Below, piece after piece: positions 1 to 64,000 of a DNA stretch of 64,000 nucleotides (positions are counted from its first letter, which is position 1; each line of letters opens with the position of its first letter). The position numbers were made by a program, and so were the translations under genes. Under the pieces are notes generated by a model. The model was not told the origin of the DNA, ran no database searches, and was given only the letters and a program-made list of their open reading frames with translations. Origin of the DNA: Hyphomicrobium sp. LHD-15 (lineage in GTDB: Bacteria; Pseudomonadota; Alphaproteobacteria; Rhizobiales; Hyphomicrobiaceae); the NCBI RefSeq assembly GCF_031157355.1, contig NZ_JAVIFT010000002.1, positions 124,001 to 188,000 of the forward strand, read 5' to 3'.

Positions 1-251
1 AAACGCTCGAATACGATAACCTGATCGCGCAGGCTGCGGTGACGGTGGTCGGGGCCGAGAACCGCAAGGAAAGCCGCGGTGCACACGCACGCGAGGATTA
101 CCCGAACCGCGACGACGCGAACTGGATGCAGCATACGCTCGCGTTCGCCGACTACGCAAAGCAGTCCGTCAAGCTTGATTTCCGGCCGGTGCATACGCAC
201 ACGCTGACAAACGAGATCAAGTACATCGAGCCCAAGGCGCGCGTTTACTGA
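1..251 (+). CDS. sdhA: Succinate dehydrogenase flavoprotein subunit, C-terminal fragment
   Basis: This is the last 83 codons of the FAD-binding subunit of succinate dehydrogenase (complex II), which oxidises succinate to fumarate and passes electrons to the membrane quinone pool. The 5' part lies outside the window; the frame runs from base 3 to the TGA at 249-251. The C-terminal SdhA signature is clear: [20 protein letters not shown] (the conserved Arg/His-rich stretch), then a PVHT segment, and the family's usual end EPKARVY. No sdhB follows within the window, so if the iron-sulfur subunit is adjacent it must lie elsewhere. Identity is confident; catalytic residues cannot be checked in this fragment. 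Confidence 0.95.
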
Positions 252-311
252 GGCTCGCGCGAGCCGTTATTGCGGGCACACAAGACTTGCGGCACGCGTT
301 TCTGCGCCTCA

Positions 312-336
312 CCCTCTCCCTACTTGGGGGAGAGGG
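312..336. repeat. Hairpin, possible sdh terminator or REP-like element
   Basis: CCCTCTCCC at 312-320 pairs with GGGAGAGGG at 328-336 around a 7-base loop. It lies 60 bases after the sdhA stop and is followed by AAAA rather than a T-run. C/T-rich palindromes of this type are common dispersed intergenic elements in alphaproteobacteria. It may end the sdh transcript or simply be a repeat copy. The rest of the 252-475 gap shows no gene. Confidence 0.5.
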
Positions 337-475
337 AAAACGCCGCCCCGTTCTCGCCAGACTGGCGTGCTCAAAAGCCTTCGCGCACAGAAATTCAGCA
401 CTTGCCATAGGCCGGCCTCGCGTAAATGGTACGGCCTAACCGGCGGCGCATCGCCAAAACAGGGCACGCAGAGCA

Positions 476-1075
476 TTGGCTAAACCTCCCGTCCAAACAG
501 CGCCAGAAGACGTCGACTCGCGGATCGCGCCGGATCCGTTTGCCGCTGTCCTGCCCGCCATTGCCGCGCTCGGCACGATCGCCTCGATCGCCACCATCAA
601 TTGGGCCGCTCGGGAGCGGACGGCCGACAGGATGCGTCCCAAGCGCAAGGCGGTGACAGCGCTGCGCGAGCTCGAAACCTGCTGCCTTCACCTCACCGAG
701 ATCTTCCGCCGCTTTCAGCGCAATCCGAAGCTTTTCTCAGGCGAAGGCGCACAGGGAGCTTCGCCACTGAAGTTCGGCGTGCATGGGCCGCGCGTCTCTC
801 CGGATTCGGCGAAGCTCTACCAGCAGGCGATCAACGACGTGGCGTCGATGCTGGTGCTCGCCTCGCAGAGCGCTTTCGAGGTGATGTGCGCCATCGAGGA
901 TGGGACGGTGGAGGCGCCCGAGACTATCTTCTTCGGCTTCGGCGAATGCCAGGATCTGCTCAACAAGCTGATCCAGAACCGGGCGACGCTGAAGGCTTCG
1001 GTCGATACCGGCACAGACGTGGCCGAGCGGCTCACCTCGCTCGTGCGCGAACTCAAGAAATACCGGACCGACTAG
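476..1075 (+). CDS. Hypothetical membrane-anchored helical protein
   Basis: I do not recognise this 199-residue protein. It starts at a TTG with no strong ribosome binding site, so the start is uncertain. Residues about 22-46 (PFAAVLPAIAALGTIASIA) form one hydrophobic segment near the N-terminus. The remainder looks like a cytoplasmic, mostly helical domain with Leu and Gln/Glu/Lys-rich stretches, ending LVRELKKYRTD. Two cysteines sit together in LETCCLHL and another in AFEVMCAIED. It faces phoR tail to tail, with a small hairpin between them. Codon use matches the neighbours, which supports a real gene. Confidence 0.6.
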   Translation: MAKPPVQTAPEDVDSRIAPDPFAAVLPAIAALGTIASIATINWAARERTADRMRPKRKAVTALRELETCCLHLTEIFRRFQRNPKLFSGEGAQGASPLKFGVHGPRVSPDSAKLYQQAINDVASMLVLASQSAFEVMCAIEDGTVEAPETIFFGFGECQDLLNKLIQNRATLKASVDTGTDVAERLTSLVRELKKYRTD

Positions 1076-1096
1076 GGGTCGATGGGTGTCTGAATG

Positions 1097-1110
1097 CCGG
1101 CCTCCGCCGG
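1097..1110. terminator. Hairpin between convergent genes
   Basis: CCGGC and GCCGG pair around CTCC in the 67-base gap between the convergent hypothetical gene and phoR. The core with TATGAC after it resembles a dispersed CCGG-core repeat seen in rhizobial intergenic DNA. It could serve both strands, but neither side has a good T-tract. Confidence 0.35.
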
Positions 1111-1142
1111 TATGACGAAGCCCCGCGCAGCGATTGCCGAAA

Positions 1143-2510
1143 TCAAGTGCGGGCGCTGCCGAGTTCGTCGAACAGGATCGAGAACGTCGAGCCCTTGCCG
1201 ACCACGCTCGAAATCCGAAGCTCGCCGCGGTGGCGGATCACGATGTGCTTTACGATCGCAAGTCCCAAGCCGGTGCCGCCCTTATCGCGGCTGGCGGACG
1301 CGTTGGCGCGATAGAACCGCTCGGTCAGGCGCGGCAAATGCTCGGGCGCAATACCGGGACCATCGTCGGCAACCGCGACGAGCACACGCGGGGACGGCGG
1401 TGAGCCGTCGAGCACGCGCGAGACGGCGATCTCGACGCGCCCTCCTTCGCGACCATACTTGATGGCGTTGTGGACGAGGTTCTGCAGAACCTGCACGATC
1501 TCGTCGCGGTCGGCGCGAATACGCACCGGTCCGTCGCTTTTGGTGACGATGACTTTGACCTTCGACGCGGCCGCGAGCGGCTCGAGCGCCTGGGCCACGT
1601 AGGCCGCAACCTCGTTGAGATCGAGGATGCCCCGCGGCGGCAAGTGCACGCGCATTTCAACCCGGCTCAACGACAGGAGATCGTCGATGAGGCGCGTCAT
1701 GCGATTGGCCTGGCTCGACATGATGCCGAGGAAACGCGCGCGCGCCTCGGGATCATCACGGGCCGGGCCCTGCAACGTTTCGACAAAGCCGCGGAGAGAC
1801 GCCAGCGGCGTGCGCAGCTCATGGCTGGCGTTAGCGATGAAGTCTGCGCGCATCTGAGCGAGCTTGTCCTGCTCGCTCAAATCGCGGAACGAAATCAAAA
1901 GCAGCGGCAGGTTCCGCCGGCCTTCGCGCCCGCCGAGACGGGAAACGGTCGCGGAGATGCGCCGCTCGACGGGGACGCGCTCGAACAGATCGACGACGAC
2001 GGGCTCGTTCGAGAGCGCACCCCTCTCGGCCGCTTCGTTCAGCTCCGGGTTGCGCGAGACGTGGCTCAACGGTTGGCCGGGACGGACCTTCGGGAAAAGC
2101 TCCTGGAACAGCGCGTTGAAATGCATGACATTCAAATTCTGGTCGAGTGCGACAACCGCATCGGGTATGGCATCGAGAAGCGGCCGCCAGCTCGCCGCAG
2201 CCTCCTTGTCGAGGTTGCCGGGACCGGTGAAGCGCCCTTGGGACTTCGACGACGTGAAATCATCATCGCTCTCGGAATCGGACGGCTCCTGCCCCATGAT
2301 GACCATCGCCATCGCGACAAGCGCCACGGACGCAAGCGTCCAAGACAACCCGCCGAACACGGCCAGGGCCCAAAAGATCAGTGCCACCAGCACAAGAGGA
2401 CGCGCGCGGCGACGCAGGCGGTGCAACACCGCGCGTGCCTCCGCGCCGACTTGGGTAAGCCCATATCTCACTGCTGACAAAGATCGGGCCAGCATCCGGG
2501 TATCCGTCAT
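1143..2510 (-). CDS. phoR: Sensor histidine kinase, PhoR type
   Basis: Two-component sensor kinase of the PhoR group, which in this class phosphorylates PhoB under phosphate limitation. From the ATG at 2510 it has 455 residues; a GTG at 2555 would add 15. Two hydrophobic segments lie at about 37-72. They are followed by an acidic linker, a PAS domain (LLDAIPDAVVALDQNLNVMH), a HisKA domain with the phospho-accepting His in ASHELRTP (about H230) and an HATPase_c domain with N box (QNLVHNAIKYG), G1 box (DDGPGIAPEHL) and G2 box (GGTGLGLAIVKH). There is no large periplasmic loop, as usual for PhoR. No response regulator or pst genes are in the window, so the assignment to phosphate rests on architecture and the divergent ppk2. 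Confidence 0.85.
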   Translation of the reverse strand: MTDTRMLARSLSAVRYGLTQVGAEARAVLHRLRRRARPLVLVALIFWALAVFGGLSWTLASVALVAMAMVIMGQEPSDSESDDDFTSSKSQGRFTGPGNLDKEAAASWRPLLDAIPDAVVALDQNLNVMHFNALFQELFPKVRPGQPLSHVSRNPELNEAAERGALSNEPVVVDLFERVPVERRISATVSRLGGREGRRNLPLLLISFRDLSEQDKLAQMRADFIANASHELRTPLASLRGFVETLQGPARDDPEARARFLGIMSSQANRMTRLIDDLLSLSRVEMRVHLPPRGILDLNEVAAYVAQALEPLAAASKVKVIVTKSDGPVRIRADRDEIVQVLQNLVHNAIKYGREGGRVEIAVSRVLDGSPPSPRVLVAVADDGPGIAPEHLPRLTERFYRANASASRDKGGTGLGLAIVKHIVIRHRGELRISSVVGKGSTFSILFDELGSART

Positions 2511-2706
2511 AGGATCCCATAATGCCTCGATCCGCGTCGTGCTCTCAACCCTCACGGCGCACCGCGCATGCTGGTTCGATCGGCATGGTTGTCAAAATGG
2601 GGGCTCCTCAGGGTCGGCGATCCTCAACTCGCCCGCCTGATAAACAACACTTGTGTGACAGTTCATCCGGGCCCCAAGACCCGAAACCACAACGCAAAGG
2701 CGAAAC

Positions 2707-3609
2707 ATGGCTAAAGGGAAAAACGGAAAGAGCGAAAAAGCCGCTCAGAAGGCCGGCCCCGGCACGGGGTTCGATCTCGACGACCCCACGTTTCCCGCCG
2801 AACTCGAGGAGCGTGCGCTGAAATCGGGCGGCTATCCCTACGACGACAAGCTGAAGCGCAAGGTCTACGAGGAGCAGCTGCAGGTGCTGCAACTCGAGCT
2901 CATCAAGTTGCAGGCTCATATCGAACAGGCCGGGGAGCGGCTGGTCGTCGTATTCGAAGGCCGGGATACCTCCGGTAAGGGCGGCTGCATCGCGCGAATT
3001 CTCGAGCGCATCAATCCACGCCACTCGCGTTCGGTGGCGCTTTCGAAGCCTACCGACGCCGAGCGCGGCCAGTGGTATTTTCAGCGTTACATCAGCCACT
3101 TGCCAACCAAGGGCGACATCGTTCTGTTCGACCGCTCGTGGTACAATCGGGCTGGTGTCGAGAGGGTGATGGGGTTCTGCAGCGAGGACGAGGTGGCGCG
3201 CTTTCTGCGCGACGCGCCGGAGTTCGAGGCGCTGCTCGTGCGCGACAACATCCGCTTCTTCAAGATCTACCTGACGGTGGGGCGTGAAATGCAGCTCAAG
3301 CGCTTCCATGAGCGTCGGCACGATCCCTTCAAACAGTGGAAGGTCACCGAGATCGACATCGCGGCCATCGGCAAATACGACGACTACTCGCGCGCAGAAG
3401 CAGACATGCTGCGATTCACGCATACCGCCGTCAGCCCGTGGACCGTGATCAACGCCAACGACCAGCGGCGCGCCCGGCTGGAAGCCATGCGGGTGATCCT
3501 CGGCGCCCTCGACTACGAGGGCAAGGATCGCGCGGCGATCGGCGAACCCGATCCCAAAATCACGCAGACAGGCGCGGATTACCTCGCCGCGCTCAACGGC
3601 AAGTCCTGA
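2707..3609 (+). CDS. ppk2: Polyphosphate kinase 2, class I
   Basis: Single-domain PPK2, which transfers phosphate between polyphosphate and nucleoside diphosphates, usually making ATP or GTP from the polymer. The 300-residue length is typical. The Walker A loop is at about 84-93 (EGRDTSGKGG), Walker B at 141-147 (FDRSWYN), and the lid-type segment KRFHERRHDPFKQWK follows. The first 30 residues are a Lys/Gly-rich tail. An AAAGGCGAAAC stretch upstream provides a weak ribosome binding site. It is divergent from phoR over about 200 bases, so phosphate control of both is plausible but unproven. Substrate preference cannot be read from sequence alone. Confidence 0.93.
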   Translation: MAKGKNGKSEKAAQKAGPGTGFDLDDPTFPAELEERALKSGGYPYDDKLKRKVYEEQLQVLQLELIKLQAHIEQAGERLVVVFEGRDTSGKGGCIARILERINPRHSRSVALSKPTDAERGQWYFQRYISHLPTKGDIVLFDRSWYNRAGVERVMGFCSEDEVARFLRDAPEFEALLVRDNIRFFKIYLTVGREMQLKRFHERRHDPFKQWKVTEIDIAAIGKYDDYSRAEADMLRFTHTAVSPWTVINANDQRRARLEAMRVILGALDYEGKDRAAIGEPDPKITQTGADYLAALNGKS

Positions 3610-3620
3610 ACATCCAGGGG

Positions 3621-3646
3621 TCCTGCGCCGGAGATCCGACGCAGGA
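3621..3646. terminator. Hairpin after ppk2
   Basis: TCCTGCG at 3621-3627 pairs with CGCAGGA at 3640-3646, starting 12 bases after the ppk2 stop. There is no T-tract, so it may be an RNA-stabilising stem or a Rho-assisted end. Confidence 0.4.
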
Positions 3647-3670
3647 TCCACTCTGGATTCACGTGAAAAC

Positions 3671-3688
3671 CTGCCGTCTTTACGGCAG
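3671..3688 (-). terminator. Terminator of the small membrane protein gene
   Basis: CTGCCGT and ACGGCAG pair around CTTT. The stop codon of the leftward gene lies in the hairpin. Read on the minus strand, the stem is followed by GTTTTC, consistent with an intrinsic terminator. Confidence 0.55.
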
Positions 3689-4123
3689 TCGGCAGCCCGA
3701 CGTCAGGAAGCCGTACAACCAAGCCGTCACCGCGCCAAAGCCGATGGCCGGCAAAGCAATCTGGCGGATCTGTTCGATGTCGTTGCCGTAGAATGGCTGC
3801 TGGCCGTTGAGGAGCGGAACGATGAGAAGCCCGCCCAGGATCGCCGGTCCGAACAGGCCCAGAATCGCGCCGCGCACCGTCATCGAGCCTTCCGGCACGC
3901 CGCCCAGGATGATTGCGAAAATCGCACCCCAAAGACCACCCCAGGCCGCGTCGACGGCAATCTGCGGCAGGCCGCTGTAAGCCGACGGCTCCATCGACCA
4001 CGGAATGCGCGTCGTAAGTCCCGAATTGTTGAGCCAAAGAACGATCAGCTCGTGCACGGTGACGACGGCAATCGCGCCGGCAATGATACCAAGCACCAGA
4101 GTTTTGACCGAAGTTCCCTTCAT
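3680..4123 (-). CDS. Hypothetical inner-membrane protein with four predicted segments
   Basis: A 147-residue hydrophobic protein. I chose the ATG at 4123 because GGGGAG lies 8 bases before it; a longer reading of 7 residues has no such site. Four membrane segments can be traced: LVLGIIAGAIAVVTVHELIV, AAWGGLWGAIFAIILGG, GAILGLFGPAILGGLLIVP and ALPAIGFGAVTAWLYGF. The loop WSMEPSAYSGLPQ is polar. The layout resembles small YagU/DUF-type integral proteins, but I assign no function. It stands alone, in a transcription unit ended by the hairpin at 3671-3688. Confidence 0.7.
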   Translation of the reverse strand: MKGTSVKTLVLGIIAGAIAVVTVHELIVLWLNNSGLTTRIPWSMEPSAYSGLPQIAVDAAWGGLWGAIFAIILGGVPEGSMTVRGAILGLFGPAILGGLLIVPLLNGQQPFYGNDIEQIRQIALPAIGFGAVTAWLYGFLTSGCRLP

Positions 4124-4307
4124 GGTGTTGCTCCCCTTTCCCAATTTTGTGGGTTTTCCGCCCGTTTTTTAGTCAGTATTGATCGGAACGAGGGGGTTGC
4201 CAAGGATTTCGCGCGCTTCACTCCTCTATCCTTCTGCGAGCTGTTGTCTAGTTATTCAACTTTTGGTTGCATAACGGATAGCGGTATTGGAATGCCGTGG
4301 AGGGGGG

Positions 4308-5468
4308 ATGCCGTATATCCGTGTCGAAAGACTGCCGGTGCAGGTGCTCGGGCTCGGGCTTCTCGGCTTCGACCATCTGCAAATCGTCTTCCGGAGCGAT
4401 TTCGGGACCGGCAGCACGACCCGCCAGGACGACTGGTTCGTGATCGAGGGAATTCGCGAGCCGAGCGAGATGGGCACCCGACTGGCGGTGGAAGGCTGGC
4501 ACGGTGGCACGACGCTGTCAGATGCCAACGGCGGCCTGATGGGGCAAGCCCTCACCGCCCGGATCGGCGCTGCGGAGAGCCGAGGCGACCGGGACATCGC
4601 GGACGGAGGCGAGGCGGTGATGCTTTGGGCGACGCTCGCTTCCTATGCAGCCGACATCGAGGCGCAGAAGTTTCCGTACATTGCCGCCGCACTTCCCGGA
4701 TCGACGTTGCCCACGCTCAATTCGTCGTCGCTCGTGGCGTCGCTGTTGCATCACGCGGGCGTCGACATCGATGCGGCAATGCCCTCCGGCTTGCGCTTCT
4801 CGCCGGGCACCACAACACTGCTAGGCACGTCGCAGGACGACGATCTCCGCACGGGTAATGGCTTCGTCTCGCTTCTCGCAGGGGATGGCGACGACGTGCT
4901 TTCCGGCAGCGACAATCGCATTGAAAAGCTCTACGGCGGGCGCGGCAACGACACCTTTCGGTGGTCGGGTGGGGACAATATTCTACACGGCGGGCAGCCA
5001 GGACTCGCCTACGCCGACGACGGTATTGATACGGTCGACTACACCGGCGCGGGAGCGATCGCGATCGAAGCGCTGCCAGCCGGCGAGCCCCACGTACATG
5101 CTGACTTCATCGTCACCCATCGTTTCGGGCGGGATCGCCTGTTCTCGATCGAGGAAATCATCTGGGACGCAACCAGCGATCGCGTGGTTTTGGGTGAGGG
5201 CGTCGGCCTTGCGTCGCCGCCCCGCGTCAACTCCCGGAGCGGAGATGCGGCAGAGCGCGGCGGCGAGCAGGCGGGTGGCCTCGAGATTTTGTCCGATCCG
5301 GTTCTCGAGCAACACGACGCGGTGCAGGGTTATGAAAACGCGGAGGATGCATTCGCCCTCGACATGATCGACGCGGCGCTGCTTTCACTCGATCCGCTCG
5401 ACGATCCGCTTTCGGCTTTCGACGGCGCGCTTCTGTTTACAGTTCCGGAGCTGCATACTGCCGGGTAG
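4308..5468 (+). CDS. RTX-like calcium-binding repeat protein
   Basis: A 386-residue protein with no ordinary N-terminal signal peptide. GGAGGGGGG lies directly before the ATG. Residues about 1-165 form an unrecognised globular domain that contains LPTLNSSSLVASLLHHAG, which faintly recalls NlpC-like catalytic segments (weak). It is followed by a short run of RTX nonapeptide-type motifs at about 180-215: LLGTSQDDDLRTG, AGDGDDVLSGS and YGGRGNDTF. Such repeats bind calcium and usually mark type I secretion substrates. The C-terminal 100 residues are acidic (DPLDDPLSAFDGALLF), compatible with a type I signal. No TolC/HlyB/HlyD secretion genes are adjacent. Function unknown. Confidence 0.75.
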   Translation: MPYIRVERLPVQVLGLGLLGFDHLQIVFRSDFGTGSTTRQDDWFVIEGIREPSEMGTRLAVEGWHGGTTLSDANGGLMGQALTARIGAAESRGDRDIADGGEAVMLWATLASYAADIEAQKFPYIAAALPGSTLPTLNSSSLVASLLHHAGVDIDAAMPSGLRFSPGTTTLLGTSQDDDLRTGNGFVSLLAGDGDDVLSGSDNRIEKLYGGRGNDTFRWSGGDNILHGGQPGLAYADDGIDTVDYTGAGAIAIEALPAGEPHVHADFIVTHRFGRDRLFSIEEIIWDATSDRVVLGEGVGLASPPRVNSRSGDAAERGGEQAGGLEILSDPVLEQHDAVQGYENAEDAFALDMIDAALLSLDPLDDPLSAFDGALLFTVPELHTAG

Positions 5469-5525
5469 TGCGGGATTTCTTCTGCGATGAGACCAAGGCG
5501 TCATGCTTCAGAGACAGCTCCCCCG

Positions 5526-6398
5526 ATGACGCGCCTGCGATGCGCGCTGTTTTTTCTTGTTGTGTGCCTGGGCCTGTCATCGACGGCAGCGGATGCGTCC
5601 GAGACCTGCGCGCCGGAAAGCGGAAACGCCTATGAAGTGGTTCGCGTGCTCGATAGCGAGACGCTGCTTCTCGACAGTGGACGCGAGGTTCGCCTGATCG
5701 GCGCGCTGGCACCCAAACCCGACACGCTGCTCACCGCGGCCGAGGACTGGCCGCCTGCGCGCGAAGCGGCTCAGGCGCTCGAAGCTCTCGTGCTCCATCG
5801 CACGGTTTCATTGCGCTACGACGGGCGGCGGCGCGACCGCTATGGACGCGAGCTTGCCCAGCTCTATGTCGCGGGTCCGAACGGGACGGAGTGGGTGCAG
5901 CGGGCGCTCGTCAGTGCCGGTCACGCACGCGCCTATGCGCTGGCGGGAAACACGTCGTGCCTCAAGGAGCTGGTTGCGGCCGAGGCAGACGCGCGAGTTG
6001 CGCGTCGTGGGATTTGGAGCCGGGAGAGCTTTCGCGTGCGCGAGGCCGCGGACCCGAAAGCGTTGTTGCAGCTCACCGGCCGGTTCGTTCTCGTCGAAGG
6101 ACGCGTTACGAGCGTCGCACGCGTGCAGAAGACCACGTACCTCAATTTCGGGACCGACTGGCGCAGCGACTTCACGGCCAGCATTGCGAATACGATCGCC
6201 GATCGCGGCAAAGGCGGCGCGGTGCAGCTCAGCGCACTTGCCGGGCAGGAGATCCGCGTGCGCGGATGGATCGAACGGCGCAACGGTCCGATGATCGTGC
6301 TCACGTCCCTCGACGAGATCGAGGTGATCGGACCTCGTGCCGAGGTGCCCAGCGTTTCCAACTCCTCGTCGCAGCCGGATACGAAAACGCCCCGCTGA
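5526..6398 (+). CDS. Exported thermonuclease-fold protein with altered active site
   Basis: A 290-residue protein that starts at the ATG at 5526, giving an N-terminal signal peptide (RLRCALFFLVVCLGLSSTAADA). A staphylococcal nuclease-like domain spans about 35-155, with the family landmarks VRLIG, DRYGRELAQLYV and ARRGIWS. In the usual alignment the catalytic Asp/Glu that follow the RL(L/I) strand (D40 and E43 of the S. aureus enzyme) are replaced, because the segment here reads VRLIGALAPKP; the second Arg is kept (RYGR). The protein may therefore be inactive or use other chemistry. A second beta-rich region at about 165-270 (GRFVLVEGRVTSVARV ... EIRVRGWIE) looks like an OB fold. It is probably periplasmic. 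The gene ends in a strong terminator. Confidence 0.8.
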   Translation: MTRLRCALFFLVVCLGLSSTAADASETCAPESGNAYEVVRVLDSETLLLDSGREVRLIGALAPKPDTLLTAAEDWPPAREAAQALEALVLHRTVSLRYDGRRRDRYGRELAQLYVAGPNGTEWVQRALVSAGHARAYALAGNTSCLKELVAAEADARVARRGIWSRESFRVREAADPKALLQLTGRFVLVEGRVTSVARVQKTTYLNFGTDWRSDFTASIANTIADRGKGGAVQLSALAGQEIRVRGWIERRNGPMIVLTSLDEIEVIGPRAEVPSVSNSSSQPDTKTPR

Positions 6399-6425
6399 AG
6401 GTCAGCGGGGCGTTGAGATTTTTCG
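6386..6425 (+). terminator. Rho-independent terminator
   Basis: AACGCCCCGCTGA (6386-6398) pairs perfectly with TCAGCGGGGCGTT (6402-6414) around AGG and is followed by GAGATTTTT. The stop codon of the nuclease-fold gene lies inside the stem. It may also work for the convergent carD gene. Confidence 0.85.
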
Positions 6426-6446
6426 AGGGTTCGAACGCCCAATCGC

Positions 6447-7523
6447 TTAGGCGGCCTTCACCTCGGCGTCGGCGCCTTCGGCCAGGCGGCGGCCACGCGC
6501 GCTCTTCGAGAGCACGTCGGTGATGCGCTGAACGGCGCCACGCTCGTCGAGCTTTTCGACGGCCGCGATCTCGCGAGCCATACGATCGAGCGCGTCCTCG
6601 TAGAGCTGACGCTCGGAGTAGGACTGCTCGGGCTGAGCCTCGGAGCGATAAAGATCGCGCACGACCTCGGCGATGGAAATCAGATCACCGGAGTTGATCT
6701 TGGCGACGTACTCCTGCGCGCGGCGGCTCCACATGGTGCGCTTCACGCGGGCGCGGCCCTTCAGCGTCTCCATGGCCTTCTTGACGATGGCGTCATCGGC
6801 GAGCTTGCGCATGCCGACGCTCTCGAGCTTGCCGGTGGGAACGCGCAGCGTCAGCTTCTCCTTGTCGAAGGTGATGACGAAGAGCTCGAGCGACATGCCG
6901 GCGATTTCCTGCTCCTCGATGCCGACGATGCGGCCGACGCCGTGAGCGGGGTAAACGATGAACTCGTTGGTCTTGAAGCCGTGGCGCTGGCTAACCGACT
7001 TCTTCTGGGCCGCAAGGATCTGCTGAGCAGCGGCAGCCTTCTGGGCGATGTCCTTAGGCGAGACGGGGGGCTGAACCGGAGCGGTGAGCTTCTGGCCACC
7101 AGTCTTGGCGAGCGCGGCAGCGGCGCGGGCCGGCGTGACAGCAGCCTGAACCGGGCGAGCGGCGACAGCGGCCGGAGCGGCAGCCTTGGCAGCCACGACA
7201 CCCTTGGCCGGAGCCGGTGCGGGAGCAGCCTGAGACGGAGCGACGGCTGCAGCCTTCAATGCGGGTTTCTTACCTGCGTTGGCTGCGACTGCCGCTTTCT
7301 TCATCTCGGGTCCTTTCACAATCGTTTTCGTTACAGGGGACTTGGTGACAGCAGTCTTGACAGCGGCCGGCTTCTTGGCATGAGTTGACGCAGCAGCGTT
7401 CGCGGACTTCTTCGCGCCAGCTTTGACGGTAGCGGACTTGGTCTGGGAGGGCCGAGCAGCGGTCTTGGACACAGAAGGCTTGGATGTCCGAGCCTTCGCG
7501 TGTGCTTTGTTCTTCTGAGCCAT
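6447..7523 (-). CDS. carD: CarD/CdnL-family RNA polymerase-binding regulator with histone-like tail
   Basis: CarD/CdnL proteins bind the beta subunit of RNA polymerase and stabilise open complexes, notably at rRNA and other growth promoters. The conserved module is at about 183-345: an RNAP-interacting Tudor-like part (NEFIVYPAHGVGRIVGIEEQ) and a helical DNA-binding part (WSRRAQEYVAKINSGD). The first 180 residues are an unusually long Lys/Ala/Pro tail (KKPAAVKTAVTKSPVTK-like) resembling histone H1 or AlgP; typical CdnL proteins are about 165-200 residues. An internal ATG at 7304 (residue 74) is preceded at 6 bases by AAAGGA, so a 285-residue form may also be made. It is downstream of fdxA in a conserved order, but a hairpin separates the two. 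Confidence 0.9.
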   Translation of the reverse strand: MAQKNKAHAKARTSKPSVSKTAARPSQTKSATVKAGAKKSANAAASTHAKKPAAVKTAVTKSPVTKTIVKGPEMKKAAVAANAGKKPALKAAAVAPSQAAPAPAPAKGVVAAKAAAPAAVAARPVQAAVTPARAAAALAKTGGQKLTAPVQPPVSPKDIAQKAAAAQQILAAQKKSVSQRHGFKTNEFIVYPAHGVGRIVGIEEQEIAGMSLELFVITFDKEKLTLRVPTGKLESVGMRKLADDAIVKKAMETLKGRARVKRTMWSRRAQEYVAKINSGDLISIAEVVRDLYRSEAQPEQSYSERQLYEDALDRMAREIAAVEKLDERGAVQRITDVLSKSARGRRLAEGADAEVKAA

Positions 7524-8022
7524 AGGCTTCGTCTCACTCTCTCGTAATCACAATCCTCGGCCCCGGGTGGGTCGAGGTATAACTCTCGCAGTGGGCCTTT
7601 CGGACTCGCTGGCCGGGGGCGTAGGCCAGTTTGTCGCGTAGTCACACACAATCCCGGCCCGCCGGCACGTCACCTTTGCCGCCGCTCCAGGACCTCCCCA
7701 CAATGTCGGGTTGCCAAACCGATATAGCTACCCCGTCTCCTGTTTTCGGACCTTAAGTCACAGTAATCAGGAGCCTTTCGACGACATGTGCGCAACAATC
7801 CATCACGAAGAGCGTACGCTTCCGTGACAAGTGCTGCGTTGAGCCGTTTATGTTCCTGTTCGGTTCTGTTTTGTCCGAGGATATACTTGTAACACAAATT
7901 TCACGAAAATTGAAGCGCGATAAGGAATATAGGTGATCCCGGGCTTAAAGAACTTGCTTAAGTTTCCAAATTGGTGCAACGCACGCGTTTGCACGCCAAC
8001 CTGAACTGACACAGTCTAAGGG
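7524..8022. other. Gap between carD and fdxA
   Basis: About 500 bases with no convincing gene. A minus-strand frame at 7670-7897 has atypical composition and no family features. The stretch 7860-7970 is AT-richer than its surroundings and probably holds the carD promoter; I cannot pick -35/-10 boxes with confidence. A terminator-like hairpin lies at 7971-7999. Confidence 0.5.
7971..7999 (-). terminator. Terminator after fdxA
   Basis: TTGGTGCAA at 7971-7979 pairs, with one extra base, with TTGCACGCCAA at 7989-7999. Read on the minus strand, the stem is followed by a short TTT. It lies 24 bases after the fdxA stop and suggests carD is at least partly transcribed separately. Confidence 0.5.
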
Positions 8023-8361
8023 TCAGTCGCCCGATCCAGGTTCGGAAGAAAAATATTTCTCAAACTTGTCTTTTTCATCCCGATACTGCTCGGCCTCAGA
8101 CATCGGGGGCTTTTTCGAAGTAATATTGGGCCATTTGTCTGCGAAATCGCGATTGACCTCGAGCCACCGCTCCAGGCCGGGCTCGGTGTCAGGTTTGATG
8201 GCATCCACCGGGCATTCGGGCTCGCAGACGCCGCAATCGATGCACTCGTCGGGGTGGATCACCAACATATTCTCACCCTCGTAGAAGCAATCGACGGGGC
8301 AAACCTCAACGCAATCCGTGTATTTGCATTTGATGCACTTGTCGTTGACGACGTAGGTCAT
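8023..8361 (-). CDS. fdxA: Seven-iron ferredoxin FdxA
   Basis: Ferredoxin with one 3Fe-4S and one 4Fe-4S cluster, a small soluble electron carrier. Starting at the ATG at 8361 gives 112 residues, the standard FdxA length, beginning [20 protein letters not shown]. Cluster ligands are visible in [18 protein letters not shown] and [16 protein letters not shown]. The C-terminal extension ([10 protein letters not shown] ... EKYFSS) is typical of the family. It lies downstream of the S4-domain gene on the same strand, with a gap of about 100 bases. The redox partner cannot be inferred here. Confidence 0.95.
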
Positions 8362-8465
8362 ATCGGCGTTGCCTGGATTTTCGCGGTGAGGGTTGAGGGT
8401 TTGCCAAATGCGCGCCTGCATAGCAAGCCCCGCAACGTCACAGTACTTAAGCCGAGGGACTGCCC

Positions 8466-8897
8466 TCAGCTCCGCCCCTTGAGGTCGTCGATCCGGCGGC
8501 GGTCCCGCTTGGTCGGCCGCCCGGAACCTGGAATACGTCCGGCCCAGGCTGCCGGATCTGTGGGGCTACCCACCGTCTCGCCGCCAGGAGACGACGGCGC
8601 CGATCGCGGCGTCAGATCCTCATAGAGCCGCTGAGCCTCGCTGGCCGGCCCGCGACGCTCGCCCAGCTCCACCACCTTGAGCACCCGGACGGTACGGTTC
8701 AACCGGGAGGTGATGACGTCGCCGACCTTCAAGGCGTGGCTCGGCTTGTCGGCCTTCACGCTGTTGACCCTGATCTTGCCGTCCGTCACCGCGGTCGCGG
8801 CCAGGGTGCGGGATTTGGCGACGCGCGCGAACCATAGCCACTTGTCGAGCCGCTGAGACGACGCGGCCGACGCTTCGGACGCGGCCTCCTTCGTCAT
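8466..8897 (-). CDS. S4-domain RNA-binding protein, Hsp15-like
   Basis: A 143-residue protein with an S4 RNA-binding domain at about 15-80 ([20 protein letters not shown], then [20 protein letters not shown]) and a basic, disordered tail ending in [14 protein letters not shown]. In E. coli, Hsp15 binds 50S subunits with stalled nascent chains and helps recycle them; a similar ribosome-rescue role is likely. Its start codon overlaps the helicase stop by four bases (ATGA), which implies translational coupling with the RNA helicase and supports an RNA-metabolism role. Confidence 0.88.
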
Positions 8898-11800
8898 GTG
8901 GAGTTCTTTTCTCGGGCCTGCTTTGCCAACACGTCACGCAAGGCACCGAGAGACGCGAACGGAGAATCCGGATCGACCGCGCCCTTCTTGCCCGGCGGCG
9001 GACTTGCCGAGCGCATGGCGGGCGCCTGGCGCTCCTCGTGGCGTCGGCGGTGGTCGTCGCCTCCGCGCCGCTCATCGCGACGGCGTTCCCCGCCGCCGCC
9101 ACCACCTTCGCGGTGACGTTGCTGCGGCCTCTGACGATTGCGGTCCTGCTCGCGCGGCGGACGATCGCCGCGACCCCGTTCGTGATCGCGATGGTGGCGC
9201 TGCTGAGGCTGTGCGTTTGCCGCTGCGGCCTCTGCGGGTGCCTCGGCAGTGGTCACGCTGCCATCGGCCGTAACGGATGCGGGCGCGGTGGGAGCGGATC
9301 CCTGGGCGCCGCCATGATGGGGTGCACCGCCGCGGCGACGCCGTCCCTGATTTCGATTGTCCTCGCGGCCTTGCCCATCGCGGCGGTTTTCGTCGCGTCG
9401 TGCGGGGCGGTGATCCTCGTGGCGATGACGACGCGGGCGCCAGATGTCGATCACGATAGTCTCGACGGTCGCAGCAGCGACGGCTTGGTCCGGCTCGGGC
9501 GTGGGCTCAGAGACCGCTTCAGCCGACGGTGTCGCTTCAGCGACGGGTGCGGGCTCAGCAGATGCGGCTGTCTCGGCCGTAGCAGCCGGTTCGATCGCTT
9601 CGCTGCTCTCCGGTGCCGCGGCCTCAGCCGCTGTCTCAGTGGCGGTGGCCGGTTCGTCGGACGGCGCGGTCGCGACCTTGGCCGGCTCTGCGGGCTTCGG
9701 AACGGTCTTGCGGTCGAGACGGAAGCCGAGCGCCTTCAGCACGTTCGACAGCTCGTCCGGCGAGCATCCGAGGATCGACATCATCTCCGGCGTGACAACG
9801 AATCCGCCGTCGCCCGTCGAGCCCTTCGGCGGAGTCGTCGCGTTATCAGGTGAAGCGCGGTAGGCGAGCAGCGGGCGGATCAGATCGGCAAGCCGCTCCA
9901 GGATATCGAGGCGCACGGCGCGCGGGCCGCAGACGTGAAAACCGTAGGCTCGATACAGCGCCTCCGGCGTCGTCTCCTGCACCGCGGCCGACGTCAGCCC
10001 AGCGCGCGGCAACTCCGGGAGGTTGTCGATGCTGGTTCCGTGGGCCGACGCATGCTTCAGCGCCCAAAGCGTCACCGCAAGCTCGGCTGGAGCCGGCTTC
10101 AGGAGCGCGGGGAAGTAGATGTTGAAGGCGCCGAAGCGGACGCCGTACTTGCGAAGCTGCGAGCGCGCTTCCTGATCGAGGTGCTTCATATCCTCGGCGA
10201 TCAGCTCGCGCTTCAGCATGCCGAAGCTTTCGGTCAGGCGGAAAGCGATGCCACGCGCCAGACCGGTCAGATCCTCGGCCTTCGCAATATCGACCAGCGG
10301 CTTCAAGCGCTCGGCAATCAGCTCGTCGCGCCAGGCTTCGAGACGTGCCTGCACCTTTTCGCGATCGGGACCGGCGAGATGCTCGTCGGCGAGCAGGCTC
10401 ACTTGCGGCTTGAGCGGATCTTCAGCCGGCTCGAGCGCCGCGATCTCCTCGTCGCGCCATAGCACGCGACCGTTGCGGCTGACCTTGAAGGCATCGGCCT
10501 TGGCCGCCGCGACACGGCGTGCGCGCATGCCAAGCTCACGCGAGAGTACCTGGGCGGCGGCGCTGCGCGCAGCCTTGCCGTGAATGCCCTCGGCTTGCGT
10601 CTCGGGCGAAAAGCGGAAGCCCTTGAGGCTGCCAACGTAATGGTTTTCCACGCGGATCGCGCCGTCCTCTCCAATCTCAGCCGTCAATTCCTCCTTGTCG
10701 CGGAGGCCCTTCATCAGTGCACTGGTGCGGCGATCCACGAAACGCTGCGTCAGACATTCGTGCAGCGCGTCGGAAAGGCTGTCCTCGATGGCGCGGGTGC
10801 GGCCCTGCCAATGGGCGGGATCCTTGAGCCAGTCCGCGCGGTTGGCGACGAAGGTCCAGGTGCGGATGTGCGCGATGCGGTTCGCGAGAGTATCGATGTC
10901 GCCGTCAGTACGATCGGCGAAGGCAACCTGCTTGGCGAACCAGTCCTCCGGCACACGGCCTTCGGGGCTCATCAAGTATCCGTAGAGGGTGCCGATCAGC
11001 TCGGCGTGGTTCTGCGAGGAGATCTTGCGATAGTCGGGAACCTGGCAGACTTCCCAGAGACGCTGAACCGCAGCCGGGCTCGAGGCAAACGCTGCAATCT
11101 CGCGATCATTTGCCAGCGACTCGAGTGCGAGAACGTCATCGGCCATGCGCGCACGCGCCAAGCGCTGCTCGTTCGGCAACTCGCGCAGGCTATCGCGCAG
11201 CCGATCGAGAGACGCGAAATCGAGGCGACGGTTGCGCCACTGAAGCACGCGCACGTTGTCGAAGTTGTGGGTTTCGAGACGCTCGATCAGATCGGCGTCG
11301 AACGGCTCGCAGTTTCCGGTGACACCGAAGGTGCCGTCGTTCATGTGGCGACCGGCGCGGCCGGCGATCTGACCGATCTCGCCCGCCGTCAGGTTGCGAA
11401 AGTTCTGGCCGTCGAACTTGCGATTGGCGGAAAACGCAACGTGATCGACGTCGAGATTGAGACCCATGCCAACGGCATCGGTGGCGACGAGAAAATCAAC
11501 GTCGCCTGATTGATAGAGCGCGACCTGCGCGTTGCGCGTGCGCGGAGAGAGTGCGCCGAGCACGACGGCGGTGCCGCCGCGCTGGCGACGGATCAACTCG
11601 GCAATCGCATAGACCTCGTTGGCCGAGAATGCGACGACGGCCGAGCGGCCGGGCAGGCGCGTGATCTTCTTCTCGCCGGCATAGGTGAGGCGCGAGAGGC
11701 GGGGACGCGAAATGAAGTTTGCGCCGGGGATCAGATCCTGGATCGCCTCGCGCATGGTCTGGGCGCCGAGCAGCAATGTTTCCTTGCGGCCGCGTGCATG

Positions 11801-12154
11801 CAGCAGGCGATCGGTGAAGACATGACCGCGCTCGGGATCGCCCGCGAGCTGGATCTCATCGATGGCGAGAAAATCCACATCGACGTCGCGCGGCATGGCC
11901 TCGACGGTCGAGACCCAGAAGCGCGCGCGCTCGGGCCGGATTTTTTCCTCGCCGGTAATCAGCGCGACCTTGTCGGCGCCGATGCGGGCCGCGATCTTGT
12001 CATAGACCTCGCGTGCCAGAAGCCGCAGCGGCAAGCCGATCATACCGCTCTCGTGACCGAGCATGCGCTCGATCGCGAGATGCGTTTTACCGGTGTTGGT
12101 GGGGCCAAGAACCGCGGTTACATTTCGTATGCGCGTTTCCAGTTCGCTGGCCAT
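8894..12154 (-). CDS. Suv3-like superfamily 2 RNA/DNA helicase
   Basis: A large helicase of the Suv3 group, the mitochondrial RNA-degradosome helicase family with alphaproteobacterial members. The ATG at 12154 is preceded by AAGGAG at 9 bases and gives 1086 residues. Motif I is GPTNTGKT (17-24), motif II DEIQ (99-102), and motifs V/VI are ATDAVGMGLNL and QIAGRAGR. A middle region with Suv3-type helical domains follows. The last 250 residues are low-complexity: an Ala/Glu/Thr-rich linker, then an Arg/Asp/His/Glu-rich stretch (RRHRHEDHRPARRDENRR), likely disordered and RNA-binding or partner-binding. It heads the leftward group helicase - S4 - fdxA. RNA unwinding during decay is an inference from the family. 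Confidence 0.9.
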   Translation of the reverse strand: MASELETRIRNVTAVLGPTNTGKTHLAIERMLGHESGMIGLPLRLLAREVYDKIAARIGADKVALITGEEKIRPERARFWVSTVEAMPRDVDVDFLAIDEIQLAGDPERGHVFTDRLLHARGRKETLLLGAQTMREAIQDLIPGANFISRPRLSRLTYAGEKKITRLPGRSAVVAFSANEVYAIAELIRRQRGGTAVVLGALSPRTRNAQVALYQSGDVDFLVATDAVGMGLNLDVDHVAFSANRKFDGQNFRNLTAGEIGQIAGRAGRHMNDGTFGVTGNCEPFDADLIERLETHNFDNVRVLQWRNRRLDFASLDRLRDSLRELPNEQRLARARMADDVLALESLANDREIAAFASSPAAVQRLWEVCQVPDYRKISSQNHAELIGTLYGYLMSPEGRVPEDWFAKQVAFADRTDGDIDTLANRIAHIRTWTFVANRADWLKDPAHWQGRTRAIEDSLSDALHECLTQRFVDRRTSALMKGLRDKEELTAEIGEDGAIRVENHYVGSLKGFRFSPETQAEGIHGKAARSAAAQVLSRELGMRARRVAAAKADAFKVSRNGRVLWRDEEIAALEPAEDPLKPQVSLLADEHLAGPDREKVQARLEAWRDELIAERLKPLVDIAKAEDLTGLARGIAFRLTESFGMLKRELIAEDMKHLDQEARSQLRKYGVRFGAFNIYFPALLKPAPAELAVTLWALKHASAHGTSIDNLPELPRAGLTSAAVQETTPEALYRAYGFHVCGPRAVRLDILERLADLIRPLLAYRASPDNATTPPKGSTGDGGFVVTPEMMSILGCSPDELSNVLKALGFRLDRKTVPKPAEPAKVATAPSDEPATATETAAEAAAPESSEAIEPAATAETAASAEPAPVAEATPSAEAVSEPTPEPDQAVAAATVETIVIDIWRPRRHRHEDHRPARRDENRRDGQGREDNRNQGRRRRGGAPHHGGAQGSAPTAPASVTADGSVTTAEAPAEAAAANAQPQQRHHRDHERGRGDRPPREQDRNRQRPQQRHREGGGGGGERRRDERRGGDDHRRRHEERQAPAMRSASPPPGKKGAVDPDSPFASLGALRDVLAKQAREKNST

Positions 12155-12324
12155 ACGCGAGATCTCCTTTGGAAGAGCCCCTTGGCATTGCATTGGAGGG
12201 GTTTGAGATCAAGCTTTTCGTTTCGGCGACCAAGCACCGCAGCCTTGCGAAAATTTCAGACCGGCCGGGAGACCTTCGCGCTTGCCCCTGGGCCAGTCTT
12301 GCCCAATCGAGGCGGCCAAAATTT

Positions 12325-12361
12325 GATCAGGGCTCCCGGCGATGTGCCGGAAGCCCTGATC
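12325..12361 (-). terminator. Terminator of the DUF3108 gene
   Basis: GATCAGGGCT (12325-12334) and AGCCCTGATC (12352-12361) pair, with an inner CCGG stem. On the minus strand the hairpin is followed by AAATTTT. It lies 37 bases past the stop of the leftward DUF3108 gene. Confidence 0.7.
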
Positions 12362-12397
12362 GATCGTTCCTGACGGATAGTTTGGAGACGTTCTGAA

Positions 12398-13267
12398 TCA
12401 GTCGGCGGAAGCGACCTGGCCGCGATCCGGAAGCTCGATGTTTACGCGCTCGAGGTTGATGCGGGCTTGGCCGGCCGCGGTCGGGACGGTGACCGACTGG
12501 GGCAGCATCAGCTTGGCCTGGGGCACGAGGCGGAACATGATTTCAATGTCGTTCGTGCTGGCAAGGTCGCGGGTTTCCGGGGTCGGGCGATAGCCGGCGA
12601 TCGGCGTATATTTAACGCGGCAGACAACCGCGATTTCGCCGCGCATACCCTCGACGGGTTCCTTGCGCGCAAAGCGCAAGTCGATGTCGAACCTCTGCTT
12701 GCCGTCGAAAATCGAAACCTTGCGGCCGCAGGGGGTCGGCGCGTCGCTATGAGTCAACATAAGGATGGCGCTCAGGGGATCGAGGGCATCCTTCAGGTGG
12801 GCGCGCGTCAGCGGCACCGTATCGGCGGCATCGGCCATCACGGGCATCACCGTCAGGCGATCGACACCTTCCTTACCGAAGCCCATGGCGACCGAGCCGT
12901 TGCGAACCGTGCTTTCGTAATCAAAGCGGAAGTCGCCGGGCTGGGGGTTCTTGGCCTTTACCGTGCCTGACGAGTGCGTGACGCCACGCCAGCGGAAGAC
13001 GCCGAGAAGGGCCGAAATCTGGACATCGGTATCGAGCGTGTAGGTCGTGCGCCCGACATTGGATTTGAAGCTGAATGTGCCGAGATCGAACCCGTTGAGG
13101 GTGATCTTGTAGCTGGCGTCGACCTTAAGAGGTGACACGCCGGCCGGCGTAGGGGCGGCGGTTGCCAATGGCGACACCCATGGCGACAGGGACGCAAAGG
13201 CGGCAAGAGCTGCCAAACCAAGACCCAAAACGCATGCACGCACACGACGAGACTGTACCTGGTACAT
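12398..13267 (-). CDS. DUF3108 exported protein
   Basis: A 289-residue protein of the DUF3108 family, which is found in the periplasm or envelope of proteobacteria and has no settled function. I chose the ATG at 13267 (GGTGAG 7 bases before); a GTG at 13282 is possible. A signal peptide covers about 1-36 (ACVLGLGLAALAAFASL ... ATAA). The mature part begins with the family's beta-rich opening KVDASYKITLNGFDLGTFSF. Two cysteines (PTPCGRK and AVVCRVK) could form a disulfide. It is a single-gene unit divergent from rpmB. Confidence 0.85.
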   Translation of the reverse strand: MYQVQSRRVRACVLGLGLAALAAFASLSPWVSPLATAAPTPAGVSPLKVDASYKITLNGFDLGTFSFKSNVGRTTYTLDTDVQISALLGVFRWRGVTHSSGTVKAKNPQPGDFRFDYESTVRNGSVAMGFGKEGVDRLTVMPVMADAADTVPLTRAHLKDALDPLSAILMLTHSDAPTPCGRKVSIFDGKQRFDIDLRFARKEPVEGMRGEIAVVCRVKYTPIAGYRPTPETRDLASTNDIEIMFRLVPQAKLMLPQSVTVPTAAGQARINLERVNIELPDRGQVASAD

Positions 13268-13513
13268 GATCACACTCACCACCCGCGTCCCGCCCGAACT
13301 CGCGGCGAAATTGGGGTACTATGGGGTTACAACGACACTTCCTAGCGACAGATTGTGCTCCCTAAGCCTTAACAATTCGCTCAAGCTTGCGCCGGTCTGA
13401 GACGGGTTCTGCCCACATAATCCCCAGGCCTTCTCTTCCGTTCCCGTCGCATTTGCGGCCGAGTGTGGTTTGTTCTACCTCCTCCGGTCAGACCCTCCCT
13501 CAGACGGCCCCGC

Positions 13514-13543
13514 TTGACGCGCGGAAGGCGGCTCGCGTATAGA
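13514..13543 (+). promoter_or_regulatory. Housekeeping promoter of rpmB
   Basis: TTGACG at 13514-13519 and TATAGA at 13538-13543 are separated by 18 bases, a good match to the housekeeping sigma-70 type promoter, and lie about 125 bases before rpmB. The rest of the 400-base gap 13268-13667 should also contain the leftward DUF3108 promoter, which I could not place. Confidence 0.7.
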
Positions 13544-13667
13544 AGGCGCCAACTGTCCCGCCGATAGAGATCTGCGGGGCTATTTTCATTGATTTTCCCC
13601 GTGATTTCGGGTCCGCCAATGGGGCGGGCGGTCGAACGTGGGGCTCGAAGGACGCAAGGAATTCAAA

Positions 13668-13973
13668 ATGACCAGGCGCTGTGAGTTGACGGGCAAGCTT
13701 CCGCTTTCGGGCAATAACAGAAGCCACGCCGAGAACGCGACGCGTCGCAAGTTCCGCCCGAACCTCGTGAACGTCTCGCTGATCAGCGAGACGCTGGGCC
13801 GCCAGTTCAAGCTGCGTATCACTGCGCATGCGCTGAAGACGGTCGAGCATCGCGGCGGCCTCGACGCTTTCCTCGCCAAGGCCAAGACCGACGAGCTTTC
13901 GGCCGAGTGCCAGAAGCTCAAGCGCGAGATCGCGAAGGCCAAGGCCGAGAAGGCTGCTACCGCGGCCGCTTAA
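13668..13973 (+). CDS. rpmB: 50S ribosomal protein L28
   Basis: Ribosomal protein bL28, part of the large subunit. The ATG at 13668 follows AAGGA by 7 bases. The 101 residues open with [20 protein letters not shown], the usual alphaproteobacterial L28 N-terminus, followed by [16 protein letters not shown] and a basic C-terminal helix ending [11 protein letters not shown]. The zinc ribbon seen in some L28 proteins is not complete here (single Cys). It is transcribed alone from the promoter at 13514-13543 and followed by terminator hairpins. Confidence 0.97.
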
Positions 13974-13980
13974 GCTGATC

Positions 13981-14052
13981 CGCACCTCAGGGTGCGACGC
14001 TTTTCAGATTTCATGCGCCCGCCGGGAGACCGGCGCGGCGCATATTTCGTTT
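13981..14052 (+). terminator. Terminator hairpins after rpmB
   Basis: CGCACC-TCAG-GGTGCG (13981-13996) is followed by ACGCTTTT. A second larger stem uses ATGCGCC (14013-14019) with GGCGCAT (14037-14043) and an inner GCCGG/CCGGC, followed by ATTTCGTTT. Either or both end the rpmB transcript. Confidence 0.7.
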
Positions 14053-14092
14053 GAAGTCGCGGATATGTCCTCAAAACCGAGGGGGCGCTCCA

Positions 14093-14593
14093 ATGCGTAC
14101 GCTGGCGATCCTGCTCTCGACCCTGTTGGCCGCGGCGGCCGGATGCTGGATTCTGCTGCCGGGTCACCTCACGATCGACATCCCCGTCGCGAAGCATAAA
14201 GGCGGCGGCGACTTCTGGTGGGAAACGCACGAGACCACGCTCACCTATGCCGACGAAGCCGGCGCGAAGTTCGTGCGGCGGCAAGTCGGCACGGCGTATC
14301 CGGACACGCAGGGCTGGGCGACGGCAGACGAGGCCATGACCTATTTCTCAGATTGGCTCACGAAAGCCGGATGGGATGTATTCGGCCCAGCTCAAGATCT
14401 GCCGATCCTGCCTGAAAGCCGGCTGCTCCCGCGCGAGCAAGTCCGCTGCTTCCATCGTTCCGACGATCGCGGGCCGCGCGCCGACGCGGTGTGCGTCGCG
14501 ATCTGGCCGATCGCGAGCGCCAGCGTGCGCGGGTTTCATGTGGTGCTGACGACGGCGCGGTCGTCGCTCATCCAGAAGCTGCTTGCCGATTGA
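14093..14593 (+). CDS. Hypothetical exported protein, possibly a lipoprotein
   Basis: A 166-residue protein of unknown function. From the ATG at 14093 the N-terminus is RTLAILLSTLLAAAAGCWIL, a hydrophobic segment ending in AAGC, which could be a lipobox or an anchor. The mature part is soluble with Trp-rich turns (GGGDFWWETHETT, SDWLTKAGWDVFG) and two cysteines (QVRCFH, DAVCVA) likely to form a disulfide. GAGGGGG upstream is a plausible ribosome binding site. It ends 13 bases before the convergent VOC gene. Confidence 0.65.
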   Translation: MRTLAILLSTLLAAAAGCWILLPGHLTIDIPVAKHKGGGDFWWETHETTLTYADEAGAKFVRRQVGTAYPDTQGWATADEAMTYFSDWLTKAGWDVFGPAQDLPILPESRLLPREQVRCFHRSDDRGPRADAVCVAIWPIASASVRGFHVVLTTARSSLIQKLLAD

Positions 14594-14606
14594 CCAACAG
14601 TGGCCG

Positions 14607-15098
14607 TCAGGCCGTTGCCAATAGGTCCTGGAGATCGAGCGCGCCCGTCGTCATGTTGAGCGCACCATCGGGCCTGCGCGGCCATTCCTGCTGCGGCCGA
14701 TCCCAGTAAAGCTCGATGCCGTTGCCATCCGGATCATTGAGGTAGATCGCCTGGCTGACGCCATGATCGCTGGCGCCATCGAGATCGATACCCGCGGCCA
14801 GCACGCGTCGCAGCGCATCGGCCAACGCGGCGCGCGTCGGGTAAAGGATCGCGACGTGGTAGAGACCGGTCGAGCCACGGGGCGGCGGTTGTCCGCCCCG
14901 GCTCTCCCAGGTATTGAGGCCGATGTGATGGTGATAGCCGCCGGCCGAAACGAACGCGGCCTGCGATCCGTATCGCTGCGTCACCTCGAAGCCCAGAACG
15001 TCGCGATAGAAGCCGAGCGCGCGGTCGAGATCGGCGACTTTCAGATGGACGTGCCCGATGCGCGTATCGGGATCGATCGGCGTCGTGGTGGTCGTCAT
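14607..15098 (-). CDS. VOC-family (glyoxalase/bleomycin resistance/dioxygenase) protein
   Basis: A 163-residue vicinal-oxygen-chelate protein. The start at 15098 overlaps the stop of the upstream NmrA-like gene (ATGA), so the two are co-translated. The usual metal ligands are visible: H18 in GHVHLKVADLDRA, H81 in GLYHVAILYP and E129 in DGNGIELYWD. The pattern HVHLKVADLDRALGFYRDVLG is typical of catechol-2,3-dioxygenase-like VOC proteins such as CatE. Together with the NmrA-like reductase and the divergent HxlR regulator, it probably belongs to a quinone or electrophile detoxification unit. The exact substrate is unknown. Confidence 0.88.
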   Translation of the reverse strand: MTTTTTPIDPDTRIGHVHLKVADLDRALGFYRDVLGFEVTQRYGSQAAFVSAGGYHHHIGLNTWESRGGQPPPRGSTGLYHVAILYPTRAALADALRRVLAAGIDLDGASDHGVSQAIYLNDPDGNGIELYWDRPQQEWPRRPDGALNMTTGALDLQDLLATA

Positions 15099-16024
15099 CA
15101 GTGTGCTCCTGCAAGGGCCGCCGACAAAAGGCTGTCTTTGTTGGCGACCAGAAACTGCTGCAGCGTTTCGGGCTTCTGTCCGGTGAGTTTTTCGACCGCG
15201 TCCGACACTCCTGCGAACAACCCGAGCCTGGTGGTCGTATCGAACGACACAAAGGCGAGCGCCAGGAACTCTGGAAGCCCGGCAGCGACCAGGCCCTTGG
15301 TCAGATCCGCATCGGAGAGCTGGACCAGCTCGATCGGCTTGCCAAGCCCCTCGCTCACGGTCGCTGCAATCTCGGCCGTCGTCAACGCGGCCGGGCCGGT
15401 GATGTCGTAGGTGGCGTTGGCATTCGACGCTGCGGCGAGCGCATAAGCCGCGGCGCGGGCGCAGTCTTCGCGCGAGACGTTGGCGATGCGGCCGTCCCCG
15501 GCCGAGGTGAACCACTTCCCGGTCGCCAGCACCGAAGGAAGCGAGAAGGCCAGGTTGTCGAAGTAAAGGGCGTTTCTCAGGATCGTCCAGCCGAGGCCGC
15601 TCGCGGCAAGGGCCTCTTCGGTGCCGGCGTGATCCGGCGCAAAAGGAACCGGAATCTCATCGGCCTTCGGGATCGACGTGTAGACGACGTGCCGAACACC
15701 AGCCGACTTTGCCGCCGCGATCGCAGCACGGTGCTGGGCGAGGCGGGCACCCGGGCGGTCCAGCGTGTCCGTCGAGATCAGCAGTAGCCGCTGGACCCCT
15801 TTGAACGCAGCTCCGAGCGAGGCCGGATCGTCGAAATCTCCCTGCCGCACGTCCACGCCTCGCGCGGTAAGATCCGCAAGCTTTGCGGGGGTTCGGGTCA
15901 CGGCGACGATACGCGAAGGCGCGACGCGCACGGTGTCGAGCAAGTGGGCGAGCACGCGACGCCCGAGCTGGCCGGATGCTCCGGTGACAAGCAAAAGGCC
16001 GGCGTCCTGAGTTTCGTTTGACAT
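15098..16024 (-). CDS. NmrA/QorB-type NAD(P)H:quinone oxidoreductase
   Basis: A 308-residue atypical short-chain dehydrogenase. The N-terminal Rossmann motif is LLLVTGASGQLGRRVLAHLL, with VTRTPAKL and QGDFDDPASL following as in NmrA and E. coli QorB (YtfG), which reduces quinones with NADPH. The family's Tyr-xxx-Lys pair is not needed in this subgroup; HVVYTSIPKAD and ILRNALYFDN match it. It is the first gene of a two-gene unit with the VOC protein, opposite the HxlR regulator, an arrangement that mirrors qorR-qorB loci that respond to quinones. Confidence 0.87.
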   Translation of the reverse strand: MSNETQDAGLLLVTGASGQLGRRVLAHLLDTVRVAPSRIVAVTRTPAKLADLTARGVDVRQGDFDDPASLGAAFKGVQRLLLISTDTLDRPGARLAQHRAAIAAAKSAGVRHVVYTSIPKADEIPVPFAPDHAGTEEALAASGLGWTILRNALYFDNLAFSLPSVLATGKWFTSAGDGRIANVSREDCARAAAYALAAASNANATYDITGPAALTTAEIAATVSEGLGKPIELVQLSDADLTKGLVAAGLPEFLALAFVSFDTTTRLGLFAGVSDAVEKLTGQKPETLQQFLVANKDSLLSAALAGAH

Positions 16025-16045
16025 GTTGTTCTCCTAAGAGAGGTT

Positions 16046-16060
16046 GTCTCTAAATGAGAC
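16046..16060. promoter_or_regulatory. Candidate operator between nmrA-like gene and hxlR-like gene
   Basis: GTCTCTAAATGAGAC is a perfect 5-5-5 inverted repeat (GTCTC/GAGAC) that lies 22 bases before the leftward start and 76 bases before the HxlR start. It is the only strong dyad in the 111-base divergent gap, so it is a good candidate for HxlR binding. Confidence 0.6.
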
Positions 16061-16135
16061 CACGTCTAGGATAGAGCCTGCATCTCCGTAAAGACGGCAG
16101 TATTTTGGGAGATAGGCACGGCGAAGGAACCACCC

Positions 16136-16594
16136 ATGGGCGACGACAACCAGAACCCCGCTTCAGAGGTCATGGCGCAGATCCGGGCTAACGACGGCGC
16201 GGGGCTGGCCAATTGCCCGGTGCGCGGCGTGCTCGATCGCATCGGCGACAAGTGGAGCACGCTGATCATCATGGTGCTCGGCGAACGGCCTTACCGGTTC
16301 GGTGAGCTGCGACGCGCCATTCCCGACATTTCGCAAAGGATGCTGACGCAGACGCTGCGCGATCTGCAACGCGACGGCATCCTCAGCCGTCATGTTTTCC
16401 CGACGAACCCGCCGAGCGTCGAATACCGCGTCACGCCGCTCGGCAGCTCGCTGATCGGCCCGCTCGCAGAGCTGATGACATGGGCGGAGACGCATTTCGC
16501 GGAGATCCGCGCGGCACGCGAGACATTCGATCGCGACGGAGTAGCGCCTGCGGACGCGGCCGAGGTGGCCAAGCCGGGAGCCGCGACGGCCTAG
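16136..16594 (+). CDS. HxlR-family transcriptional regulator
   Basis: A 152-residue winged helix-turn-helix protein of the HxlR (DUF24) family, whose members often sense aldehydes, quinones or redox stress through a conserved N-terminal cysteine. That cysteine is present (C27 in ANCPVRGVLDRIGDKWSTLI). The HTH follows in RFGELRRAIPDISQRMLTQT and the wing in EYRVTPLGSSL. It is divergent from the NmrA-like/VOC pair and likely controls it through the dyad at 16046-16060. The C-terminal 20 residues are an Ala-rich tail. Confidence 0.92.
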   Translation: MGDDNQNPASEVMAQIRANDGAGLANCPVRGVLDRIGDKWSTLIIMVLGERPYRFGELRRAIPDISQRMLTQTLRDLQRDGILSRHVFPTNPPSVEYRVTPLGSSLIGPLAELMTWAETHFAEIRAARETFDRDGVAPADAAEVAKPGAATA

Positions 16595-16616
16595 GTCATG
16601 ACCTAGGCTGCTCTCG

Positions 16617-17276
16617 TCAGATCACGATCGTGGTTCTCAACTGACCAAGCTCCGTCGTCATGCGGGTGGTCACGGCCTCGCCCCTGTCGGCCAGGCTGGT
16701 CATTTCCTGCGCAACCACGCCGAAGCCGGCGCCGTGCTCCATTGCACGGGCGGCTTCGATCCGCGCGTTGAGGGCGAGGAGACGCAATGTCTTCAACGTG
16801 GTGCGAATGTCGTCGGCGGCGATGTCGACCTTGTTGAGCGCGATCGCGCCGCCCGCAAGGCGCTCGGCGAGGCGAGACAAGGCACCGGCCTCGAGAATGA
16901 TGCCGTCGAGAAAGGCAGGGGCGTTGGTCTCGGGATCGATCGCAGACGAAGCGCCGCCGGTCTCGTGAACGTAGAGCACGCGGCCATCGCGGTGATGAAT
17001 ACGGTAGCTCACCTGCCAGTTTCCGCCGCGTGCCAGCGCTTCCCCGACCGCGGTATCAACCTTCGGCAGATCCTCCTTGAGGATCAACGACGCAAAGCCG
17101 GTGCGATCCCGGATGAAGGAGTCGCGATCGTAGCCGGTCAAACGCGAAAAGCCTTCCGACAGCCACAGCATCGCGTAGTCGTTACTGTTCTGACCGCGAT
17201 ACATGAACCCATCGATGCGCACACCGATGCTCTTCAGAAAGTCGTCGGCGGAAAATGCCCCTGCGTGTTCCGTCAT
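16617..17276 (-). CDS. PAS-domain protein with a miniature chemoreceptor signalling hairpin
   Basis: A 219-residue soluble protein. Residues about 20-130 form a PAS/PAC fold (NDYAMLWLSEGFSRLTGYDR, then WQVSYRIHHRDGRVLYVHET). The C-terminal 70 residues contain the hallmark of a methyl-accepting chemotaxis protein tip, LRLLALNARIEAARAMEHG followed by FGVVAQEMTSLADR, but the adjoining coiled-coil arms are very short. No membrane segment or HAMP domain is present. Standard receptors need long helices to build signalling arrays, so this may be an adaptor-like sensor or a decayed receptor. It lies alone, tail to tail with the HxlR gene. Confidence 0.78.
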   Translation of the reverse strand: MTEHAGAFSADDFLKSIGVRIDGFMYRGQNSNDYAMLWLSEGFSRLTGYDRDSFIRDRTGFASLILKEDLPKVDTAVGEALARGGNWQVSYRIHHRDGRVLYVHETGGASSAIDPETNAPAFLDGIILEAGALSRLAERLAGGAIALNKVDIAADDIRTTLKTLRLLALNARIEAARAMEHGAGFGVVAQEMTSLADRGEAVTTRMTTELGQLRTTIVI

Positions 17277-17510
17277 CTCTCAGCCCGCTCCGAAATCGTC
17301 CGGGACCGCACTACGGTCCGGATTGAAAAGGGTTCTCTTATTTGAGCCGATTCGTGAACGGAAAGCGCGGGGCGGATTGCTCCCGAGCCATCATTTTCAT
17401 GCCCGGGGTTTCATCAGCTGGACAGCTTTTGAGCAGGCGGGAACGTGAGAACCTGTTCGATGCAGCGATCAAAACCCACTGCGAGGCAGCGGCTCCGGGC
17501 CCGACAATTT

Positions 17511-17540
17511 GGGCATGGCGAGATGGGCCGCGCCATGCCC
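17511..17540 (-). terminator. Hairpin after the GlsB/YeaQ-like gene
   Basis: GGGCATGGCG (17511-17520) pairs perfectly with CGCCATGCCC (17531-17540). On the minus strand it follows the stop at 17560 by 20 bases and is followed by AAATTG. The remaining bases of 17277-17510 hold no gene that I can support. Confidence 0.6.
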
Positions 17541-17559
17541 GTGCTTTACTGCTTCCGCG

Positions 17560-17814
17560 TCAGCGCGAAAGGAGCCTGACCACGAAGATCACAATGATGG
17601 CGCCGATGGTCGCGTTGATAATGTCGCCCAATATTCCGCCGCCGATATAGATGCCGATCCTTGGCAGCAGCCAACCCGCAACGACGGCACCGACGATACC
17701 GAGAACGATATCCCCGATCAGGCCGTAACCGCTGCCGCCTTTCATGATCTGGCCAGCCAGCCAGCCCGCGATGGCTCCGATAATGAGCCAAATGATGATG
17801 CCTTCCAAAGCCAT
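17560..17814 (-). CDS. GlsB/YeaQ/YmgE family stress-response membrane protein
   Basis: An 84-residue integral membrane protein. The ATG at 17814 follows GAGGGGA at about 5 bases. Three glycine-rich membrane segments are visible: IIIWLIIGAIAGWLAGQIM, LIGDIVLGIVGAVVAGWLLP and GDIINATIGAIIVIFVVRLL. The family (transglycosylase-associated protein in older naming) is stress-induced in enterobacteria, and its biochemical role is unknown. A single-gene unit. Confidence 0.9.
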   Translation of the reverse strand: MALEGIIIWLIIGAIAGWLAGQIMKGGSGYGLIGDIVLGIVGAVVAGWLLPRIGIYIGGGILGDIINATIGAIIVIFVVRLLSR

Positions 17815-18155
17815 ATGTGTCCCCTCTGGTTTTTGCGGACGCAAGACAGGCGCTTTAGTCGCTCAATCATCTCTGCCTGCCTGAGCATTGAAGCGCGCAG
17901 TGCAGACCCAACGAACGTACTTGAGTTCGCAAACTCCCGAAACACCACTGCTGTGCGGTTGCACAATAGGAGAGCGGCGCGCTGTTTCGGCCGGTTGTAG
18001 AGGCGGCCCCGTCCTGGTGACGAGTTGTCTATTCCCATTGAAAAGGCGCATGAGCGGAACCGGAAAAGGGATTCCCCCATCGGGATTTTCCGTATTCGGA
18101 CGACACACGCTCTGCACAAGGCTGATGGACGATTCTCGCCGCCATTCAAGCTCGA
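17815..18155. other. Gap upstream of the RND efflux operon
   Basis: About 340 bases between the divergent GlsB-like gene and the efflux adaptor gene. It must hold the promoters of both. I see no TetR-like regulator gene and no clear palindromic operator in it. Confidence 0.4.
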
Positions 18156-19355
18156 ATGACGGGGCAACGCTCAATGATGATCACTCCGAGATACATCGCA
18201 AACATACACCGCACGCGACTGTTGATGTCGCTCTCCGCGGCGGCTCTCGCTGCGGGGTCCCTGGTTTTCATGGCGCCCGACGGCGCCGCGCAGGGGGCAG
18301 GAGGCCCACCCGCACCATCGGTGGTCGTCGAGACGGTGCAGTTCACCGACCTCAAAGGTGCGACGACTTTCTCCGGGCGGATCGAGGCAGTCGACAAGAT
18401 CGAGCTTCGTACGCGCGTCTCGGGCCTGATCACCAAGCGCGACTTCCGCGAGGGCGGCGAGGTGACAAAGGGGCAGTTGCTGTTCGAGATCGATCGCCGG
18501 CCGTACGAGATCGCGCTGGCGCAGGCCGAAGCCAATCTCGCAAGCTCGCAGGCCGCATTGGAAGATGCGACGGACGCCTACAAGCGTACACAAGAGCTGG
18601 TGACCCGGCAGGTTTCGTCCGGCGCCTCGCTGAGCTCGGTCAAATCGCAGCTTGCACAAGCAAATGCCAAGGTCGCCTACGACCAGGCGCAAGTGCAGCA
18701 GGCCAAACTCAATCTCGAATACACGCAGATCCGGGCTGAGATCTCGGGGCGCATCGGACGCGCGGCTCATGCGGTTGGCGACTACGTGAATGAAGCGAGC
18801 ACGCCGCTCGCCACGCTGATCTCGCAGGAAACCGTCTACGCGACCTTCTCGGTGCCCCGTCCCGATCTCGCCAATCTCGTGAAGGGCAAGGACGGCGCTT
18901 ACCAGGCCGACGTGGAACTGCGCTTCGGAGACGGAGAACTCTATTCGCACGCCGGCAAGATCGCGTTCGTCGACGTCGAGGCGAACTCCGCCACCAACAC
19001 CGTCATCGTGCGGGCGGAGGTTCCCAATCCCGATCGGGCGTTGCTGCCGCAAGAACTCATCGACGCCACGATCGTCGATTCCCACGCGACGAAGACGCTG
19101 GTGGTTTCTCAATCCGCACTGCTGCTCGATCAGCTCGGAAGCTATGTGCTGACCGTGGACGATAGCAACAAGGTCGCGATCCGCCGGTTCGAGACGGGCA
19201 GCTATCGCGGCTCGTTCGTCACCGTGAAATCCGGTCTTGCCGAAGGCGACCGCGTCATCATCAGCGGCCATCTCAAGGCACAGCCGGGCATGGTCGTCGA
19301 TCCGCAGTCCGCTCCGATCGAAGTCAGCAACTCTTCGGGTAACCCCACGCCATGA
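18156..19355 (+). CDS. RND efflux periplasmic adaptor subunit
   Basis: A 399-residue membrane fusion protein that links an inner-membrane RND pump to an outer-membrane channel. Alternative ATGs lie at 18174 and 18177 and would leave a better signal peptide (RLLMSLSAAALAAGSLVFMA). Lipoyl halves are at about 70-110 (IELRTRVSGLITKRDFREGG) and 190-215 (NLEYTQIRAEISGRIGRA), with the alpha-hairpin between and a beta-barrel and membrane-proximal domain after. The sequence resembles MexE/AcrA-type adaptors. It overlaps the pump gene by four bases (ATGA). No TolC-type channel gene is beside it, so the complex probably borrows one from elsewhere. Confidence 0.93.
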   Translation: MTGQRSMMITPRYIANIHRTRLLMSLSAAALAAGSLVFMAPDGAAQGAGGPPAPSVVVETVQFTDLKGATTFSGRIEAVDKIELRTRVSGLITKRDFREGGEVTKGQLLFEIDRRPYEIALAQAEANLASSQAALEDATDAYKRTQELVTRQVSSGASLSSVKSQLAQANAKVAYDQAQVQQAKLNLEYTQIRAEISGRIGRAAHAVGDYVNEASTPLATLISQETVYATFSVPRPDLANLVKGKDGAYQADVELRFGDGELYSHAGKIAFVDVEANSATNTVIVRAEVPNPDRALLPQELIDATIVDSHATKTLVVSQSALLLDQLGSYVLTVDDSNKVAIRRFETGSYRGSFVTVKSGLAEGDRVIISGHLKAQPGMVVDPQSAPIEVSNSSGNPTP

Positions 19356-22300
19356 TCTTCAACGTCTTCATCGATCGGCCGCGGCTTGCGATGGTGATCT
19401 CGATCATCATCACGCTCGCAGGCCTCATGTCGGCGGTCGGCATTCCGGTCGCCCAGTATCCGAACATCGCCGCGCCGACCGTGCATGTCGGCGCGACGTA
19501 TCCCGGCGCCGACGCGGCCACGATCAGCACGGCCATCGCGCAGCCGATCGAGAACGCCGTCAACGGCGTGCCGGGCATGCGCTACATGCAGTCGACGTCG
19601 ACCAACGACGGCGGCTATTCGCTCACGATCACGTTCGATCAGGGCATCGATGCCGACACTGCCTCGATGAACGTGTCGAACCGCGTCAACATGGTGCTGG
19701 GACGGCTGCCGCAGGAGGTCCGCAACACCGGCCTCACGGTGGGAGCCGGTTCCTCCGATCTGCTTCAGATCATGTCGTTCTACTCCGACAATCCCGAGCA
19801 CGATCAGCTGTTCCTCAGCACCTTCGTCACGCTCAACATCCTCGACGACTTGAAGCGCGTTCCCGGCGTCGGCGAGGCCGCCGTGATGGGCTCGCAGGAC
19901 TATGCCATGAGGATCTGGCTCGATCCTCAAAAGCTGATCAACTATGGCCTCTCGGCCAATGACGTCGCCCAGGCGGTGCAGGCGCAGAACGTGCAGGCTC
20001 CGGCCGGTCGCATCGGCGCGGCGCCCATCGTGTCGGACGATCAGCGTCTCGAACTTGCGATTTCCTCCACGGGCCTTCTGTCGACGCCCGAGGAATTCGG
20101 CAACATCGTGTTGCGCAGCCACGAGAATGGTTCGACGACACGGCTCCGGGATGTCGCGCGGGTCGAGGTCAGGGCGTCCTCCTACAGCGCGAGCTCGCAG
20201 TTCGACGGAAAGCCTGCTGCTCCCGTTGCCATCAATCTCGCATCCGGCGCCAATGCGGTCAGTGTCGCGGACGCGGTTGCGCAGAAGCTCGAGGACTTGA
20301 AACCCCGCCTTCCCGAAGGCGTGAAATTCGCGTTCATCTACGATACGTCGGACTTCGTCTCGGCGATGATCGACCGGGCTATTGAAACGCTGTTCGAAGC
20401 GTTCGTACTCGTCGCGATCGTCGTCTACGTGTTTCTCGGTCGGCTCAGGCCGTCGCTGATTCCGCTGATCGCCGTTCCCGTTTCGATCATCGGCGCGTTC
20501 CTCATACTGGTGCCGCTCGGCTACTCGGCGAACACGATCTCGCTGCTCGCTCTCGTCCTTGCCATCGGCATCGTCGTCGACGACTCGATCATCGTGGTCG
20601 AGAACGTCGAGCGCGAGATGGAGGAGAACCCGGGCCTTTCCGCAGCAGATGCCACGCGCAAAGCCATGGGCCAGATCATCGGGCCGATCGTGGCCGTGAC
20701 GCTGGTTCTGCTGTCCGTGTTCGTGCCCGTCGCGTTCCTGCCCGGCAGCACCGGCATCCTGTTCCAGCAGTTCGCCGCGACGATCTCGGCCGCGATGGTG
20801 TTCTCGGCCATCAACGCCTTGACACTGACACCGGCGCTCTGCGCGCTTCTGCTCAAGCCGCGCAGCGAGGACCACAAGCCCAACGCGGTCCAGGCATTCA
20901 TCGAGAAATCGGTCGATCGCTATGCGGGCGTCATCGAAAAGATCGCAGGCCGGTCGGTCGCGGGTCTCGTTTCGGTGGCGATCCTCGGCTTGTTTGCCGG
21001 ATACATCTTCTGGGACACGCCGAAGGGCTTCCTGCCGCAAGAAGACAAGGGCTACCTGCTCGTCGTTTCGACGCTTCCGCCGGCCGCTTCTCTCAACCGC
21101 ACGGAAGCGGCGGTGGCGAAGGTCATCGAGATCGTGAAGAAGGATCCGGCCGTCGAAAGCACGCTGTCGATCAACGGTCTCGACTTTCTGACCGGCGGTT
21201 CGGCATCGAATTCCGGCATCATGTTCGTGCGGCTCAAGCCCTACGAGGAGCGCCGAGATCCATCGCTACAAGCCGACGATACGGCGATGCGGCTGTTCAT
21301 GGCTCTGTCGACGCTTTCGGAGGGAACCTTCGTCGCGCTCAACCCGCCTTCGCTTCCGGGCGCAGGCTCGGTCGGCGGCTTCGAGTACATCCTCGAAGGC
21401 CTCGAAGGGAAAACCCCTGCAGATCTTGCCGCTGCTGCACGCGCACTCAGCGTTGCCGCTCTACAGAAGCCGGAGTTGACGCAGGTGTTCTCGGCCGCTG
21501 AAGCGCAGGTGCCGCAGATCAAGCTCGAGATCGATCGCGAACGGGCGCGTCTGCTCGGGCTCGAAGTCGGCGACATCTATAGCGAGCTGCAGTCGACGCT
21601 CGGCGGCCGCTACATCGCCGACTTCAGCAAGTTCGGCCGGACGTGGACCGTGCAGTTGCAGGCCGATGCACCGCACCGCTCGAACCTCGACGATCTCTCG
21701 CGTATCAGCGTAAAGAACCGCGAGGGCAAGATGGTGCCGCTGTCGTTGGTTGCGAAGGCGACATTGGGCGTCGGACCAAGTTCGCTCTCGCGCTACAACA
21801 ACTATCCGTCGGTGACGGTGCGCGGATCGGCGGCTCCGAACATCGGTGACAGCCGCGCGCTCGAAGCGATGGAAGAGCTTTCGGCCGAAACGCTCCCGCC
21901 TGGCTTCAAGTTCGAGTGGACCGGGCAGGCGCTGGAGGAAAAACTGTCTGCCGCACAGACACCCTTGGTCATTACGCTCGCGCTTCTGTTCGCGTTCTTC
22001 CTGCTGGTCGGTCTTTACGAGAGCTGGTCGATGCCGCTGGTGGCGCTGCTGCCTGTCGTCGTCGCGGTGCTTGGTGCCATGCTCGGGCTGTTCGTTACGC
22101 AATCGAGCCTGCTGATCTATAGCGAGATCGGCATCATCGTGCTGATCGCGCTCGCGGCGAAGAACTCGATCCTGATGACGCAGTTCTTCATCGACCAGCG
22201 GCAAGCCGGGAAGTCCATCGTCGAGGCCGCAGTCGCAGGTGCGCGGCAGCGCATCCGCCCCGTCATGATGACGAGCGTCGCGTTCATCGCGGCGCTGGTG

Positions 22301-22507
22301 CCGCTCCTCGTTGCCAAGGGGCCGGGAGAGGCCAGCATGTATGCGGTGGCGCTGCCGGTGTTCGCGGGCATGCTGCTCGCGTCCATCGTCGGGGTGTTCT
22401 TCATTCCGGTGATGTACGTCGCGGTCCAGCGGGTGAGGGAGCGCTTCCGGCCAGCCGCCGGCAAGGCGGAGCAGCCGCCCGATGAGGCGCTGATCGCCGG
22501 CGAATGA
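19352..22507 (+). CDS. RND multidrug efflux permease, HAE1 family
   Basis: A 1051-residue inner-membrane proton antiporter of the AcrB/MexF type, full length. The N-terminus MIFNVFIDRPRLAMVISIII is the first membrane helix. TM4 carries the paired aspartates required for proton relay (LAIGIVVDDSIIVVEN). The duplicated architecture with two periplasmic loops is intact, and the second membrane half includes GIIVLIALAAKNSILM. Substrates cannot be read from sequence. It is the second gene of the adaptor-pump operon and ends in a strong terminator. Confidence 0.96.
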   Translation: MIFNVFIDRPRLAMVISIIITLAGLMSAVGIPVAQYPNIAAPTVHVGATYPGADAATISTAIAQPIENAVNGVPGMRYMQSTSTNDGGYSLTITFDQGIDADTASMNVSNRVNMVLGRLPQEVRNTGLTVGAGSSDLLQIMSFYSDNPEHDQLFLSTFVTLNILDDLKRVPGVGEAAVMGSQDYAMRIWLDPQKLINYGLSANDVAQAVQAQNVQAPAGRIGAAPIVSDDQRLELAISSTGLLSTPEEFGNIVLRSHENGSTTRLRDVARVEVRASSYSASSQFDGKPAAPVAINLASGANAVSVADAVAQKLEDLKPRLPEGVKFAFIYDTSDFVSAMIDRAIETLFEAFVLVAIVVYVFLGRLRPSLIPLIAVPVSIIGAFLILVPLGYSANTISLLALVLAIGIVVDDSIIVVENVEREMEENPGLSAADATRKAMGQIIGPIVAVTLVLLSVFVPVAFLPGSTGILFQQFAATISAAMVFSAINALTLTPALCALLLKPRSEDHKPNAVQAFIEKSVDRYAGVIEKIAGRSVAGLVSVAILGLFAGYIFWDTPKGFLPQEDKGYLLVVSTLPPAASLNRTEAAVAKVIEIVKKDPAVESTLSINGLDFLTGGSASNSGIMFVRLKPYEERRDPSLQADDTAMRLFMALSTLSEGTFVALNPPSLPGAGSVGGFEYILEGLEGKTPADLAAAARALSVAALQKPELTQVFSAAEAQVPQIKLEIDRERARLLGLEVGDIYSELQSTLGGRYIADFSKFGRTWTVQLQADAPHRSNLDDLSRISVKNREGKMVPLSLVAKATLGVGPSSLSRYNNYPSVTVRGSAAPNIGDSRALEAMEELSAETLPPGFKFEWTGQALEEKLSAAQTPLVITLALLFAFFLLVGLYESWSMPLVALLPVVVAVLGAMLGLFVTQSSLLIYSEIGIIVLIALAAKNSILMTQFFIDQRQAGKSIVEAAVAGARQRIRPVMMTSVAFIAALVPLLVAKGPGEASMYAVALPVFAGMLLASIVGVFFIPVMYVAVQRVRERFRPAAGKAEQPPDEALIAGE

Positions 22508-22513
22508 AAAAAG

Positions 22514-22545
22514 GGGCGCCCAATCGAACGGGCGCCCTTGCTTTT
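22514..22545 (+). terminator. Rho-independent terminator of the efflux operon
   Basis: GGGCGCCC (22514-22521) pairs with GGGCGCCC (22530-22537) and is followed by TTGCTTTT. It sits 7 bases after the pump stop and isolates the efflux operon from the downstream exported-protein cluster. Confidence 0.88.
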
Positions 22546-22596
22546 CACGCTTTATAAATTGCATCAGCATTCGTCTTTATTTTATTGAATCTCCAT

Positions 22597-22610
22597 GGAA
22601 ATTAATTTCC
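22597..22610. promoter_or_regulatory. Perfect AT-rich palindrome, candidate operator
   Basis: GGAAATTAATTTCC is a perfect 14-base palindrome in an AT-rich stretch (22546-22640) that contrasts with the GC-rich surroundings. It lies 79 bases before the first gene of the exported-protein cluster, a suitable place for the promoter and its control site. Confidence 0.45.
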
Positions 22611-22688
22611 CATAAACCGAATAAGATTGGAATTCCCCCATATGCAGGTGAATCGCGCGCGGCTGCGTGCGCGCCCTTGGGGAAGACA

Positions 22689-23177
22689 ATGGAAAACAAC
22701 AAATCGACGGCCTATGCGTTCATGATCATGCTCGCCGGCCTTGCCGTGATCGGCCACTACGGCCGCGCGTCCGCCGAGGTCGCCCCGCCGAGCGCGTACG
22801 AAAGCGTTATGCCGGGCCAAGCGCCGATGCAGCGCGCACCTGGATACGGCCCGCAATACGGCCTGATCCAGACCGCCGTCGTCGGCGTTGCGCAGATGGA
22901 CGGCAACGGTGGTTTCGGTCGCCCAGCCGCAATGCCGGTGTTCCAGATCATCCAGCTGCAGCCCGCCACTGCGCCGGCCCAGGCAAGCTACGAAGCTCCG
23001 CACGGCGCCCCGCAGGCTCCCGTTGCATCTGCCGAGCCTTCCGTCCCGCAGGGCATGACCGTCACGCCTCCGGCCGCTCAGATGGCTGGCGCGCTGTGCG
23101 ACATCAAAGGTATCCGCGTGCTGACCCAAAACGCTGAGTCCTGCGCGATGGCAGGCGGTCAGACCGCAGCGCAGTGA
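22689..23177 (+). CDS. Small exported protein with C-terminal C-x14-C motif
   Basis: A 162-residue protein I do not recognise. The ATG at 22689 follows GGGGAAG closely; a TTG at 22677 is possible. An N-terminal hydrophobic segment (YAFMIMLAGLAVIGHYGRAS) looks like a signal peptide. The middle is Pro/Ala/Gln-rich and probably unstructured (MPGQAPMQRAPGYGPQYG). The last 30 residues contain C-x7-LT-x5-C-x2-AGG (CDIKGIRVLTQNAESCAMAGG), a pattern repeated with identical spacing in the protein encoded at 24446. It is the first gene of the exported cluster, and the shared motif is the reason to group it there. Confidence 0.72.
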   Translation: MENNKSTAYAFMIMLAGLAVIGHYGRASAEVAPPSAYESVMPGQAPMQRAPGYGPQYGLIQTAVVGVAQMDGNGGFGRPAAMPVFQIIQLQPATAPAQASYEAPHGAPQAPVASAEPSVPQGMTVTPPAAQMAGALCDIKGIRVLTQNAESCAMAGGQTAAQ

Positions 23178-23195
23178 CCTCTGCTTTCGCGCTCT

Positions 23196-23341
23196 GATTG
23201 TCTCTATTAGGATGATTTTCACTACTCCGCGGCACAACTCGTTGCGGAGCCAAGGGTGAGGGGTTGGTCGCGTCCCTAGGTTCCATCGTCATGGCCCGTG
23301 TCGTGGACGCGGTGCTTGTTCTGGAACGAGGGGATAGACCC
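23196..23341 (+). repeat. 5' leader, copy A, duplicated before the next gene
   Basis: This 146-base leader matches 24302-24445 in ordered blocks: GATTGTC, TTAGGA, CGGCACAA, GTTGCGGAGCC, GGTCGCGT, CTGGAACGAG and GATAGACC before a GTG start. CTCCGC and GCGGAG in this copy can pair into a stem. The match shows the coding gene was duplicated with its leader. The blocks may be promoter or RNA control elements. Confidence 0.7.
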
Positions 23342-24142
23342 GTGACATTTGTAAAGCTCACCATCCGATCGACGGCTGCAGCTCTCGCGCTGGCCGGCGC
23401 GGCTCTCGCTACTCCTGCCGCTGCCACCATTTCGACGCCGTTCGGCGGCGTCAGCGTCGGCGGCTTCGGAATCTCGACGCCCTTCGGCGGCGTCTCCACG
23501 CCGTTCTTCGGAATTGGCAACGGCGGCCCTGGCGCCGGCGGTTACTACACCGGCTTCGGCATTGGCGGCCCTGGCTACTTCGGGATTGACGGCGGCGCGC
23601 CCAAGTATTCCGACGTCAACCGCGCCGGCTTTGGGCTGCCTTGCGGCTTCATCGGTCCTTGCGCTCCCAGCCCGTTCGGATTCGGCCTCAACAGCGCGCA
23701 GAACGTCGGCATCTCGACACCGTTCGGTGGTGTCAACGTGGGCGGCTTCGGCTTCGGGGCTATGCCGGCCTGGGGACTCAGTGAGGAGCAGGCGCTGCGC
23801 ATCTCGACGCCGTGGGGTGGCGCGTATGGCCCGGGCTTCGGTTTTAATGCCGGGCCGTTTAGCGGCAACTTCGGCGGCTGGGGTCTCAACAGCGCGCAGA
23901 ACGTCGGCATCTCTACGCCGTTCGGCGGCTTCTACGGCCCCGGCTTCGGTTTTAATGCCGGGCCGTTCAGCGGCAACTTCGGCGGCTGGGGTCTCAACAG
24001 TGCGCAGAACGTCGGCCTGACGACAGGCCAGTGGGGACCGAGCTACGGCATCTCGACGCCGTTCGGCGGCATCAACGCCGGTGGCTTCGGTTTCGGCGGA
24101 CAGCCGCAGATCATGCCGATCTACATGCCTTATCCGTACTGA
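23342..24142 (+). CDS. Exported glycine-rich ISTPFGG-repeat protein 1
   Basis: A 266-residue protein of no family I recognise. The GTG at 23342 is supported by GAGGGG 8 bases upstream and by the same arrangement at the paralogue. A signal peptide covers about 1-26 (STAAALALAGAALATPAAA). The mature chain is Gly/Phe/Ser-rich and built from ISTP(F/W)GG motifs followed by GPGFGFNAGPFSGNFGGWG units; a 36-residue unit is repeated in tandem (nt 23834-24049). Charged residues are very scarce. It ends QPQIMPIYMPYPY, a tail related to those of its neighbours. It may form an extracellular fibre, matrix or surface layer; that is inference from composition and export. Confidence 0.8.
   Translation: MTFVKLTIRSTAAALALAGAALATPAAATISTPFGGVSVGGFGISTPFGGVSTPFFGIGNGGPGAGGYYTGFGIGGPGYFGIDGGAPKYSDVNRAGFGLPCGFIGPCAPSPFGFGLNSAQNVGISTPFGGVNVGGFGFGAMPAWGLSEEQALRISTPWGGAYGPGFGFNAGPFSGNFGGWGLNSAQNVGISTPFGGFYGPGFGFNAGPFSGNFGGWGLNSAQNVGLTTGQWGPSYGISTPFGGINAGGFGFGGQPQIMPIYMPYPY
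23834..24049 (+). repeat. Two tandem copies of a 108-base unit inside the ISTPFGG gene
   Basis: The first 75 bases of the units starting at 23834 and 23942 differ at two positions. A third, closely similar unit with the same 108-base period starts at 24965 in the paralogue. The period is 36 codons, so copy number can change without breaking the frame. Confidence 0.85.
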
Positions 24143-24185
24143 GGATCGCTCTCGGCCAAAGGCCGAAAGCAAGTGCTCATAGGAG

Positions 24186-24215
24186 GGCCGTGCGCATCCG
24201 CGCGCGGCCTTTTTC
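24186..24215 (+). terminator. Rho-independent terminator after ISTPFGG gene 1
   Basis: GGCCG-T-GCGC and GCGC-G-CGGCC pair around ATCC, followed by TTTTT. It lies 44 bases after the stop and indicates that the two paralogues are separately terminated. Confidence 0.8.
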
Positions 24216-24301
24216 GTTTCTCACGCTGCGTTATCCGAGGCGCAACTCATGCAGGCGCCAACGCCCACCGGAACGAGTCCGTATTGATACGTACAATTCG
24301 A

Positions 24302-24445
24302 GATTGTCAGCGTTAGGAGGATATTTACCAGTCCCCGGCACAAAGTGTTGCGGAGCCGAGGAAGAGTTCGTGGTCGCGTACCTGGGTTCGTTAAGTCATA
24401 GCTCGCGTCATCGACGCGGAGCGCTCTGGAACGAGGGATAGACCA
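24302..24445 (+). repeat. 5' leader, copy B
   Basis: Second copy of the leader at 23196-23341, in the same order and almost the same length (144 against 146 bases). The ribosome binding site and start region (GGAACGAGGGATAGACC then GTG) is nearly identical. The 24143-24445 gap otherwise holds the terminator of gene 1 and no gene. Confidence 0.7.
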
Positions 24446-25336
24446 GTGACATCCGTTAAGATCTACGTGCAGTCGGCAGCAGCAGCTCTCGCGCTCGCCG
24501 GCGCCGCTCTCATCACGCCCGCCTCTGCCACCATCCGCACGCCCGCTGGCACCATCTCGACGCCGCTCTTCGGCATCAGCGGCCAGCAGGACTTCAGCGT
24601 CCGGACGCCATGGGGTGGCGTTTCACTTCCCGGCTTCGGCATCTCGACCCCGTTCGGTGGCGTTTCGACCCCCTTCTTCGGTCTCGGTAACGGCGGCCCC
24701 GGCGCCGGCGGTTACTACACCGGCCTGGGCCTGGGCGATCAGCAGGCTCTTTCGATCAGCACGCCGTTCGGCGGCTTCTCGGGTCCTGGCTTCGGCTTCG
24801 GCGCATCCGTCAATTTCGGCCTCGGCGGCCCCGGCTTCCCGCCGGGCGTGGTTCCCTTCTTCGGCCTCAATGGCCATCAGAACCTCGGCATCTCCACCCC
24901 GTGGGGCGGTATCTCCGGTCCCGGCTTCGGCATCTCGACGCCGTGGGGCGGCTTCTCCGGTCCCGGTTTCGGTTTTAATGCCGGGCCGTTCAGCGGCAAC
25001 TTCGGCGGCTGGGGTCTCAACGGCGCACAGAACGTCGGCATCTCGACGCCGTGGGGCGGCATCTCCGGTCCCGGCTTCGGAATTTCGTCCCCGTGGGGCG
25101 GCGTCTCGACTCCGTTCTTCGGCTTGAACGGACAGCCTGGTCAGCCGCAGATCATCCCCGTCATGGTTCCGGTTCCGGTTCCGATGCAGGGTGGCCCGGC
25201 CCAGGGCGGCGCTCAGCCGGTCCAGTGCATGATCAACGCCGTGCCGGCGCTGACCAAGAGCGTGGATGATTGCGAGAAGGCCGGCGGCGACGTTCCGGCG
25301 ACCCGCACCTCCGCCGTCCAGGAAGCCAAGAAGTAA
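24446..25336 (+). CDS. Exported glycine-rich ISTP(F/W)GG-repeat protein 2
   Basis: A 296-residue paralogue of the preceding protein with the same GTG start and leader. The signal peptide (SAAAALALAGAALITPASA) is nearly the same. The mature chain carries many ISTPFGG/ISTPWGG motifs joined by SGPGFG-type links. Unlike protein 1 it ends in a Pro/Val/Met stretch (QPQIIPVMVPVPVPM) and then a C-terminal module with C-x7-LT-x5-C-x2-AGG, shared with the protein at 22689. Arginines in the mature chain are confined to RTPAG, RTPWGG and RTSAV contexts. A surface or matrix role is inferred. Confidence 0.8.
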   Translation: MTSVKIYVQSAAAALALAGAALITPASATIRTPAGTISTPLFGISGQQDFSVRTPWGGVSLPGFGISTPFGGVSTPFFGLGNGGPGAGGYYTGLGLGDQQALSISTPFGGFSGPGFGFGASVNFGLGGPGFPPGVVPFFGLNGHQNLGISTPWGGISGPGFGISTPWGGFSGPGFGFNAGPFSGNFGGWGLNGAQNVGISTPWGGISGPGFGISSPWGGVSTPFFGLNGQPGQPQIIPVMVPVPVPMQGGPAQGGAQPVQCMINAVPALTKSVDDCEKAGGDVPATRTSAVQEAKK

Positions 25337-25345
25337 GATCTACGT

Positions 25346-25380
25346 GAGGTGCCGGTTCGAACGAGCCGGCACCTCTCTCT
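25346..25380 (+). terminator. Hairpin terminator after ISTPFGG gene 2
   Basis: GAGGTGCCGG (25346-25355) pairs perfectly with CCGGCACCTC (25366-25375), followed by TCTCTT. A strong stem, but with a mixed rather than pure T-tract. Confidence 0.7.
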
Positions 25381-25530
25381 TCCGCCCCATCGCACCCAAT
25401 CACATTCCCAAAGCATCTCTCCTCGTTCATGGCGCGCATGCCGCACGCCCTGAGCCCAGCCAGCGATTCCGACGTTCGATGCGCTCGATATCGAGCAAGC
25501 GCAGGCGCCGTAGGTTCCAGGAATAGGAAA

Positions 25531-26640
25531 ATGAGCATGTCTGTCATTCGTTCTGTCGTCACAGCGCTTGGCGCCGCGTGCGTCATTGCGCTCGCCATGG
25601 CCCCTGCCGTGCTCGCCGCGCCCAAGAAAACGCATCTCCTGGCCATGGGCGGTTGCCCGCCCTGGAAAGTCATCGAAGGCGATCCGGAGGCAACCCGCCA
25701 AATGAAGGAATCCTGCCAGAACGACGTCAATGCGATCGTGGCAGGGTTCAAGAAGGCGCTCGCGCTGGACGACGCAAACATCATGACGCGTGTCGACGAA
25801 CAGGCGACGGCTCAAGGCGTTCGGAAAGCGTTTGTGGAGCTGGATGAACGCGAGAAGAGCGGCGACCGCGTCATCATCTACATGAACTTCCACGGCGGAA
25901 ACATCGACGCAAACTACAACGGCTACGACATCGAAGACGAAGTGCTTGCGATGTACACGGCGGTGGAGCCGAAAGACTTCCGGCAAGCTACCATCAACGG
26001 CGACTGGCTGACGATGAAAGCCGTGCGCGATCTCACCAACGAGATCGAAGCCGAAGAAATCGTGCTCATCTTCGAGGTTTGCGAAGTTGCGGCCGGTTAC
26101 AAGAACTTCCGGTACAATTTCAGCCGGCGCAATCAGCGCGACTGGAAGGGCCGCGAAGCCGTCATCTTCACCTCGCGCGGCGATCAGGCTGCGACCTTCA
26201 ACGAGGACGGCACGCTGGCGCTGTTCACCGAACTCTTTTCAAAAGGGCTTGAGACGGCAAAGAGCGGCAACTTGCGCGACATCTTCGAGCAGGCCGCAAT
26301 CGACACGCATCGCTCGCGGCGCGCAACCTGCATGAAGGAAGAAAACCTCGAGAACCTGTTCGACAATCGCTGGGTCTACCTCGACGCCTGCACGCAGCTT
26401 CCCTCGGCGTTCGATCCCTATGGTCTGCTCGACGACATCCATGTGGGCGGCGACACCATCGCCTCGCGCTGGCACGACCTCAAGGATCGCAAGCCGCCGC
26501 AGAAAACTCCGGCGCGCGAAGAAGATCCGTTCGCTTGGGCAAAGGACTACATGGGCGGGCAGACGAGCGGAGCCGTCAACGCCGCTCCCCCGATGCAGAT
26601 GCCGACCATGCAGCCCGCGGGCCCGTACTACCCCTACTGA
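25531..26640 (+). CDS. Exported caspase-like (peptidase C14) protease
   Basis: A 369-residue caspase-fold protein. The ATG at 25531 follows AGGAATAGGAAA; starting here gives a clean signal peptide (SVVTALGAACVIALAMAPAVLA) with likely cleavage near residue 29-30. The catalytic dyad is visible: H121 in VIIYMNFHGGN and C184 in EIVLIFEVCEVAAG, each at the end of a hydrophobic strand as in metacaspases and orthocaspases. The mature chain has five cysteines (42, 62, 184, 267, 287), so two disulfides plus a free nucleophile are possible. The C-terminal tail is Pro/Met-rich and ends PAGPYYPY, similar to the end of ISTPFGG protein 1. An exported caspase beside two repeat proteins suggests it processes them or controls their display; that is inference. 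Confidence 0.82.
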   Translation: MSMSVIRSVVTALGAACVIALAMAPAVLAAPKKTHLLAMGGCPPWKVIEGDPEATRQMKESCQNDVNAIVAGFKKALALDDANIMTRVDEQATAQGVRKAFVELDEREKSGDRVIIYMNFHGGNIDANYNGYDIEDEVLAMYTAVEPKDFRQATINGDWLTMKAVRDLTNEIEAEEIVLIFEVCEVAAGYKNFRYNFSRRNQRDWKGREAVIFTSRGDQAATFNEDGTLALFTELFSKGLETAKSGNLRDIFEQAAIDTHRSRRATCMKEENLENLFDNRWVYLDACTQLPSAFDPYGLLDDIHVGGDTIASRWHDLKDRKPPQKTPAREEDPFAWAKDYMGGQTSGAVNAAPPMQMPTMQPAGPYYPY

Positions 26641-26665
26641 GGTTCGGAAACGAACGAAACGAAAG

Positions 26666-26700
26666 GGGCCGCGCGCAACTGCTCGCGGCCCTCATGCTTT
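26666..26700 (+). terminator. Terminator after the caspase-like gene
   Basis: GGGCCGCG (26666-26673) pairs with CGCGGCCC (26684-26691), followed by TCATGCTTT. It closes the exported-protein cluster. Confidence 0.75.
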
Positions 26701-27105
26701 CCGCTCAATCTTTCAGCATTGGTGCAGCTTGCGGGTGCGCGCGGCACGATGCGCAGCTCAAGGGATGGGTTTCACGACGCAATCGTAGCGGGCCTGCAAC
26801 AGGCGGCGTTCTGTTTTCGCGCTTCGCCGCCGCTTGCCAAGGTCTCGCCCGAATGTACTCGTGTGGTCGGAGTGGGGCCGGTCTTCGCGCGAACAACTGC
26901 CACGTATGTGGGAGTCTCCTTTTTGCGGGGTAGGGAGACTGCAAGTATCAATGTGCGGAGAGGCGCTTCCTCTTCCACACGCGCGTTTTCCGGCCCCATC
27001 TTCTTATCCGAGCCGATGTCTCTCAAACCGCACGGCTCGTGTGCTCGCATCCTGGAAACAAACCCACGCTGGAAAACAGCCGCGTATCGATCGTCGTTGC
27101 TTTAT
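26701..27105. other. Gap after the exported cluster
   Basis: About 400 bases in which I see no gene. A dyad AGTCTCC (26913-26919) / GGAGACT (26934-26940) encloses TTTTTGCGGGG; it could be part of the end of the leftward acyltransferase transcript. Confidence 0.4.
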
Positions 27106-28140
27106 CTATGCCGGAGTAGGCGCCCACTTCGCTGCCGGGACACTTACTGCTCTGCGCGTTGTCGAGATCCATCGCGCGATCGGTCGTTCCATGTACCGAT
27201 ACGAGAGCCACCCTATAACGGGCATAGCTATCAGCATTGCGGCGACCGTTGCCAATCCCGGTACTGGGATCTCGGCCATGATGAGACCGTAAACAATCGG
27301 CCAGTGCCACAGATACGTAGAATAGCTTGCGTCGCCCATCGCTACGAGCGGCCGCGGCGCTTTCCACTTCGGCTCAAGCGAAATCATACCGGCGACGAGT
27401 ATAGCGGCAGGGAAGCCCAGGTAGTAAGGGCGCAGCCCCGCCTTAGCCCATGTATCGCCCATCATCAGGTATGTACCGATGAGCAGCCCTGCAACGCCAA
27501 TCGCAACGGTCGCGCCCGCCGGCACTTTCCATCCTCTATCGAAGTAGAGGTAAACGACAATCCCAAACAGGAAGTCGAGTACTACGGGGAACAGGATTAT
27601 GCCGTAGTTGAAGCCTGTCAGTTGGGCCCACACGAGGATGATGCCGTATGTGAGCGCGAAACTGCCGAGTGCCAAGCGAAGAAACTTCGGTGGAGTGATC
27701 AAGATAAGGGCTGCGATGAGAGCATAGAACCAAACTTCAAACCGCAACGTCCATGCGACCGAGACAATCGGGTTGTCGCCGGACAGCGTTATGACTTCCC
27801 AAAGAGAGAACGGCTTTCCCCAGGAGATCGAGCCGGTGATGTAGAAGGCCAACGGTATCGATGCCGCGAGCACGATCCAGTACAGGGGGAATATTCTGGC
27901 CACACGGTTGAATCCGAAGTCTGCTGCACCGAGCAGTCTACCGTTGCGCCCGGATGCTGCGACAGCCGACTTTGAAATGACGTAGCCCGAGATCACGAAA
28001 AACAGATCTACTCCGGTAAATCCGGCCGCGAAGGCATACTGGCTTATTTCTGGAAGCCACATGCCCCATTGCGTCGTCGCGTGACACAGCACCACGAGCA
28101 TGGCTGCTATGCCACGGAGCATCTGAATGTTTTTTGACAT
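27106..28140 (-). CDS. Acyltransferase family 3 membrane protein (OafA-like)
   Basis: A 344-residue multi-pass membrane O-acyltransferase of the type that acetylates or succinylates cell-surface sugars. The ATG at 28140 follows GAGGGGG at 8 bases. It begins with the family motif IQMLRGIAAMLVVLCHATTQ, which contains the conserved His, followed by GVDLFFVISGYVI, RIFPLYW and WTLRFEVWFYA. Roughly ten membrane segments are visible. No SGNH domain is attached. No polysaccharide cluster is adjacent, so the target is unknown. It stands alone and is convergent with the exported-protein cluster. Confidence 0.9.
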   Translation of the reverse strand: MSKNIQMLRGIAAMLVVLCHATTQWGMWLPEISQYAFAAGFTGVDLFFVISGYVISKSAVAASGRNGRLLGAADFGFNRVARIFPLYWIVLAASIPLAFYITGSISWGKPFSLWEVITLSGDNPIVSVAWTLRFEVWFYALIAALILITPPKFLRLALGSFALTYGIILVWAQLTGFNYGIILFPVVLDFLFGIVVYLYFDRGWKVPAGATVAIGVAGLLIGTYLMMGDTWAKAGLRPYYLGFPAAILVAGMISLEPKWKAPRPLVAMGDASYSTYLWHWPIVYGLIMAEIPVPGLATVAAMLIAMPVIGWLSYRYMERPIARWISTTRRAVSVPAAKWAPTPA

Positions 28141-28276
28141 CGCTGGCCCCCTCAACAGGGGTAGGTGAGTCGGCCGCGATCACGCAAAACAATCCTTGGT
28201 CTGACTATTGTTCAGGATGTGGAAAAGCACATCTCTGAATTTAGACCTTCGAGAGCTCCGCGAGTTGCGCACGCGC

Positions 28277-29260
28277 TCAGCGGACGTCACGCATCGTCAC
28301 GACCACGCTGCCGACCTTGCGTTCTGAATCGACGCGGGCATGGGCCTCCGAGATCCGGTCGAACGCAAAGCGGCTGTCGATGACGGGTTTGTAAGCGCCT
28401 GTCTCGCACAGTCTCTTTAGCTCGATGATATCCTCGGCCCGCTCCGGCGCAGGACCGCCGGCCACCTTTAATCCGCTCGTCATGGATTGGAACGGCGCCT
28501 TGAGCAGGTCGCCAAGCTCGCCGACCGCCAACAACAACCGGCCATTCTTGTTGAGTGCATTTCGGCAGCGCACGAAGGACACGTTCCCGACCGTGTCGAG
28601 AATGATGTCCCAACGCGTGCCACTTCTCGCAAAGTCCGCCGCCTTGTAGTCGATCACCGCATCCGCGCCGAGCGCGCGGGCGAGATTTGCATTGGCGGCC
28701 GAGCAAACGCCGGTGACATGCGCCCCGAAATGCCGGGCCAACTGCACGGCCGCCGAGCCGACCGCGCCGGACGCACCGTTGACCAGAACGCGTTCGCCCC
28801 GCTGCACCTTGCCGACGTCGCGCAGAAAATGAAGCGCCGTTGTGGCGCCGAACGAGATCGCGGCTGCCTCCTCGAACGTGACACCGACTGGTACCAACGC
28901 CATTACGCCGTCCTCGGGCATGGCCTTGAGTTCCGCATGGCATCCCATCCCCGCGCCGCTGAATGCGAACACCTGATCGCCCGGGCGATATCGCGTGACA
29001 TTGGCGCCAACCGCCTCGACGACGCCTGAGAGCTCCGTGCCGAGGATCTGATTGCGCGGCCCGGTCAAGCCAAGGAACACGCGTGCCAACAGCGAGAACC
29101 CTGAGGGGAACCTCGCACCGCGCACGCGCGCATCGCCCGAAGAAACGGTGGTCGCGACGACACGGATGAGCACTTCGTCCGGTTTCGCGACGGGATCAGG
29201 AACGTCGAGAAGTTGCACCACATCCGGCCCGCCGTAGGCCTTGCAGACGGCTGCTTTCAT
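28277..29260 (-). CDS. Medium-chain NAD(P)-dependent alcohol dehydrogenase / quinone reductase-like protein
   Basis: A 327-residue MDR-family reductase. The N-terminal GroES-like fold is at about 1-120 (MKAAVCKAYGGPDVVQLLDV) and the Rossmann fold has VLVNGASGAVGSAAVQLARH. The structural and catalytic zinc cysteines of true alcohol dehydrogenases are absent, which points to a zeta-crystallin-type quinone or enone reductase. It is a single gene, 137 bases upstream of the acyltransferase on the same strand. Substrate unknown. Confidence 0.85.
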   Translation of the reverse strand: MKAAVCKAYGGPDVVQLLDVPDPVAKPDEVLIRVVATTVSSGDARVRGARFPSGFSLLARVFLGLTGPRNQILGTELSGVVEAVGANVTRYRPGDQVFAFSGAGMGCHAELKAMPEDGVMALVPVGVTFEEAAAISFGATTALHFLRDVGKVQRGERVLVNGASGAVGSAAVQLARHFGAHVTGVCSAANANLARALGADAVIDYKAADFARSGTRWDIILDTVGNVSFVRCRNALNKNGRLLLAVGELGDLLKAPFQSMTSGLKVAGGPAPERAEDIIELKRLCETGAYKPVIDSRFAFDRISEAHARVDSERKVGSVVVTMRDVR

Positions 29261-29491
29261 GCTGCGTCCTCGCGATCATCCATCGTCGAGCGCCTGTCTG
29301 ATCGAGCATCAGGGCGGCAGTTAGGCTGGTGGGAATTGGGAGCAGCGGCCAAGCACCCGCACGCCGATGTGTTGGTCTGGTTGTGGCCCTAAGCTGACCG
29401 ACGACGAATTTCGCGCGCGCCGCCGCTATTGGTCGAACAGCAGACTTTGATCTCAACTTTCGCTCAGAACAAAATTTTCATGATGATACTG

Positions 29492-29506
29492 CGGCCCAAA
29501 GGGCCG
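29492..29506 (-). terminator. Hairpin downstream of tRNA-Arg
   Basis: CGGCCC and GGGCCG pair around AAA directly 3' of the tRNA on the minus strand. The T-tract is poor, and AATTTT occurs about 20 bases further on. Confidence 0.5.
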
Positions 29507-29508
29507 AT

Positions 29509-29585
29509 TGGCGCACCCGACAGGATTCGAACCTGTGACCTCTGCCTTCGGAGGGCAGCACTCTATCCAGCTGAGCTACGGGTGC
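29509..29585 (-). tRNA. tRNA-Arg, anticodon CCG
   Basis: Read on the minus strand, the gene starts GCACCCG and ends CGGGTGC-G-CCA, so CCA is encoded. The D arm (GCTC-AGCTGGATA-GAGT), the anticodon arm (CTGCC-CTCCGAA-GGCAG) and the T arm (ACAGG-TTCGAAT-CCTGT) all pair. The anticodon CCG reads the arginine codon CGG. It lies between the reductase gene and polA. Confidence 0.95.
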
Positions 29586-29741
29586 AGTCCAAAATCCGGC
29601 GCCGCGGGGGCCGGGACGCACCTGATAGCGCATTCCGCGACCAGGGGCAAACGGCCTTCTCGGCCGTCCGTCATGAATTGACGGGGTACGGCCGCAAGCA
29701 GGGGCTGACCACGCTGCTTCATCCCCCTATATTGCCGGCCC

Positions 29742-32700
29742 ATGAGCGAAAATTCCTCCAAATCCCCGCGCACCGCCCAGTGTTCCGTCCCTGACGGCGA
29801 CCCGGTTCCGATCGTCAAGGGCAGCCACGTCTATCTCGTGGACGGCTCCGGCTACATTTTCCGGGCGTTTCACGCGCTTCCGCCCCTGACTCGCCCCTCG
29901 GACGGGCTGCCGGTTGGCGCCGTGCACGGCTTCGCAGCCATGCTCTGGAAGCTGCTGGTCGAGACCAAGGCGGCCGATGCACCGACGCACCTCGCGGTCA
30001 TCTTCGATGCCTCGGAGAAGACCTTCCGCAACGAAATCTACAAGGACTACAAGGCTCATCGCCCGCCCGCGCCGGAGGAGCTGGTGCCGCAGTTCCCGCT
30101 GATCCGGGACGCCGTGCGCGCCTTCAACGTGGCCTGCATCGAGCAGCTCGGATTCGAGGCCGACGACCTGATCGCCACCTACGCGAAACAAGTGGTCGAA
30201 GCCGGCGGCGATGTGACCATCGTCTCGTCCGACAAGGATTTGATGCAGCTGGTACGTCCCGGTGTCGTCATGTGGGACGGCATGAAGAACAAGAAGATCG
30301 GCCGCGACGAGGTGTTCGAAAAGTTCGGCGTGGCACCGGAGAAAGTTGTCGATGTGCAGGCGCTCGCCGGCGATTCCACCGACAACGTGCCGGGCGTTCC
30401 GGGCATCGGCGTCAAGACTGCGGCGGAGCTGATCACCGAGTACGGCGATCTCGACTCGCTGCTCGCGGGGGCCGGTGCGATCAAGCAGCCGAAGCGGCGC
30501 GAAAAGCTGATCGAATTCGCCGAGCAGGCGCGCATCTCGCGCGAGCTGGTGCGGCTCAAGGACGATGTTCCGGTGACGGTACCCGTCGACCAGACCGGCG
30601 TGCAGGATCCGAAGGCCGACACGTTGCTCGGCTTCCTGCGGCACATGGAGTTTTCAACGCTGACCAAGCGGATCAGCGACAAGCTCGGCGTTGACGCGCC
30701 TTCGACCTCAGCCAGCCCGGCGAACTCAGCTGATACGGGTGGCGTGCGGACGCCGCCAAGCTTCGCCGGCTCCTCCTCACAAGGAGCGAGTGAAGGGACG
30801 AGAGACGCGCACGGTCCCGGCACACCGGCGGCGGGTGCCGCGATCCGTTCGGCCAAGATCGCCAAGGAACCTTTCGATCGCGCCGCTTATGAAACCGTCG
30901 TCACGCTCGACCGGCTCGCATGGTGGATCGCCGCCGCGCGCGAAGCTGGACGCTTCGCATTCGACACCGAGACCACGTCACTCGATTGCATGACATGCGA
31001 TCTGGTCGGGTTCTCGCTCGCCGTTGCGCCGGGCAAGGCGTGCTATGTGCCCGTCGGCCATCGGGCCGCGGCGGGCGGCTTCGATTTCGGCGACGGCGAT
31101 GGCGTCACGCAGGCCCCGCTCCGCGACTCCCTCGCGCTGATGAAGCCGCTGCTCGAAGATGCCGGCGTGCTCAAGATCGGGCAGAACATCAAGTTCGACT
31201 GCCGCGTGATGCGCCGCTACGGCATCGACGTTACGGCCATCGACGACACGCTGCTGATTTCCTACGTACTCGACGCCGGACGCGGCGGGCATGGCATGGA
31301 CGATCTCGCGCAACGCCATCTCGGCCATACCTGCATCTCGTTCGACAAGGTGCTGGAGCTGGCGCCCGGCAAGAAGGGCGAGAAGAACTTCGCGCAGGTT
31401 CCGATCGAGAAGGCGGCCGAATACGCGGCGGAAGATGCCGACGTGACGCTGCGGCTTTGGCACAAGCTCAAGCCCCGGCTTGCGGCTGAGCGTCTTGCGA
31501 CCGTGTATGAAACACTGGAGCGTCCGCTGGTCCCGGTGATCGCGGGCATGGAGCACGCGGGCATTCTGGTGGACCGCAGCGTGCTGTCGCGGCTCTCGTC
31601 CACGTTCGCGCAGTCACTCGCGCGGCTCGAGGAGGAAATCAACGGGCTCGTCGGGCACAAGTTCAATCTCGGCTCGCCCAAACAGCTCGGCGAACTCCTG
31701 TTCGACCGGCTGCAACTCCCGGGCGGCAAGCGAACAAAAAGCGGGCAGTGGGAAACGCGGGCCGGACTGCTCGACGACCTGGCTGCCAACGAAGATGTGC
31801 CGGAAGACGCGCGCGGGCTCATCAACAAGATGCTCGAATGGCGCCAGCTCTCGAAGCTGCGCTCGACCTATACAGACGCGCTGCCGGTGTTTATCCACGG
31901 CGAGACGGGGCGCATTCACACGAGCTACGCGATGGCCTCGACGACGACGGGCCGGCTCGCCTCGTCCGATCCGAACCTGCAGAACATTCCCGTCCGCACC
32001 AAGGAAGGGCGCGAGATCCGCACCGCGTTCATCGCGGACAAGGGCAACACGCTGGTCTCGGCGGATTACTCGCAGATCGAGCTGCGCGTGCTCGCGCACA
32101 TCGCGGACATTCCGCAGTTGAAGCGCGCGTTCGCGGAGGGGCTCGACATTCACGCGATGACGGCGTCCGAGATGTTCGGCGTGCCGGTGAAGGACATGCC
32201 CGCAGAAGTGCGGCGGCGCGCGAAGGCAATCAACTTCGGCATCATCTATGGGATCTCGGCGTTCGGGCTCGCCAACCAGCTTGGCATCTCACGCGAGGAA
32301 GCCGGGCTCTACATCAAAACGTATTTCGAGCGCTTCCCCGGCATCCGCGATTACATGGACGCCACCAAGAAGCGCGTGCACGAAACCGGCTTCGTCGAGA
32401 CGATCTTCGGGCGGCGCATTCACTATCCGGAAGTGAACACCAAGAACCCGTCGATGCGCGGCTTCCTCGAGCGCGCCGCGATCAACGCGCCGATCCAGGG
32501 CAGTGCGGCCGACGTGATCCGGCGCGCAATGGTGCGGATGGGACCAGCGCTCGCGGACGCCAAGCTCGAAACCGCGCGCATGCTGCTGCAGGTGCATGAC
32601 GAACTGGTGTTCGAAGTTTCGGAGCGGGAAGCGGACAAGCTGATCCAGGTTGCGAAGCGCGTGATGGAAGGCGCCGCCGCACCGGCCGTGCATTTCAGCG

Positions 32701-32753
32701 TGCCGATCCAGGTGGACGCGAAAGCGGCGGCGAACTGGGAAGCCGCGCATTAA
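29742..32753 (+). CDS. polA: DNA polymerase I
   Basis: A 1003-residue repair and Okazaki-fragment polymerase with all three domains. The 5' nuclease is at about 24-310 (VDGSGYIFRAFHALPP; GIGVKTAAELI). The 3'-5' exonuclease starts near 385 and keeps its acidic residues (FDTETTSLD, D408 and E410), so proofreading is likely active. The polymerase has motif A at about 772-780 (ADYSQIELR, D775) and motif C at about 950-955 (QVHDELVFE). The length exceeds E. coli Pol I (928), mainly because of a Ser/Gly/Pro-rich linker at about 320-365 (GGVRTPPSFAGSSSQGASEG), which looks like translated non-coding DNA. Confidence 0.97.
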   Translation: MSENSSKSPRTAQCSVPDGDPVPIVKGSHVYLVDGSGYIFRAFHALPPLTRPSDGLPVGAVHGFAAMLWKLLVETKAADAPTHLAVIFDASEKTFRNEIYKDYKAHRPPAPEELVPQFPLIRDAVRAFNVACIEQLGFEADDLIATYAKQVVEAGGDVTIVSSDKDLMQLVRPGVVMWDGMKNKKIGRDEVFEKFGVAPEKVVDVQALAGDSTDNVPGVPGIGVKTAAELITEYGDLDSLLAGAGAIKQPKRREKLIEFAEQARISRELVRLKDDVPVTVPVDQTGVQDPKADTLLGFLRHMEFSTLTKRISDKLGVDAPSTSASPANSADTGGVRTPPSFAGSSSQGASEGTRDAHGPGTPAAGAAIRSAKIAKEPFDRAAYETVVTLDRLAWWIAAAREAGRFAFDTETTSLDCMTCDLVGFSLAVAPGKACYVPVGHRAAAGGFDFGDGDGVTQAPLRDSLALMKPLLEDAGVLKIGQNIKFDCRVMRRYGIDVTAIDDTLLISYVLDAGRGGHGMDDLAQRHLGHTCISFDKVLELAPGKKGEKNFAQVPIEKAAEYAAEDADVTLRLWHKLKPRLAAERLATVYETLERPLVPVIAGMEHAGILVDRSVLSRLSSTFAQSLARLEEEINGLVGHKFNLGSPKQLGELLFDRLQLPGGKRTKSGQWETRAGLLDDLAANEDVPEDARGLINKMLEWRQLSKLRSTYTDALPVFIHGETGRIHTSYAMASTTTGRLASSDPNLQNIPVRTKEGREIRTAFIADKGNTLVSADYSQIELRVLAHIADIPQLKRAFAEGLDIHAMTASEMFGVPVKDMPAEVRRRAKAINFGIIYGISAFGLANQLGISREEAGLYIKTYFERFPGIRDYMDATKKRVHETGFVETIFGRRIHYPEVNTKNPSMRGFLERAAINAPIQGSAADVIRRAMVRMGPALADAKLETARMLLQVHDELVFEVSEREADKLIQVAKRVMEGAAAPAVHFSVPIQVDAKAAANWEAAH

Positions 32754-32799
32754 TCGACGACTCAGCTATCATTTCCCCCTTGGAATGAGGCTGACTGCA

Positions 32800-33570
32800 A
32801 TGCAGGAAATTCTTGGTTCACGATTCGCGTCGATCAATGGAATTTGGCTTCCAGCCAATCAGGCAATCGTTGAAACGCGGAGGAGCGTCGTATCTTTGCA
32901 CTCAGTTACGAGTGATGAGAACTGGCCCACACGAAATCTAGGAACTGCTTTTCTTTATCAAACATCGGGAAGACGCTTCTGCGTCTTCACTCGACATCAG
33001 ATACGAGACGTTCAAAGTCCCCATCACCTCTGCATTCATCTATCGTCGAATAGATCTCGATTGTTTGCAGCGTGTCGTTTCCTCAAATGCGGCGGTACGC
33101 GCGAAGAGGACGATCTTTGCGTCCTCGAAATGCCGCTTCTGCCTCCTGAATATGGGCATGACACACCGTTGTGGTTCCAAGATCAGGGCGCTTCTACACA
33201 GCGAGATGTGTGTGAGAAATTCTTCACAGTAGGCTACCCTTCCAAGCTGACGGAGCTTTCTGGAGAGTACAAGTGTGAAGGTGTTGCACTGTCTCAAGTC
33301 TTGGTATGGGCGGATTCCTTGAGGTTGGCTCCGGAGCAGTTGCCAATGTTGAGTATTTCTCCCGGGCTGGTGATGGTTCCGAGATGTGGTGGCGACTACG
33401 ACGGCTTTAGCGGTGCGCCAGTATTTGGCCTGAGTGCCCGTGAACGGGTTATCCGGTTTCTGGGCATTGTAGTCAGAGGGGGGCGAGATAGGCTGTTCTT
33501 TATTCCAACGCCACACATAGACCACATCTGCGGGGCGGCCTTACAAGAAGTGGGCCTTGCCGCAGCATAA
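32800..33570 (+). CDS. Trypsin-like serine protease-fold protein of atypical composition
   Basis: A 256-residue protein with a likely chymotrypsin-fold triad: H66 in CVFTRHQIRD, an Asp in EEDDLCVLEM (104/105) and S204 in DYDGFSGAPVFG, the GxSG(A/G)P signature. I chose the ATG at 32800 because GAGG lies 9 bases before; 32785 is possible. There is no signal peptide, so it is probably cytoplasmic. Codon use is visibly less GC-rich than in polA and glnD, which suggests horizontal acquisition. It has many cysteines. Isolated cytoplasmic trypsin-like genes occur in bacterial defence islands, but no partner gene is present. Function unknown. Confidence 0.72.
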   Translation: MQEILGSRFASINGIWLPANQAIVETRRSVVSLHSVTSDENWPTRNLGTAFLYQTSGRRFCVFTRHQIRDVQSPHHLCIHLSSNRSRLFAACRFLKCGGTREEDDLCVLEMPLLPPEYGHDTPLWFQDQGASTQRDVCEKFFTVGYPSKLTELSGEYKCEGVALSQVLVWADSLRLAPEQLPMLSISPGLVMVPRCGGDYDGFSGAPVFGLSARERVIRFLGIVVRGGRDRLFFIPTPHIDHICGAALQEVGLAAA

Positions 33571-33624
33571 GCAGAATTGATCACTGTGATTTGCCATATC
33601 GGGCGGCAAGCCTATGGTGCATTC

Positions 33625-36390
33625 CTACTGCGTTGTCGCAGGCCCTTCGAGGATCTGGATCAGGCGGTCCTTGATGGTCTGCTGGCGGGTTTCGCTTTCG
33701 ATCTTCTTCGACGTGAGATCGGTCACATAGAACACGTCGACGGCCTTCTCGCCGAAGGTCGTGATGTGGGCCGACGTGATGTCGAGATAGAGATCTGACA
33801 AAGCGTTCGTCAGTTCGTGCAAAAGGCCGGTGCGGTCGCGGCCCGTCACTTCGATCACCGTGTAGGCATCGGACAACGTGTTGTTGATGTAGACCTCCGG
33901 CGGCACCTTGAACGCCTCGACGCGCGCAGGCGTGGGGCGGCGCTTCTCCAGCAACTGGCGCACCCAGGTGTCGCCACGCAGCAAGCGCTCGATGGTTTCC
34001 TCGATGCGCTTTGCGCGGCGCAGCTCATCCTCGTCCTCGCCAAGCTCGCGAGCCAAGAGGAACGTGTCGAGCGCATAGCCGTCGCGCGTGGTCGTCACGT
34101 GTGCGCCGACGATGTTGGCGCCGTTTGCCGCGCAAGCGCCCGCGAGAAGAGACAGCAAACGCGGATGGTTCGGCGCGAACACCGTCAGCTCGGTGACGGC
34201 GCGGAAGGCATCCGTCTGTTGGCCGGCGGCAAACGTCTTGCCCTCCCGCTCGGCCTCGCGCAACAGGCGCGCATGATAAACGCGCCGGGTGGGCTCGGTA
34301 CGAAGCCAATAGTCCGGATAGTGGCGGTTGATGAAGTGATCGACCTCCTCGGACGGCCAATCGTTCAACGCGGTGCGCAGCTCGGCCTGGGCTTCCGCAA
34401 CCATCGTGCTGCGCGGGATCTGGGTATGGCCGCCCGAAAGCAACGGCTCGGTTTCGTAATAGAGATTGCGCAACAGCTGGCCTTTCCAGCCGTTCCAGAC
34501 GCCAGGGCCAACGGCGCGGATATCCGCCACCGATAGCAAAAGAAGCAGCTTCAAGCGTTCCGGGCTCTGCACGATGTCGGCAAAATCGCGGACTGTTTTC
34601 GGATCGGAGATGTCGCGGCTCTGCGCGACGTTGCTCATCGTCAGGTGCTGCTCGATCAGCCACACCACCGTGTCTGTCTCGGCGGCAGTGAGCCCGAGGC
34701 GTGGACACAGCTTGCGCGCGATGCGGGCGCCGACGATCGAGTGATCCTCGACGCGTCCTTTGCCGATGTCGTGCAGGAAGCAGGCGACGAACAGAACGAG
34801 GCGGTTCTGGATGGTCTTGATCAGCTCGGTCGAAAGCGGAAGCTCGCCCGCCGCGCCGCCGCGCTCGATGTCGGTCAGCATGCCGACGGTGCGCAGCAGA
34901 TGCTCGTCGACAGTGTAGTGATGATACATATTGAACTGCATCATCGCGACGACGCGGCCGAACTCCGGAATGAAGCGGCCGAGGACGCCCGCTTCGTTCA
35001 TGCGCCTCAGCGTCGCTTCGGGGCTGGCATGGCCGGTCAACAGCTTCAGGAAGATGCGGTTGGCTTCGGGGTCGTTGCGTAGTTTGTCGTCGATCAGCGG
35101 ATAGGAACGGCGCAGCTCGCGAATGGCGTTGGGGTGCAAGAACGTGCTGGTGTTCTCGGCCTGCGCGAAATAGCGGATGAGGTTCACCGGATCGCGCCGG
35201 AAGACCTCGGCATCGGCAATGTTCATGCGGCCGTTGTCGATGCGGAAATCGGTTTTTTCGCGCACCTGGCGGCGGAGCTTCCAGGTCAGAGGATTGCGGA
35301 GCGCATCGAAAACCGGCGTGCTCTTCAGCTGCTGCATCTCGAGGGCGGCGCAGAGAATGGTGGTGAGATCACCAACTTCCTTCGCGACCAGGAAGTAGTG
35401 CTTCATGAAGCGCTCGACAGCGCGCAGTCCGCTTTTGTCCTTGTAGCCGAGACGATCGGCCAGCATGGGCTGGATCTCGAAGCTCAGAAGCTCCTCGGCG
35501 CGGCCGGTGTAGAAATGCAGGTAGCAGCGCACCGTCCATAGGAAGTCTTCGCACTTGCGGAAGGTCGCAACCTCGCGTGCGGTGAAGATGCCCTTCTCGA
35601 CACTCTCCCTGCCGACATCGTGGCCGAGCAGATACTTCGAAAGCCAATGCAGCGTATGGAGATCGCGCAGGCCGCCCTTGCCGTCCTTGATATTGGGCTC
35701 GACCTTGTAGCGGCTTTCGCCGGCGCGGCGATGGCGCTCCGAGCGTTCGGCGAGCTTGGCCTCGATGAAAGCGCGCTCCGATCCCTTGATCACGTCGGTG
35801 CGGAAGCGCCGCTCGAGCTCGCCGAACAGCTTCTCGTCGCCCTGGATCAGCCACATGTCGAGCAGCGACGTGCGGATCGTCGTGTCGGAGTTGGCGAGCT
35901 TGATGCACTGATCAACGGTGCGCGTCGCGTGGCCGACCTTGAAGCCGAGATCCCACAGCAGATAGAGCATGTATTCGGCAACGCTCTCGCCCCATGGCGT
36001 CTGCTTGTAAGGCAGCAGGAACAGAAGATCGATGTCGGAGCCCGGCGCCAGCAGCTCGCGGCCGTAGCCTCCCGTCGCGACGATGGCCATGCGCTCAGCG
36101 TCGGAGGGATTGGTGGCGCGATACACGTGCGCAGCGGTGTAATCGTAGATCAGCCGGACCAGCTCGTCCTGGAAGCGGGCGAGGCCCAGCGCGCAACGGC
36201 GTCCGTTGCCATCGGATTCGAGCTGAAGGCGCGCGGTGCCGCGGGCTGCTTTCACCAGCAGCTTGAGGCGATCGAGGATCGCGGGGCGTGCCTCGGCGGC
36301 GCTGCCGTGCGTATTGAAGAGCGCGGTCAGCGTGTGCCGCAGCTCCTGCGTATCGAAATAGGGGGCAGGCGGTAAACTGTGTGAACTCAT
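33625..36390 (-). CDS. glnD: Bifunctional uridylyltransferase/uridylyl-removing enzyme
   Basis: A 921-residue nitrogen sensor that uridylylates PII proteins when glutamine is low and removes UMP when it is high. The nucleotidyltransferase motif is GGYGRELLAPGSDIDLLFLL (about 107-125, with D119 and D121). A GlnE-like linker follows, then the HD domain (LFVACFLHDIGKGR). Two ACT domains lie at the C-terminus (LTVFAPNHPRLLSLLAGACA; VIEVTGRDRTGLLHELTNAL). All parts are intact. Its start overlaps the mutS stop by four bases (ATGA), a gene order conserved in Rhizobiales, so the two are co-transcribed. Confidence 0.97.
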   Translation of the reverse strand: MSSHSLPPAPYFDTQELRHTLTALFNTHGSAAEARPAILDRLKLLVKAARGTARLQLESDGNGRRCALGLARFQDELVRLIYDYTAAHVYRATNPSDAERMAIVATGGYGRELLAPGSDIDLLFLLPYKQTPWGESVAEYMLYLLWDLGFKVGHATRTVDQCIKLANSDTTIRTSLLDMWLIQGDEKLFGELERRFRTDVIKGSERAFIEAKLAERSERHRRAGESRYKVEPNIKDGKGGLRDLHTLHWLSKYLLGHDVGRESVEKGIFTAREVATFRKCEDFLWTVRCYLHFYTGRAEELLSFEIQPMLADRLGYKDKSGLRAVERFMKHYFLVAKEVGDLTTILCAALEMQQLKSTPVFDALRNPLTWKLRRQVREKTDFRIDNGRMNIADAEVFRRDPVNLIRYFAQAENTSTFLHPNAIRELRRSYPLIDDKLRNDPEANRIFLKLLTGHASPEATLRRMNEAGVLGRFIPEFGRVVAMMQFNMYHHYTVDEHLLRTVGMLTDIERGGAAGELPLSTELIKTIQNRLVLFVACFLHDIGKGRVEDHSIVGARIARKLCPRLGLTAAETDTVVWLIEQHLTMSNVAQSRDISDPKTVRDFADIVQSPERLKLLLLLSVADIRAVGPGVWNGWKGQLLRNLYYETEPLLSGGHTQIPRSTMVAEAQAELRTALNDWPSEEVDHFINRHYPDYWLRTEPTRRVYHARLLREAEREGKTFAAGQQTDAFRAVTELTVFAPNHPRLLSLLAGACAANGANIVGAHVTTTRDGYALDTFLLARELGEDEDELRRAKRIEETIERLLRGDTWVRQLLEKRRPTPARVEAFKVPPEVYINNTLSDAYTVIEVTGRDRTGLLHELTNALSDLYLDITSAHITTFGEKAVDVFYVTDLTSKKIESETRQQTIKDRLIQILEGPATTQ

Positions 36391-39263
36391 TTCTGTGGCT
36401 CGTCTGCCCGTATTTGTTTGAGGCGGTATAGCGCATCGAGCGCTGCTTTCGGCGACAACTCGTCGGGATTGAGGGCGTCCAACGCCGCATTGAGCGCGGC
36501 GTTCCCAGCACGTTGCGGTTCGCTGGCGGGCCGCGCGGCGGCAAAGAGGGGTAGATCGTCCAAGGGGCCGCTCTGGCCTCGGCGGCGGTCGGACTTTTCA
36601 AGCAGAGCCAGAACCTCGCGGGCGCGCGCAATGACGGGCGCGGGCAGGCCGGCGAGCTTGGCGACCTGAATGCCGTAGGAGCGATCGGCTGCACCCGCCT
36701 TCACGCGATGCAGAAAGACGATGTCGTCCTGCCATTCCTTGACGTCCATCGTCACGTTGGCGACGGCGGCGAGGCGCCCGGCAAGGGCGGTCAGCTCATG
36801 ATAGTGCGTCGCGAACAGCACGCGGGCGCGGGTCTGCTCATGAAGAAATTCAACCGCGGCCCACGCGATCGAGAGGCCGTCGAAGGTGGCGGTGCCGCGC
36901 CCGATCTCGTCGAGGATGATCAGCGAGCGCGCGGTGGCTTGATTGAGGATCGCGGCCGTCTCGACCATCTCGACCATGAACGTAGAGCGACCGCGCGCGA
37001 GATCGTCGGCGGCACCGACGCGGCTGAAGACGCGATCGACGATGCCGATGTGCGCCTCGGCCGCGGGAACAAACGATCCCATCTGGGCGAGGATCGCGAT
37101 CAGCGCGTTCTGGCGCAGGAAGGTGGACTTGCCGGCCATGTTCGGCCCGGTGACGAGCCAGATGCGGGCATCGGGCACGTCATCGGTGCCCTGGCCGGCT
37201 TCGCCCTCCGAGCGGCCGAGGCAGCAATCGTTGGCGACGAACGGCCCGCCCCGCGCGTTCTTCAACGCCTGTTCGACGACGGGATGGCGACCGCCCTGGA
37301 TTTCGAACGCAGGGCCGTCATCAATGCGCGGGCGAACGTAGCGCTCGTTGTGGGCGAGGTGCGCGAGCGCGGTCGTATGATCCAGCTCGGCGAGGGCCGC
37401 CGCGATATCGGTCAGGGTGCGCTCTTCGCTCGCGACGGCGGAGGCCAGCTCACTGAAGATCTCTTGCTCGATCGCGAGCGCGCGATCGGCCGCGGACGCG
37501 ATACGGCCTTCGATGTCCGAAAGCTCAAGCGTCGTGAAACGAACGGCGTTGGCCATAGTCTGGCGGTGACGGAACGTGTCGGACAGCGGCAGCTCGGTCA
37601 GCGGCTTGGCGTTGGCCTGCGTCACCTCGATGAAATAGCCGAGGATGTTGTTGTGGCGAATCTTCAGCGTCTTGACGCCGGACAGCTCGATGTAACGCGC
37701 TTCCAGCTCCGCCATCACGCGGCGGCTGTCGTCGCGCAGCTTCTGGGCTTCGTCGAGACTCGCGCGGAACCCAGCGCGCACAAACCCGCCGTCGCGTTTG
37801 AGATGGGGTGGCTCATCGACGAGCGCGGCCGACAGCAGCGCCAGCAAGTCCGCGCCTTTTCCGTCGATCCGCTGCAACAGCCGCGCGATGTCGTCCGGGA
37901 AACCCACCGCGCGGGCTTTGGCGCCGAGGAGCGTTGCCGCCGCGTGTGCTGCCTCCAGACCCTGGGCAATGCCGACAAGATCGCGTGGACCGCCGCGCCC
38001 GAATGCGAGGCGCGAGACGGCGCGCGCGAGATCCGGTGCGCCCTTCAATGCGGCCCGCAGCATTTCGCGCAGGCGCTCATCCTCGACAAAAAAGGCAACC
38101 GCATCGAGACGGGCTTCGATGGCGCGCGCATCCGATAGCGGGGCTGCGAGGCGTGCGGCGAGTTCGCGGGCGCCCGCTCCCGTCACCGTGCAATCGATGG
38201 CATCGAGAAGGCTGCCGGCCTTCTCGCCCGACGTGGAGCGTACGAGCTCGAGGCTCGAGCGGCTCGCCGCATCGATGATGAGCGTGGCGCCGGCCCCCAT
38301 GCGCCGCGGCGCACGCACGACTGGCTTCTTGCCGATCTGGGTCAGATCCACATAGCGCAGCAACGCGCCGATGGCGGCCAGCTCGGGGCGCGAAAAGCCG
38401 CCGAACGCGCCGAGATCGGCAACGCCGAGGCGGGCTTTCAGCTCCCGCTCTCCGGACAGGCTGTCGAAGGATGCCGCCGGGACCGGCGTCGCGGCCGCTC
38501 CCGCACGGCCAATCCACGCCTTCAAATCCGCTTCGGCCAGCAGCGCATCACCCGCTAAGACCTCACCCGGTGCCAGCCGAACCAGCTCGCCCGGAAGATC
38601 GCGGCCATTGGTCTCGCCGACCTCGAACTCGCCGGTCGAAATATCGAGAGAGGCGATCGCGACGGTGGCCTCGGTTCCGAGGAGCGGGCCTTCCGCAGGA
38701 CCGGGCGCGCGGAACAGGGCGGTCAGATAGTTGCGTGAGCGGGCATCGAGAAGCGTCTCTTCGGTCAGCGTTCCCGGTGTGACGAGCCGCACGACGTCGC
38801 GACGGACGACGGACTTCGAGCCGCGCTTCTTGGCTTCCGCCGGATCTTCCAGCTGCTCGCAGACGGCTACGCGGAAGCCGCGACGGATCAGGCGCTGCAG
38901 ATACTCGTCGGCGCGGTGGATCGGGACCCCGCACATCGGGATGTCCTGGCCGAGGTGCTTGCCGCGCTTGGTCAGGACGATGCCGAGGGCCTGGGATGCC
39001 ACGACCGCGTCGTCGAAGAACAGCTCGTAGAAGTCGCCCATCCGGTACCAGAGGATGCTGTCCGGGTTGGCGGCCTTGATCTCCAAGAATTGCGCCATCG
39101 AGGGGGTGGCTTCACCCGGCGCGAACGCCTGGACCGAAGCCGGCTCCGCCTGCGCGGGCTGCAGCTCATCGGCCGCTGGCGCCGGAGCGCTGTCCGGAAG
39201 GTCGGCCGCAGCTTCCTCCCCGGAAATCACCTCTTCCCGCCGATGTCGCCTTTGCCCCGCCAT
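36387..39263 (-). CDS. mutS: DNA mismatch repair protein MutS
   Basis: A 958-residue mismatch recognition ATPase. The mismatch-binding domain has the Phe-x-Glu element (GDFYELFFDD, near residue 77). The lever and clamp domains follow, and the ABC-type ATPase has Walker A GPNMAGKST (near 706), Walker B LIILDEIGRGTATFDG and the H-loop FATHYHEL. An acidic, Ala/Pro-rich extension of about 50 residues precedes the first domain; a later in-frame ATG exists (MAQFLEIKAANPDS), but the first one fits the rhizobial length. It is the first gene of the mutS-glnD unit. The 39264-39440 gap upstream shows no gene. Confidence 0.97.
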   Translation of the reverse strand: MAGQRRHRREEVISGEEAAADLPDSAPAPAADELQPAQAEPASVQAFAPGEATPSMAQFLEIKAANPDSILWYRMGDFYELFFDDAVVASQALGIVLTKRGKHLGQDIPMCGVPIHRADEYLQRLIRRGFRVAVCEQLEDPAEAKKRGSKSVVRRDVVRLVTPGTLTEETLLDARSRNYLTALFRAPGPAEGPLLGTEATVAIASLDISTGEFEVGETNGRDLPGELVRLAPGEVLAGDALLAEADLKAWIGRAGAAATPVPAASFDSLSGERELKARLGVADLGAFGGFSRPELAAIGALLRYVDLTQIGKKPVVRAPRRMGAGATLIIDAASRSSLELVRSTSGEKAGSLLDAIDCTVTGAGARELAARLAAPLSDARAIEARLDAVAFFVEDERLREMLRAALKGAPDLARAVSRLAFGRGGPRDLVGIAQGLEAAHAAATLLGAKARAVGFPDDIARLLQRIDGKGADLLALLSAALVDEPPHLKRDGGFVRAGFRASLDEAQKLRDDSRRVMAELEARYIELSGVKTLKIRHNNILGYFIEVTQANAKPLTELPLSDTFRHRQTMANAVRFTTLELSDIEGRIASAADRALAIEQEIFSELASAVASEERTLTDIAAALAELDHTTALAHLAHNERYVRPRIDDGPAFEIQGGRHPVVEQALKNARGGPFVANDCCLGRSEGEAGQGTDDVPDARIWLVTGPNMAGKSTFLRQNALIAILAQMGSFVPAAEAHIGIVDRVFSRVGAADDLARGRSTFMVEMVETAAILNQATARSLIILDEIGRGTATFDGLSIAWAAVEFLHEQTRARVLFATHYHELTALAGRLAAVANVTMDVKEWQDDIVFLHRVKAGAADRSYGIQVAKLAGLPAPVIARAREVLALLEKSDRRRGQSGPLDDLPLFAAARPASEPQRAGNAALNAALDALNPDELSPKAALDALYRLKQIRADEPQK

Positions 39264-39440
39264 TCCGACGTCGCCAATCCTAAAACGTCATTGTCCGGCC
39301 AAACGGATAGCCGGTTGACGACAGGATTGGAAACCCCACACGGGGCGGGCTCGGGAATTTAATGGGGAAGCGTGTCCGCCTGACCGGCGCTCGGGGCGGG
39401 ACTTTCCCGCCCGAAGCGACGTTGGCCCGCCTAAAGTGCC

Positions 39441-40448
39441 TTAAACTTCAGCGGCGATGCGGCTTTTCAGCTCGTCCGGGGCACCGAAGTGGTCGAAATA
39501 GCGCGGGTCGATGTTCTCGACCGGCAGCACGATCAGAACGTCGGTCGTGCCGAACTGGCGATCGATGACCGCGCCGTCGCCGACGAAGGCGCCGAGGCGC
39601 AAATATCCCTTGATCAGCGGGGGCAGGGCCTTCAACGCCTGCTTGGTGTCGATCTTCTCGCGCGGGATGCGGTCCATCGGCACATAGAGCCGGTCGTGGG
39701 CGCGGCAGCGCCACTCGGGCGGGGCGAGGGCATGGTGATGCAGGAAGCTCAGCGCCATCGCATGGGCCTCGGGGTCGGTGCCCTCGAAGCTTGCACAGCC
39801 GATCATCACGTCGACCTTATGCTCGCGGATGTAGGTCCAGAGCCCGTGCCAGAGCAGCTCCACGGAGCGCTTGTTGCGGTAGGGCTGCAGCACGCACGAG
39901 CGGCCAAGCTCCATGAAGCGGTAGCGCGGCGAGCGCGCGGCGATCAGCGGCGCGATGTCGTATTCGCTTGCCGTGTAGAAGCCGAGCGAGCGTTGCGCGA
40001 CCTCCTGGCGGAGCACGCGGTAGGTTCCGACCACATGCGGCTTGCGGCTGCGGGTCCAACCGTCGCTAAAGGCGGTGTCGGTGCTGCGATCTTCGACAAG
40101 GAGGTGATCGCAGATGGCATCGTAAGGGTCCTGATCGAGGCGGCGCATTCCTGCGATCCCGGTCGGCGTTGCCGACATTTCCTCGTAGAACACCTCGAAG
40201 CGCAGCCGCTGGGCGCGCAGAATATCCTTACGGCCCTGCGCAAGGCGAACGACCAGGTTTCCGATGCGGCCGTAAACCTTGATGGGCGTCTTGCGAACGA
40301 ACGGCAGCGCCGACGAGCGCGCCTTTTCGTTGAGAGCCCTGAGCGCCAGAAGACCGCGGGGCGCGGCCGTGAGAAGTGGGTTGTCCTGCCAACGTCCGGC
40401 AATGCGCTTCGTAATCGTCCGCATTCTTGCCTGTCGTGCGGTGGTCAT
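39441..40448 (-). CDS. olsB: Ornithine N-alpha-acyltransferase, OlsB-like
   Basis: GNAT-fold N-acyltransferase that transfers a 3-hydroxyacyl group from acyl carrier protein to ornithine, the first step to ornithine lipids used as phosphorus-free membrane lipids. From the ATG at 40448 it has 335 residues, a little longer at the N-terminus than many OlsB proteins. Conserved segments are LRFEVFYEEM, CDHLLVEDRS, VGTYRVLRQEVA and ELGRSCVLQPYRNKRSVELL. OlsA is not in the window. The link to phosphate limitation is known for rhizobia, and a PhoR gene is present, though 37 kb away. Confidence 0.85.
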   Translation of the reverse strand: MTTARQARMRTITKRIAGRWQDNPLLTAAPRGLLALRALNEKARSSALPFVRKTPIKVYGRIGNLVVRLAQGRKDILRAQRLRFEVFYEEMSATPTGIAGMRRLDQDPYDAICDHLLVEDRSTDTAFSDGWTRSRKPHVVGTYRVLRQEVAQRSLGFYTASEYDIAPLIAARSPRYRFMELGRSCVLQPYRNKRSVELLWHGLWTYIREHKVDVMIGCASFEGTDPEAHAMALSFLHHHALAPPEWRCRAHDRLYVPMDRIPREKIDTKQALKALPPLIKGYLRLGAFVGDGAVIDRQFGTTDVLIVLPVENIDPRYFDHFGAPDELKSRIAAEV

Positions 40449-40540
40449 GGGAATTCCGTCCAAGAACAAAGAGCCGCCGGGGTTGCCGACGGAGGGCACT
40501 CAATCACGAATCGGAGACAATTTTGCGACGGTTTCGCCGG

Positions 40541-40792
40541 TCAACCGGGCGGAGTCGTGCCGGACGTAGCGGTACTTGGGGCCGCCGGCTCATCCAGCGA
40601 TCTCGCCGCTTCGACCGTCATCAGCGGCACGCCGTGGCGGATCGGGAAGGCCAGATTGGCCTTGGCGCTGATCAGCTCGCGGGCCGCGCGATCGTAGGTG
40701 AGGGGCCCTTTGGTGACCGGGCAAACCAGCAGCTCGAGCAGCTTCGGATCAGGCTCTTCGCTCGTCGTCTGGCGGGGGGTGTCTTCGGTCAT
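40541..40792 (-). CDS. Trm112 family protein
   Basis: An 83-residue small protein of the Trm112/YcaR family, whose eukaryotic members activate methyltransferases; bacterial roles are unclear. The core is [20 protein letters not shown] and [12 protein letters not shown]. Only the first cysteine of the zinc knuckle (CPVTKGPL) is present, as in other alphaproteobacterial members, so zinc binding is unlikely. The start at 40792 lies 8 bases after the LON-domain gene stop, an operon arrangement common in this class. The C-terminal 15 residues are a disordered Pro/Thr/Ser tail. Confidence 0.88.
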
Positions 40793-40800
40793 GGAGGCCT

Positions 40801-41478
40801 CTACTGGATCGTGCCGCCGGAGCCGCCGCGCATGGCCCGGTCCATCTCGGCCAACGCAACCAGCACCTCGGCGCGCGTCTTGAGATCGCGTGCTTCGAGC
40901 AGCGCCTGCTTTTCTTCCGGTCCATAGGGAGACATCACGCACAGCGCGTTGATCAGAAATTCGCTCGGTGCGCGCTCGACCACCGACCAATCGGTCTTGA
41001 GATTGTGATCGGAGAGATAGGTGCGGAGCGTTTCGAGCAGGCCTGCGCGATCGATCTGCTCCTCGCCGAGACCGCGGGTCAGATCTCCGGCAAAGCGATC
41101 GTAGCTCACGGTCGCGGCGCGGTAGGCTTTTCCGGTTTCGGCTTCGCCCACGATCTCGAACCGCGTCACGCCGGTGACCGCGATCGCGAGGCGTCCGTCG
41201 TCCAGCTCCTGGTAGCTCGTCACGCGGCCCGCTCCGCCGACGCGGCGCAGCTCGATGTTTTTGCCGGCCGGGCTTTCCTCCGACGACGATCCCGCCGGTT
41301 GCACCATGCCGAGCATGCGCGGGCCGCTCATCACGTCCTCGATCATTTCGAGATAGCGCGGCTCGAAAATGCTGAGTGGCAGCGTCGATCCGGGCAGCAA
41401 GATGGCTCCGCGCAACGGAAACAGCGGAAGGCGCGACGGCAAGTCCGCAGGGCGACGGTATTTGTCGGCAAATGCCAC
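40801..41478 (-). CDS. LON N-terminal (substrate-binding) domain protein
   Basis: A 225-residue stand-alone version of the Lon protease N-terminal domain without ATPase or protease parts. Landmarks are [31 protein letters not shown] and the central strand [15 protein letters not shown]. The C-terminal helical part is [20 protein letters not shown]. It probably acts as a substrate adaptor or chaperone-like protein. It is transcribed with CnoX upstream (44-base gap) and Trm112 downstream, a conserved group that suggests protein quality control. Confidence 0.93.
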
Positions 41479-41522
41479 GAAAGGCTCCTCACCTTCGATG
41501 AAACCGATGATTCAAGCTTGGT

Positions 41523-42434
41523 TCAGCGGAACAGGATCGACGAAAGACGGCGGCGGCCATCCAACGTGCTCTCGTCTTTCGGGCCCCAGGCATCGAACAG
41601 CTGGACGAGCTGCTTGCGGGCGGCCTCCTCGTTCCAATTGCGATCGCGACGCACGAGTTCCAAAAGATGATCGAGCGCCTCCTCCTTCTTGCCACGCGCG
41701 GCGAGCGCGACGGCAAGATCGAACCGCGTCTGGTGGTCGGCCGGGTCGGCCGCAAGGCGCTGCTCGAGCTCGGCGCTGTTGTCGGACTTGTCCGCAAGCT
41801 TTGCCAGATCGAGCGCGGCCCGCGCGCTTTGCACCGGCGCACTCGACAGCTTGTCGGGTGGCACGAGGCCCAGCGTCTGCTCGGCCCGTTCCACATCGCC
41901 GCTCTTCAAGTAGCAGCGAGCGAGACCAGCGATGGCTTGAACGTTCTCCGGGTCGGCTTGCAGGATCGCGGCGAAGGCTTCGGCGGCTCCCTGCAGATCG
42001 CCGGCCTCGAGGGCGGCTTCCGCGGCCTCGATGACGGCGGCGAGATCGGCTTCCTCGTCGGCGCCGAGCAAACGCTCGATGAACTGGCGCACGGCACTTT
42101 CGGGCTGCGCACCCATGAAGCCGTCGAGCGGGCGGCCGTCACGGAAGGCATAGACAGTCGGCAACGACTGGATGCGAAGCTGACCGGCAATCGCCGGATG
42201 CTCGTCGGTGTTGATTTTGACGAGCCGGACCTTGCCGTTGTAGCTCTTCACCACCTTCTCGATGATCGGCGTGAGCTGCTTGCAGGGGCCGCACCAGGCC
42301 GCCCAGAAATCGACCAGCACGAGGGCCTGCCGGGACGCCTCGATGACGTCCTTGCTGAAGCTCGCGGACGTGCCATCCTTGATGATGTCGCCTGCCGCTG
42401 CGGCGTTTCCGGGCTTCAGTGCTCCCAAATCCAT
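41523..42434 (-). CDS. cnoX: Chaperedoxin CnoX (YbbN): thioredoxin with TPR-like tail
   Basis: A 303-residue protein with an N-terminal thioredoxin domain (about 20-125) and a C-terminal TPR-like helical region. The active site is intact (WCGPC, C48 and C51), unlike E. coli CnoX, which lacks a redox-active CxxC, so this one may both reduce disulfides and hold unfolded clients. In Caulobacter the homologue has a WCGPC site as well. Clients are handed to GroEL or DnaK in the E. coli system. It heads the group cnoX - LON - Trm112 - (olsB). Confidence 0.92.
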   Translation of the reverse strand: MDLGALKPGNAAAAGDIIKDGTSASFSKDVIEASRQALVLVDFWAAWCGPCKQLTPIIEKVVKSYNGKVRLVKINTDEHPAIAGQLRIQSLPTVYAFRDGRPLDGFMGAQPESAVRQFIERLLGADEEADLAAVIEAAEAALEAGDLQGAAEAFAAILQADPENVQAIAGLARCYLKSGDVERAEQTLGLVPPDKLSSAPVQSARAALDLAKLADKSDNSAELEQRLAADPADHQTRFDLAVALAARGKKEEALDHLLELVRRDRNWNEEAARKQLVQLFDAWGPKDESTLDGRRRLSSILFR

Positions 42435-42734
42435 TCCTTCGCTCCTCGCAATCCCGTGTCAGCCGCTCGATTCGCCCGCTCGGCGCCGCCAGTCCAAATA
42501 TGGTAAGCACCCTCGCAAGTTGCGAGCCTGCTTCGTCCCTGTTCGGAGCGAACTCAACCGCAATCGGGCCTTCGGCGCAATGCGGAACACCGCGAATGGG
42601 GCAAGTCCCCGCGTCCCATCTGCCCAAAATAGGCCCTCGGAGGCCAATCGACGGAAGACGCTTGCAAAGGCGCTGCGGTTGGGCAATAAGACCGGGCGCG
42701 TCGCTTCGCGGCGCGCATTACCCTATTTCCGGAC
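42435..42734. other. Gap between cnoX and tRNA-Gly
   Basis: Exactly 300 bases with no convincing gene. It must hold the cnoX promoter (leftward) and the tRNA promoter. TTGCAA (42662-42667) and AATAAG (42685-42690) at 17-base spacing are a weak candidate for the latter. Confidence 0.4.
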
Positions 42735-42809
42735 GCGGGCGTAGCTCAGGGGTAGAGCATCACGTTGCCAACGTGAGGGTCGTGAGTTCGAATCTCATCG
42801 CCCGCTCCA
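42735..42809 (+). tRNA. tRNA-Gly, anticodon GCC
   Basis: The acceptor GCGGGCG pairs with CGCCCGC, followed by T-CCA encoded in the gene. The D arm is GCTC-AGGGGTA-GAGC, the anticodon arm CACGT-TGCCAAC with GTG pairing and GCC in the loop, and the T arm GTGAG-TTCGAAT-CTCAT (one wobble pair). It lies 65 bases before the end of the convergent parA-like gene. Confidence 0.96.
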
Positions 42810-42874
42810 ATTCTTCAAAAATCTCAGAACTAAAAAGCCTGCCTGGCTTGAGGTCGGCGACGCAACCTGACGCG

Positions 42875-43789
42875 TCAGCCGACGGGGGCCGAGATCGGTC
42901 CGTCCGGCGTGCCCGGCTGGGGGATCGCCGGCGGCTTCGACGGCTGCGAGGTGGTTCCGCTCGGCAGCCCCATGCGGGTCAGCAGCTCCTCGCAGAGCTG
43001 ACGCAGCGACTTTCCGGTCTCGCCCGGGTACTTCGCAAAGTATGAGCGATCGGGCGCATGGAAGCGCGCGGCCTCCTGCAGCGCCACGGCGCGCGGTACC
43101 ACCTGGTTGAAACAACGGTTGTCCGGATTGGTCAGAAGCCAGTTGTGGTAGTCTTCCTCGGTCGGCGAATTCAGATCCTTCATGTTGATCAGAACGCCCA
43201 TGTTCTCGGCGAAGCCCATCTCCGGATTGAGCGTCTTGAAGCGGCGAAACACTTCGAGCCCGCACACCGAGACATAGTCTGCTTTCGTCGGCGAGATGTG
43301 ATAGTCGGCCTCGCGCAGCCAGCTTTCCGTCAGAACGGACAAGCCGGGCGGGCAATCGATGAAAATGATGTCGAACACCTTGCGCGCTTCGTTGAGCAAC
43401 GCGCCGATCACCGCCCGCAGGCGGGCATGCAGGCTTTCCTTCGACACCTCGCGCTCGAACAGCGTGAGCTGCATATCGCTCGGGATCAGAAACACGCTTC
43501 TCGCGTCATCGACGTCCGAAACGTTGCGGACAATGAAACGAAGCCAATCGGCCGGCTGATCCTGCAGCACGCGCGCGACCAGAAAGTCGACCATCGTCAG
43601 CCCGTTCTGCTGCAGACGATGCAGATTGGGAATCGTCATCAGCATGCTTGAGACGGAAGCCTGGGAGTCGCTGTCGATCACCAGCACGTTCTTGCCGTGA
43701 TAGGCCGACAAGGTTTCGGCCAATGCCAACACGAGCGTGGACTTGCCCACGCCACCCTTCGTGTTCATCACAGCGATCGTATTGCGCAT
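42875..43789 (-). CDS. Orphan ParA-family ATPase
   Basis: A 304-residue ParA/Soj/MipZ-like P-loop ATPase. The deviant Walker A is NTKGGVGKSTLVLALAE (near residue 9), the switch region is VLVIDSDSQASVSSML, and Walker B is VFDIIFIDCPPGLSV. I chose the ATG at 43789; earlier in-frame starts would add residues unlike the family. Such proteins position chromosomes, plasmids, flagella or chemoreceptor arrays. There is no ParB gene next to it and it is not beside the chromosomal parAB/gidB locus, so the cargo is unknown. The C-terminus is Pro-rich and disordered (PSKPPAIPQPGTPDGP). Confidence 0.85.
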   Translation of the reverse strand: MRNTIAVMNTKGGVGKSTLVLALAETLSAYHGKNVLVIDSDSQASVSSMLMTIPNLHRLQQNGLTMVDFLVARVLQDQPADWLRFIVRNVSDVDDARSVFLIPSDMQLTLFEREVSKESLHARLRAVIGALLNEARKVFDIIFIDCPPGLSVLTESWLREADYHISPTKADYVSVCGLEVFRRFKTLNPEMGFAENMGVLINMKDLNSPTEEDYHNWLLTNPDNRCFNQVVPRAVALQEAARFHAPDRSYFAKYPGETGKSLRQLCEELLTRMGLPSGTTSQPSKPPAIPQPGTPDGPISAPVG

Positions 43790-43993
43790 GACGATGTGAG
43801 GCCTCCCCTGCCTCAAGTGGTCGTCGACATTCCCCTGACCCATGTGCGTCGGGAATGTGGCGGTCTCGCGAAGCTGCGCGGTTTTTCTCTGTCGCACCCC
43901 CGGGCAAGGCCAGCGCGACAGCACACGCTGTGATCCCAAACGCGGGGCGCAGCCGTCAAGCGGAGATCGCTGGTGCCAACGTGAATGACGCTG

Positions 43994-44581
43994 CTACCAG
44001 CCATATCCGGCATATGTGCCGGTGCGGACCCAGGCCGTGCCGCCGCGGCGGACCAGAACGCGAGCCCGTTCGCGCGCGACGACGGGCGGATAGTCCATCA
44101 CAACGCGGCGAGCAGGCTTCACCGCAACGACGCGCTCGCGCACGCCGTAGACAGGTGGCGTGACGACGCGCACGCGCCGACCGGGCGCAACGAACACCTC
44201 GCGCGGAACCACCTTCACCTCGGCGGGAACCGGAACCTTGCAACGGCGCTCGCCGTACGGGCCATAGGTCGTTTCCCAGCGATATCCAGCGGGACGCACG
44301 ACGATTTCCTGAAACACGGTGCGCGTGACCGGCGGTGTCATCTCGTAGCCGACGCGGCGCGGCTCGATCAGCACCCGTTCCGGCCGGACAACGACGGTGG
44401 GCTCGGTCTCGACAACCTCGCGATAGCCGGGGCGCACGACCACCTGCCGGTCGACCGTTTCATAAACATCCGGCAGCCGCACCTTGTCGTAGCATTCACC
44501 GCCACGACAGGCCCAAGCGGGCGCAGCCATGGATGTCATGGAAAGAACGGCGGCGAGGGCCGCGAGACGGCAGGTGGACAT
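43994..44581 (-). CDS. Hypothetical exported Val/Pro/Arg-rich protein
   Basis: A 195-residue protein of no family I recognise. The signal peptide is RLAALAAVLSMTSMAAPAWA, cleaved before CRGGECYDK. The mature chain is strikingly rich in Val, Arg, Pro and Tyr with an alternating pattern (PGYREVVETEPTVVVRPERV, then RRVRVVTPPVYGVRERVVAV), typical of beta-strand-forming or cell-wall-associated low-complexity proteins. Three cysteines are present. It is a single-gene unit, divergent from lemA. Confidence 0.65.
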   Translation of the reverse strand: MSTCRLAALAAVLSMTSMAAPAWACRGGECYDKVRLPDVYETVDRQVVVRPGYREVVETEPTVVVRPERVLIEPRRVGYEMTPPVTRTVFQEIVVRPAGYRWETTYGPYGERRCKVPVPAEVKVVPREVFVAPGRRVRVVTPPVYGVRERVVAVKPARRVVMDYPPVVARERARVLVRRGGTAWVRTGTYAGYGW

Positions 44582-44797
44582 CGGGAAGGGCTCCAGGGCA
44601 GGTGCGCCTATTCTAGCGCTTGCCGGCTCGCTCCGGTTTTGGGAAGCCCGCGGTTGGTTAAGTTCAACATCCTCAAACCTCAGCAGTTTTAATCAGTTTG
44701 AAGCGATCGTTTCACAGCAGTCGATTTCCTGCCGACGCGCAAAGTGCTAAACCCTCGTCGTGATCCTGTACGTTCACCCCCTACGAGGTTCCCTGCC

Positions 44798-45421
44798 ATG
44801 ACCCCCGCCCTTGCCTCCCGCGCCATCCGGCCGCTTCATTTGCTGGCACTCGCCCTCGCAGCGCTGTCGCTCGGCGGCTGCGGCGTCAACAACATCCCCA
44901 CCTACGAGCAGAGCGCGAAGGCCGCCTGGTCCGAGGTGTTGAACCAGTACAAGCGGCGCAGCGATCTCATTCCGAACCTCGTCGAAAGCGTGAAAGGTTT
45001 CGCCGAGCAGGAGCGCAAGGTGCTGACGGACGTCACCGAGGCGCGCGCCAAGGCGGTCAGCGTTCAGGTGCCGGCGGACATCCTGACCAATCCGGACGCG
45101 ATGAAGCAATTCCAGGACGCTCAGAACACGCTCGGCGGTGCGCTGCGCCAGCTGCTCGCGGTCGTCGAGCGCTATCCGGATATCAAGTCCGGCCAGAACT
45201 TCCTGGCTTTGCAGAGCCAGATCGAAGGCACCGAGAACCGTATCTCGATCGCGCGGCGCGACTACATCCAGGCCGTGCGACAGTACAATACGGAGATCAC
45301 GACGTTCCCGGGCCGCCTGTGGAAGTCGTTCCTCTATCCGTCGGCCGCCGTGATGGCGACGTTCGATATCCCGGCGGAAGAGCAGAAAGCACCTAAGGTC
45401 GATTTCGGCACGAGCAAGTGA
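44798..45421 (+). CDS. lemA: LemA family lipoprotein
   Basis: A 207-residue LemA-family protein, a helical bundle of uncertain role often paired with TPM-domain proteins. The ATG at 44798 gives a lipoprotein signal peptide with lipobox LGGC (ALAALSLGGCGVNNIPTYEQ). The family core is clear: AWSEVLNQYKRRSDLIPNLV, QNTLGGALRQLLAVVERYPD, then LQSQIEGTENRISIARRDYI. Its stop overlaps the GTG start of the next gene by four bases, so translation is coupled. Confidence 0.94.
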   Translation: MTPALASRAIRPLHLLALALAALSLGGCGVNNIPTYEQSAKAAWSEVLNQYKRRSDLIPNLVESVKGFAEQERKVLTDVTEARAKAVSVQVPADILTNPDAMKQFQDAQNTLGGALRQLLAVVERYPDIKSGQNFLALQSQIEGTENRISIARRDYIQAVRQYNTEITTFPGRLWKSFLYPSAAVMATFDIPAEEQKAPKVDFGTSK

Positions 45422-46257
45422 TCTTCAGGACTGACCGGCATTCGATTGCGCAAATCGCGGCGGCTTTCTCAGCGATCGCCGTCGCGATTTTTCTTGCGTG
45501 CGCGGCTGCCAACGCGGCACCGACATTCCCGCAGCTCACGGGGCAGATCGTCGACGACGCAGGGTTGCTCACACCCGAAGATCGCAGCGCCATCGAAAGC
45601 GAGCTCAAGTCGCTCGAGGAGAAGTCGACCGACCAGCTCGTCGTCGTGACGGTGCCCTCGCTCCAAGGCTACGAAATCGAGGAGTACGGCTATCAGCTCG
45701 GCCGTCACTGGGGCATCGGCCAGAAGGGCAAGGACAATGGCGTCCTGCTGATCGTCGCACCCAACGAGCGCAAGGTCCGCATCGAGGTGGGACGCGGGCT
45801 TGAGCCGCTCGTGACCGACCTGATGAGCAAGATCATCATCGAGAACGCGATCCTGCCAGAGTTCCGCAAAGGCAACTTCAGCGCGGGCATTCGTGCCGGC
45901 GTGCGCGACGTCAAGGATACGCTGCTCGGCGATGCCGAGGAGGTGAAGGCGCGGGCGCGCGGCCTCGATAAAGGCGACGGCCCCGACTGGATCGCGCTGC
46001 TTTTGATCGCGTTCTGGGTCGGGATTTTCATCTACATCATCTACGTGCAAACGCGATACGCCGCGCAGGCGCCGCAAACGCTCGGGCGCGACCAGCGCCG
46101 CCGGGCAAATCGCGGGCGCAACGGTGGGCTCGTGGTGTTTCCCCCGGGCGGCGGGTCCGACAGCTGGGGCGGTGGCGGTTGGTCCGGTGGCGGAGGCGGG
46201 GGCTGGTCCGGTGGCGGTGGCGATTTCGGCGGCGGCGGCGGATCGGGAAGCTGGTAA
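45418..46257 (+). CDS. TPM-domain (YgcG-type) membrane protein with Gly-rich tail
   Basis: A 279-residue protein. A signal peptide at about 1-33 is followed by a TPM domain at about 40-170 (VDDAGLLTPEDRSAIESELK; VPSLQGYEIEEYGYQLGRHW), a membrane segment (WIALLLIAFWVGIFIYIIYV) and a C-terminal Gly/Ser/Trp tail (GGGSDSWGGGGWSGGGG), the classic YgcG layout. The start is the GTG at 45418 that overlaps lemA. The TPM fold was linked to phosphatase activity in chloroplasts, but bacterial function is open. Confidence 0.92.
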   Translation: MIFRTDRHSIAQIAAAFSAIAVAIFLACAAANAAPTFPQLTGQIVDDAGLLTPEDRSAIESELKSLEEKSTDQLVVVTVPSLQGYEIEEYGYQLGRHWGIGQKGKDNGVLLIVAPNERKVRIEVGRGLEPLVTDLMSKIIIENAILPEFRKGNFSAGIRAGVRDVKDTLLGDAEEVKARARGLDKGDGPDWIALLLIAFWVGIFIYIIYVQTRYAAQAPQTLGRDQRRRANRGRNGGLVVFPPGGGSDSWGGGGWSGGGGGGWSGGGGDFGGGGGSGSW

Positions 46258-46286
46258 TCTTGCGGAAGCACTCTAAGGACAACGCC

Positions 46287-46910
46287 ATGGGACTGTTTTC
46301 AGACTCCGAAGAGCACCGCATCGCGGAAGCCATCACGCGCGCCGAACAAGCGACATCCGGCGAGATCGTCGCTGTGGTCGCGTCCGAGAGCAGCACGTAT
46401 CTCTACGCGCCGTTCCTGTGGGCTTCGGTGGTCGCGCTTCTGGTGCCGTGGCCGCTGATCCTCTGGACCTGGTGGCCGGCGGCCTGGATCTATCTCGCGC
46501 AAGTCGCCGCGTTCGGCCTCGTGCTGGCAGCGACGCTGCCGCGGCCAGTCCGCTACTGGCTGGTGCCGCGGCGGATCAAGCGGCTGCGCGCGCACCGGCG
46601 GGCGATGGAGCAGTTCGTTTCGCAGAACCTGCATACGACCGAGGGGCGCACCGGCGTGCTGATTTTCATCTCCGTCGCCGAGCGGCACGCCGAGATCGTC
46701 GCGGACTCGGGGATCGAAGCGCGCGTTCCAAAGGGAACCTGGCAGGAGATCGTCGAACGGCTCACCACAGCGTTCGGCGCCAAGCAACACACCGAAGGCT
46801 TCATCGCAGCGATCGGCGAAGTCGGCGGGCATCTTGCCACGCATTTTCCGCCGGGATCGTGTGAAGCCAACGTGCTGCCCGATCACCTCATCGTGCTCGA
46901 CGCAAGCTGA
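46287..46910 (+). CDS. TPM-domain membrane protein
   Basis: A 207-residue second TPM-family protein, the third gene of the lemA group. The ATG at 46287 follows AAGGA at 7 bases. The order of parts is reversed compared with its neighbour: a short cytoplasmic start (SEEHRIAEAITRAEQATSGE), two membrane segments (YLYAPFLWASVVALLVPWPL; AWIYLAQVAAFGLVLAATLP), then RTGVLIFISVAERHAEIVAD and the C-terminal TPM part. It probably forms an envelope complex with LemA and the YgcG-like protein; this is inferred from conserved linkage. Confidence 0.9.
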   Translation: MGLFSDSEEHRIAEAITRAEQATSGEIVAVVASESSTYLYAPFLWASVVALLVPWPLILWTWWPAAWIYLAQVAAFGLVLAATLPRPVRYWLVPRRIKRLRAHRRAMEQFVSQNLHTTEGRTGVLIFISVAERHAEIVADSGIEARVPKGTWQEIVERLTTAFGAKQHTEGFIAAIGEVGGHLATHFPPGSCEANVLPDHLIVLDAS

Positions 46911-46931
46911 CCCTGAAAACGCGATGGGCTG

Positions 46932-47912
46932 TTACGCGCCTAGCGTCAGCACGATCTTGCCGGCGGCTTCGCGACGGTCGAGCACGCCAATGGCTTCGCG
47001 GATTTCAGCCAGCGGATAGGTCGCCTGAATACGCGGGTCGAGTTTCCCGTCCGCAACCCAGCCCAGCACCTCGATCATGTTGGTGCGATGACGCTCCGGA
47101 TTGCGGCGTACGGCTTCGCCCCAGAACACGCCGACAGCATCCGCGCCCTTGAGCAGCAGGAGATTGAGCGGAAGCTTCGGGATATCTCCCGCGGCAAAGC
47201 CGACGACCAGGAAGCGACCTTCCCAAGCGAGCGCCCGCACGGCCGGCTCGGCATACTTGCCGCCGACGCAATCGTAGACGACATCGACGCCGCGCCCGTC
47301 GGTCAGATCCTTCAGCGCTTGCTTCAGATCGACCGCGTCGTAGTTCACGACTTCGTCGGCGCCGAGCGATTTGCAGATCGCAAGCTTCTCGTCGGATGAA
47401 CCGGCCGCGATGACGCGCGCGCCAAGAAGCTTCGCGACCTCGACGGCAGCCTGGCCTGCACCCCCGGTGGCCCCCAGGATGGCGACGGTCTCGCCCGGCT
47501 TCACGTGGCCGCGATCCTTCAAACCATGAATGGCGGTGCCGAAGGTGACGCTGACGGCCGAGGCCACCGCATCCGAGACGCCATCCGGGATCGGGATCAG
47601 GCCCTCGGCGGCAATCGCAATCTTTTCCCGGGCGCCGCCGTAGCCGACCGCAGCCGCGACACGATCGCCGACCTTAACCCCCGCGACGCCGGTGCCGAGG
47701 CTTTCCACCACGCCCGCAATTTCGCCCGACGGCGAAAACGGGAGCGCGGGCTTGGTTTGGTATTTGCCGCGTGTAATCAACGTGTCGAAGAAGTTGAGCG
47801 CAGCCGCCTGCACGCGCACGACAACTTCGCCCGGCCCGGCCACCGGATCCGCAATCTCCTCGACCACTACGGCCTCGGGACCGTCGAGGGTCTTGCAAAG
47901 GGCCGCCTTCAT
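46932..47912 (-). CDS. NADPH:quinone oxidoreductase family protein
   Basis: A 326-residue zeta-crystallin-type MDR reductase without zinc ligands. The N-terminus is MKAALCKTLDGPEAVVVEEI, the Rossmann loop AILGATGGAGQAAVEVAKLL and the substrate-side signature ALNFFDTLITRGKYQ. It reduces quinones or alkenals with NADPH by family. It is a single gene, convergent with the TPM gene (21-base gap) and divergent from the RNA methyltransferase gene. Confidence 0.92.
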   Translation of the reverse strand: MKAALCKTLDGPEAVVVEEIADPVAGPGEVVVRVQAAALNFFDTLITRGKYQTKPALPFSPSGEIAGVVESLGTGVAGVKVGDRVAAAVGYGGAREKIAIAAEGLIPIPDGVSDAVASAVSVTFGTAIHGLKDRGHVKPGETVAILGATGGAGQAAVEVAKLLGARVIAAGSSDEKLAICKSLGADEVVNYDAVDLKQALKDLTDGRGVDVVYDCVGGKYAEPAVRALAWEGRFLVVGFAAGDIPKLPLNLLLLKGADAVGVFWGEAVRRNPERHRTNMIEVLGWVADGKLDPRIQATYPLAEIREAIGVLDRREAAGKIVLTLGA

Positions 47913-47980
47913 GTGTGACCTCCCGGTACGAAATTCCTGAGTTCTCCTAACCGGAGACTTGTTTCCATGCGAGCCCCTTC

Positions 47981-48538
47981 ATGACCTCACCAGCCTGGCC
48001 CCCCAAATCCCGCGGCTATTTCGCAATCGGTGCCGAAAGATCGTCCAAGGCCTTGAATCTCGGGAACCTGATGCGATCGGCGCATGCCTTCGGCGCCAGC
48101 TTCACCTTTACCATCGGCGCTCAATACCAGGCCCTCGAAGCGCGCGCCGATACGTCCAAGGGGCATTGGCACCTGCCCCACTACAACTGGATCACCCCGG
48201 ACGAGATGGTGCTGCCCAAAGGCTGCAAGCTCGTCGGGATTGAGCTTCTGGACGAAGCCGTTGCGTTGCCGAGCTTCCGTCATCCGCTACAAGCCGCCTA
48301 TGTGCTCGGGCCGGAACGGGGATCGCTTTCGGACGCGTTGCTCGAACGTTGCGACTTCACCGTCAAGATCCCGACGAGCTTTTGCGTCAACGTCGCAATG
48401 GCGGGCGCAATCGTCATGTACGATCGCGTCAAAAGTCTCGCTCCGTTTGCGGAGCGGCCGATTTCGGAGGGCGGCCCGGCCAATACCTCAGGATCGGTTC
48501 GTGCGGATGGCCACCGTAAAGGCCGGACGGGCGGGTGA
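47981..48538 (+). CDS. SpoU/TrmH-family RNA methyltransferase
   Basis: A 185-residue 2'-O-methyltransferase with the SPOUT trefoil knot. The C-terminal motifs are GPERGSLSDALLERCDFTVK, then IPTSFCVNVAMAGAIVMYDR, the AdoMet-binding knot. The N-terminal half has NLGNLMRSAHAFGASFTFTI, motif 1. It is near the minimal length of the family and lacks a separate RNA-binding domain. The target (tRNA or rRNA position) cannot be told from the sequence. Confidence 0.9.
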   Translation: MTSPAWPPKSRGYFAIGAERSSKALNLGNLMRSAHAFGASFTFTIGAQYQALEARADTSKGHWHLPHYNWITPDEMVLPKGCKLVGIELLDEAVALPSFRHPLQAAYVLGPERGSLSDALLERCDFTVKIPTSFCVNVAMAGAIVMYDRVKSLAPFAERPISEGGPANTSGSVRADGHRKGRTGG

Positions 48539-48606
48539 CAGAGGGGCGCCCCGCCTCGTATAAGAAAGGCCAGATTCGCCGGAGTAGAGGGGCTCGCGAT
48601 CTTCGC

Positions 48607-49161
48607 ATGACATCATTCCGCATGATTCCATTCGTTCGATTTGGTGCTCGATCCGGCCCGCTTGCTCTCGCTGGTGTGCTGTTGCTCGGAAGCGCGCCTC
48701 TCGCCGCGCAAACGACAGAGCAGGCCGCACTCGAAACCGGCAAGTTCGGCAACTGGATCGTTCATCAGAATGCCGGCGAAGGCCCGAAGATCTGCTTCGC
48801 CGCAGCGCAGCCAACGATCAAGGAACCGGCGGGCGCCAATCGCGCCAAGGTGGTGTTCTATGTTTCCGCTTGGCCGAAAGAGGGCGTCAAGTCGGAGGTC
48901 TCGGTCAAGCTCGGCTACAAGGCCAAACCCGACACTCCGATCTCCGTAGCGGTCGGAGACGAGGCTTTCCAGCTGTTCGGGCAGGACGATCGCGCCTATG
49001 TCGCGGACGCCACCGAAGAGCTGAAGTTGATCGAAGCCATGAAGAAGGGCTCGAAGCTCGTGGTGCAGGCAACCTCGACGCGCGGCACCCAAACCACCGA
49101 CACCTACTCTCTGAGCGGGCTCGGGCAAGCGCTCCAAGCTGTCGCGACCGCCTGCCCGTAA
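48607..49161 (+). CDS. Invasion-associated locus B (IalB) family protein
   Basis: A 184-residue exported protein of the IalB family, named from Bartonella but common in free-living Rhizobiales, probably periplasmic. From the ATG at 48607 the signal peptide is SGPLALAGVLLLGSAPLAAQ. The family pattern is ETGKFGNWIVHQN with KICFAAAQP and AWPKEGVKSEVSVKLGYK, and a C-terminal Cys (ATACP) pairs with the Cys in KICF. The precise function is unknown. It is convergent with the smr-like gene over a 26-base gap. Confidence 0.88.
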   Translation: MTSFRMIPFVRFGARSGPLALAGVLLLGSAPLAAQTTEQAALETGKFGNWIVHQNAGEGPKICFAAAQPTIKEPAGANRAKVVFYVSAWPKEGVKSEVSVKLGYKAKPDTPISVAVGDEAFQLFGQDDRAYVADATEELKLIEAMKKGSKLVVQATSTRGTQTTDTYSLSGLGQALQAVATACP

Positions 49162-49187
49162 GGTTCTGGCTAGGCCCAGGCCCCTAG

Positions 49188-49838
49188 CTAGCGAACGCGG
49201 CCGGGGTTGCGGAGCTGAATGTAAATCGCGCCTTCGCCGCCGTGCGAGATCGCGGCCGTCGTGTAGCTGACGACGATGGTGCGCAGCTCAGGCTCGGCCA
49301 GCCAGACCGGAACATTCCGCCTTAAAATGCCGCGCTCCGGCGTGCTGTAGCCGACATCCTCGTCCTCTCGCGGGCGCCGCGGACCGCCCTTGCCGGTGAT
49401 GACGAGAACCCAGCGCAAACCCTTGCCGAACGACGAATGCAGAAAGCGCCTCAGCGCCATGTGCGCCTCGTGCTGGCGCATGCCGTGAAGATCGATGCGG
49501 GCTTCGATCTCGACCTGGCCTTGGCGTAGGCGCCGCGCGGCCTTGCGGTCGAAGTCGGCGAGCGCGGGAGGCGCGACGGAGGGGATCGGCGGCGGCACAG
49601 CGGGATGGGCTGCTTTTTTGCTTCCGTGCCCGGCCGGCGCGTGGGTCTCGGATTTCTTTCCGGCGGATGCTTTTGCAGTGAACGGCGGCACCGCGTCCGG
49701 ATCGAACTCCGCCGTATCGGCGACGTGCCGTTGCTTCTTGCCCTTGATCGGCTCGAGGGTCTCGGCCGTGTGCTCCCAAAGAGCCTCGTCCTCTTTCGAG
49801 AGATGGCGCCGGCGCGAAGGAGGCGTCGGCTTCTTCAT
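49188..49838 (-). CDS. Smr/MutS2-type domain protein
   Basis: A 216-residue protein with a C-terminal Smr domain (about 110-200), a putative nicking endonuclease module. Signatures are ARIDLHGMRQHEAHMALRRF and WVLVITGKGG. The N-terminal half is a disordered, Pro/Ala/Lys-rich arm with no MutS ATPase. Its start overlaps the mltA stop by four bases (ATGA). It is the third gene of timA-mltA-smr, a common alphaproteobacterial order. Confidence 0.92.
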   Translation of the reverse strand: MKKPTPPSRRRHLSKEDEALWEHTAETLEPIKGKKQRHVADTAEFDPDAVPPFTAKASAGKKSETHAPAGHGSKKAAHPAVPPPIPSVAPPALADFDRKAARRLRQGQVEIEARIDLHGMRQHEAHMALRRFLHSSFGKGLRWVLVITGKGGPRRPREDEDVGYSTPERGILRRNVPVWLAEPELRTIVVSYTTAAISHGGEGAIYIQLRNPGRVR

Positions 49839-50965
49839 GGCGCACTCTGCTCACGCGGCAGCAGCACGAAAAATCTGCCGGCATGCTTGGTCGTGCCCGC
49901 CAGCTGGCCGGCCTCGTCGCCGGATCCAAAATAGATGTCGCCCCGCTCGGGGCCGCGGATCGCCGAGCCGACATCTTGCGCGATCATCAACCGCGCGAAG
50001 CTCTCTCCCGTGGCCCAAGGTTCGAGCGTCGGCGCGCTCACGTAGATCGGCGTTCCGATGGCGTGATAGGCGGTGTCGACGGCGAGGCTGCGTCCGCTCG
50101 AGAGCGGGATTTCGAGCGCGCCAAGTGGGCCGTCGTCCTCGTTCTCGATCTCGCGGAAGAAAATGAAGGAGCGGTTCTCCTGCATGACGCGGCGGCCGCG
50201 CTCCGGATCGGCCGCGAGCCAGATCTTGAGCGCGTCGAGCGTCATGTCGTTGGCGGCAAACAGGCCGGCGTCGATCAGGTAACGGCCGATCGACGTGTAG
50301 GGATGTCCGTTCTTGCCGTCATAGGTAATGCGGATCGTTTCGCCATCCGGGAAGCGGATGCGGCCCGAGCCCTGGATGTGCATGAAGAACGTGTCGACCG
50401 GGTCAGCCAGCCAGAGCAGTTCCAGGCCCTGGCCTTCGAGTGCGCCGCCCTCGATTTCGGCGCGTGTCGCGTAGGGTTCAGTTCCCAGCGCGGTTTTGCG
50501 GGCGTGCGTCAAGCCATCGGCCAACGCACCGCGCTCGGCTTCGCCGACGAGGTTCACGAGGTCCGGAGGGCGCCGATAGACCGGAAAGCGGAACTCGGCG
50601 GTCGATGTGCGCGAACCCGCAAGCACCGGCTCGTAGTACCCGGTGAGAAGCCCTTCCGCGCCCTGGTGGACGACGCGATGCGGCGTGAAGGTGGCCTCGA
50701 AGAATTCCCTAGCGGCATTTGCCGTCGAAATCGCAGCTGCGCGTTCAGCGGCGGATTGCGCCGCCGCGACGAGAGCATTACTTGCTACCCTGGTTTTGCC
50801 GGACGCAGAGCTTGCGGCCAGCTCAATTGCCCGCGCCGAACGGATAAAGGCTCTGAAGGACGCGAGGTGATCGTTCTCGGCCCAGCCGGGGAGGTCCGAA
50901 AACGGCACGGGTTCGAAAGTCAGCTCAGGCTTTGCCAACTCAGATGATGGGGCTCCAAGCGGCAT
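49835..50965 (-). CDS. mltA: Membrane-bound lytic murein transglycosylase A
   Basis: A 376-residue murein hydrolase that cleaves glycan strands to 1,6-anhydro products. Domain landmarks are LLTGYYEPVLAGSRTS, FFMHIQGSGRIRFPDG and a C-terminal 3D domain with AQDVGSAIRGPERGDIYFGS, which contains the catalytic Asp (the E. coli D308 equivalent). The frame beginning at 50965 shows no signal peptide or lipobox, and no upstream in-frame ATG exists before the preceding gene's stop, so its export route is unclear or the true start uses a rare codon. It is 42 bases after the Tim44-like gene. Confidence 0.92.
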   Translation of the reverse strand: MPLGAPSSELAKPELTFEPVPFSDLPGWAENDHLASFRAFIRSARAIELAASSASGKTRVASNALVAAAQSAAERAAAISTANAAREFFEATFTPHRVVHQGAEGLLTGYYEPVLAGSRTSTAEFRFPVYRRPPDLVNLVGEAERGALADGLTHARKTALGTEPYATRAEIEGGALEGQGLELLWLADPVDTFFMHIQGSGRIRFPDGETIRITYDGKNGHPYTSIGRYLIDAGLFAANDMTLDALKIWLAADPERGRRVMQENRSFIFFREIENEDDGPLGALEIPLSSGRSLAVDTAYHAIGTPIYVSAPTLEPWATGESFARLMIAQDVGSAIRGPERGDIYFGSGDEAGQLAGTTKHAGRFFVLLPREQSAP

Positions 50966-51007
50966 GGCACGCAGTTCGCTGTCACGTCGTTCCGGGGGAT
51001 GGCGGGC

Positions 51008-51757
51008 TTAGTTCGGCGCCTGGGTGCCGACCAGCTTCCAGTTGAGATTCCGGCGGGCCTCCTTGGAGGAGATGTCGCGCGAGAACGTCCAGATGTCGGT
51101 GACGTCCTTGATACGGGTGTCGTCGCCGTCGACCACGTTGCCGGCCTTGTCGCGGGTCGCGCTGATCAGCTGGCTCACGAAGCGCACGGTAATGCTCGCG
51201 ATACCCTTGGAGCTCACCTCGGCTTCCAGGATATCGGCCTTGTTGATGCCGACGAAGCTCTGGTCGATGACCTGGCCGCGCTGCTCGCGCTCGGCGATGG
51301 CCCGGCTGAAGCTATCCAGCACATCCGCGCTTAAGAGGTCGCGCAGCGTGCGGCGGTTGCCTTCGGCAAAGGCGGTCACGATCATTTCATAGGCCTGGCG
51401 GGCACCGCGCAGGAACTGGTCCGGATCAAAGCGGGTGTCGAGCTTCAGGATATCCATGAGCCGTGTCGCGAGAGCGGTGTCTTCTCCGGCGAACGATTTG
51501 ATCTTGGCCTCGACCTCGGCAACCGACACGCCGGTTTCGGCGGGTTCGACATCGCGGTCGCGCCGGGGCAGCGCCACAACCTTGTCCGACGCCTGAGAGG
51601 GGGTCGCAGTGCGCTGGGCGCTTGCTTCGCGGCGGCGCTTCTCGATGCGCTCGTCGTCGTCGCCAGTCTTACGGCCGAGAACGCTCCTGAGCTTCAGGAT
51701 CGCGATGATCGCGACGATGAGAGACAGAAGCGTCAGAAGATTGATTTCGCCATTCAT
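51008..51757 (-). CDS. Tim44-domain membrane protein TimA
   Basis: A 249-residue homologue of the C-terminal domain of the mitochondrial import protein Tim44. The ATG at 51757 gives an N-terminal membrane anchor (INLLTLLSLIVAIIAILKLR), then a charged linker (RRREASAQRTATPSQ) and the Tim44-like domain at about 130-245 (RQAYEMIVTAFAEGNRRTLR; VDGDDTRIKDVTDIWTFSRD). In Caulobacter, TimA is a membrane protein of uncertain partners. It is divergent from secB and first in the timA-mltA-smr group, pointing to the envelope. Confidence 0.92.
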   Translation of the reverse strand: MNGEINLLTLLSLIVAIIAILKLRSVLGRKTGDDDERIEKRRREASAQRTATPSQASDKVVALPRRDRDVEPAETGVSVAEVEAKIKSFAGEDTALATRLMDILKLDTRFDPDQFLRGARQAYEMIVTAFAEGNRRTLRDLLSADVLDSFSRAIAEREQRGQVIDQSFVGINKADILEAEVSSKGIASITVRFVSQLISATRDKAGNVVDGDDTRIKDVTDIWTFSRDISSKEARRNLNWKLVGTQAPN

Positions 51758-52093
51758 TATCGGCAGCTTCCCGGCATGGCCCACTCGAACGGGGCGGATG
51801 CCCTGATGTAAGGTCGCGATTGAAATTCGTCCAGGCACAGCTTCTCTCTGCCGGGCTTGCCACGGCAGGAAGCGCGCTGATCATGTCCTTCAACTTAGGC
51901 CACAAAGTGGGAGAAGCCAATATTCTTGCGGGGCCGGCCGCACGAAGACCCCAACTTCGGGACATTGGGCGATTGCGACGGCGCCTTCACCATGATAGCC
52001 ACCTTGCCGTCCTTCCAACCTCGCCCCGGACAGATCCGCCGACCGGCCGGCCGCCGAGGTCTCTCCCGCAACGACAATCGAGAGCTTTCCAAG

Positions 52094-52597
52094 ATGGCAG
52101 ACAAGAACAAGCCCAGCCCCGAAGACACGGACGGCGAGGCGCTGGGGGCGCAAAAGCCGATCGAAGCTCAGGTGGTCGCGCAGTTCATCAAGGATCTGTC
52201 GTTCGAGAACCCGAGCGTCGGCAAACTGCTCGAAGGCCCGAGCGATACGCCGAACATCAAGCTCGAGATCAATGTCGGCGCCAAGCGCCTGCAACCGGAG
52301 CTGTTCGAGAGCGCCATCGACTTCAAGGCCGTCGCATCCAGCAAGGACGGCACGATCTACGACCTCGAGATCGTCTATGCCGGGTTGTTCCGTTTGAAAA
52401 ACATTCCAGAGCAGGCGCTTGAGCCGTTCCTGCTGATCAATTGCCCGACGCTGATCTTCCCGTTCCTGCGGCGCATCGTGGCCGACATCACGCGGGAAGG
52501 CGGGTTCCCGCCGCTGCTGCTCGACCCGATCGACTTCGCTCAGCTGTTCGTGCGCCGCAAGCAGGAGCTGGCGTCGGTTTCCGGCAAGCCGAACTAA
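52094..52597 (+). CDS. secB: Protein-export chaperone SecB
   Basis: A 167-residue tetrameric chaperone that holds preproteins unfolded and delivers them to SecA. The start at 52094 (TTTCCAAG upstream is a weak site) yields a short Lys/Glu/Asp tail and then the core AQFIKDLSFENPSVGKLLEG, IYAGL-like AGLFRLKNIPEQALEPFLLI, and FPPLLLDPIDFAQLFVRRKQ. All conserved parts are present. It is convergent with dnaQ over four bases and divergent from timA. Confidence 0.97.
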   Translation: MADKNKPSPEDTDGEALGAQKPIEAQVVAQFIKDLSFENPSVGKLLEGPSDTPNIKLEINVGAKRLQPELFESAIDFKAVASSKDGTIYDLEIVYAGLFRLKNIPEQALEPFLLINCPTLIFPFLRRIVADITREGGFPPLLLDPIDFAQLFVRRKQELASVSGKPN

Positions 52598-52601
52598 GAA
52601 T

Positions 52602-53318
52602 TCAATTTGTTCCCTCGGGTGCGAAGAAGCGCTTCCAAAGCGCCTTCGGCCCGAGCGTTTCGACAAAAGCGCGGTGAGCAGCGACCATATCCGCCGTCAG
52701 CCTCGGCTCCAGCGGAACTGGTCGCGGACCTCTCGTCGCGACGCTGCCGGCCCGCTGGTCGCGTCCGCCACGCGATCGCTCGGTTTGCAGGACGAGACTG
52801 GCCTGCCGCTCGCCCAACAGCTCCACATACACGTCCGCCAGCAGGATCGAGTCCATCAAGGCGCCGTGCTTGATGCGCTTCGAGTTATCGATGCCGTAGC
52901 GTTTGCAAAGGGCGTCGAGGCTGTTGGGGCCGGCTGGATGCTTGCGGCGCGCGAGCTGCAGCGTGTCGACGACCCGGCTCATGGCGATGGCCGGATGCTT
53001 CAGACGCTCGAGCTCCATGTTCAAGAAGCCGACGTCGAAGGTCGCGTTATGAATGACGAGCGTGTCGCCGGCGATGAACTTCAAGAAGTCGTCCGCCACG
53101 CTAGAAAACAGCGGCTTGTCGAGCAAAAATTGCGTCGAGAGACCATGCACGGCCTCGGCTTCAGCCGGAACGTTTCGCTCGGGATTGATGAAGCGGTGAA
53201 ATTCGTTCCCGGTCGGGATTCGATTGACCAGCTCGACGCAGCCGATTTCGATCAACCGGTCGCCCTTGCGGGGATCGAGGCCGGTGGTTTCGGTATCGAG
53301 GACGATCTCGCGCAGCAT
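52602..53318 (-). CDS. dnaQ: DNA polymerase III epsilon (proofreading) subunit
   Basis: A 238-residue DEDDh exonuclease that proofreads for the replicase. Exo I is LDTETTGLDP (D8, E10), exo II is VIHNATFDVGFLNMEL, and exo III carries the HGALMDSILLADVY His/Asp pair. The C-terminal 50 residues hold the linker and the alpha-binding tail. It is the last gene of the leftward origin-side block ppsR-maf-aroE-coaE-dnaQ and has a 101-base gap after coaE. Confidence 0.96.
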   Translation of the reverse strand: MLREIVLDTETTGLDPRKGDRLIEIGCVELVNRIPTGNEFHRFINPERNVPAEAEAVHGLSTQFLLDKPLFSSVADDFLKFIAGDTLVIHNATFDVGFLNMELERLKHPAIAMSRVVDTLQLARRKHPAGPNSLDALCKRYGIDNSKRIKHGALMDSILLADVYVELLGERQASLVLQTERSRGGRDQRAGSVATRGPRPVPLEPRLTADMVAAHRAFVETLGPKALWKRFFAPEGTN

Positions 53319-53419
53319 CGAACAGCCTTCGGTTGGCGCCTGTCATTGCTATGAATGGGTGACGCTGGACAAGACGAACGCTTGGGAAACTTCCGTCGAA
53401 GGGAGGCTAAGCTTTTGCT

Positions 53420-54040
53420 CTAGGTGTGTCGCCAATGACGCGCATAGGCGTGGGCAGGCCGCTTCCCCAACTCGGCGAGGATAGCATCGACCTGGGCAAT
53501 GGTGTCGGTGAACTCCCCCCCGGTATCCACAACGAAATCGGCCTTCGCCCGCTTTTCGGCATCGACCATCTGACGCGCCAGCAACGCGTCGAGGCGGGCT
53601 TCCGTCATACCGGGCCGCTCCAAAACGCGGGCGCGCTGTTGATCGGCGGGCGCCGACACCACGACGACCACATCGACCTGCGCATCAAGTCCGGCTTCGA
53701 GCAGAAGTGGAATTTCGAGCACGGCCGCACGATCTCCGCGCCGGCTTGCGCCTTCAAGGAACTGGATTTCGCCGTCGCGCACCATTGGGTGGACGATGCG
53801 CTCCAGCGTCCGGAACTTCGCGGCATCGGTGCCGAGCACCGCAGCGAGGCGAGGCCTGTCGACCTTTCCGTCTGCGGTGGTTCCGGGAAAGGCGGCCTCG
53901 ATCAGGGGAACGGCTTCACCCGCATAGAGCCGATGCACCTCCTGATCGGCGTCGAAAACCGCAAGCCCGCGCGCGCGGAGTAAGTTCGCGATCGTCGATT
54001 TGCCCATGCCGATCGATCCGGTGAGGCCAATGATCAGCAT
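53420..54040 (-). CDS. coaE: Dephospho-CoA kinase
   Basis: A 206-residue kinase for the last step of coenzyme A synthesis (dephospho-CoA + ATP to CoA). The P-loop is LTGSIGMGKST at about 5-15, the CoA-site segment is FDADQEVHRLY, and the lid has LLARQMVDAEKRAKADFVVD. Length and motifs are standard. It overlaps the aroE stop by one base (TAATG), so translation is coupled. Confidence 0.96.
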   Translation of the reverse strand: MLIIGLTGSIGMGKSTIANLLRARGLAVFDADQEVHRLYAGEAVPLIEAAFPGTTADGKVDRPRLAAVLGTDAAKFRTLERIVHPMVRDGEIQFLEGASRRGDRAAVLEIPLLLEAGLDAQVDVVVVVSAPADQQRARVLERPGMTEARLDALLARQMVDAEKRAKADFVVDTGGEFTDTIAQVDAILAELGKRPAHAYARHWRHT

Positions 54041-54885
54041 TACGCGGCCTCGATGTCGGCGGCGATGCGATCGTAAAGTTCATCCGTTACCTCGGGGCGA
54101 ACTCCGAACCATTTCTCAAAACCCGGCACGGCCTGATGCAACAACATGCCGAGACCATCGACCGTGCGCAAACCGTGGCGGCGTGCCTCGCGGATCAGCC
54201 CGGTTTCGAGCGGCACATAGACGATGTCGGACACGATGCTATCGGGGTGGAAGTCGGTGAAATCCATGTCGAGCGAGCCCGCACCCTTGAGTCCGACGGA
54301 GGTCGTGTTGACCAGAACGGCTGCTTCGGTCGAGGCGCGGGATCGCTGCTCCCACGGGAGAACCTTGACGCGGGGTCCGAAGTCGCGCGCGATCGCTTCG
54401 GCGCGCTCGGTCGAACGATTGAAAATGCGAACCTCGGCAACGCCGGCTTCCAGAAACCCATAAACGATGGCGCGCGCCGCACCGCCGGCGCCGAGAATCG
54501 AAACCGGCGCGTCGCGGCGGTCCCAGCCTTCGGCTTCGAGGGCGAGGTAGCTCATGTAGCCATAGGTATCTGTGTTGGCCGCGCAGAGCCGGCCGTTTTC
54601 GAGCCAAAGCGTATTGGCGGCGCCAACTGCGGTCGCGGACGGCGCACGTTCTACAGCGGCCCGGAACGCGGCTTCCTTATGCGGGATGGTGACGTTGCAT
54701 CCGGCGAGGCCCTCGGCGCCCAGCGCCGCGAGAAACGCACTAATCTCGTCCGGCGGCACAGCGCGCTTCGTATAGGTGCCGGCAATTTTGTAGTGCTCAA
54801 GCCAATATCCATGGATTGCCGGCGAGCGCGAATGCTCGATTGGCCAGCCGATGACGCACGCATTCTTTGAGGGAGCCTGGTTCAT
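54040..54885 (-). CDS. aroE: Shikimate dehydrogenase (NADP+)
   Basis: A 281-residue enzyme of the shikimate pathway that reduces 3-dehydroshikimate. The N-terminal substrate site is GWPIEHSRSPAIHGYWLEHY, the catalytic Lys/Asp area has NVTIPHKEAAF, the NADP Rossmann loop is ILGAGGAARAIVYGF, and NTTSVGLKG is present. All key segments are intact. The start overlaps the maf stop by four bases (ATGA). It is part of the origin-side operon. Confidence 0.96.
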   Translation of the reverse strand: MNQAPSKNACVIGWPIEHSRSPAIHGYWLEHYKIAGTYTKRAVPPDEISAFLAALGAEGLAGCNVTIPHKEAAFRAAVERAPSATAVGAANTLWLENGRLCAANTDTYGYMSYLALEAEGWDRRDAPVSILGAGGAARAIVYGFLEAGVAEVRIFNRSTERAEAIARDFGPRVKVLPWEQRSRASTEAAVLVNTTSVGLKGAGSLDMDFTDFHPDSIVSDIVYVPLETGLIREARRHGLRTVDGLGMLLHQAVPGFEKWFGVRPEVTDELYDRIAADIEAA

Positions 54886-55496
54886 GAGACAAGCACCTCG
54901 CGGCGGCGGAGTTCGGCGAGAAGCGGCAGAAGCGGCAGGCCCAGAATCGTGCTGTGGTCGCCTTCGACGGTTTCGAACAGCTGAATGGCCGGCCCCTCGA
55001 TCTGGTAGGCGCCGACCGAGGTCAGCACCACCGGGCCCACCTGTTCGAGATAACGATCAAGCGCCGCATCGCTGAAGTTCCGCAGGGTCAGACGGGCGGT
55101 CTCGACGCCGCGCCAAACAACGGTTCCGCCTTGGGCCAGAGCCGTTGCCGAGTGCAATGCATGGGATTTACCGCGCAGCGCGCCGAGGCAGGCACGGGCT
55201 TCCGCCATATCCTTTGCCTTTTCGAACAGGCGGCCCTCGAACGACAGCACCTGGTCTGCGCCGATGACGAGGGCATCCGCCTGTTCGGCGCTGACGGACC
55301 TGGCCTTTTCCTCGGCCAGGACCAAGGCGATCGATTCATGTGAAACAGAAGGCTCGCCAGTGAGCAGGCGATCACGGATGGCCGCTTCGTCGACATCCGC
55401 CGCGTGGATTTCCACGGCAACGCCCGCTGCTTCGAGCAACGCGCGGCGCGTCTTGCTGCCGGAAGCGAGCACCAGTCTCGTCGCGTCAGACGCCAT
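54882..55496 (-). CDS. maf: Maf-like nucleoside triphosphate pyrophosphatase
   Basis: A 204-residue house-cleaning pyrophosphatase acting on non-canonical or modified nucleotides. The signature opens LVLASGSKTRRALLEAAGVA, with IGADQVLSFEGRLFEKAKD and LHSATAL at the expected places. It resembles the alphaproteobacterial YceF/Maf-2 group; subgroup specificity is not certain. It overlaps ppsR by 11 bases and aroE by four, typical of a tight operon. Confidence 0.93.
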   Translation of the reverse strand: MASDATRLVLASGSKTRRALLEAAGVAVEIHAADVDEAAIRDRLLTGEPSVSHESIALVLAEEKARSVSAEQADALVIGADQVLSFEGRLFEKAKDMAEARACLGALRGKSHALHSATALAQGGTVVWRGVETARLTLRNFSDAALDRYLEQVGPVVLTSVGAYQIEGPAIQLFETVEGDHSTILGLPLLPLLAELRRREVLVS

Positions 55497-56394
55497 GACT
55501 TGACCCCGGGCCAGATCCCGTACCCGGCCCCGCTCCGGCCGCCGCTTCTTCCGGCTCCCCTTCGCCTTCGCCGGCTTTCGAATCGGCCATCAGACGAATG
55601 ATCGTTGCGGCGGTTTCCTCGACCGACCGGCGCGTGACATCGATGACCGGCCAACCGTGCTTGGCGCAGAGCTTGCGCGTATAGGTGATCTCGGCCGCAA
55701 TCCGGCTTCTGTCGACGTAATCCTCGAGGTCGCGGTCGCCGATCAGCAGGGCCCGGTTGCGGCGAATCTCCGCAATACGGTCCGGGCTTGCGATCAGGCA
55801 GACGACGAAAGCGGAATGATTGCTGGCGATCTCTTCCGGGAACGGCAGCGACGGCACGAGCGGCACATTGGCTGTCTTGTAGCCGCGCTGGGCGAGATAA
55901 ATGCTGGTCGGCGTTTTGGACGTCCGCGAGATGCCGAGCAGAATGATGTCGGCCTCGTTCAGATCCGTAGGCAGACGGCCATCATCGTGCGCCATTGTGA
56001 AATTCAGCGCGTCGATGCGGCGGAAGTAGTCTGCGTCGAGAACATGCTGGCCGGCGACCGTCGGGGTCTGCGGCGCACCTAGATACGATTCGAACACCTG
56101 CATGATCGGCTGAAGCACCGCGAGGCACGGTACCTTAAGCTCTTTGCAGCGCTGTTCGAGCTCCGCGATCAGGGTCAGGTTGACGATCGTATAAAGCACG
56201 ATGCCCGGCGCCTGCTCGATCTCCTGCAGCACACGCTTCAACTGCCGCGCATTCCGCACCAACGGGTGGACATGCTCGATCGGGCGGATCTGCGCATACT
56301 GCACCGCCGCCGCCTTAGCGATCGTGGTCAGTGTTTCGCCGGTCGAATCCGAGACGAGATGGAGATGGAAGTAGCTCGGCTGGCTGTTGGCCAT
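55486..56394 (-). CDS. ppsR: PEP synthase / pyruvate phosphate dikinase regulatory protein
   Basis: A 302-residue bifunctional kinase/pyrophosphorylase (DUF299) that switches PEP synthase or PPDK off and on. The start MANSQPSYFHLHLVSDSTGE is canonical; the P-loop is LLGISRTSKTPTSIYLAQRG at about 152-171. It is the homologue of Rickettsia RP001, which borders the origin in Rickettsia and Caulobacter. The C-terminal 30 residues are a disordered Glu/Gly/Pro tail. It is the first gene of the leftward operon that starts at the proposed oriC. Confidence 0.95.
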   Translation of the reverse strand: MANSQPSYFHLHLVSDSTGETLTTIAKAAAVQYAQIRPIEHVHPLVRNARQLKRVLQEIEQAPGIVLYTIVNLTLIAELEQRCKELKVPCLAVLQPIMQVFESYLGAPQTPTVAGQHVLDADYFRRIDALNFTMAHDDGRLPTDLNEADIILLGISRTSKTPTSIYLAQRGYKTANVPLVPSLPFPEEIASNHSAFVVCLIASPDRIAEIRRNRALLIGDRDLEDYVDRSRIAAEITYTRKLCAKHGWPVIDVTRRSVEETAATIIRLMADSKAGEGEGEPEEAAAGAGPGTGSGPGSSHGV

Positions 56395-56395
56395 C

Positions 56396-56404
56396 TGTGG
56401 ATCA
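56396..56404 (-). promoter_or_regulatory. DnaA box (G-box type)
   Basis: TGATCCACA read on the minus strand, overlapping the last bases before ppsR. It matches the moderate-affinity DnaA box of the Caulobacter origin. Confidence 0.65.
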
Positions 56405-56465
56405 AGAGCCTTCTTGTTCGGGATGCGGGAGGTCGGTCCCGGAGGGGGTGTGCAAGACGGGCGAG

Positions 56466-56474
56466 TTATCCACC
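56466..56474 (+). promoter_or_regulatory. DnaA box, near-consensus
   Basis: TTATCCACC, one mismatch to TTATCCACA. It lies 62 bases from the other box. Confidence 0.6.
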
Positions 56475-56806
56475 GGGATACCCCGATTACGCCCGATGTG
56501 AAGTGTTTTTCTCAAGCGGAAGCCGTCCCTGTTGATTGACGATCTCTCAACGGTCTCTTGCGGACAATCAACATGGTTTCCCCAGATCCAAGGCAAACCG
56601 AACGCGACACAAGTGGTTGACTCTCATGGCCTCGGCCGGGCCTAGTGGCGCGCGCTGCACAGGGACGCAAGCAGTAGCGTCGTGCGTTCTTCAGAGGGTA
56701 AAAGGCGCGGGAAAAGCGTGGGACAGGACCGACATCCCCGAAACTCACGGCCCTAATAACAATAATAACAACTAGAAGACTCTTAGTATTTATTGAAGGG
56801 AAGGTT

Positions 56807-57874
56807 ATGGCCGAGAGTGCGGAGCGCAAACCGACAGCGACTGCCAAGCGGCGGTTTCTCGAACCGTTCAGGGGGGAGGCGCTCGACGTTCCCCCGATCT
56901 GGCTGATGCGCCAGGCTGGCCGCTATCTGCCGGAGTACCGCGCGACGCGGGCGGACGCGGGTGATTTTCTCACGCTTTGCTACACGCCGAAGCTCGCCGC
57001 CGAAGTAACCCTGCAGCCGATCCGGCGCTATGGGTTCGATGCTGCGATCCTGTTTTCGGATATCCTGGTCGTGCCGGATGCGCTGGGGCAAACGGTGCGG
57101 TTCGTCGAGGGAGAGGGACCGCGGCTCGATCCGATCCGGGCTGTCGGGGATCTCGGCCAGCTCGATCCGGCGAAGACGGCCACGAAATTCGGTCTCGTTT
57201 CGGAAACGGTTGCCCGGTTGCGGCAGGATCTGCCGGCGGAAACGGCGCTGATCGGTTTCTGCGGCGCGCCGTGGACGGTCGCGACCTACATGGTTCAGGG
57301 GCAAGGCTCGGCGGATCAGGCGGAAGCGCGGCTGTGGGCTTATCGCGATCCGGACGGCTTCGAGAAGCTGATCGACGTTCTGGTCGAGACGTCGATTGAT
57401 TATCTCGATCAGCAGGTTAAGGCGGGGGCGGATTGCCTCCAGATTTTCGATACCTGGGCCGGATCGTTGCCGGACGACGAATTCGATCGCTGGGTGGTAT
57501 CACCGACGCGGACCATCCGGGAGGCGATCCGGGATCTGCATCCGGATGTTCCGGTGATCGGGTTTCCGCGCGGGGCCGGTGCGGCCGCGGTCTGGTACGT
57601 GTCGGAGACGGGCGTCAACGGCATCGGCTGTGATACGGCGACCCCGCCGTTCGTCATGAGCGAGGCCTTCGACGACGAGGACGTGGTGGTTCAGGGCAAT
57701 CTCGATCCGCTGTTGCTGGTTGCGGGCGGCAGCCACCTCGACGAGCGTGTGGATGAGATCCTCGATCTGATGCGCGGCAAAAGATTCATATTCAACCTGG
57801 GGCATGGAATCGTGCCACAAACGCCGCCGGAGAACGTGGCGCGGCTGGTCGAGCGGGTTCGCTCGAAGGGCTAA
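56807..57874 (+). CDS. hemE: Uroporphyrinogen decarboxylase
   Basis: A 355-residue heme-pathway enzyme that converts uroporphyrinogen III to coproporphyrinogen III. It has the family signatures PPIWLMRQAGRYLPEYR (about 28-44), the catalytic Asp in AAILFSDILVVPDALG, GFCGAPWTVATYMVQG and the C-terminal FNLGHGIVPQTPPEN. GAAGGGAAGG just before the ATG is a good ribosome binding site. It is the first rightward gene at the origin and is followed by hemJ. Confidence 0.97.
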   Translation: MAESAERKPTATAKRRFLEPFRGEALDVPPIWLMRQAGRYLPEYRATRADAGDFLTLCYTPKLAAEVTLQPIRRYGFDAAILFSDILVVPDALGQTVRFVEGEGPRLDPIRAVGDLGQLDPAKTATKFGLVSETVARLRQDLPAETALIGFCGAPWTVATYMVQGQGSADQAEARLWAYRDPDGFEKLIDVLVETSIDYLDQQVKAGADCLQIFDTWAGSLPDDEFDRWVVSPTRTIREAIRDLHPDVPVIGFPRGAGAAAVWYVSETGVNGIGCDTATPPFVMSEAFDDEDVVVQGNLDPLLLVAGGSHLDERVDEILDLMRGKRFIFNLGHGIVPQTPPENVARLVERVRSKG

Positions 57875-57987
57875 ATTTAAAGCGGATCAAATGGTTGCTG
57901 TTTCTTGGCCTGATCAAAAGCGCGACCGTCGCGGATTTTCGCCGCTGAGCGAGGTGTTCGGCGCTGCGGGCAGGCTCGGGGTGGTCC

Positions 57988-58515
57988 GTGGTTGAGGTGC
58001 GCTCGGAAGCGTCGCCCGCCGTGCGGGCCGGGATCGCACTGGTCGTCACGGGCATTGCGTGCCTTGGCGCGATGGTGCTTTTCGGGGCTGCGGCCTATCC
58101 GTGGCTCAAGGCCGTCCATGTGATCGCGGTCATTTCGTGGATGGCCGGGATGCTCTACCTGCCGCGGCTTTTTATCTATCACTGCGACGCCCGGCCGGGC
58201 TCGGAGATGAGCGAAACGTTCAAGGTCATGGAACGGCGCCTGCTCAGGATCATCATCAATCCGGCGATGATCGTGACGTGGGTGATCGGGCTCTGGCTCG
58301 CCTGGCAGGGGGGGTATTTTACCGCTGGCTGGTTTCACGCCAAGTTGGCGCTGGTGCTGGGACTTTCCGGCGTGCACGGGTTCTTTTCGGCGTCGGTGCG
58401 GCGTTTTGGCGAGGATCGCAACACGATCTCCGCCCGGCATTGGCGGATGTGGAACGAAGCGCCGACCGTGCTGATGATCGGCATCGTCATTCTCGTGATC
58501 GTGAAACCGTTTTAG
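57988..58515 (+). CDS. hemJ: Protoporphyrinogen IX oxidase HemJ
   Basis: A 175-residue membrane enzyme of the HemJ (UPF0093) type that oxidises protoporphyrinogen to protoporphyrin, standard in alphaproteobacteria lacking HemG/HemY. The conserved His and Lys region is WLKAVHVIAVISWMAGMLYL, then PRLFIYH, and the fourth helix has WFHAKLALVLGLSGVHGFF. Five membrane segments are visible if the extra N-terminal hydrophobic stretch is counted. The GTG at 57988 is the only reasonable upstream start; a shorter form from a later codon would lose the first segment. It sits between hemE and rho. Confidence 0.93.
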   Translation: MVEVRSEASPAVRAGIALVVTGIACLGAMVLFGAAAYPWLKAVHVIAVISWMAGMLYLPRLFIYHCDARPGSEMSETFKVMERRLLRIIINPAMIVTWVIGLWLAWQGGYFTAGWFHAKLALVLGLSGVHGFFSASVRRFGEDRNTISARHWRMWNEAPTVLMIGIVILVIVKPF

Positions 58516-58590
58516 GGTTGCCGCGTTTGCGCAGAGACGCTTCCTCTCATCGAATTCGTTTGCTATAAGGGGATTAGATCGAATCGGCTC

Positions 58591-58636
58591 CTGGCCTCTC
58601 CGGCCAGTGAGTTGGCAATACAGCGCCTTGCGCTGT
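58591..58636 (+). promoter_or_regulatory. Leader hairpins upstream of rho
   Basis: CTGGCC/GGCCAG (58591-58607) and ACAGCGC/GCGCTGT (58620-58636) form two adjacent stems in the 230-base rho leader. TATAAG at 58565-58570 is a plausible -10 box just upstream. rho is known to be autoregulated through its leader in other bacteria; whether these stems take part is not known. Confidence 0.4.
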
Positions 58637-58745
58637 CGCCAAACGGTACGGCTTTCCCAGCCACATACCCCTCATATTCCCCACCCCAGGCCCGGCACAT
58701 TTTCCCCTCCCACCCTATCTGCCGTGGCCGTCATGGAGCGGTTTC

Positions 58746-60011
<1,266 letters not shown>

Positions 60012-60042
60012 CGCGTACTTTGCATTGTCGGCCTAAACAAAA

Positions 60043-60078
60043 ACGCGCCGGATCCTTCGATCCGGCGCGTTTCTCGTT
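60043..60078 (+). terminator. Rho-independent terminator after rho
   Basis: ACGCGCCGGATC (60043-60054) pairs perfectly with GATCCGGCGCGT (60059-60070) around CTTC, and TTCTCGTTT follows. It may also serve the convergent chemoreceptor gene. Confidence 0.85.
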
Positions 60079-60106
60079 TGTGGCGTCCGTATAGAGCGCT
60101 TCGTGA

Positions 60107-61588
60107 TCAGGCGATCAGTGCGTGGGAGGCTTCTCTCACCTTTTGCGTCGAAACGTTGGCGCTCTGGGCCGACGACGAGATGCGGCGCATGTTCTCCGAG
60201 ATCTCGTGCACGCCCTGGGATGCGGTCTGCATATTGGACGAGATATCCTGGGTTACGGCGCCTTGTTCCTCGACCGCTGCGGCAATGCCTTGCGAGATGT
60301 CGTTGATGGTTTCGATGATGCCGGTGATGTCCTTGATGGCTGCCACCGCGTCGTAAGTTCCGCTTTGGACCGTCGCGATCTGGTTCGAGATCTCGGCGGT
60401 GGCTCTCGCGGTTTGATTGGCGAGCGCTTTGACCTCCTGGGCGACGACCGCGAAGCCCTTGCCGGCATCGCCGGCGCGCGCGGCTTCGATGGTGGCGTTG
60501 AGGGCCAGCAGGTTGGTCTGGGAAGCAATGGTGTTGATCAGCTCCACCACCTGGCCGATGCGATCGGTTGCGGTCGAGAGCCCGGTAACGACGTCGTTGG
60601 CGCGGGTGCTCTGCTTTACGGCGCGGTTGGAGATCTGTGAGGCTTCATTGACGCGCCGGCTGATTTCCTGAACCGACGCAACGAGCTCTTCAGCGGCGGA
60701 AGCGACTGCCTGGACGTTGGTGGCGGTCTGGAACGAGGAGTTTTCAGCCGATTGCGCGTCCTGGGACGTGCGCTGGATCGCGGTGGTGATTTCCGAAAGG
60801 TCAGAATCGATCTGGACGAGCGTTTTGTCCTTTTGCTGCCGGTCGTGGACCATCTTGGTGATGTCCGTGCAGAACTTGACAACCTTGTAGGGCTGGCCGG
60901 ACGGGGAGAAAATCGGATTGTAGGTGGCCTGCAGCCAGACTTCCTTGCCACCTTTTCCGACGCGCTTGTATTCGGCGGCCTGGAACTCCCCGCGATTGAG
61001 AGCTGCCCAGAACTGTTGGTAGGCCGGGGAGTGGCGTTCGCTTTCCGTCACGAACATCCGGTGATGTTTGCCCTTGATCTCGTCGAAGGTGTAGCCGGTG
61101 GCGGCGAGAAAATTGGAGTTGGCGGTGATGACGGTGCCGTCGAGGTTGAATTGAATGACTGCCTGGCTCTTGTCGATTGCCGACAGCTGGCCTTCGTAGT
61201 CGGCGGTGCGCAGCTTTCTTGCGGTCACGTCGGTGCAGAATTTCACGACCTTGAATGGCTTGCCGTTCGAACCGATGATCGGGTTGTAGGTGGCTTGCAG
61301 CCAGACTTCCTTGCCGCCTTTGCCGATGCGCTTGTATTCGGCGGCCTGGAACTCCCCGCGATTGAGAGCTGCCCAAAACTGTTGGTAGGCCGCGCTATCG
61401 CGCTCGTTTTCCGTCACGAACATTCGGTGGTGCTGGCCCTTGATCTCGTCCAGCTTGTAGCCCGTTGCGGCCAGGAAGTTAGCGTTGGCCTTGAGAACTC
61501 TCCCGTCCATATCGAACTCGATGACAGCCTGAGACCGATCGATGGCGGAAAGTTGAGCATCGAGATCTGACGATTTTGCCGAAAACAT
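60107..61588 (-). CDS. Soluble double-PAS methyl-accepting chemotaxis protein
   Basis: A 493-residue cytoplasmic chemoreceptor with no membrane segment. Two PAS/PAC domains (about 14-128 and 136-248) are near-repeats with a 122-residue period; both share [19 protein letters not shown] and [14 protein letters not shown], and each has one Cys in VKFCTD. The signalling domain follows, with the hairpin tip [20 protein letters not shown], then [15 protein letters not shown]. There is no C-terminal CheR-binding pentapeptide. The order PAS-PAS-MCP without anchor matches BdlA of Pseudomonas aeruginosa, which controls biofilm dispersal. It is a single gene; the ligand (heme, flavin or none) is unknown. 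Confidence 0.93.
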
Positions 61589-61704
61589 GAGGGCTCCATT
61601 GCTTCTTATTGAGCACAGCTGGGCATTCCCTGGGCGCAGCGCGCTGGGGTGGGGAATTCATTGCGTTTGGGGAAATGACTTCACTCTATTGAACGGAGAA
61701 ATAT

Positions 61705-61721
61705 CATTCATATGATGAATG
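61705..61721. promoter_or_regulatory. Inverted repeat upstream of the chemoreceptor gene
   Basis: CATTCAT-ATG-ATGAATG is a perfect 7-3-7 dyad about 117 bases before the chemoreceptor start. It could be a regulator site. Confidence 0.4.
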
Positions 61722-61848
61722 AATTATTACTCGGAGCGCTCTAGACGAAACTAGACGCGCCCATTTCCGGCATTTCTGATCTAAATCATCTATTTCGTCA
61801 GTACTCTGTTTCATCACGCAAACGAGTACTTCGGTATCGCAAGTAAAA

Positions 61849-61868
61849 GGGCCGCCAAACGGCGACCC
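61849..61868 (-). terminator. Terminator of the desaturase-like gene
   Basis: GGGCCGCC and GGCGACCC pair with one wobble when read on the minus strand, and TTTTACTT follows. It starts 44 bases after the stop. Confidence 0.65.
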
Positions 61869-61911
61869 TCTTGCAGCGAAGTCAATGGTTTGATTGTGCG
61901 GTCCGCGTCCG

Positions 61912-62880
61912 CTATTCGGCGGCGTCGTGGATGGCGCGGGCCTTGGCCGCCGCCGTCGGCGATTGGGCCGGCTTGCGACTCAGATCCTGCACACCCTGGC
62001 CAGGCTTGTAGCGCCACGGCAGGGTGACTTGCTCAAGGTAGCCTTTCGGGAACTGCGGGATCTCGTCGATCCCCATGTCGCCGGCTGTGATCGGACGCGG
62101 CGGCTCGGGATGGAACGTGCCGAGCATGCGGTCCCAGATATTGAAGAACAGGCCGAAGTTGCAGTCGCCTTCGGTGCCCCAGTTGACGTGGTGCAGGTGG
62201 TGGATCTGTCCGATCGCAAGGTGATTGCGCAGCGGTCCCAAGGCATAGGCCACATTCGAGTGCTGCACGATGAGCTGAATAGAAATCACGAAACCGAGCA
62301 GAAGAGCGACTTGCATCGGCATGCCGGCGATCGCCAATGGTCCGGTTGCCAGGATCATGTCGATGGCTTGGTGGAGGGGATGGCGTACGAGGCCGTTAAA
62401 GCCGTACAGCCGGTCGACGCCGTGATGGACCGCATGCAGGCGCCAAAGCATCGGAAAGCGGTGGCTCAGGTAGTGAAGGTACATCAGGCCGAAATCGGCG
62501 AGAACAACGGCCAAGGCCAACTGGCCAAGCACGGGCCAATCGCGGGGCCAGATGCCGGCATTAAGGCCGCCGGAGAACAGCCACCCGAGCAGCGGAATCG
62601 CGAGCACGCCGTTCGCGCTTTGAATTTCGTAGACCAGAACGTGGATGAGGTTGGTTTTGTCGTCGCCGTGCGGGTCATTCCATTCGGCGTACCAGGGCAA
62701 CACGCGCTCGGCGAAGAACGCGGTGCTGAAAGCAACGATCAATAGCGCGACGATAGTGGCGGCGATCGCGATGTGCGACTGGAAGGTCGTTACGGCGTAA
62801 TAAGCCGCGCCGTTCAATCCGATCAGCATGAAAGGTAGATAGCCGAAGCGGACCGCGTTGCGCAGAAGTCCCGACGTCAT
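61912..62880 (-). CDS. Sterol desaturase / fatty acid hydroxylase family membrane protein
   Basis: A 322-residue membrane di-iron oxygenase. The ATG at 62880 follows GAGG at 5 bases. The histidine boxes are complete: HYLSHR, HAVHHG and HLHHVNWG, with another His in RHPLHQAID. Four to five membrane segments surround them. Bacterial members hydroxylate or desaturate lipids such as carotenoids, fatty acids or hopanoids; no pathway genes are adjacent, so the substrate is open. The C-terminal tail (SRKPAQSPTAAAKARAIHD) is disordered. Confidence 0.88.
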   Translation of the reverse strand: MTSGLLRNAVRFGYLPFMLIGLNGAAYYAVTTFQSHIAIAATIVALLIVAFSTAFFAERVLPWYAEWNDPHGDDKTNLIHVLVYEIQSANGVLAIPLLGWLFSGGLNAGIWPRDWPVLGQLALAVVLADFGLMYLHYLSHRFPMLWRLHAVHHGVDRLYGFNGLVRHPLHQAIDMILATGPLAIAGMPMQVALLLGFVISIQLIVQHSNVAYALGPLRNHLAIGQIHHLHHVNWGTEGDCNFGLFFNIWDRMLGTFHPEPPRPITAGDMGIDEIPQFPKGYLEQVTLPWRYKPGQGVQDLSRKPAQSPTAAAKARAIHDAAE

Positions 62881-63013
62881 GAACACCTCGATCTTGAAAC
62901 TTTCGATGTTTTCATACGCTTGGAGCACCTAGTGATGCTTGTGTGAAGTCTAGCTTTGGTAAACTCGGATTTCACAGCATTTTTTATTACTTCGTCGGTA
63001 AGGAAGCTTGATC

Positions 63014-64000
63014 TCACTCAACGACGCGGAAATTGGAGACAAGGCGCCGCAGCTCCGCTGCAACCGTGACGGGCAGGGCGCACTGAGGACCGAGGCAGGC
63101 GTATACCGCTGATTTTCCGTCGACTGTCGATTTTCCACGCACCGCCGGCGGACCTGCCTCGTCTACGCGTCCGTTAACTTGTATCTCCACGGCTCCCGGC
63201 ACCGAAAGTCCGTGCAGCACACTTTGCAAATCAGTTTCATGTTCGTCCTTACCCCTTACTAGTACAAGGAGTTGCGGCGACAAGAGATCTATTGCCGCGG
63301 ACAGAAGTCCGGTGTGCCCTGCGAGATTGCGGGCAATATCTCCCGAGAAAGCCCGCATAATTTCTTCAGCGCGTTGGGCGTAACGCGCGTCTCCGCTGAG
63401 GGTTCCCAGAACGCAGAGGTTGGACATCATCGTTGCGTTCGCCGACGGGGTGGCGTCGTCGTGCGCGGACTTCAAGCGCACGATCACGTCGCGGGTGTCG
63501 TCGGCCGCCGTGAAGTAACCGCCTGATGACGATCCCGCCCAGTAGTGTGCATCGAGCACGCTCTCCCAGGTGACGGCCTGGTTCAGGTACGCGATTTCAC
63601 CGGTCGCCTGATAGAGACGGAGGGCTGCCCAGATCATGTTCGCGTAATCGGTGGCGGTGCCGGGTGAGTGACCGGTGCCATTACGTACCGAGTGAATGAG
63701 CCGACCGGAGACGGTCATCTTTTGCTCGACGAAGGTGAAGGCTCGACGTGCCATCGTCACCCAGGATGCATGATCGAACACGCTGCCTGCACGGGCGAGC
63801 GCTCCGATCATCAACCCGTTCCAATCGGCGAGCACCTTGTCGTCCCAGCCGGGGCGGACGCGTCTGGCGCGTGCTTTCAGCAGCTTGGCCCTGAGCCCTG
63901 CAAGGCGGGTTTCGTCCTCGGCAGGCGGGAGACCGTCCCACTTGAGCCGGTTCAGAATGGTGTGGCCTTCCCAGTTTCCGTCTGGGCTCACGTCGTAAGC
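63014..64000 (-). CDS. YyaL/SPATA20-type thioredoxin-domain protein, C-terminal part
   Basis: At least 328 C-terminal residues of a YyaL-family protein (DUF255 thioredoxin domain plus an (alpha/alpha)6-barrel); the N-terminal thioredoxin-like domain lies beyond base 64000. The barrel signatures are WDDKVLADWNGLMIGALARA, TATDYANMIWAALRLYQATG, SSSGGYFTAADDT and PSANATMMSNLCVLG. The last 60 residues form the CLGPQCALPV segment typical of the family end. Function is unknown, though homologues are broadly conserved. It runs in from the right edge. Confidence 0.9.
   Translation of the reverse strand, partial: AYDVSPDGNWEGHTILNRLKWDGLPPAEDETRLAGLRAKLLKARARRVRPGWDDKVLADWNGLMIGALARAGSVFDHASWVTMARRAFTFVEQKMTVSGRLIHSVRNGTGHSPGTATDYANMIWAALRLYQATGEIAYLNQAVTWESVLDAHYWAGSSSGGYFTAADDTRDVIVRLKSAHDDATPSANATMMSNLCVLGTLSGDARYAQRAEEIMRAFSGDIARNLAGHTGLLSAAIDLLSPQLLVLVRGKDEHETDLQSVLHGLSVPGAVEIQVNGRVDEAGPPAVRGKSTVDGKSAVYACLGPQCALPVTVAAELRRLVSNFRVVE

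Follow-up and report, generated by a model that had tools for sequence, protein, structure and literature searches.

Gene content and surroundings of the block

The window, a 64,000-nucleotide stretch of the Hyphomicrobium sp. LHD-15 genome, contains four consecutive + strand genes between 22,689 and 26,640 (Table 1), as the sequence-only reading had described. They encode a small protein with two cysteines spaced C-x14-C (P0001), two repeat proteins (P0002 and P0003, repeat proteins 1 and 2) and a protein with a predicted caspase fold (P0004). Upstream lie two genes of an RND pump. The first, named as an MFP from a reading of its sequence, encodes a product 77% identical with L012:12106-13224, where the order of the genes is conserved. 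In the remaining 6 Hyphomicrobium genomes the best matches of the RND transporter reach 57-59% identity, and a paralogue in its own genome 58%.

Table 1. Coordinates of the genes and features of the block in the window
Feature	Position	Strand	Remark
MFP-like periplasmic adaptor gene of RND pump	18225..19355	+	heuristic start; opens the conserved block
RND transporter gene, 1051 aa	19352..22507	+	88% match in G001 only
Hairpin between RND gene and cluster	22514..22537	.	T-run on minus strand
P0001, 162 aa, exported-looking, Ala/Gly/Pro/Gln-rich, C-terminal C-x14-C module	22689..23177	+	orthologue P0012, 64% identical
C137-x14-C152 tail of P0001	23097..23144	+	common to repeat protein 2
Conserved leader, repeat gene 1	23204..23341	+	76% identity to leader 2, 68% to G001 leader
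P0002, repeat protein 1, 266 aa, 6 ISTP[FW]GG, one C-x5-C	23342..24142	+	
Terminator-like hairpin, T5, 3' of repeat gene 1	24181..24214	+	
Conserved leader, repeat gene 2	24308..24445	+	78% identity to G001 leader
P0003, repeat protein 2, 296 aa, 5 ISTP[FW]GG, C-x14-C tail	24446..25336	+	orthologue P0006
C261-x14-C276 tail of P0003	25226..25273	+	resembles P0001 tail
Strong hairpin 3' of repeat gene 2, no clear T-run	25346..25375	+	G001 has a similar hairpin in this position
P0004, exported-looking caspase-fold protein, 369 aa	25531..26640	+	
His121 codon of P0004	25891..25893	+	aligned with His of GHG, Peptidase_C14-type proteins
Cys184 codon of P0004	26080..26082	+	aligned with conserved Cys, Peptidase_C14-type proteins
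Hairpin 3' of protease gene, no T-run	26665..26692	+	

By eye, the N-termini of all four proteins look like Sec signal peptides, in line with the signal peptides claimed for them, and the proteins are probably exported. A crude hydrophobicity/AxA rule flagged all four genes as well; it is unspecific, flagging 9 of the 12 window genes to which its result was listed. None of the proteins (0/4) matched a PADLOC defence model at E<=1, and a defence system was dropped as an explanation.

The set had been placed between two strong terminators. Hairpins do flank it, but the T-run of the upstream one is on the minus strand and the downstream one has none; the description also omitted the two hairpins inside the set. 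Each repeat gene is preceded by its own conserved leader of about 135 nt. The identity of leader 2 with its G001 counterpart compares with 55% and 60% in two other intergenic stretches, the limits of the leaders having been set after the alignment had been viewed. Because a strong hairpin lies behind each repeat gene and the conserved leaders are separate, the four genes are probably not a single transcript. Rfam gave 0 matches at E<=1 between 17000 and 29000, leaders included. Relative to shuffled sequences the leader of repeat gene 1 and that of G001 had folding z-scores of -2.65 and -2.06, whereas that of repeat gene 2 folded no better (z 0.68). The covariation term was unfavourable (+1.13), with two-sided changes at 4 of 42 pairs in three sequences. 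With the latter z-score and this term, the leader is not claimed as a proven structured RNA. Model R1, built from three copies in all, among them the leader of repeat gene 1, recovered from 60 genomes the copies used to build it and one weak match (G034, E 0.046), at a locus free of TP[FW]GG.

The block was found in 2 of 8 genomes of the genus, the source genome and G001. G001 has the same order, including the upstream MFP-RND pump, with different flanks and a single repeat gene. The pairing of protease and repeats proposed earlier holds to the extent that the protease is co-inherited with repeat and C-x14-C genes in G001; this co-inheritance rests on one comparison, because only two genomes carry the block. 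P0004 had no match in 72,556 plasmid and 50,697 phage records, the 42 pattern matches obtained from IMG/VR included no relative, and P0001 had no match in plasmids; carriage by mobile elements was rejected. A scan of GTDB contigs with A1 gave 45 pattern matches and 1 relative (a G001-type record), and its silence elsewhere says little because only two short peptide patterns were used. G001 is a metagenome-assembled genome, to judge by its match to a GTDB contig record. Among the paper titles and abstract openings listed, none seems to describe this cluster.

The caspase-fold protein and its clade

P0004 had been called peptidase C14-like, with an intact His-Gly/Cys dyad. The name is borne out by fold and by profile-profile comparison but not by Pfam, in which P0004 matched no family at E<=1, for domains of any kind. 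Orthocaspases are marked by a p20 without p10; with no Pfam match at all in P0004, absence of p10 looks the same as divergence of p10. Searched by sequence alone, the PDB gave only a weak metacaspase-4 match (E 0.076), and against NCBIfam NF047832 (EACC1-associated caspase) P0004 scored 16 bits, the cut-off being 140 bits.

The AlphaFold model of P0004 is modest (pLDDT 61, pTM 0.63). Foldseek matched it to 62 PDB entries at E<=1e-3, the best being the MALT1 caspase domain (3v4o, E 4.5e-7); 7qp0 (1.1e-6) and GSU0716 (3bij, 1.1e-5) are also among the best. Among the best 50 of the 62 matches, MALT1, metacaspases, caspases and GSU0716 stand on top, and identity is 10-19%. The caspase fold is supported by this model; from MALT1 paracaspase and metacaspases, its best fold matches, P0004 differs by this low identity and by the lack of a Pfam domain. 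Pfam detected in P0004 none of the Ig domains of MALT1-type paracaspase, a search that a diverged Ig domain would escape.

In an hhalign comparison (A3 against A6; probability 98.4, E 8.2e-15) H121 corresponds to the His of GHG and C184 to the conserved Cys, which places the claimed dyad in register with the family. A dyad off the caspase fold, named by the sequence-only reading as a refutation, is thus not what fold search and alignment show. E182, two residues before C184, is aligned with the family Asp, so that an acidic residue is retained; the Asp two residues before the catalytic Cys has a role in the S1 pocket, and orthocaspases and metacaspases cut after Arg or Lys. In the one pair available, P0004 and P0005 of G001, the protease is under purifying selection as measured by dN/dS (0.19, at dS 0.93), and the segments around H121 (residues 119-124) and C184 (174-186) show no difference. 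P0004 is probably an active protease. The earlier placing of most bacterial caspase homologues in the cytoplasm was too strong: one survey reports a single N-terminal helix, perhaps a signal peptide, in 46 metacaspases, apparently among 398 without another domain (PMC3501461).

P0004 belongs to a small clade of 7 members characterized by CP[PV]W and four cysteines (C42, C62, C267 and C287), invariant in 7/7, the members without dyad included. Three members (3/7) retain the dyad. At the dyad positions P0008-P0011, which make up 4 of the 5 members outside the two genomes, have Pro and Asn. P0007 keeps GHG and DTC and is the only member (1/7) to pass the Pfam caspase cut-off (24.3 vs 21.4 bits); P0004, P0005 and P0008-P0011 have no Pfam match. 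P0004 thus resembles bacterial orthocaspases (Peptidase_C14, PF00656) in fold, in the register of His and Cys and through its relative P0007, and differs from them in the missing Pfam match shared with most of its clade, the CP[PV]W and cysteine signature, a C-E-V-A sequence in place of the C-H-S-G type motif, a signal-peptide-like N-terminus and a Pro/Met/Tyr-rich C-terminal tail.

These features allow a non-catalytic reading, in which this exported clade had binding through a disulphide-braced caspase fold as its ancestral role, the dyad of P0004 is a remnant and the protein serves the repeat proteins as a scaffold. The cysteines, more widely kept than the dyad, and the C-E-V-A sequence are in line with it, and so is the commonness of pseudo-orthocaspases in Rhizobiales, for which YS, YA, FS, QC and HA are named as common dyads (PMC6426788). 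P0008-P0011 resemble that class in lacking the His/Cys dyad, but differ in having Pro and Asn at its positions, and P0004 differs in keeping His and Cys. We regard the non-catalytic reading as unlikely, since the H121 and C184 segments are identical in P0004 and P0005 despite the synonymous divergence of the pair, and P0007 retains GHG and DTC.

Repeat proteins, shared tail and candidate cut sites

The two glycine-rich repeat paralogues were confirmed. Counted as TP[FW]GG, the motif occurs 6 times in P0002 and 6 times in P0003, whereas 5000 composition shuffles of either protein gave at most 1; we know of no named repeat corresponding to ISTP[FW]GG. The dN/dS of the repeat gene is 0.40 (one pair). 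Structure prediction for the repeat protein yielded no fold (pLDDT 30). RTX and curli-like proteins are bacterial glycine-rich repeat exoproteins, which P0002 and P0003 resemble in being apparently exported, low in charge and built of Gly-rich repeats, but P0002 and P0003 match no family (0) at E<=1 in Pfam, NCBIfam or PHROGs. Among 60 related genomes, relatives occur in the source genome and G001 only. At the level of the order there were 2 of 297, the source genome and L065 (E 5e-4), and the L065 match is, to judge by its sequence, a substrate-binding protein.

The C-x14-C protein claimed earlier is present as P0001. A tail of 21 residues containing the two cysteines is common to P0001 and P0003, at an alignment score reached by 0 of 5000 shuffles. 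In 102 genomes of the family it was found at a convincing score only in these two proteins and their two orthologues, and because it is shared by both and by nothing else at such a score, P0001 and repeat protein 2 look functionally linked. The tail ties P0001 to P0003, not to the protease.

The few arginines of mature repeat protein 2 had been said to occur only as RTP or RTS beside the repeat motif and to make discrete cut sites. All three (R31, R53 and R287) do precede TP or TS, but a full motif (VRTPWGG) surrounds only R53; the motif at R31 is degenerate (IRTPAG), and R287 belongs to the C-terminal tail. The N-terminal RTP sites are absent from P0006, the G001 orthologue. RTP cut sites as a conserved design were rejected because P0006 has one Arg only, at the tail site. 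Repeat protein 1 has no RTP or RTS. The tail site TRTS is the only one of the P0003 sites that is conserved in P0006, and TRTSAVQEAKK is identical in both proteins despite their differing repeat bodies.

The scarcity of basic residues in the repeats, most of them unconserved, also speaks against peptide release, in which the protease would cut the repeats to short peptides and the adjacent RND pump would move these outwards. RND pumps can draw substrates from the periplasm, and the RND-MFP pair is inherited along with the block, but by inspection we noticed no outer-membrane channel gene in it. We consider such release very improbable.

A possible envelope system

We tentatively favour, with a probability of roughly 0.4, a co-inherited envelope block in which a caspase-fold protease accompanies a disulphide-tailed low-complexity polymer and possibly trims it. 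The block would consist of the MFP-RND pump pair, the small exported C-x14-C protein, one or two repeat proteins and the protease. The apparently exported low-complexity Gly/Phe/Pro repeat proteins are most likely unfolded or self-associating, in the envelope or at the surface. The tail of P0001 and repeat protein 2 most likely forms a module closed by a disulphide, which docks the two proteins or cross-links them. P0004 would be an exported single-domain protease braced by two probable disulphides and cutting, most likely, after a basic residue. The repeat proteins are its candidate partners and may be processed by it, the most plausible site being TR|TS, conserved in the P0003 tail beside the C-x14-C module. 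A fuller version, a dedicated self-processing polymer system of the envelope in which the low-complexity Gly/Phe polymer and its small partner are joined through the private disulphide tail, trimmed by the protease and served by their own pump, each polymer gene being under the control of an mRNA leader specific to the cluster, seems improbable.

The genes may instead be neighbours, not partners: P0004 would serve the envelope at large as a quality-control or stress protease, the block would be co-inherited through the RND pump or by chance, and the repeats would be an independent polymer of the envelope or surface. This is quite conceivable, if short of an even chance. The sequence-only reading was to count as refuted if homologues of the protease mainly lacked the repeat genes; within the 19.5 kb retrieved for each clade relative found outside the two genomes, 5/5 lack a TP[FW]GG match. 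The separate leader and hairpin of each repeat gene, a linkage supported by two genomes only and a private tail that excludes the protease agree with mere adjacency, but in G001 the block persists as a whole although the flanks differ, and a C-terminal extension of the protease, of about 65 residues, occurs only where repeats occur, in P0004 and P0005 (2/7), the other five clade members being without it. In three comparisons picked by hand the end of P0005 resembles the ends of repeat proteins (10, 22 and 26 of 5000 shuffles); for the end of P0004 the resemblance was not significant (292/5000 with P0002, 3133/5000 with P0003).

To our knowledge, hardly any substrate has been established for caspase homologues that bacteria export. 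The question could be addressed here directly with purified proteins, because a probably active protease adjoins a few candidate partners, one of them with a conserved site as the candidate for cleavage. The clade itself, with the dyad lost and the cysteine frame kept in several members, would be a clear case of a caspase fold turned non-proteolytic.

Composition and conservation of the gene set

The gene set is real, conserved and narrowly distributed, and it includes an apparently exported caspase-fold protein, P0004. The other products are a C-x14-C protein (P0001) and two ISTP[FW]GG-repeat proteins (P0002 and P0003, encoded by repeat genes 1 and 2). The sequence-only reading had described four consecutive genes with signal peptides, and this description largely holds: the genes occupy the + strand from 22689 to 26640, and by eye all four N-termini are signal-peptide-like with an AxA-type end site. 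A crude signal-peptide rule concurs for P0001–P0004 but adds little, since 9 of 12 genes shown from the window satisfy it. Pfam and PADLOC returned no match at E ≤ 1 for any of the four proteins, and PHROGs only weak matches, for P0001 and P0004.

Features of the cluster and its flank (window positions, except where locus L012 of the second Hyphomicrobium genome, G001, is named)
Feature	Position	Strand	Remark
MFP-RND pump pair	18225-22507		precedes the P0001-P0004 set
P0001 gene	22689-23177	+	
Leader of repeat gene 1	23204-23341		~135 nt
P0002 gene	23342-24142	+	
Leader of repeat gene 2	24308-24445		~135 nt
P0003 gene	24446-25336	+	
P0004 gene	25531-26640	+	
Leader of G001 repeat gene	L012 8106-8240		

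Among 8 genomes of the genus, G001 is the sole other carrier of the protease gene, and likewise of the repeat gene and P0001. The block order is conserved there (MFP, RND, P0001, repeat gene, protease). G001 has a single repeat gene, orthologous to that of P0003 judging by the tail. When the remaining 44 predicted genes of the window were compared with the 18-kb G001 stretch, one matched, a small membrane protein located on the opposite side in G001. A single pair in each case, with dS of 0.6–1.4, gave dN/dS values of 0.10 (pump), 0.18 (P0001), 0.19 (protease) and 0.40 (repeat gene). The RND gene has an 88% match in G001 only, the best matches in six other genomes of the genus being 57–59%. 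As to the pump pair, a close orthologue occurs among the 8 genus genomes only in the cluster-carrying one.

The strongest link within the gene set is the C-x14-C tail, and the protease is not part of that link. The same C-terminal module ends P0001 and P0003, with eight invariant residues (C, I, L, T, C, A, G, G) across four sequences. In four comparisons between P0001-type and P0003-type tails, none of 5000 shuffles attained the alignment score. Searched against 102 family genomes, the four-tail profile gave E values below 1e-16 only for the P0001 and P0003 genes and their two orthologues, and weak partial matches in two more genomes (E 0.007 and 0.064). P0002, which lacks this tail, has an internal C-x5-C (C101-C107, codons 23642-23662), so each of the four proteins has at least one cysteine pair.

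Repeat proteins and their leaders

Paralogous genes encode P0002 and P0003; the repeat families include stretches of 107 and 151 nt common to both (84% and 88%). Each protein contains six TP[FW]GG motifs, against no more than one in 5000 shuffles of either sequence. Gly, Phe, Pro, Ser, Thr and Ala make up about two thirds of the residues, and charged residues number 9 in P0002 and 15 in P0003. AlphaFold gave no structure for P0003 (pLDDT 30, three-sequence alignment), which may reflect disorder or merely the thin alignment.

A conserved leader precedes each repeat gene. It is 78% identical between the P0003 gene and the orthologue, whereas two further whole intergenic stretches within the block reach 55% and 60%; this comparison favours the leader because its limits were fixed after viewing the alignment. 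By contrast, 42–63% of the synonymous sites of the block's genes differ between orthologue pairs. Rfam had no match anywhere in 17000-29000. In 60 genomes the leader covariance model found its three source copies and one weak match (L089 in genome G034, E 0.046), which lies in another genus and has no adjoining repeat gene. Repeat gene 1 is followed by a hairpin with T5 and repeat gene 2 by a hairpin with no clear T-run; these hairpins suggest that the four genes probably yield two or three transcripts.

Caspase-fold protein and its clade

P0004 had been read as peptidase C14-like with an H121/C184 dyad, and two approaches agree with this. A profile alignment places H121 and C184 at the conserved His/Cys positions and matches E182 to the Asp that lies two residues ahead of the Cys. 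The structure model (pLDDT 61, pTM 0.63) matches caspase-fold structures, with MALT1 (3v4o) on top at 4.5e-7. By sequence, the PDB match was metacaspase-4 (E 0.076), and NCBIfam gave sub-threshold matches only, headed by a caspase model (16 of 140 bits). The dyad is probably active.

Seven proteins with a CP[PV]W motif (P0004, its G001 orthologue P0005, and P0007–P0011 from other genomes) are split from five generic C14-type proteins by a branch with support 100/99; of these five, the four scanned with Pfam all pass. P0007 is the only one of the seven to pass the Pfam cut-off. C42, C62, C267 and C287 are retained in all seven. The His/Cys dyad is present in P0004, P0005 and P0007; in P0008–P0011, from one genus, these positions are Pro and Asn. 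Loci L017–L020 and L031–L034 encode such Pro/Asn proteins with the four cysteines retained, adjoined by a long protein with GGDEF/EAL-like sequence (read by eye). Dyad-less caspase homologues in Rhizobiales, and a possible signal peptide on bacterial caspase homologues, are on record (PMC6426788 and PMC3501461, respectively). Titles and opening abstract lines of the open PMC papers listed gave no account of the CP[PV]W clade or its pairing with repeat proteins.

As a single query, P0004 matched in 4 of 60 relatives, two of the matches (G044, G039) being generic caspase proteins. Across the order, a profile built from P0004 and P0005 matched in 12 of 397 genomes. CP[PV]W stood in the matched frame in six (the own genome, G238, G331, G377, G428 and G450) and was absent from the loci of the other six, among which G044 was confirmed as Peptidase_C14 by Pfam and G039 judged by reading. 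In the family 3 of 103 genomes match the protease profile, one (G004) with a generic Peptidase_C14 protein; in the family of G238 only G238 itself does (1/30). In the class the seven-sequence profile matches 22 of 385 genomes, and among their 30 loci CP[PV]W occurs only at the own locus.

Proposed pairing of protease and repeat proteins

Against the proposed pairing, TP[FW]GG was found beside none of the five clade relatives outside the two genomes (19.5-kb stretch each). The suggestion that RTP arginines serve as cut sites also fared poorly, since R31 and R53 of P0003 are absent from its orthologue P0006, in which one motif has a Lys and the only Arg lies in the tail site TRTS. In three comparisons of hand-chosen segments, the C-terminal end of P0005 resembles repeat-protein ends (10, 22 and 26 of 5000 shuffles), but that of P0004 does not (292 and 3133 of 5000), and we treat the resemblance as a hint. 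That P0004 trims the repeat protein is a fair guess, to which we give about one chance in three, with R287-T288, in the TRTS tail site of P0003, as the candidate site; there the idea is open to direct test.
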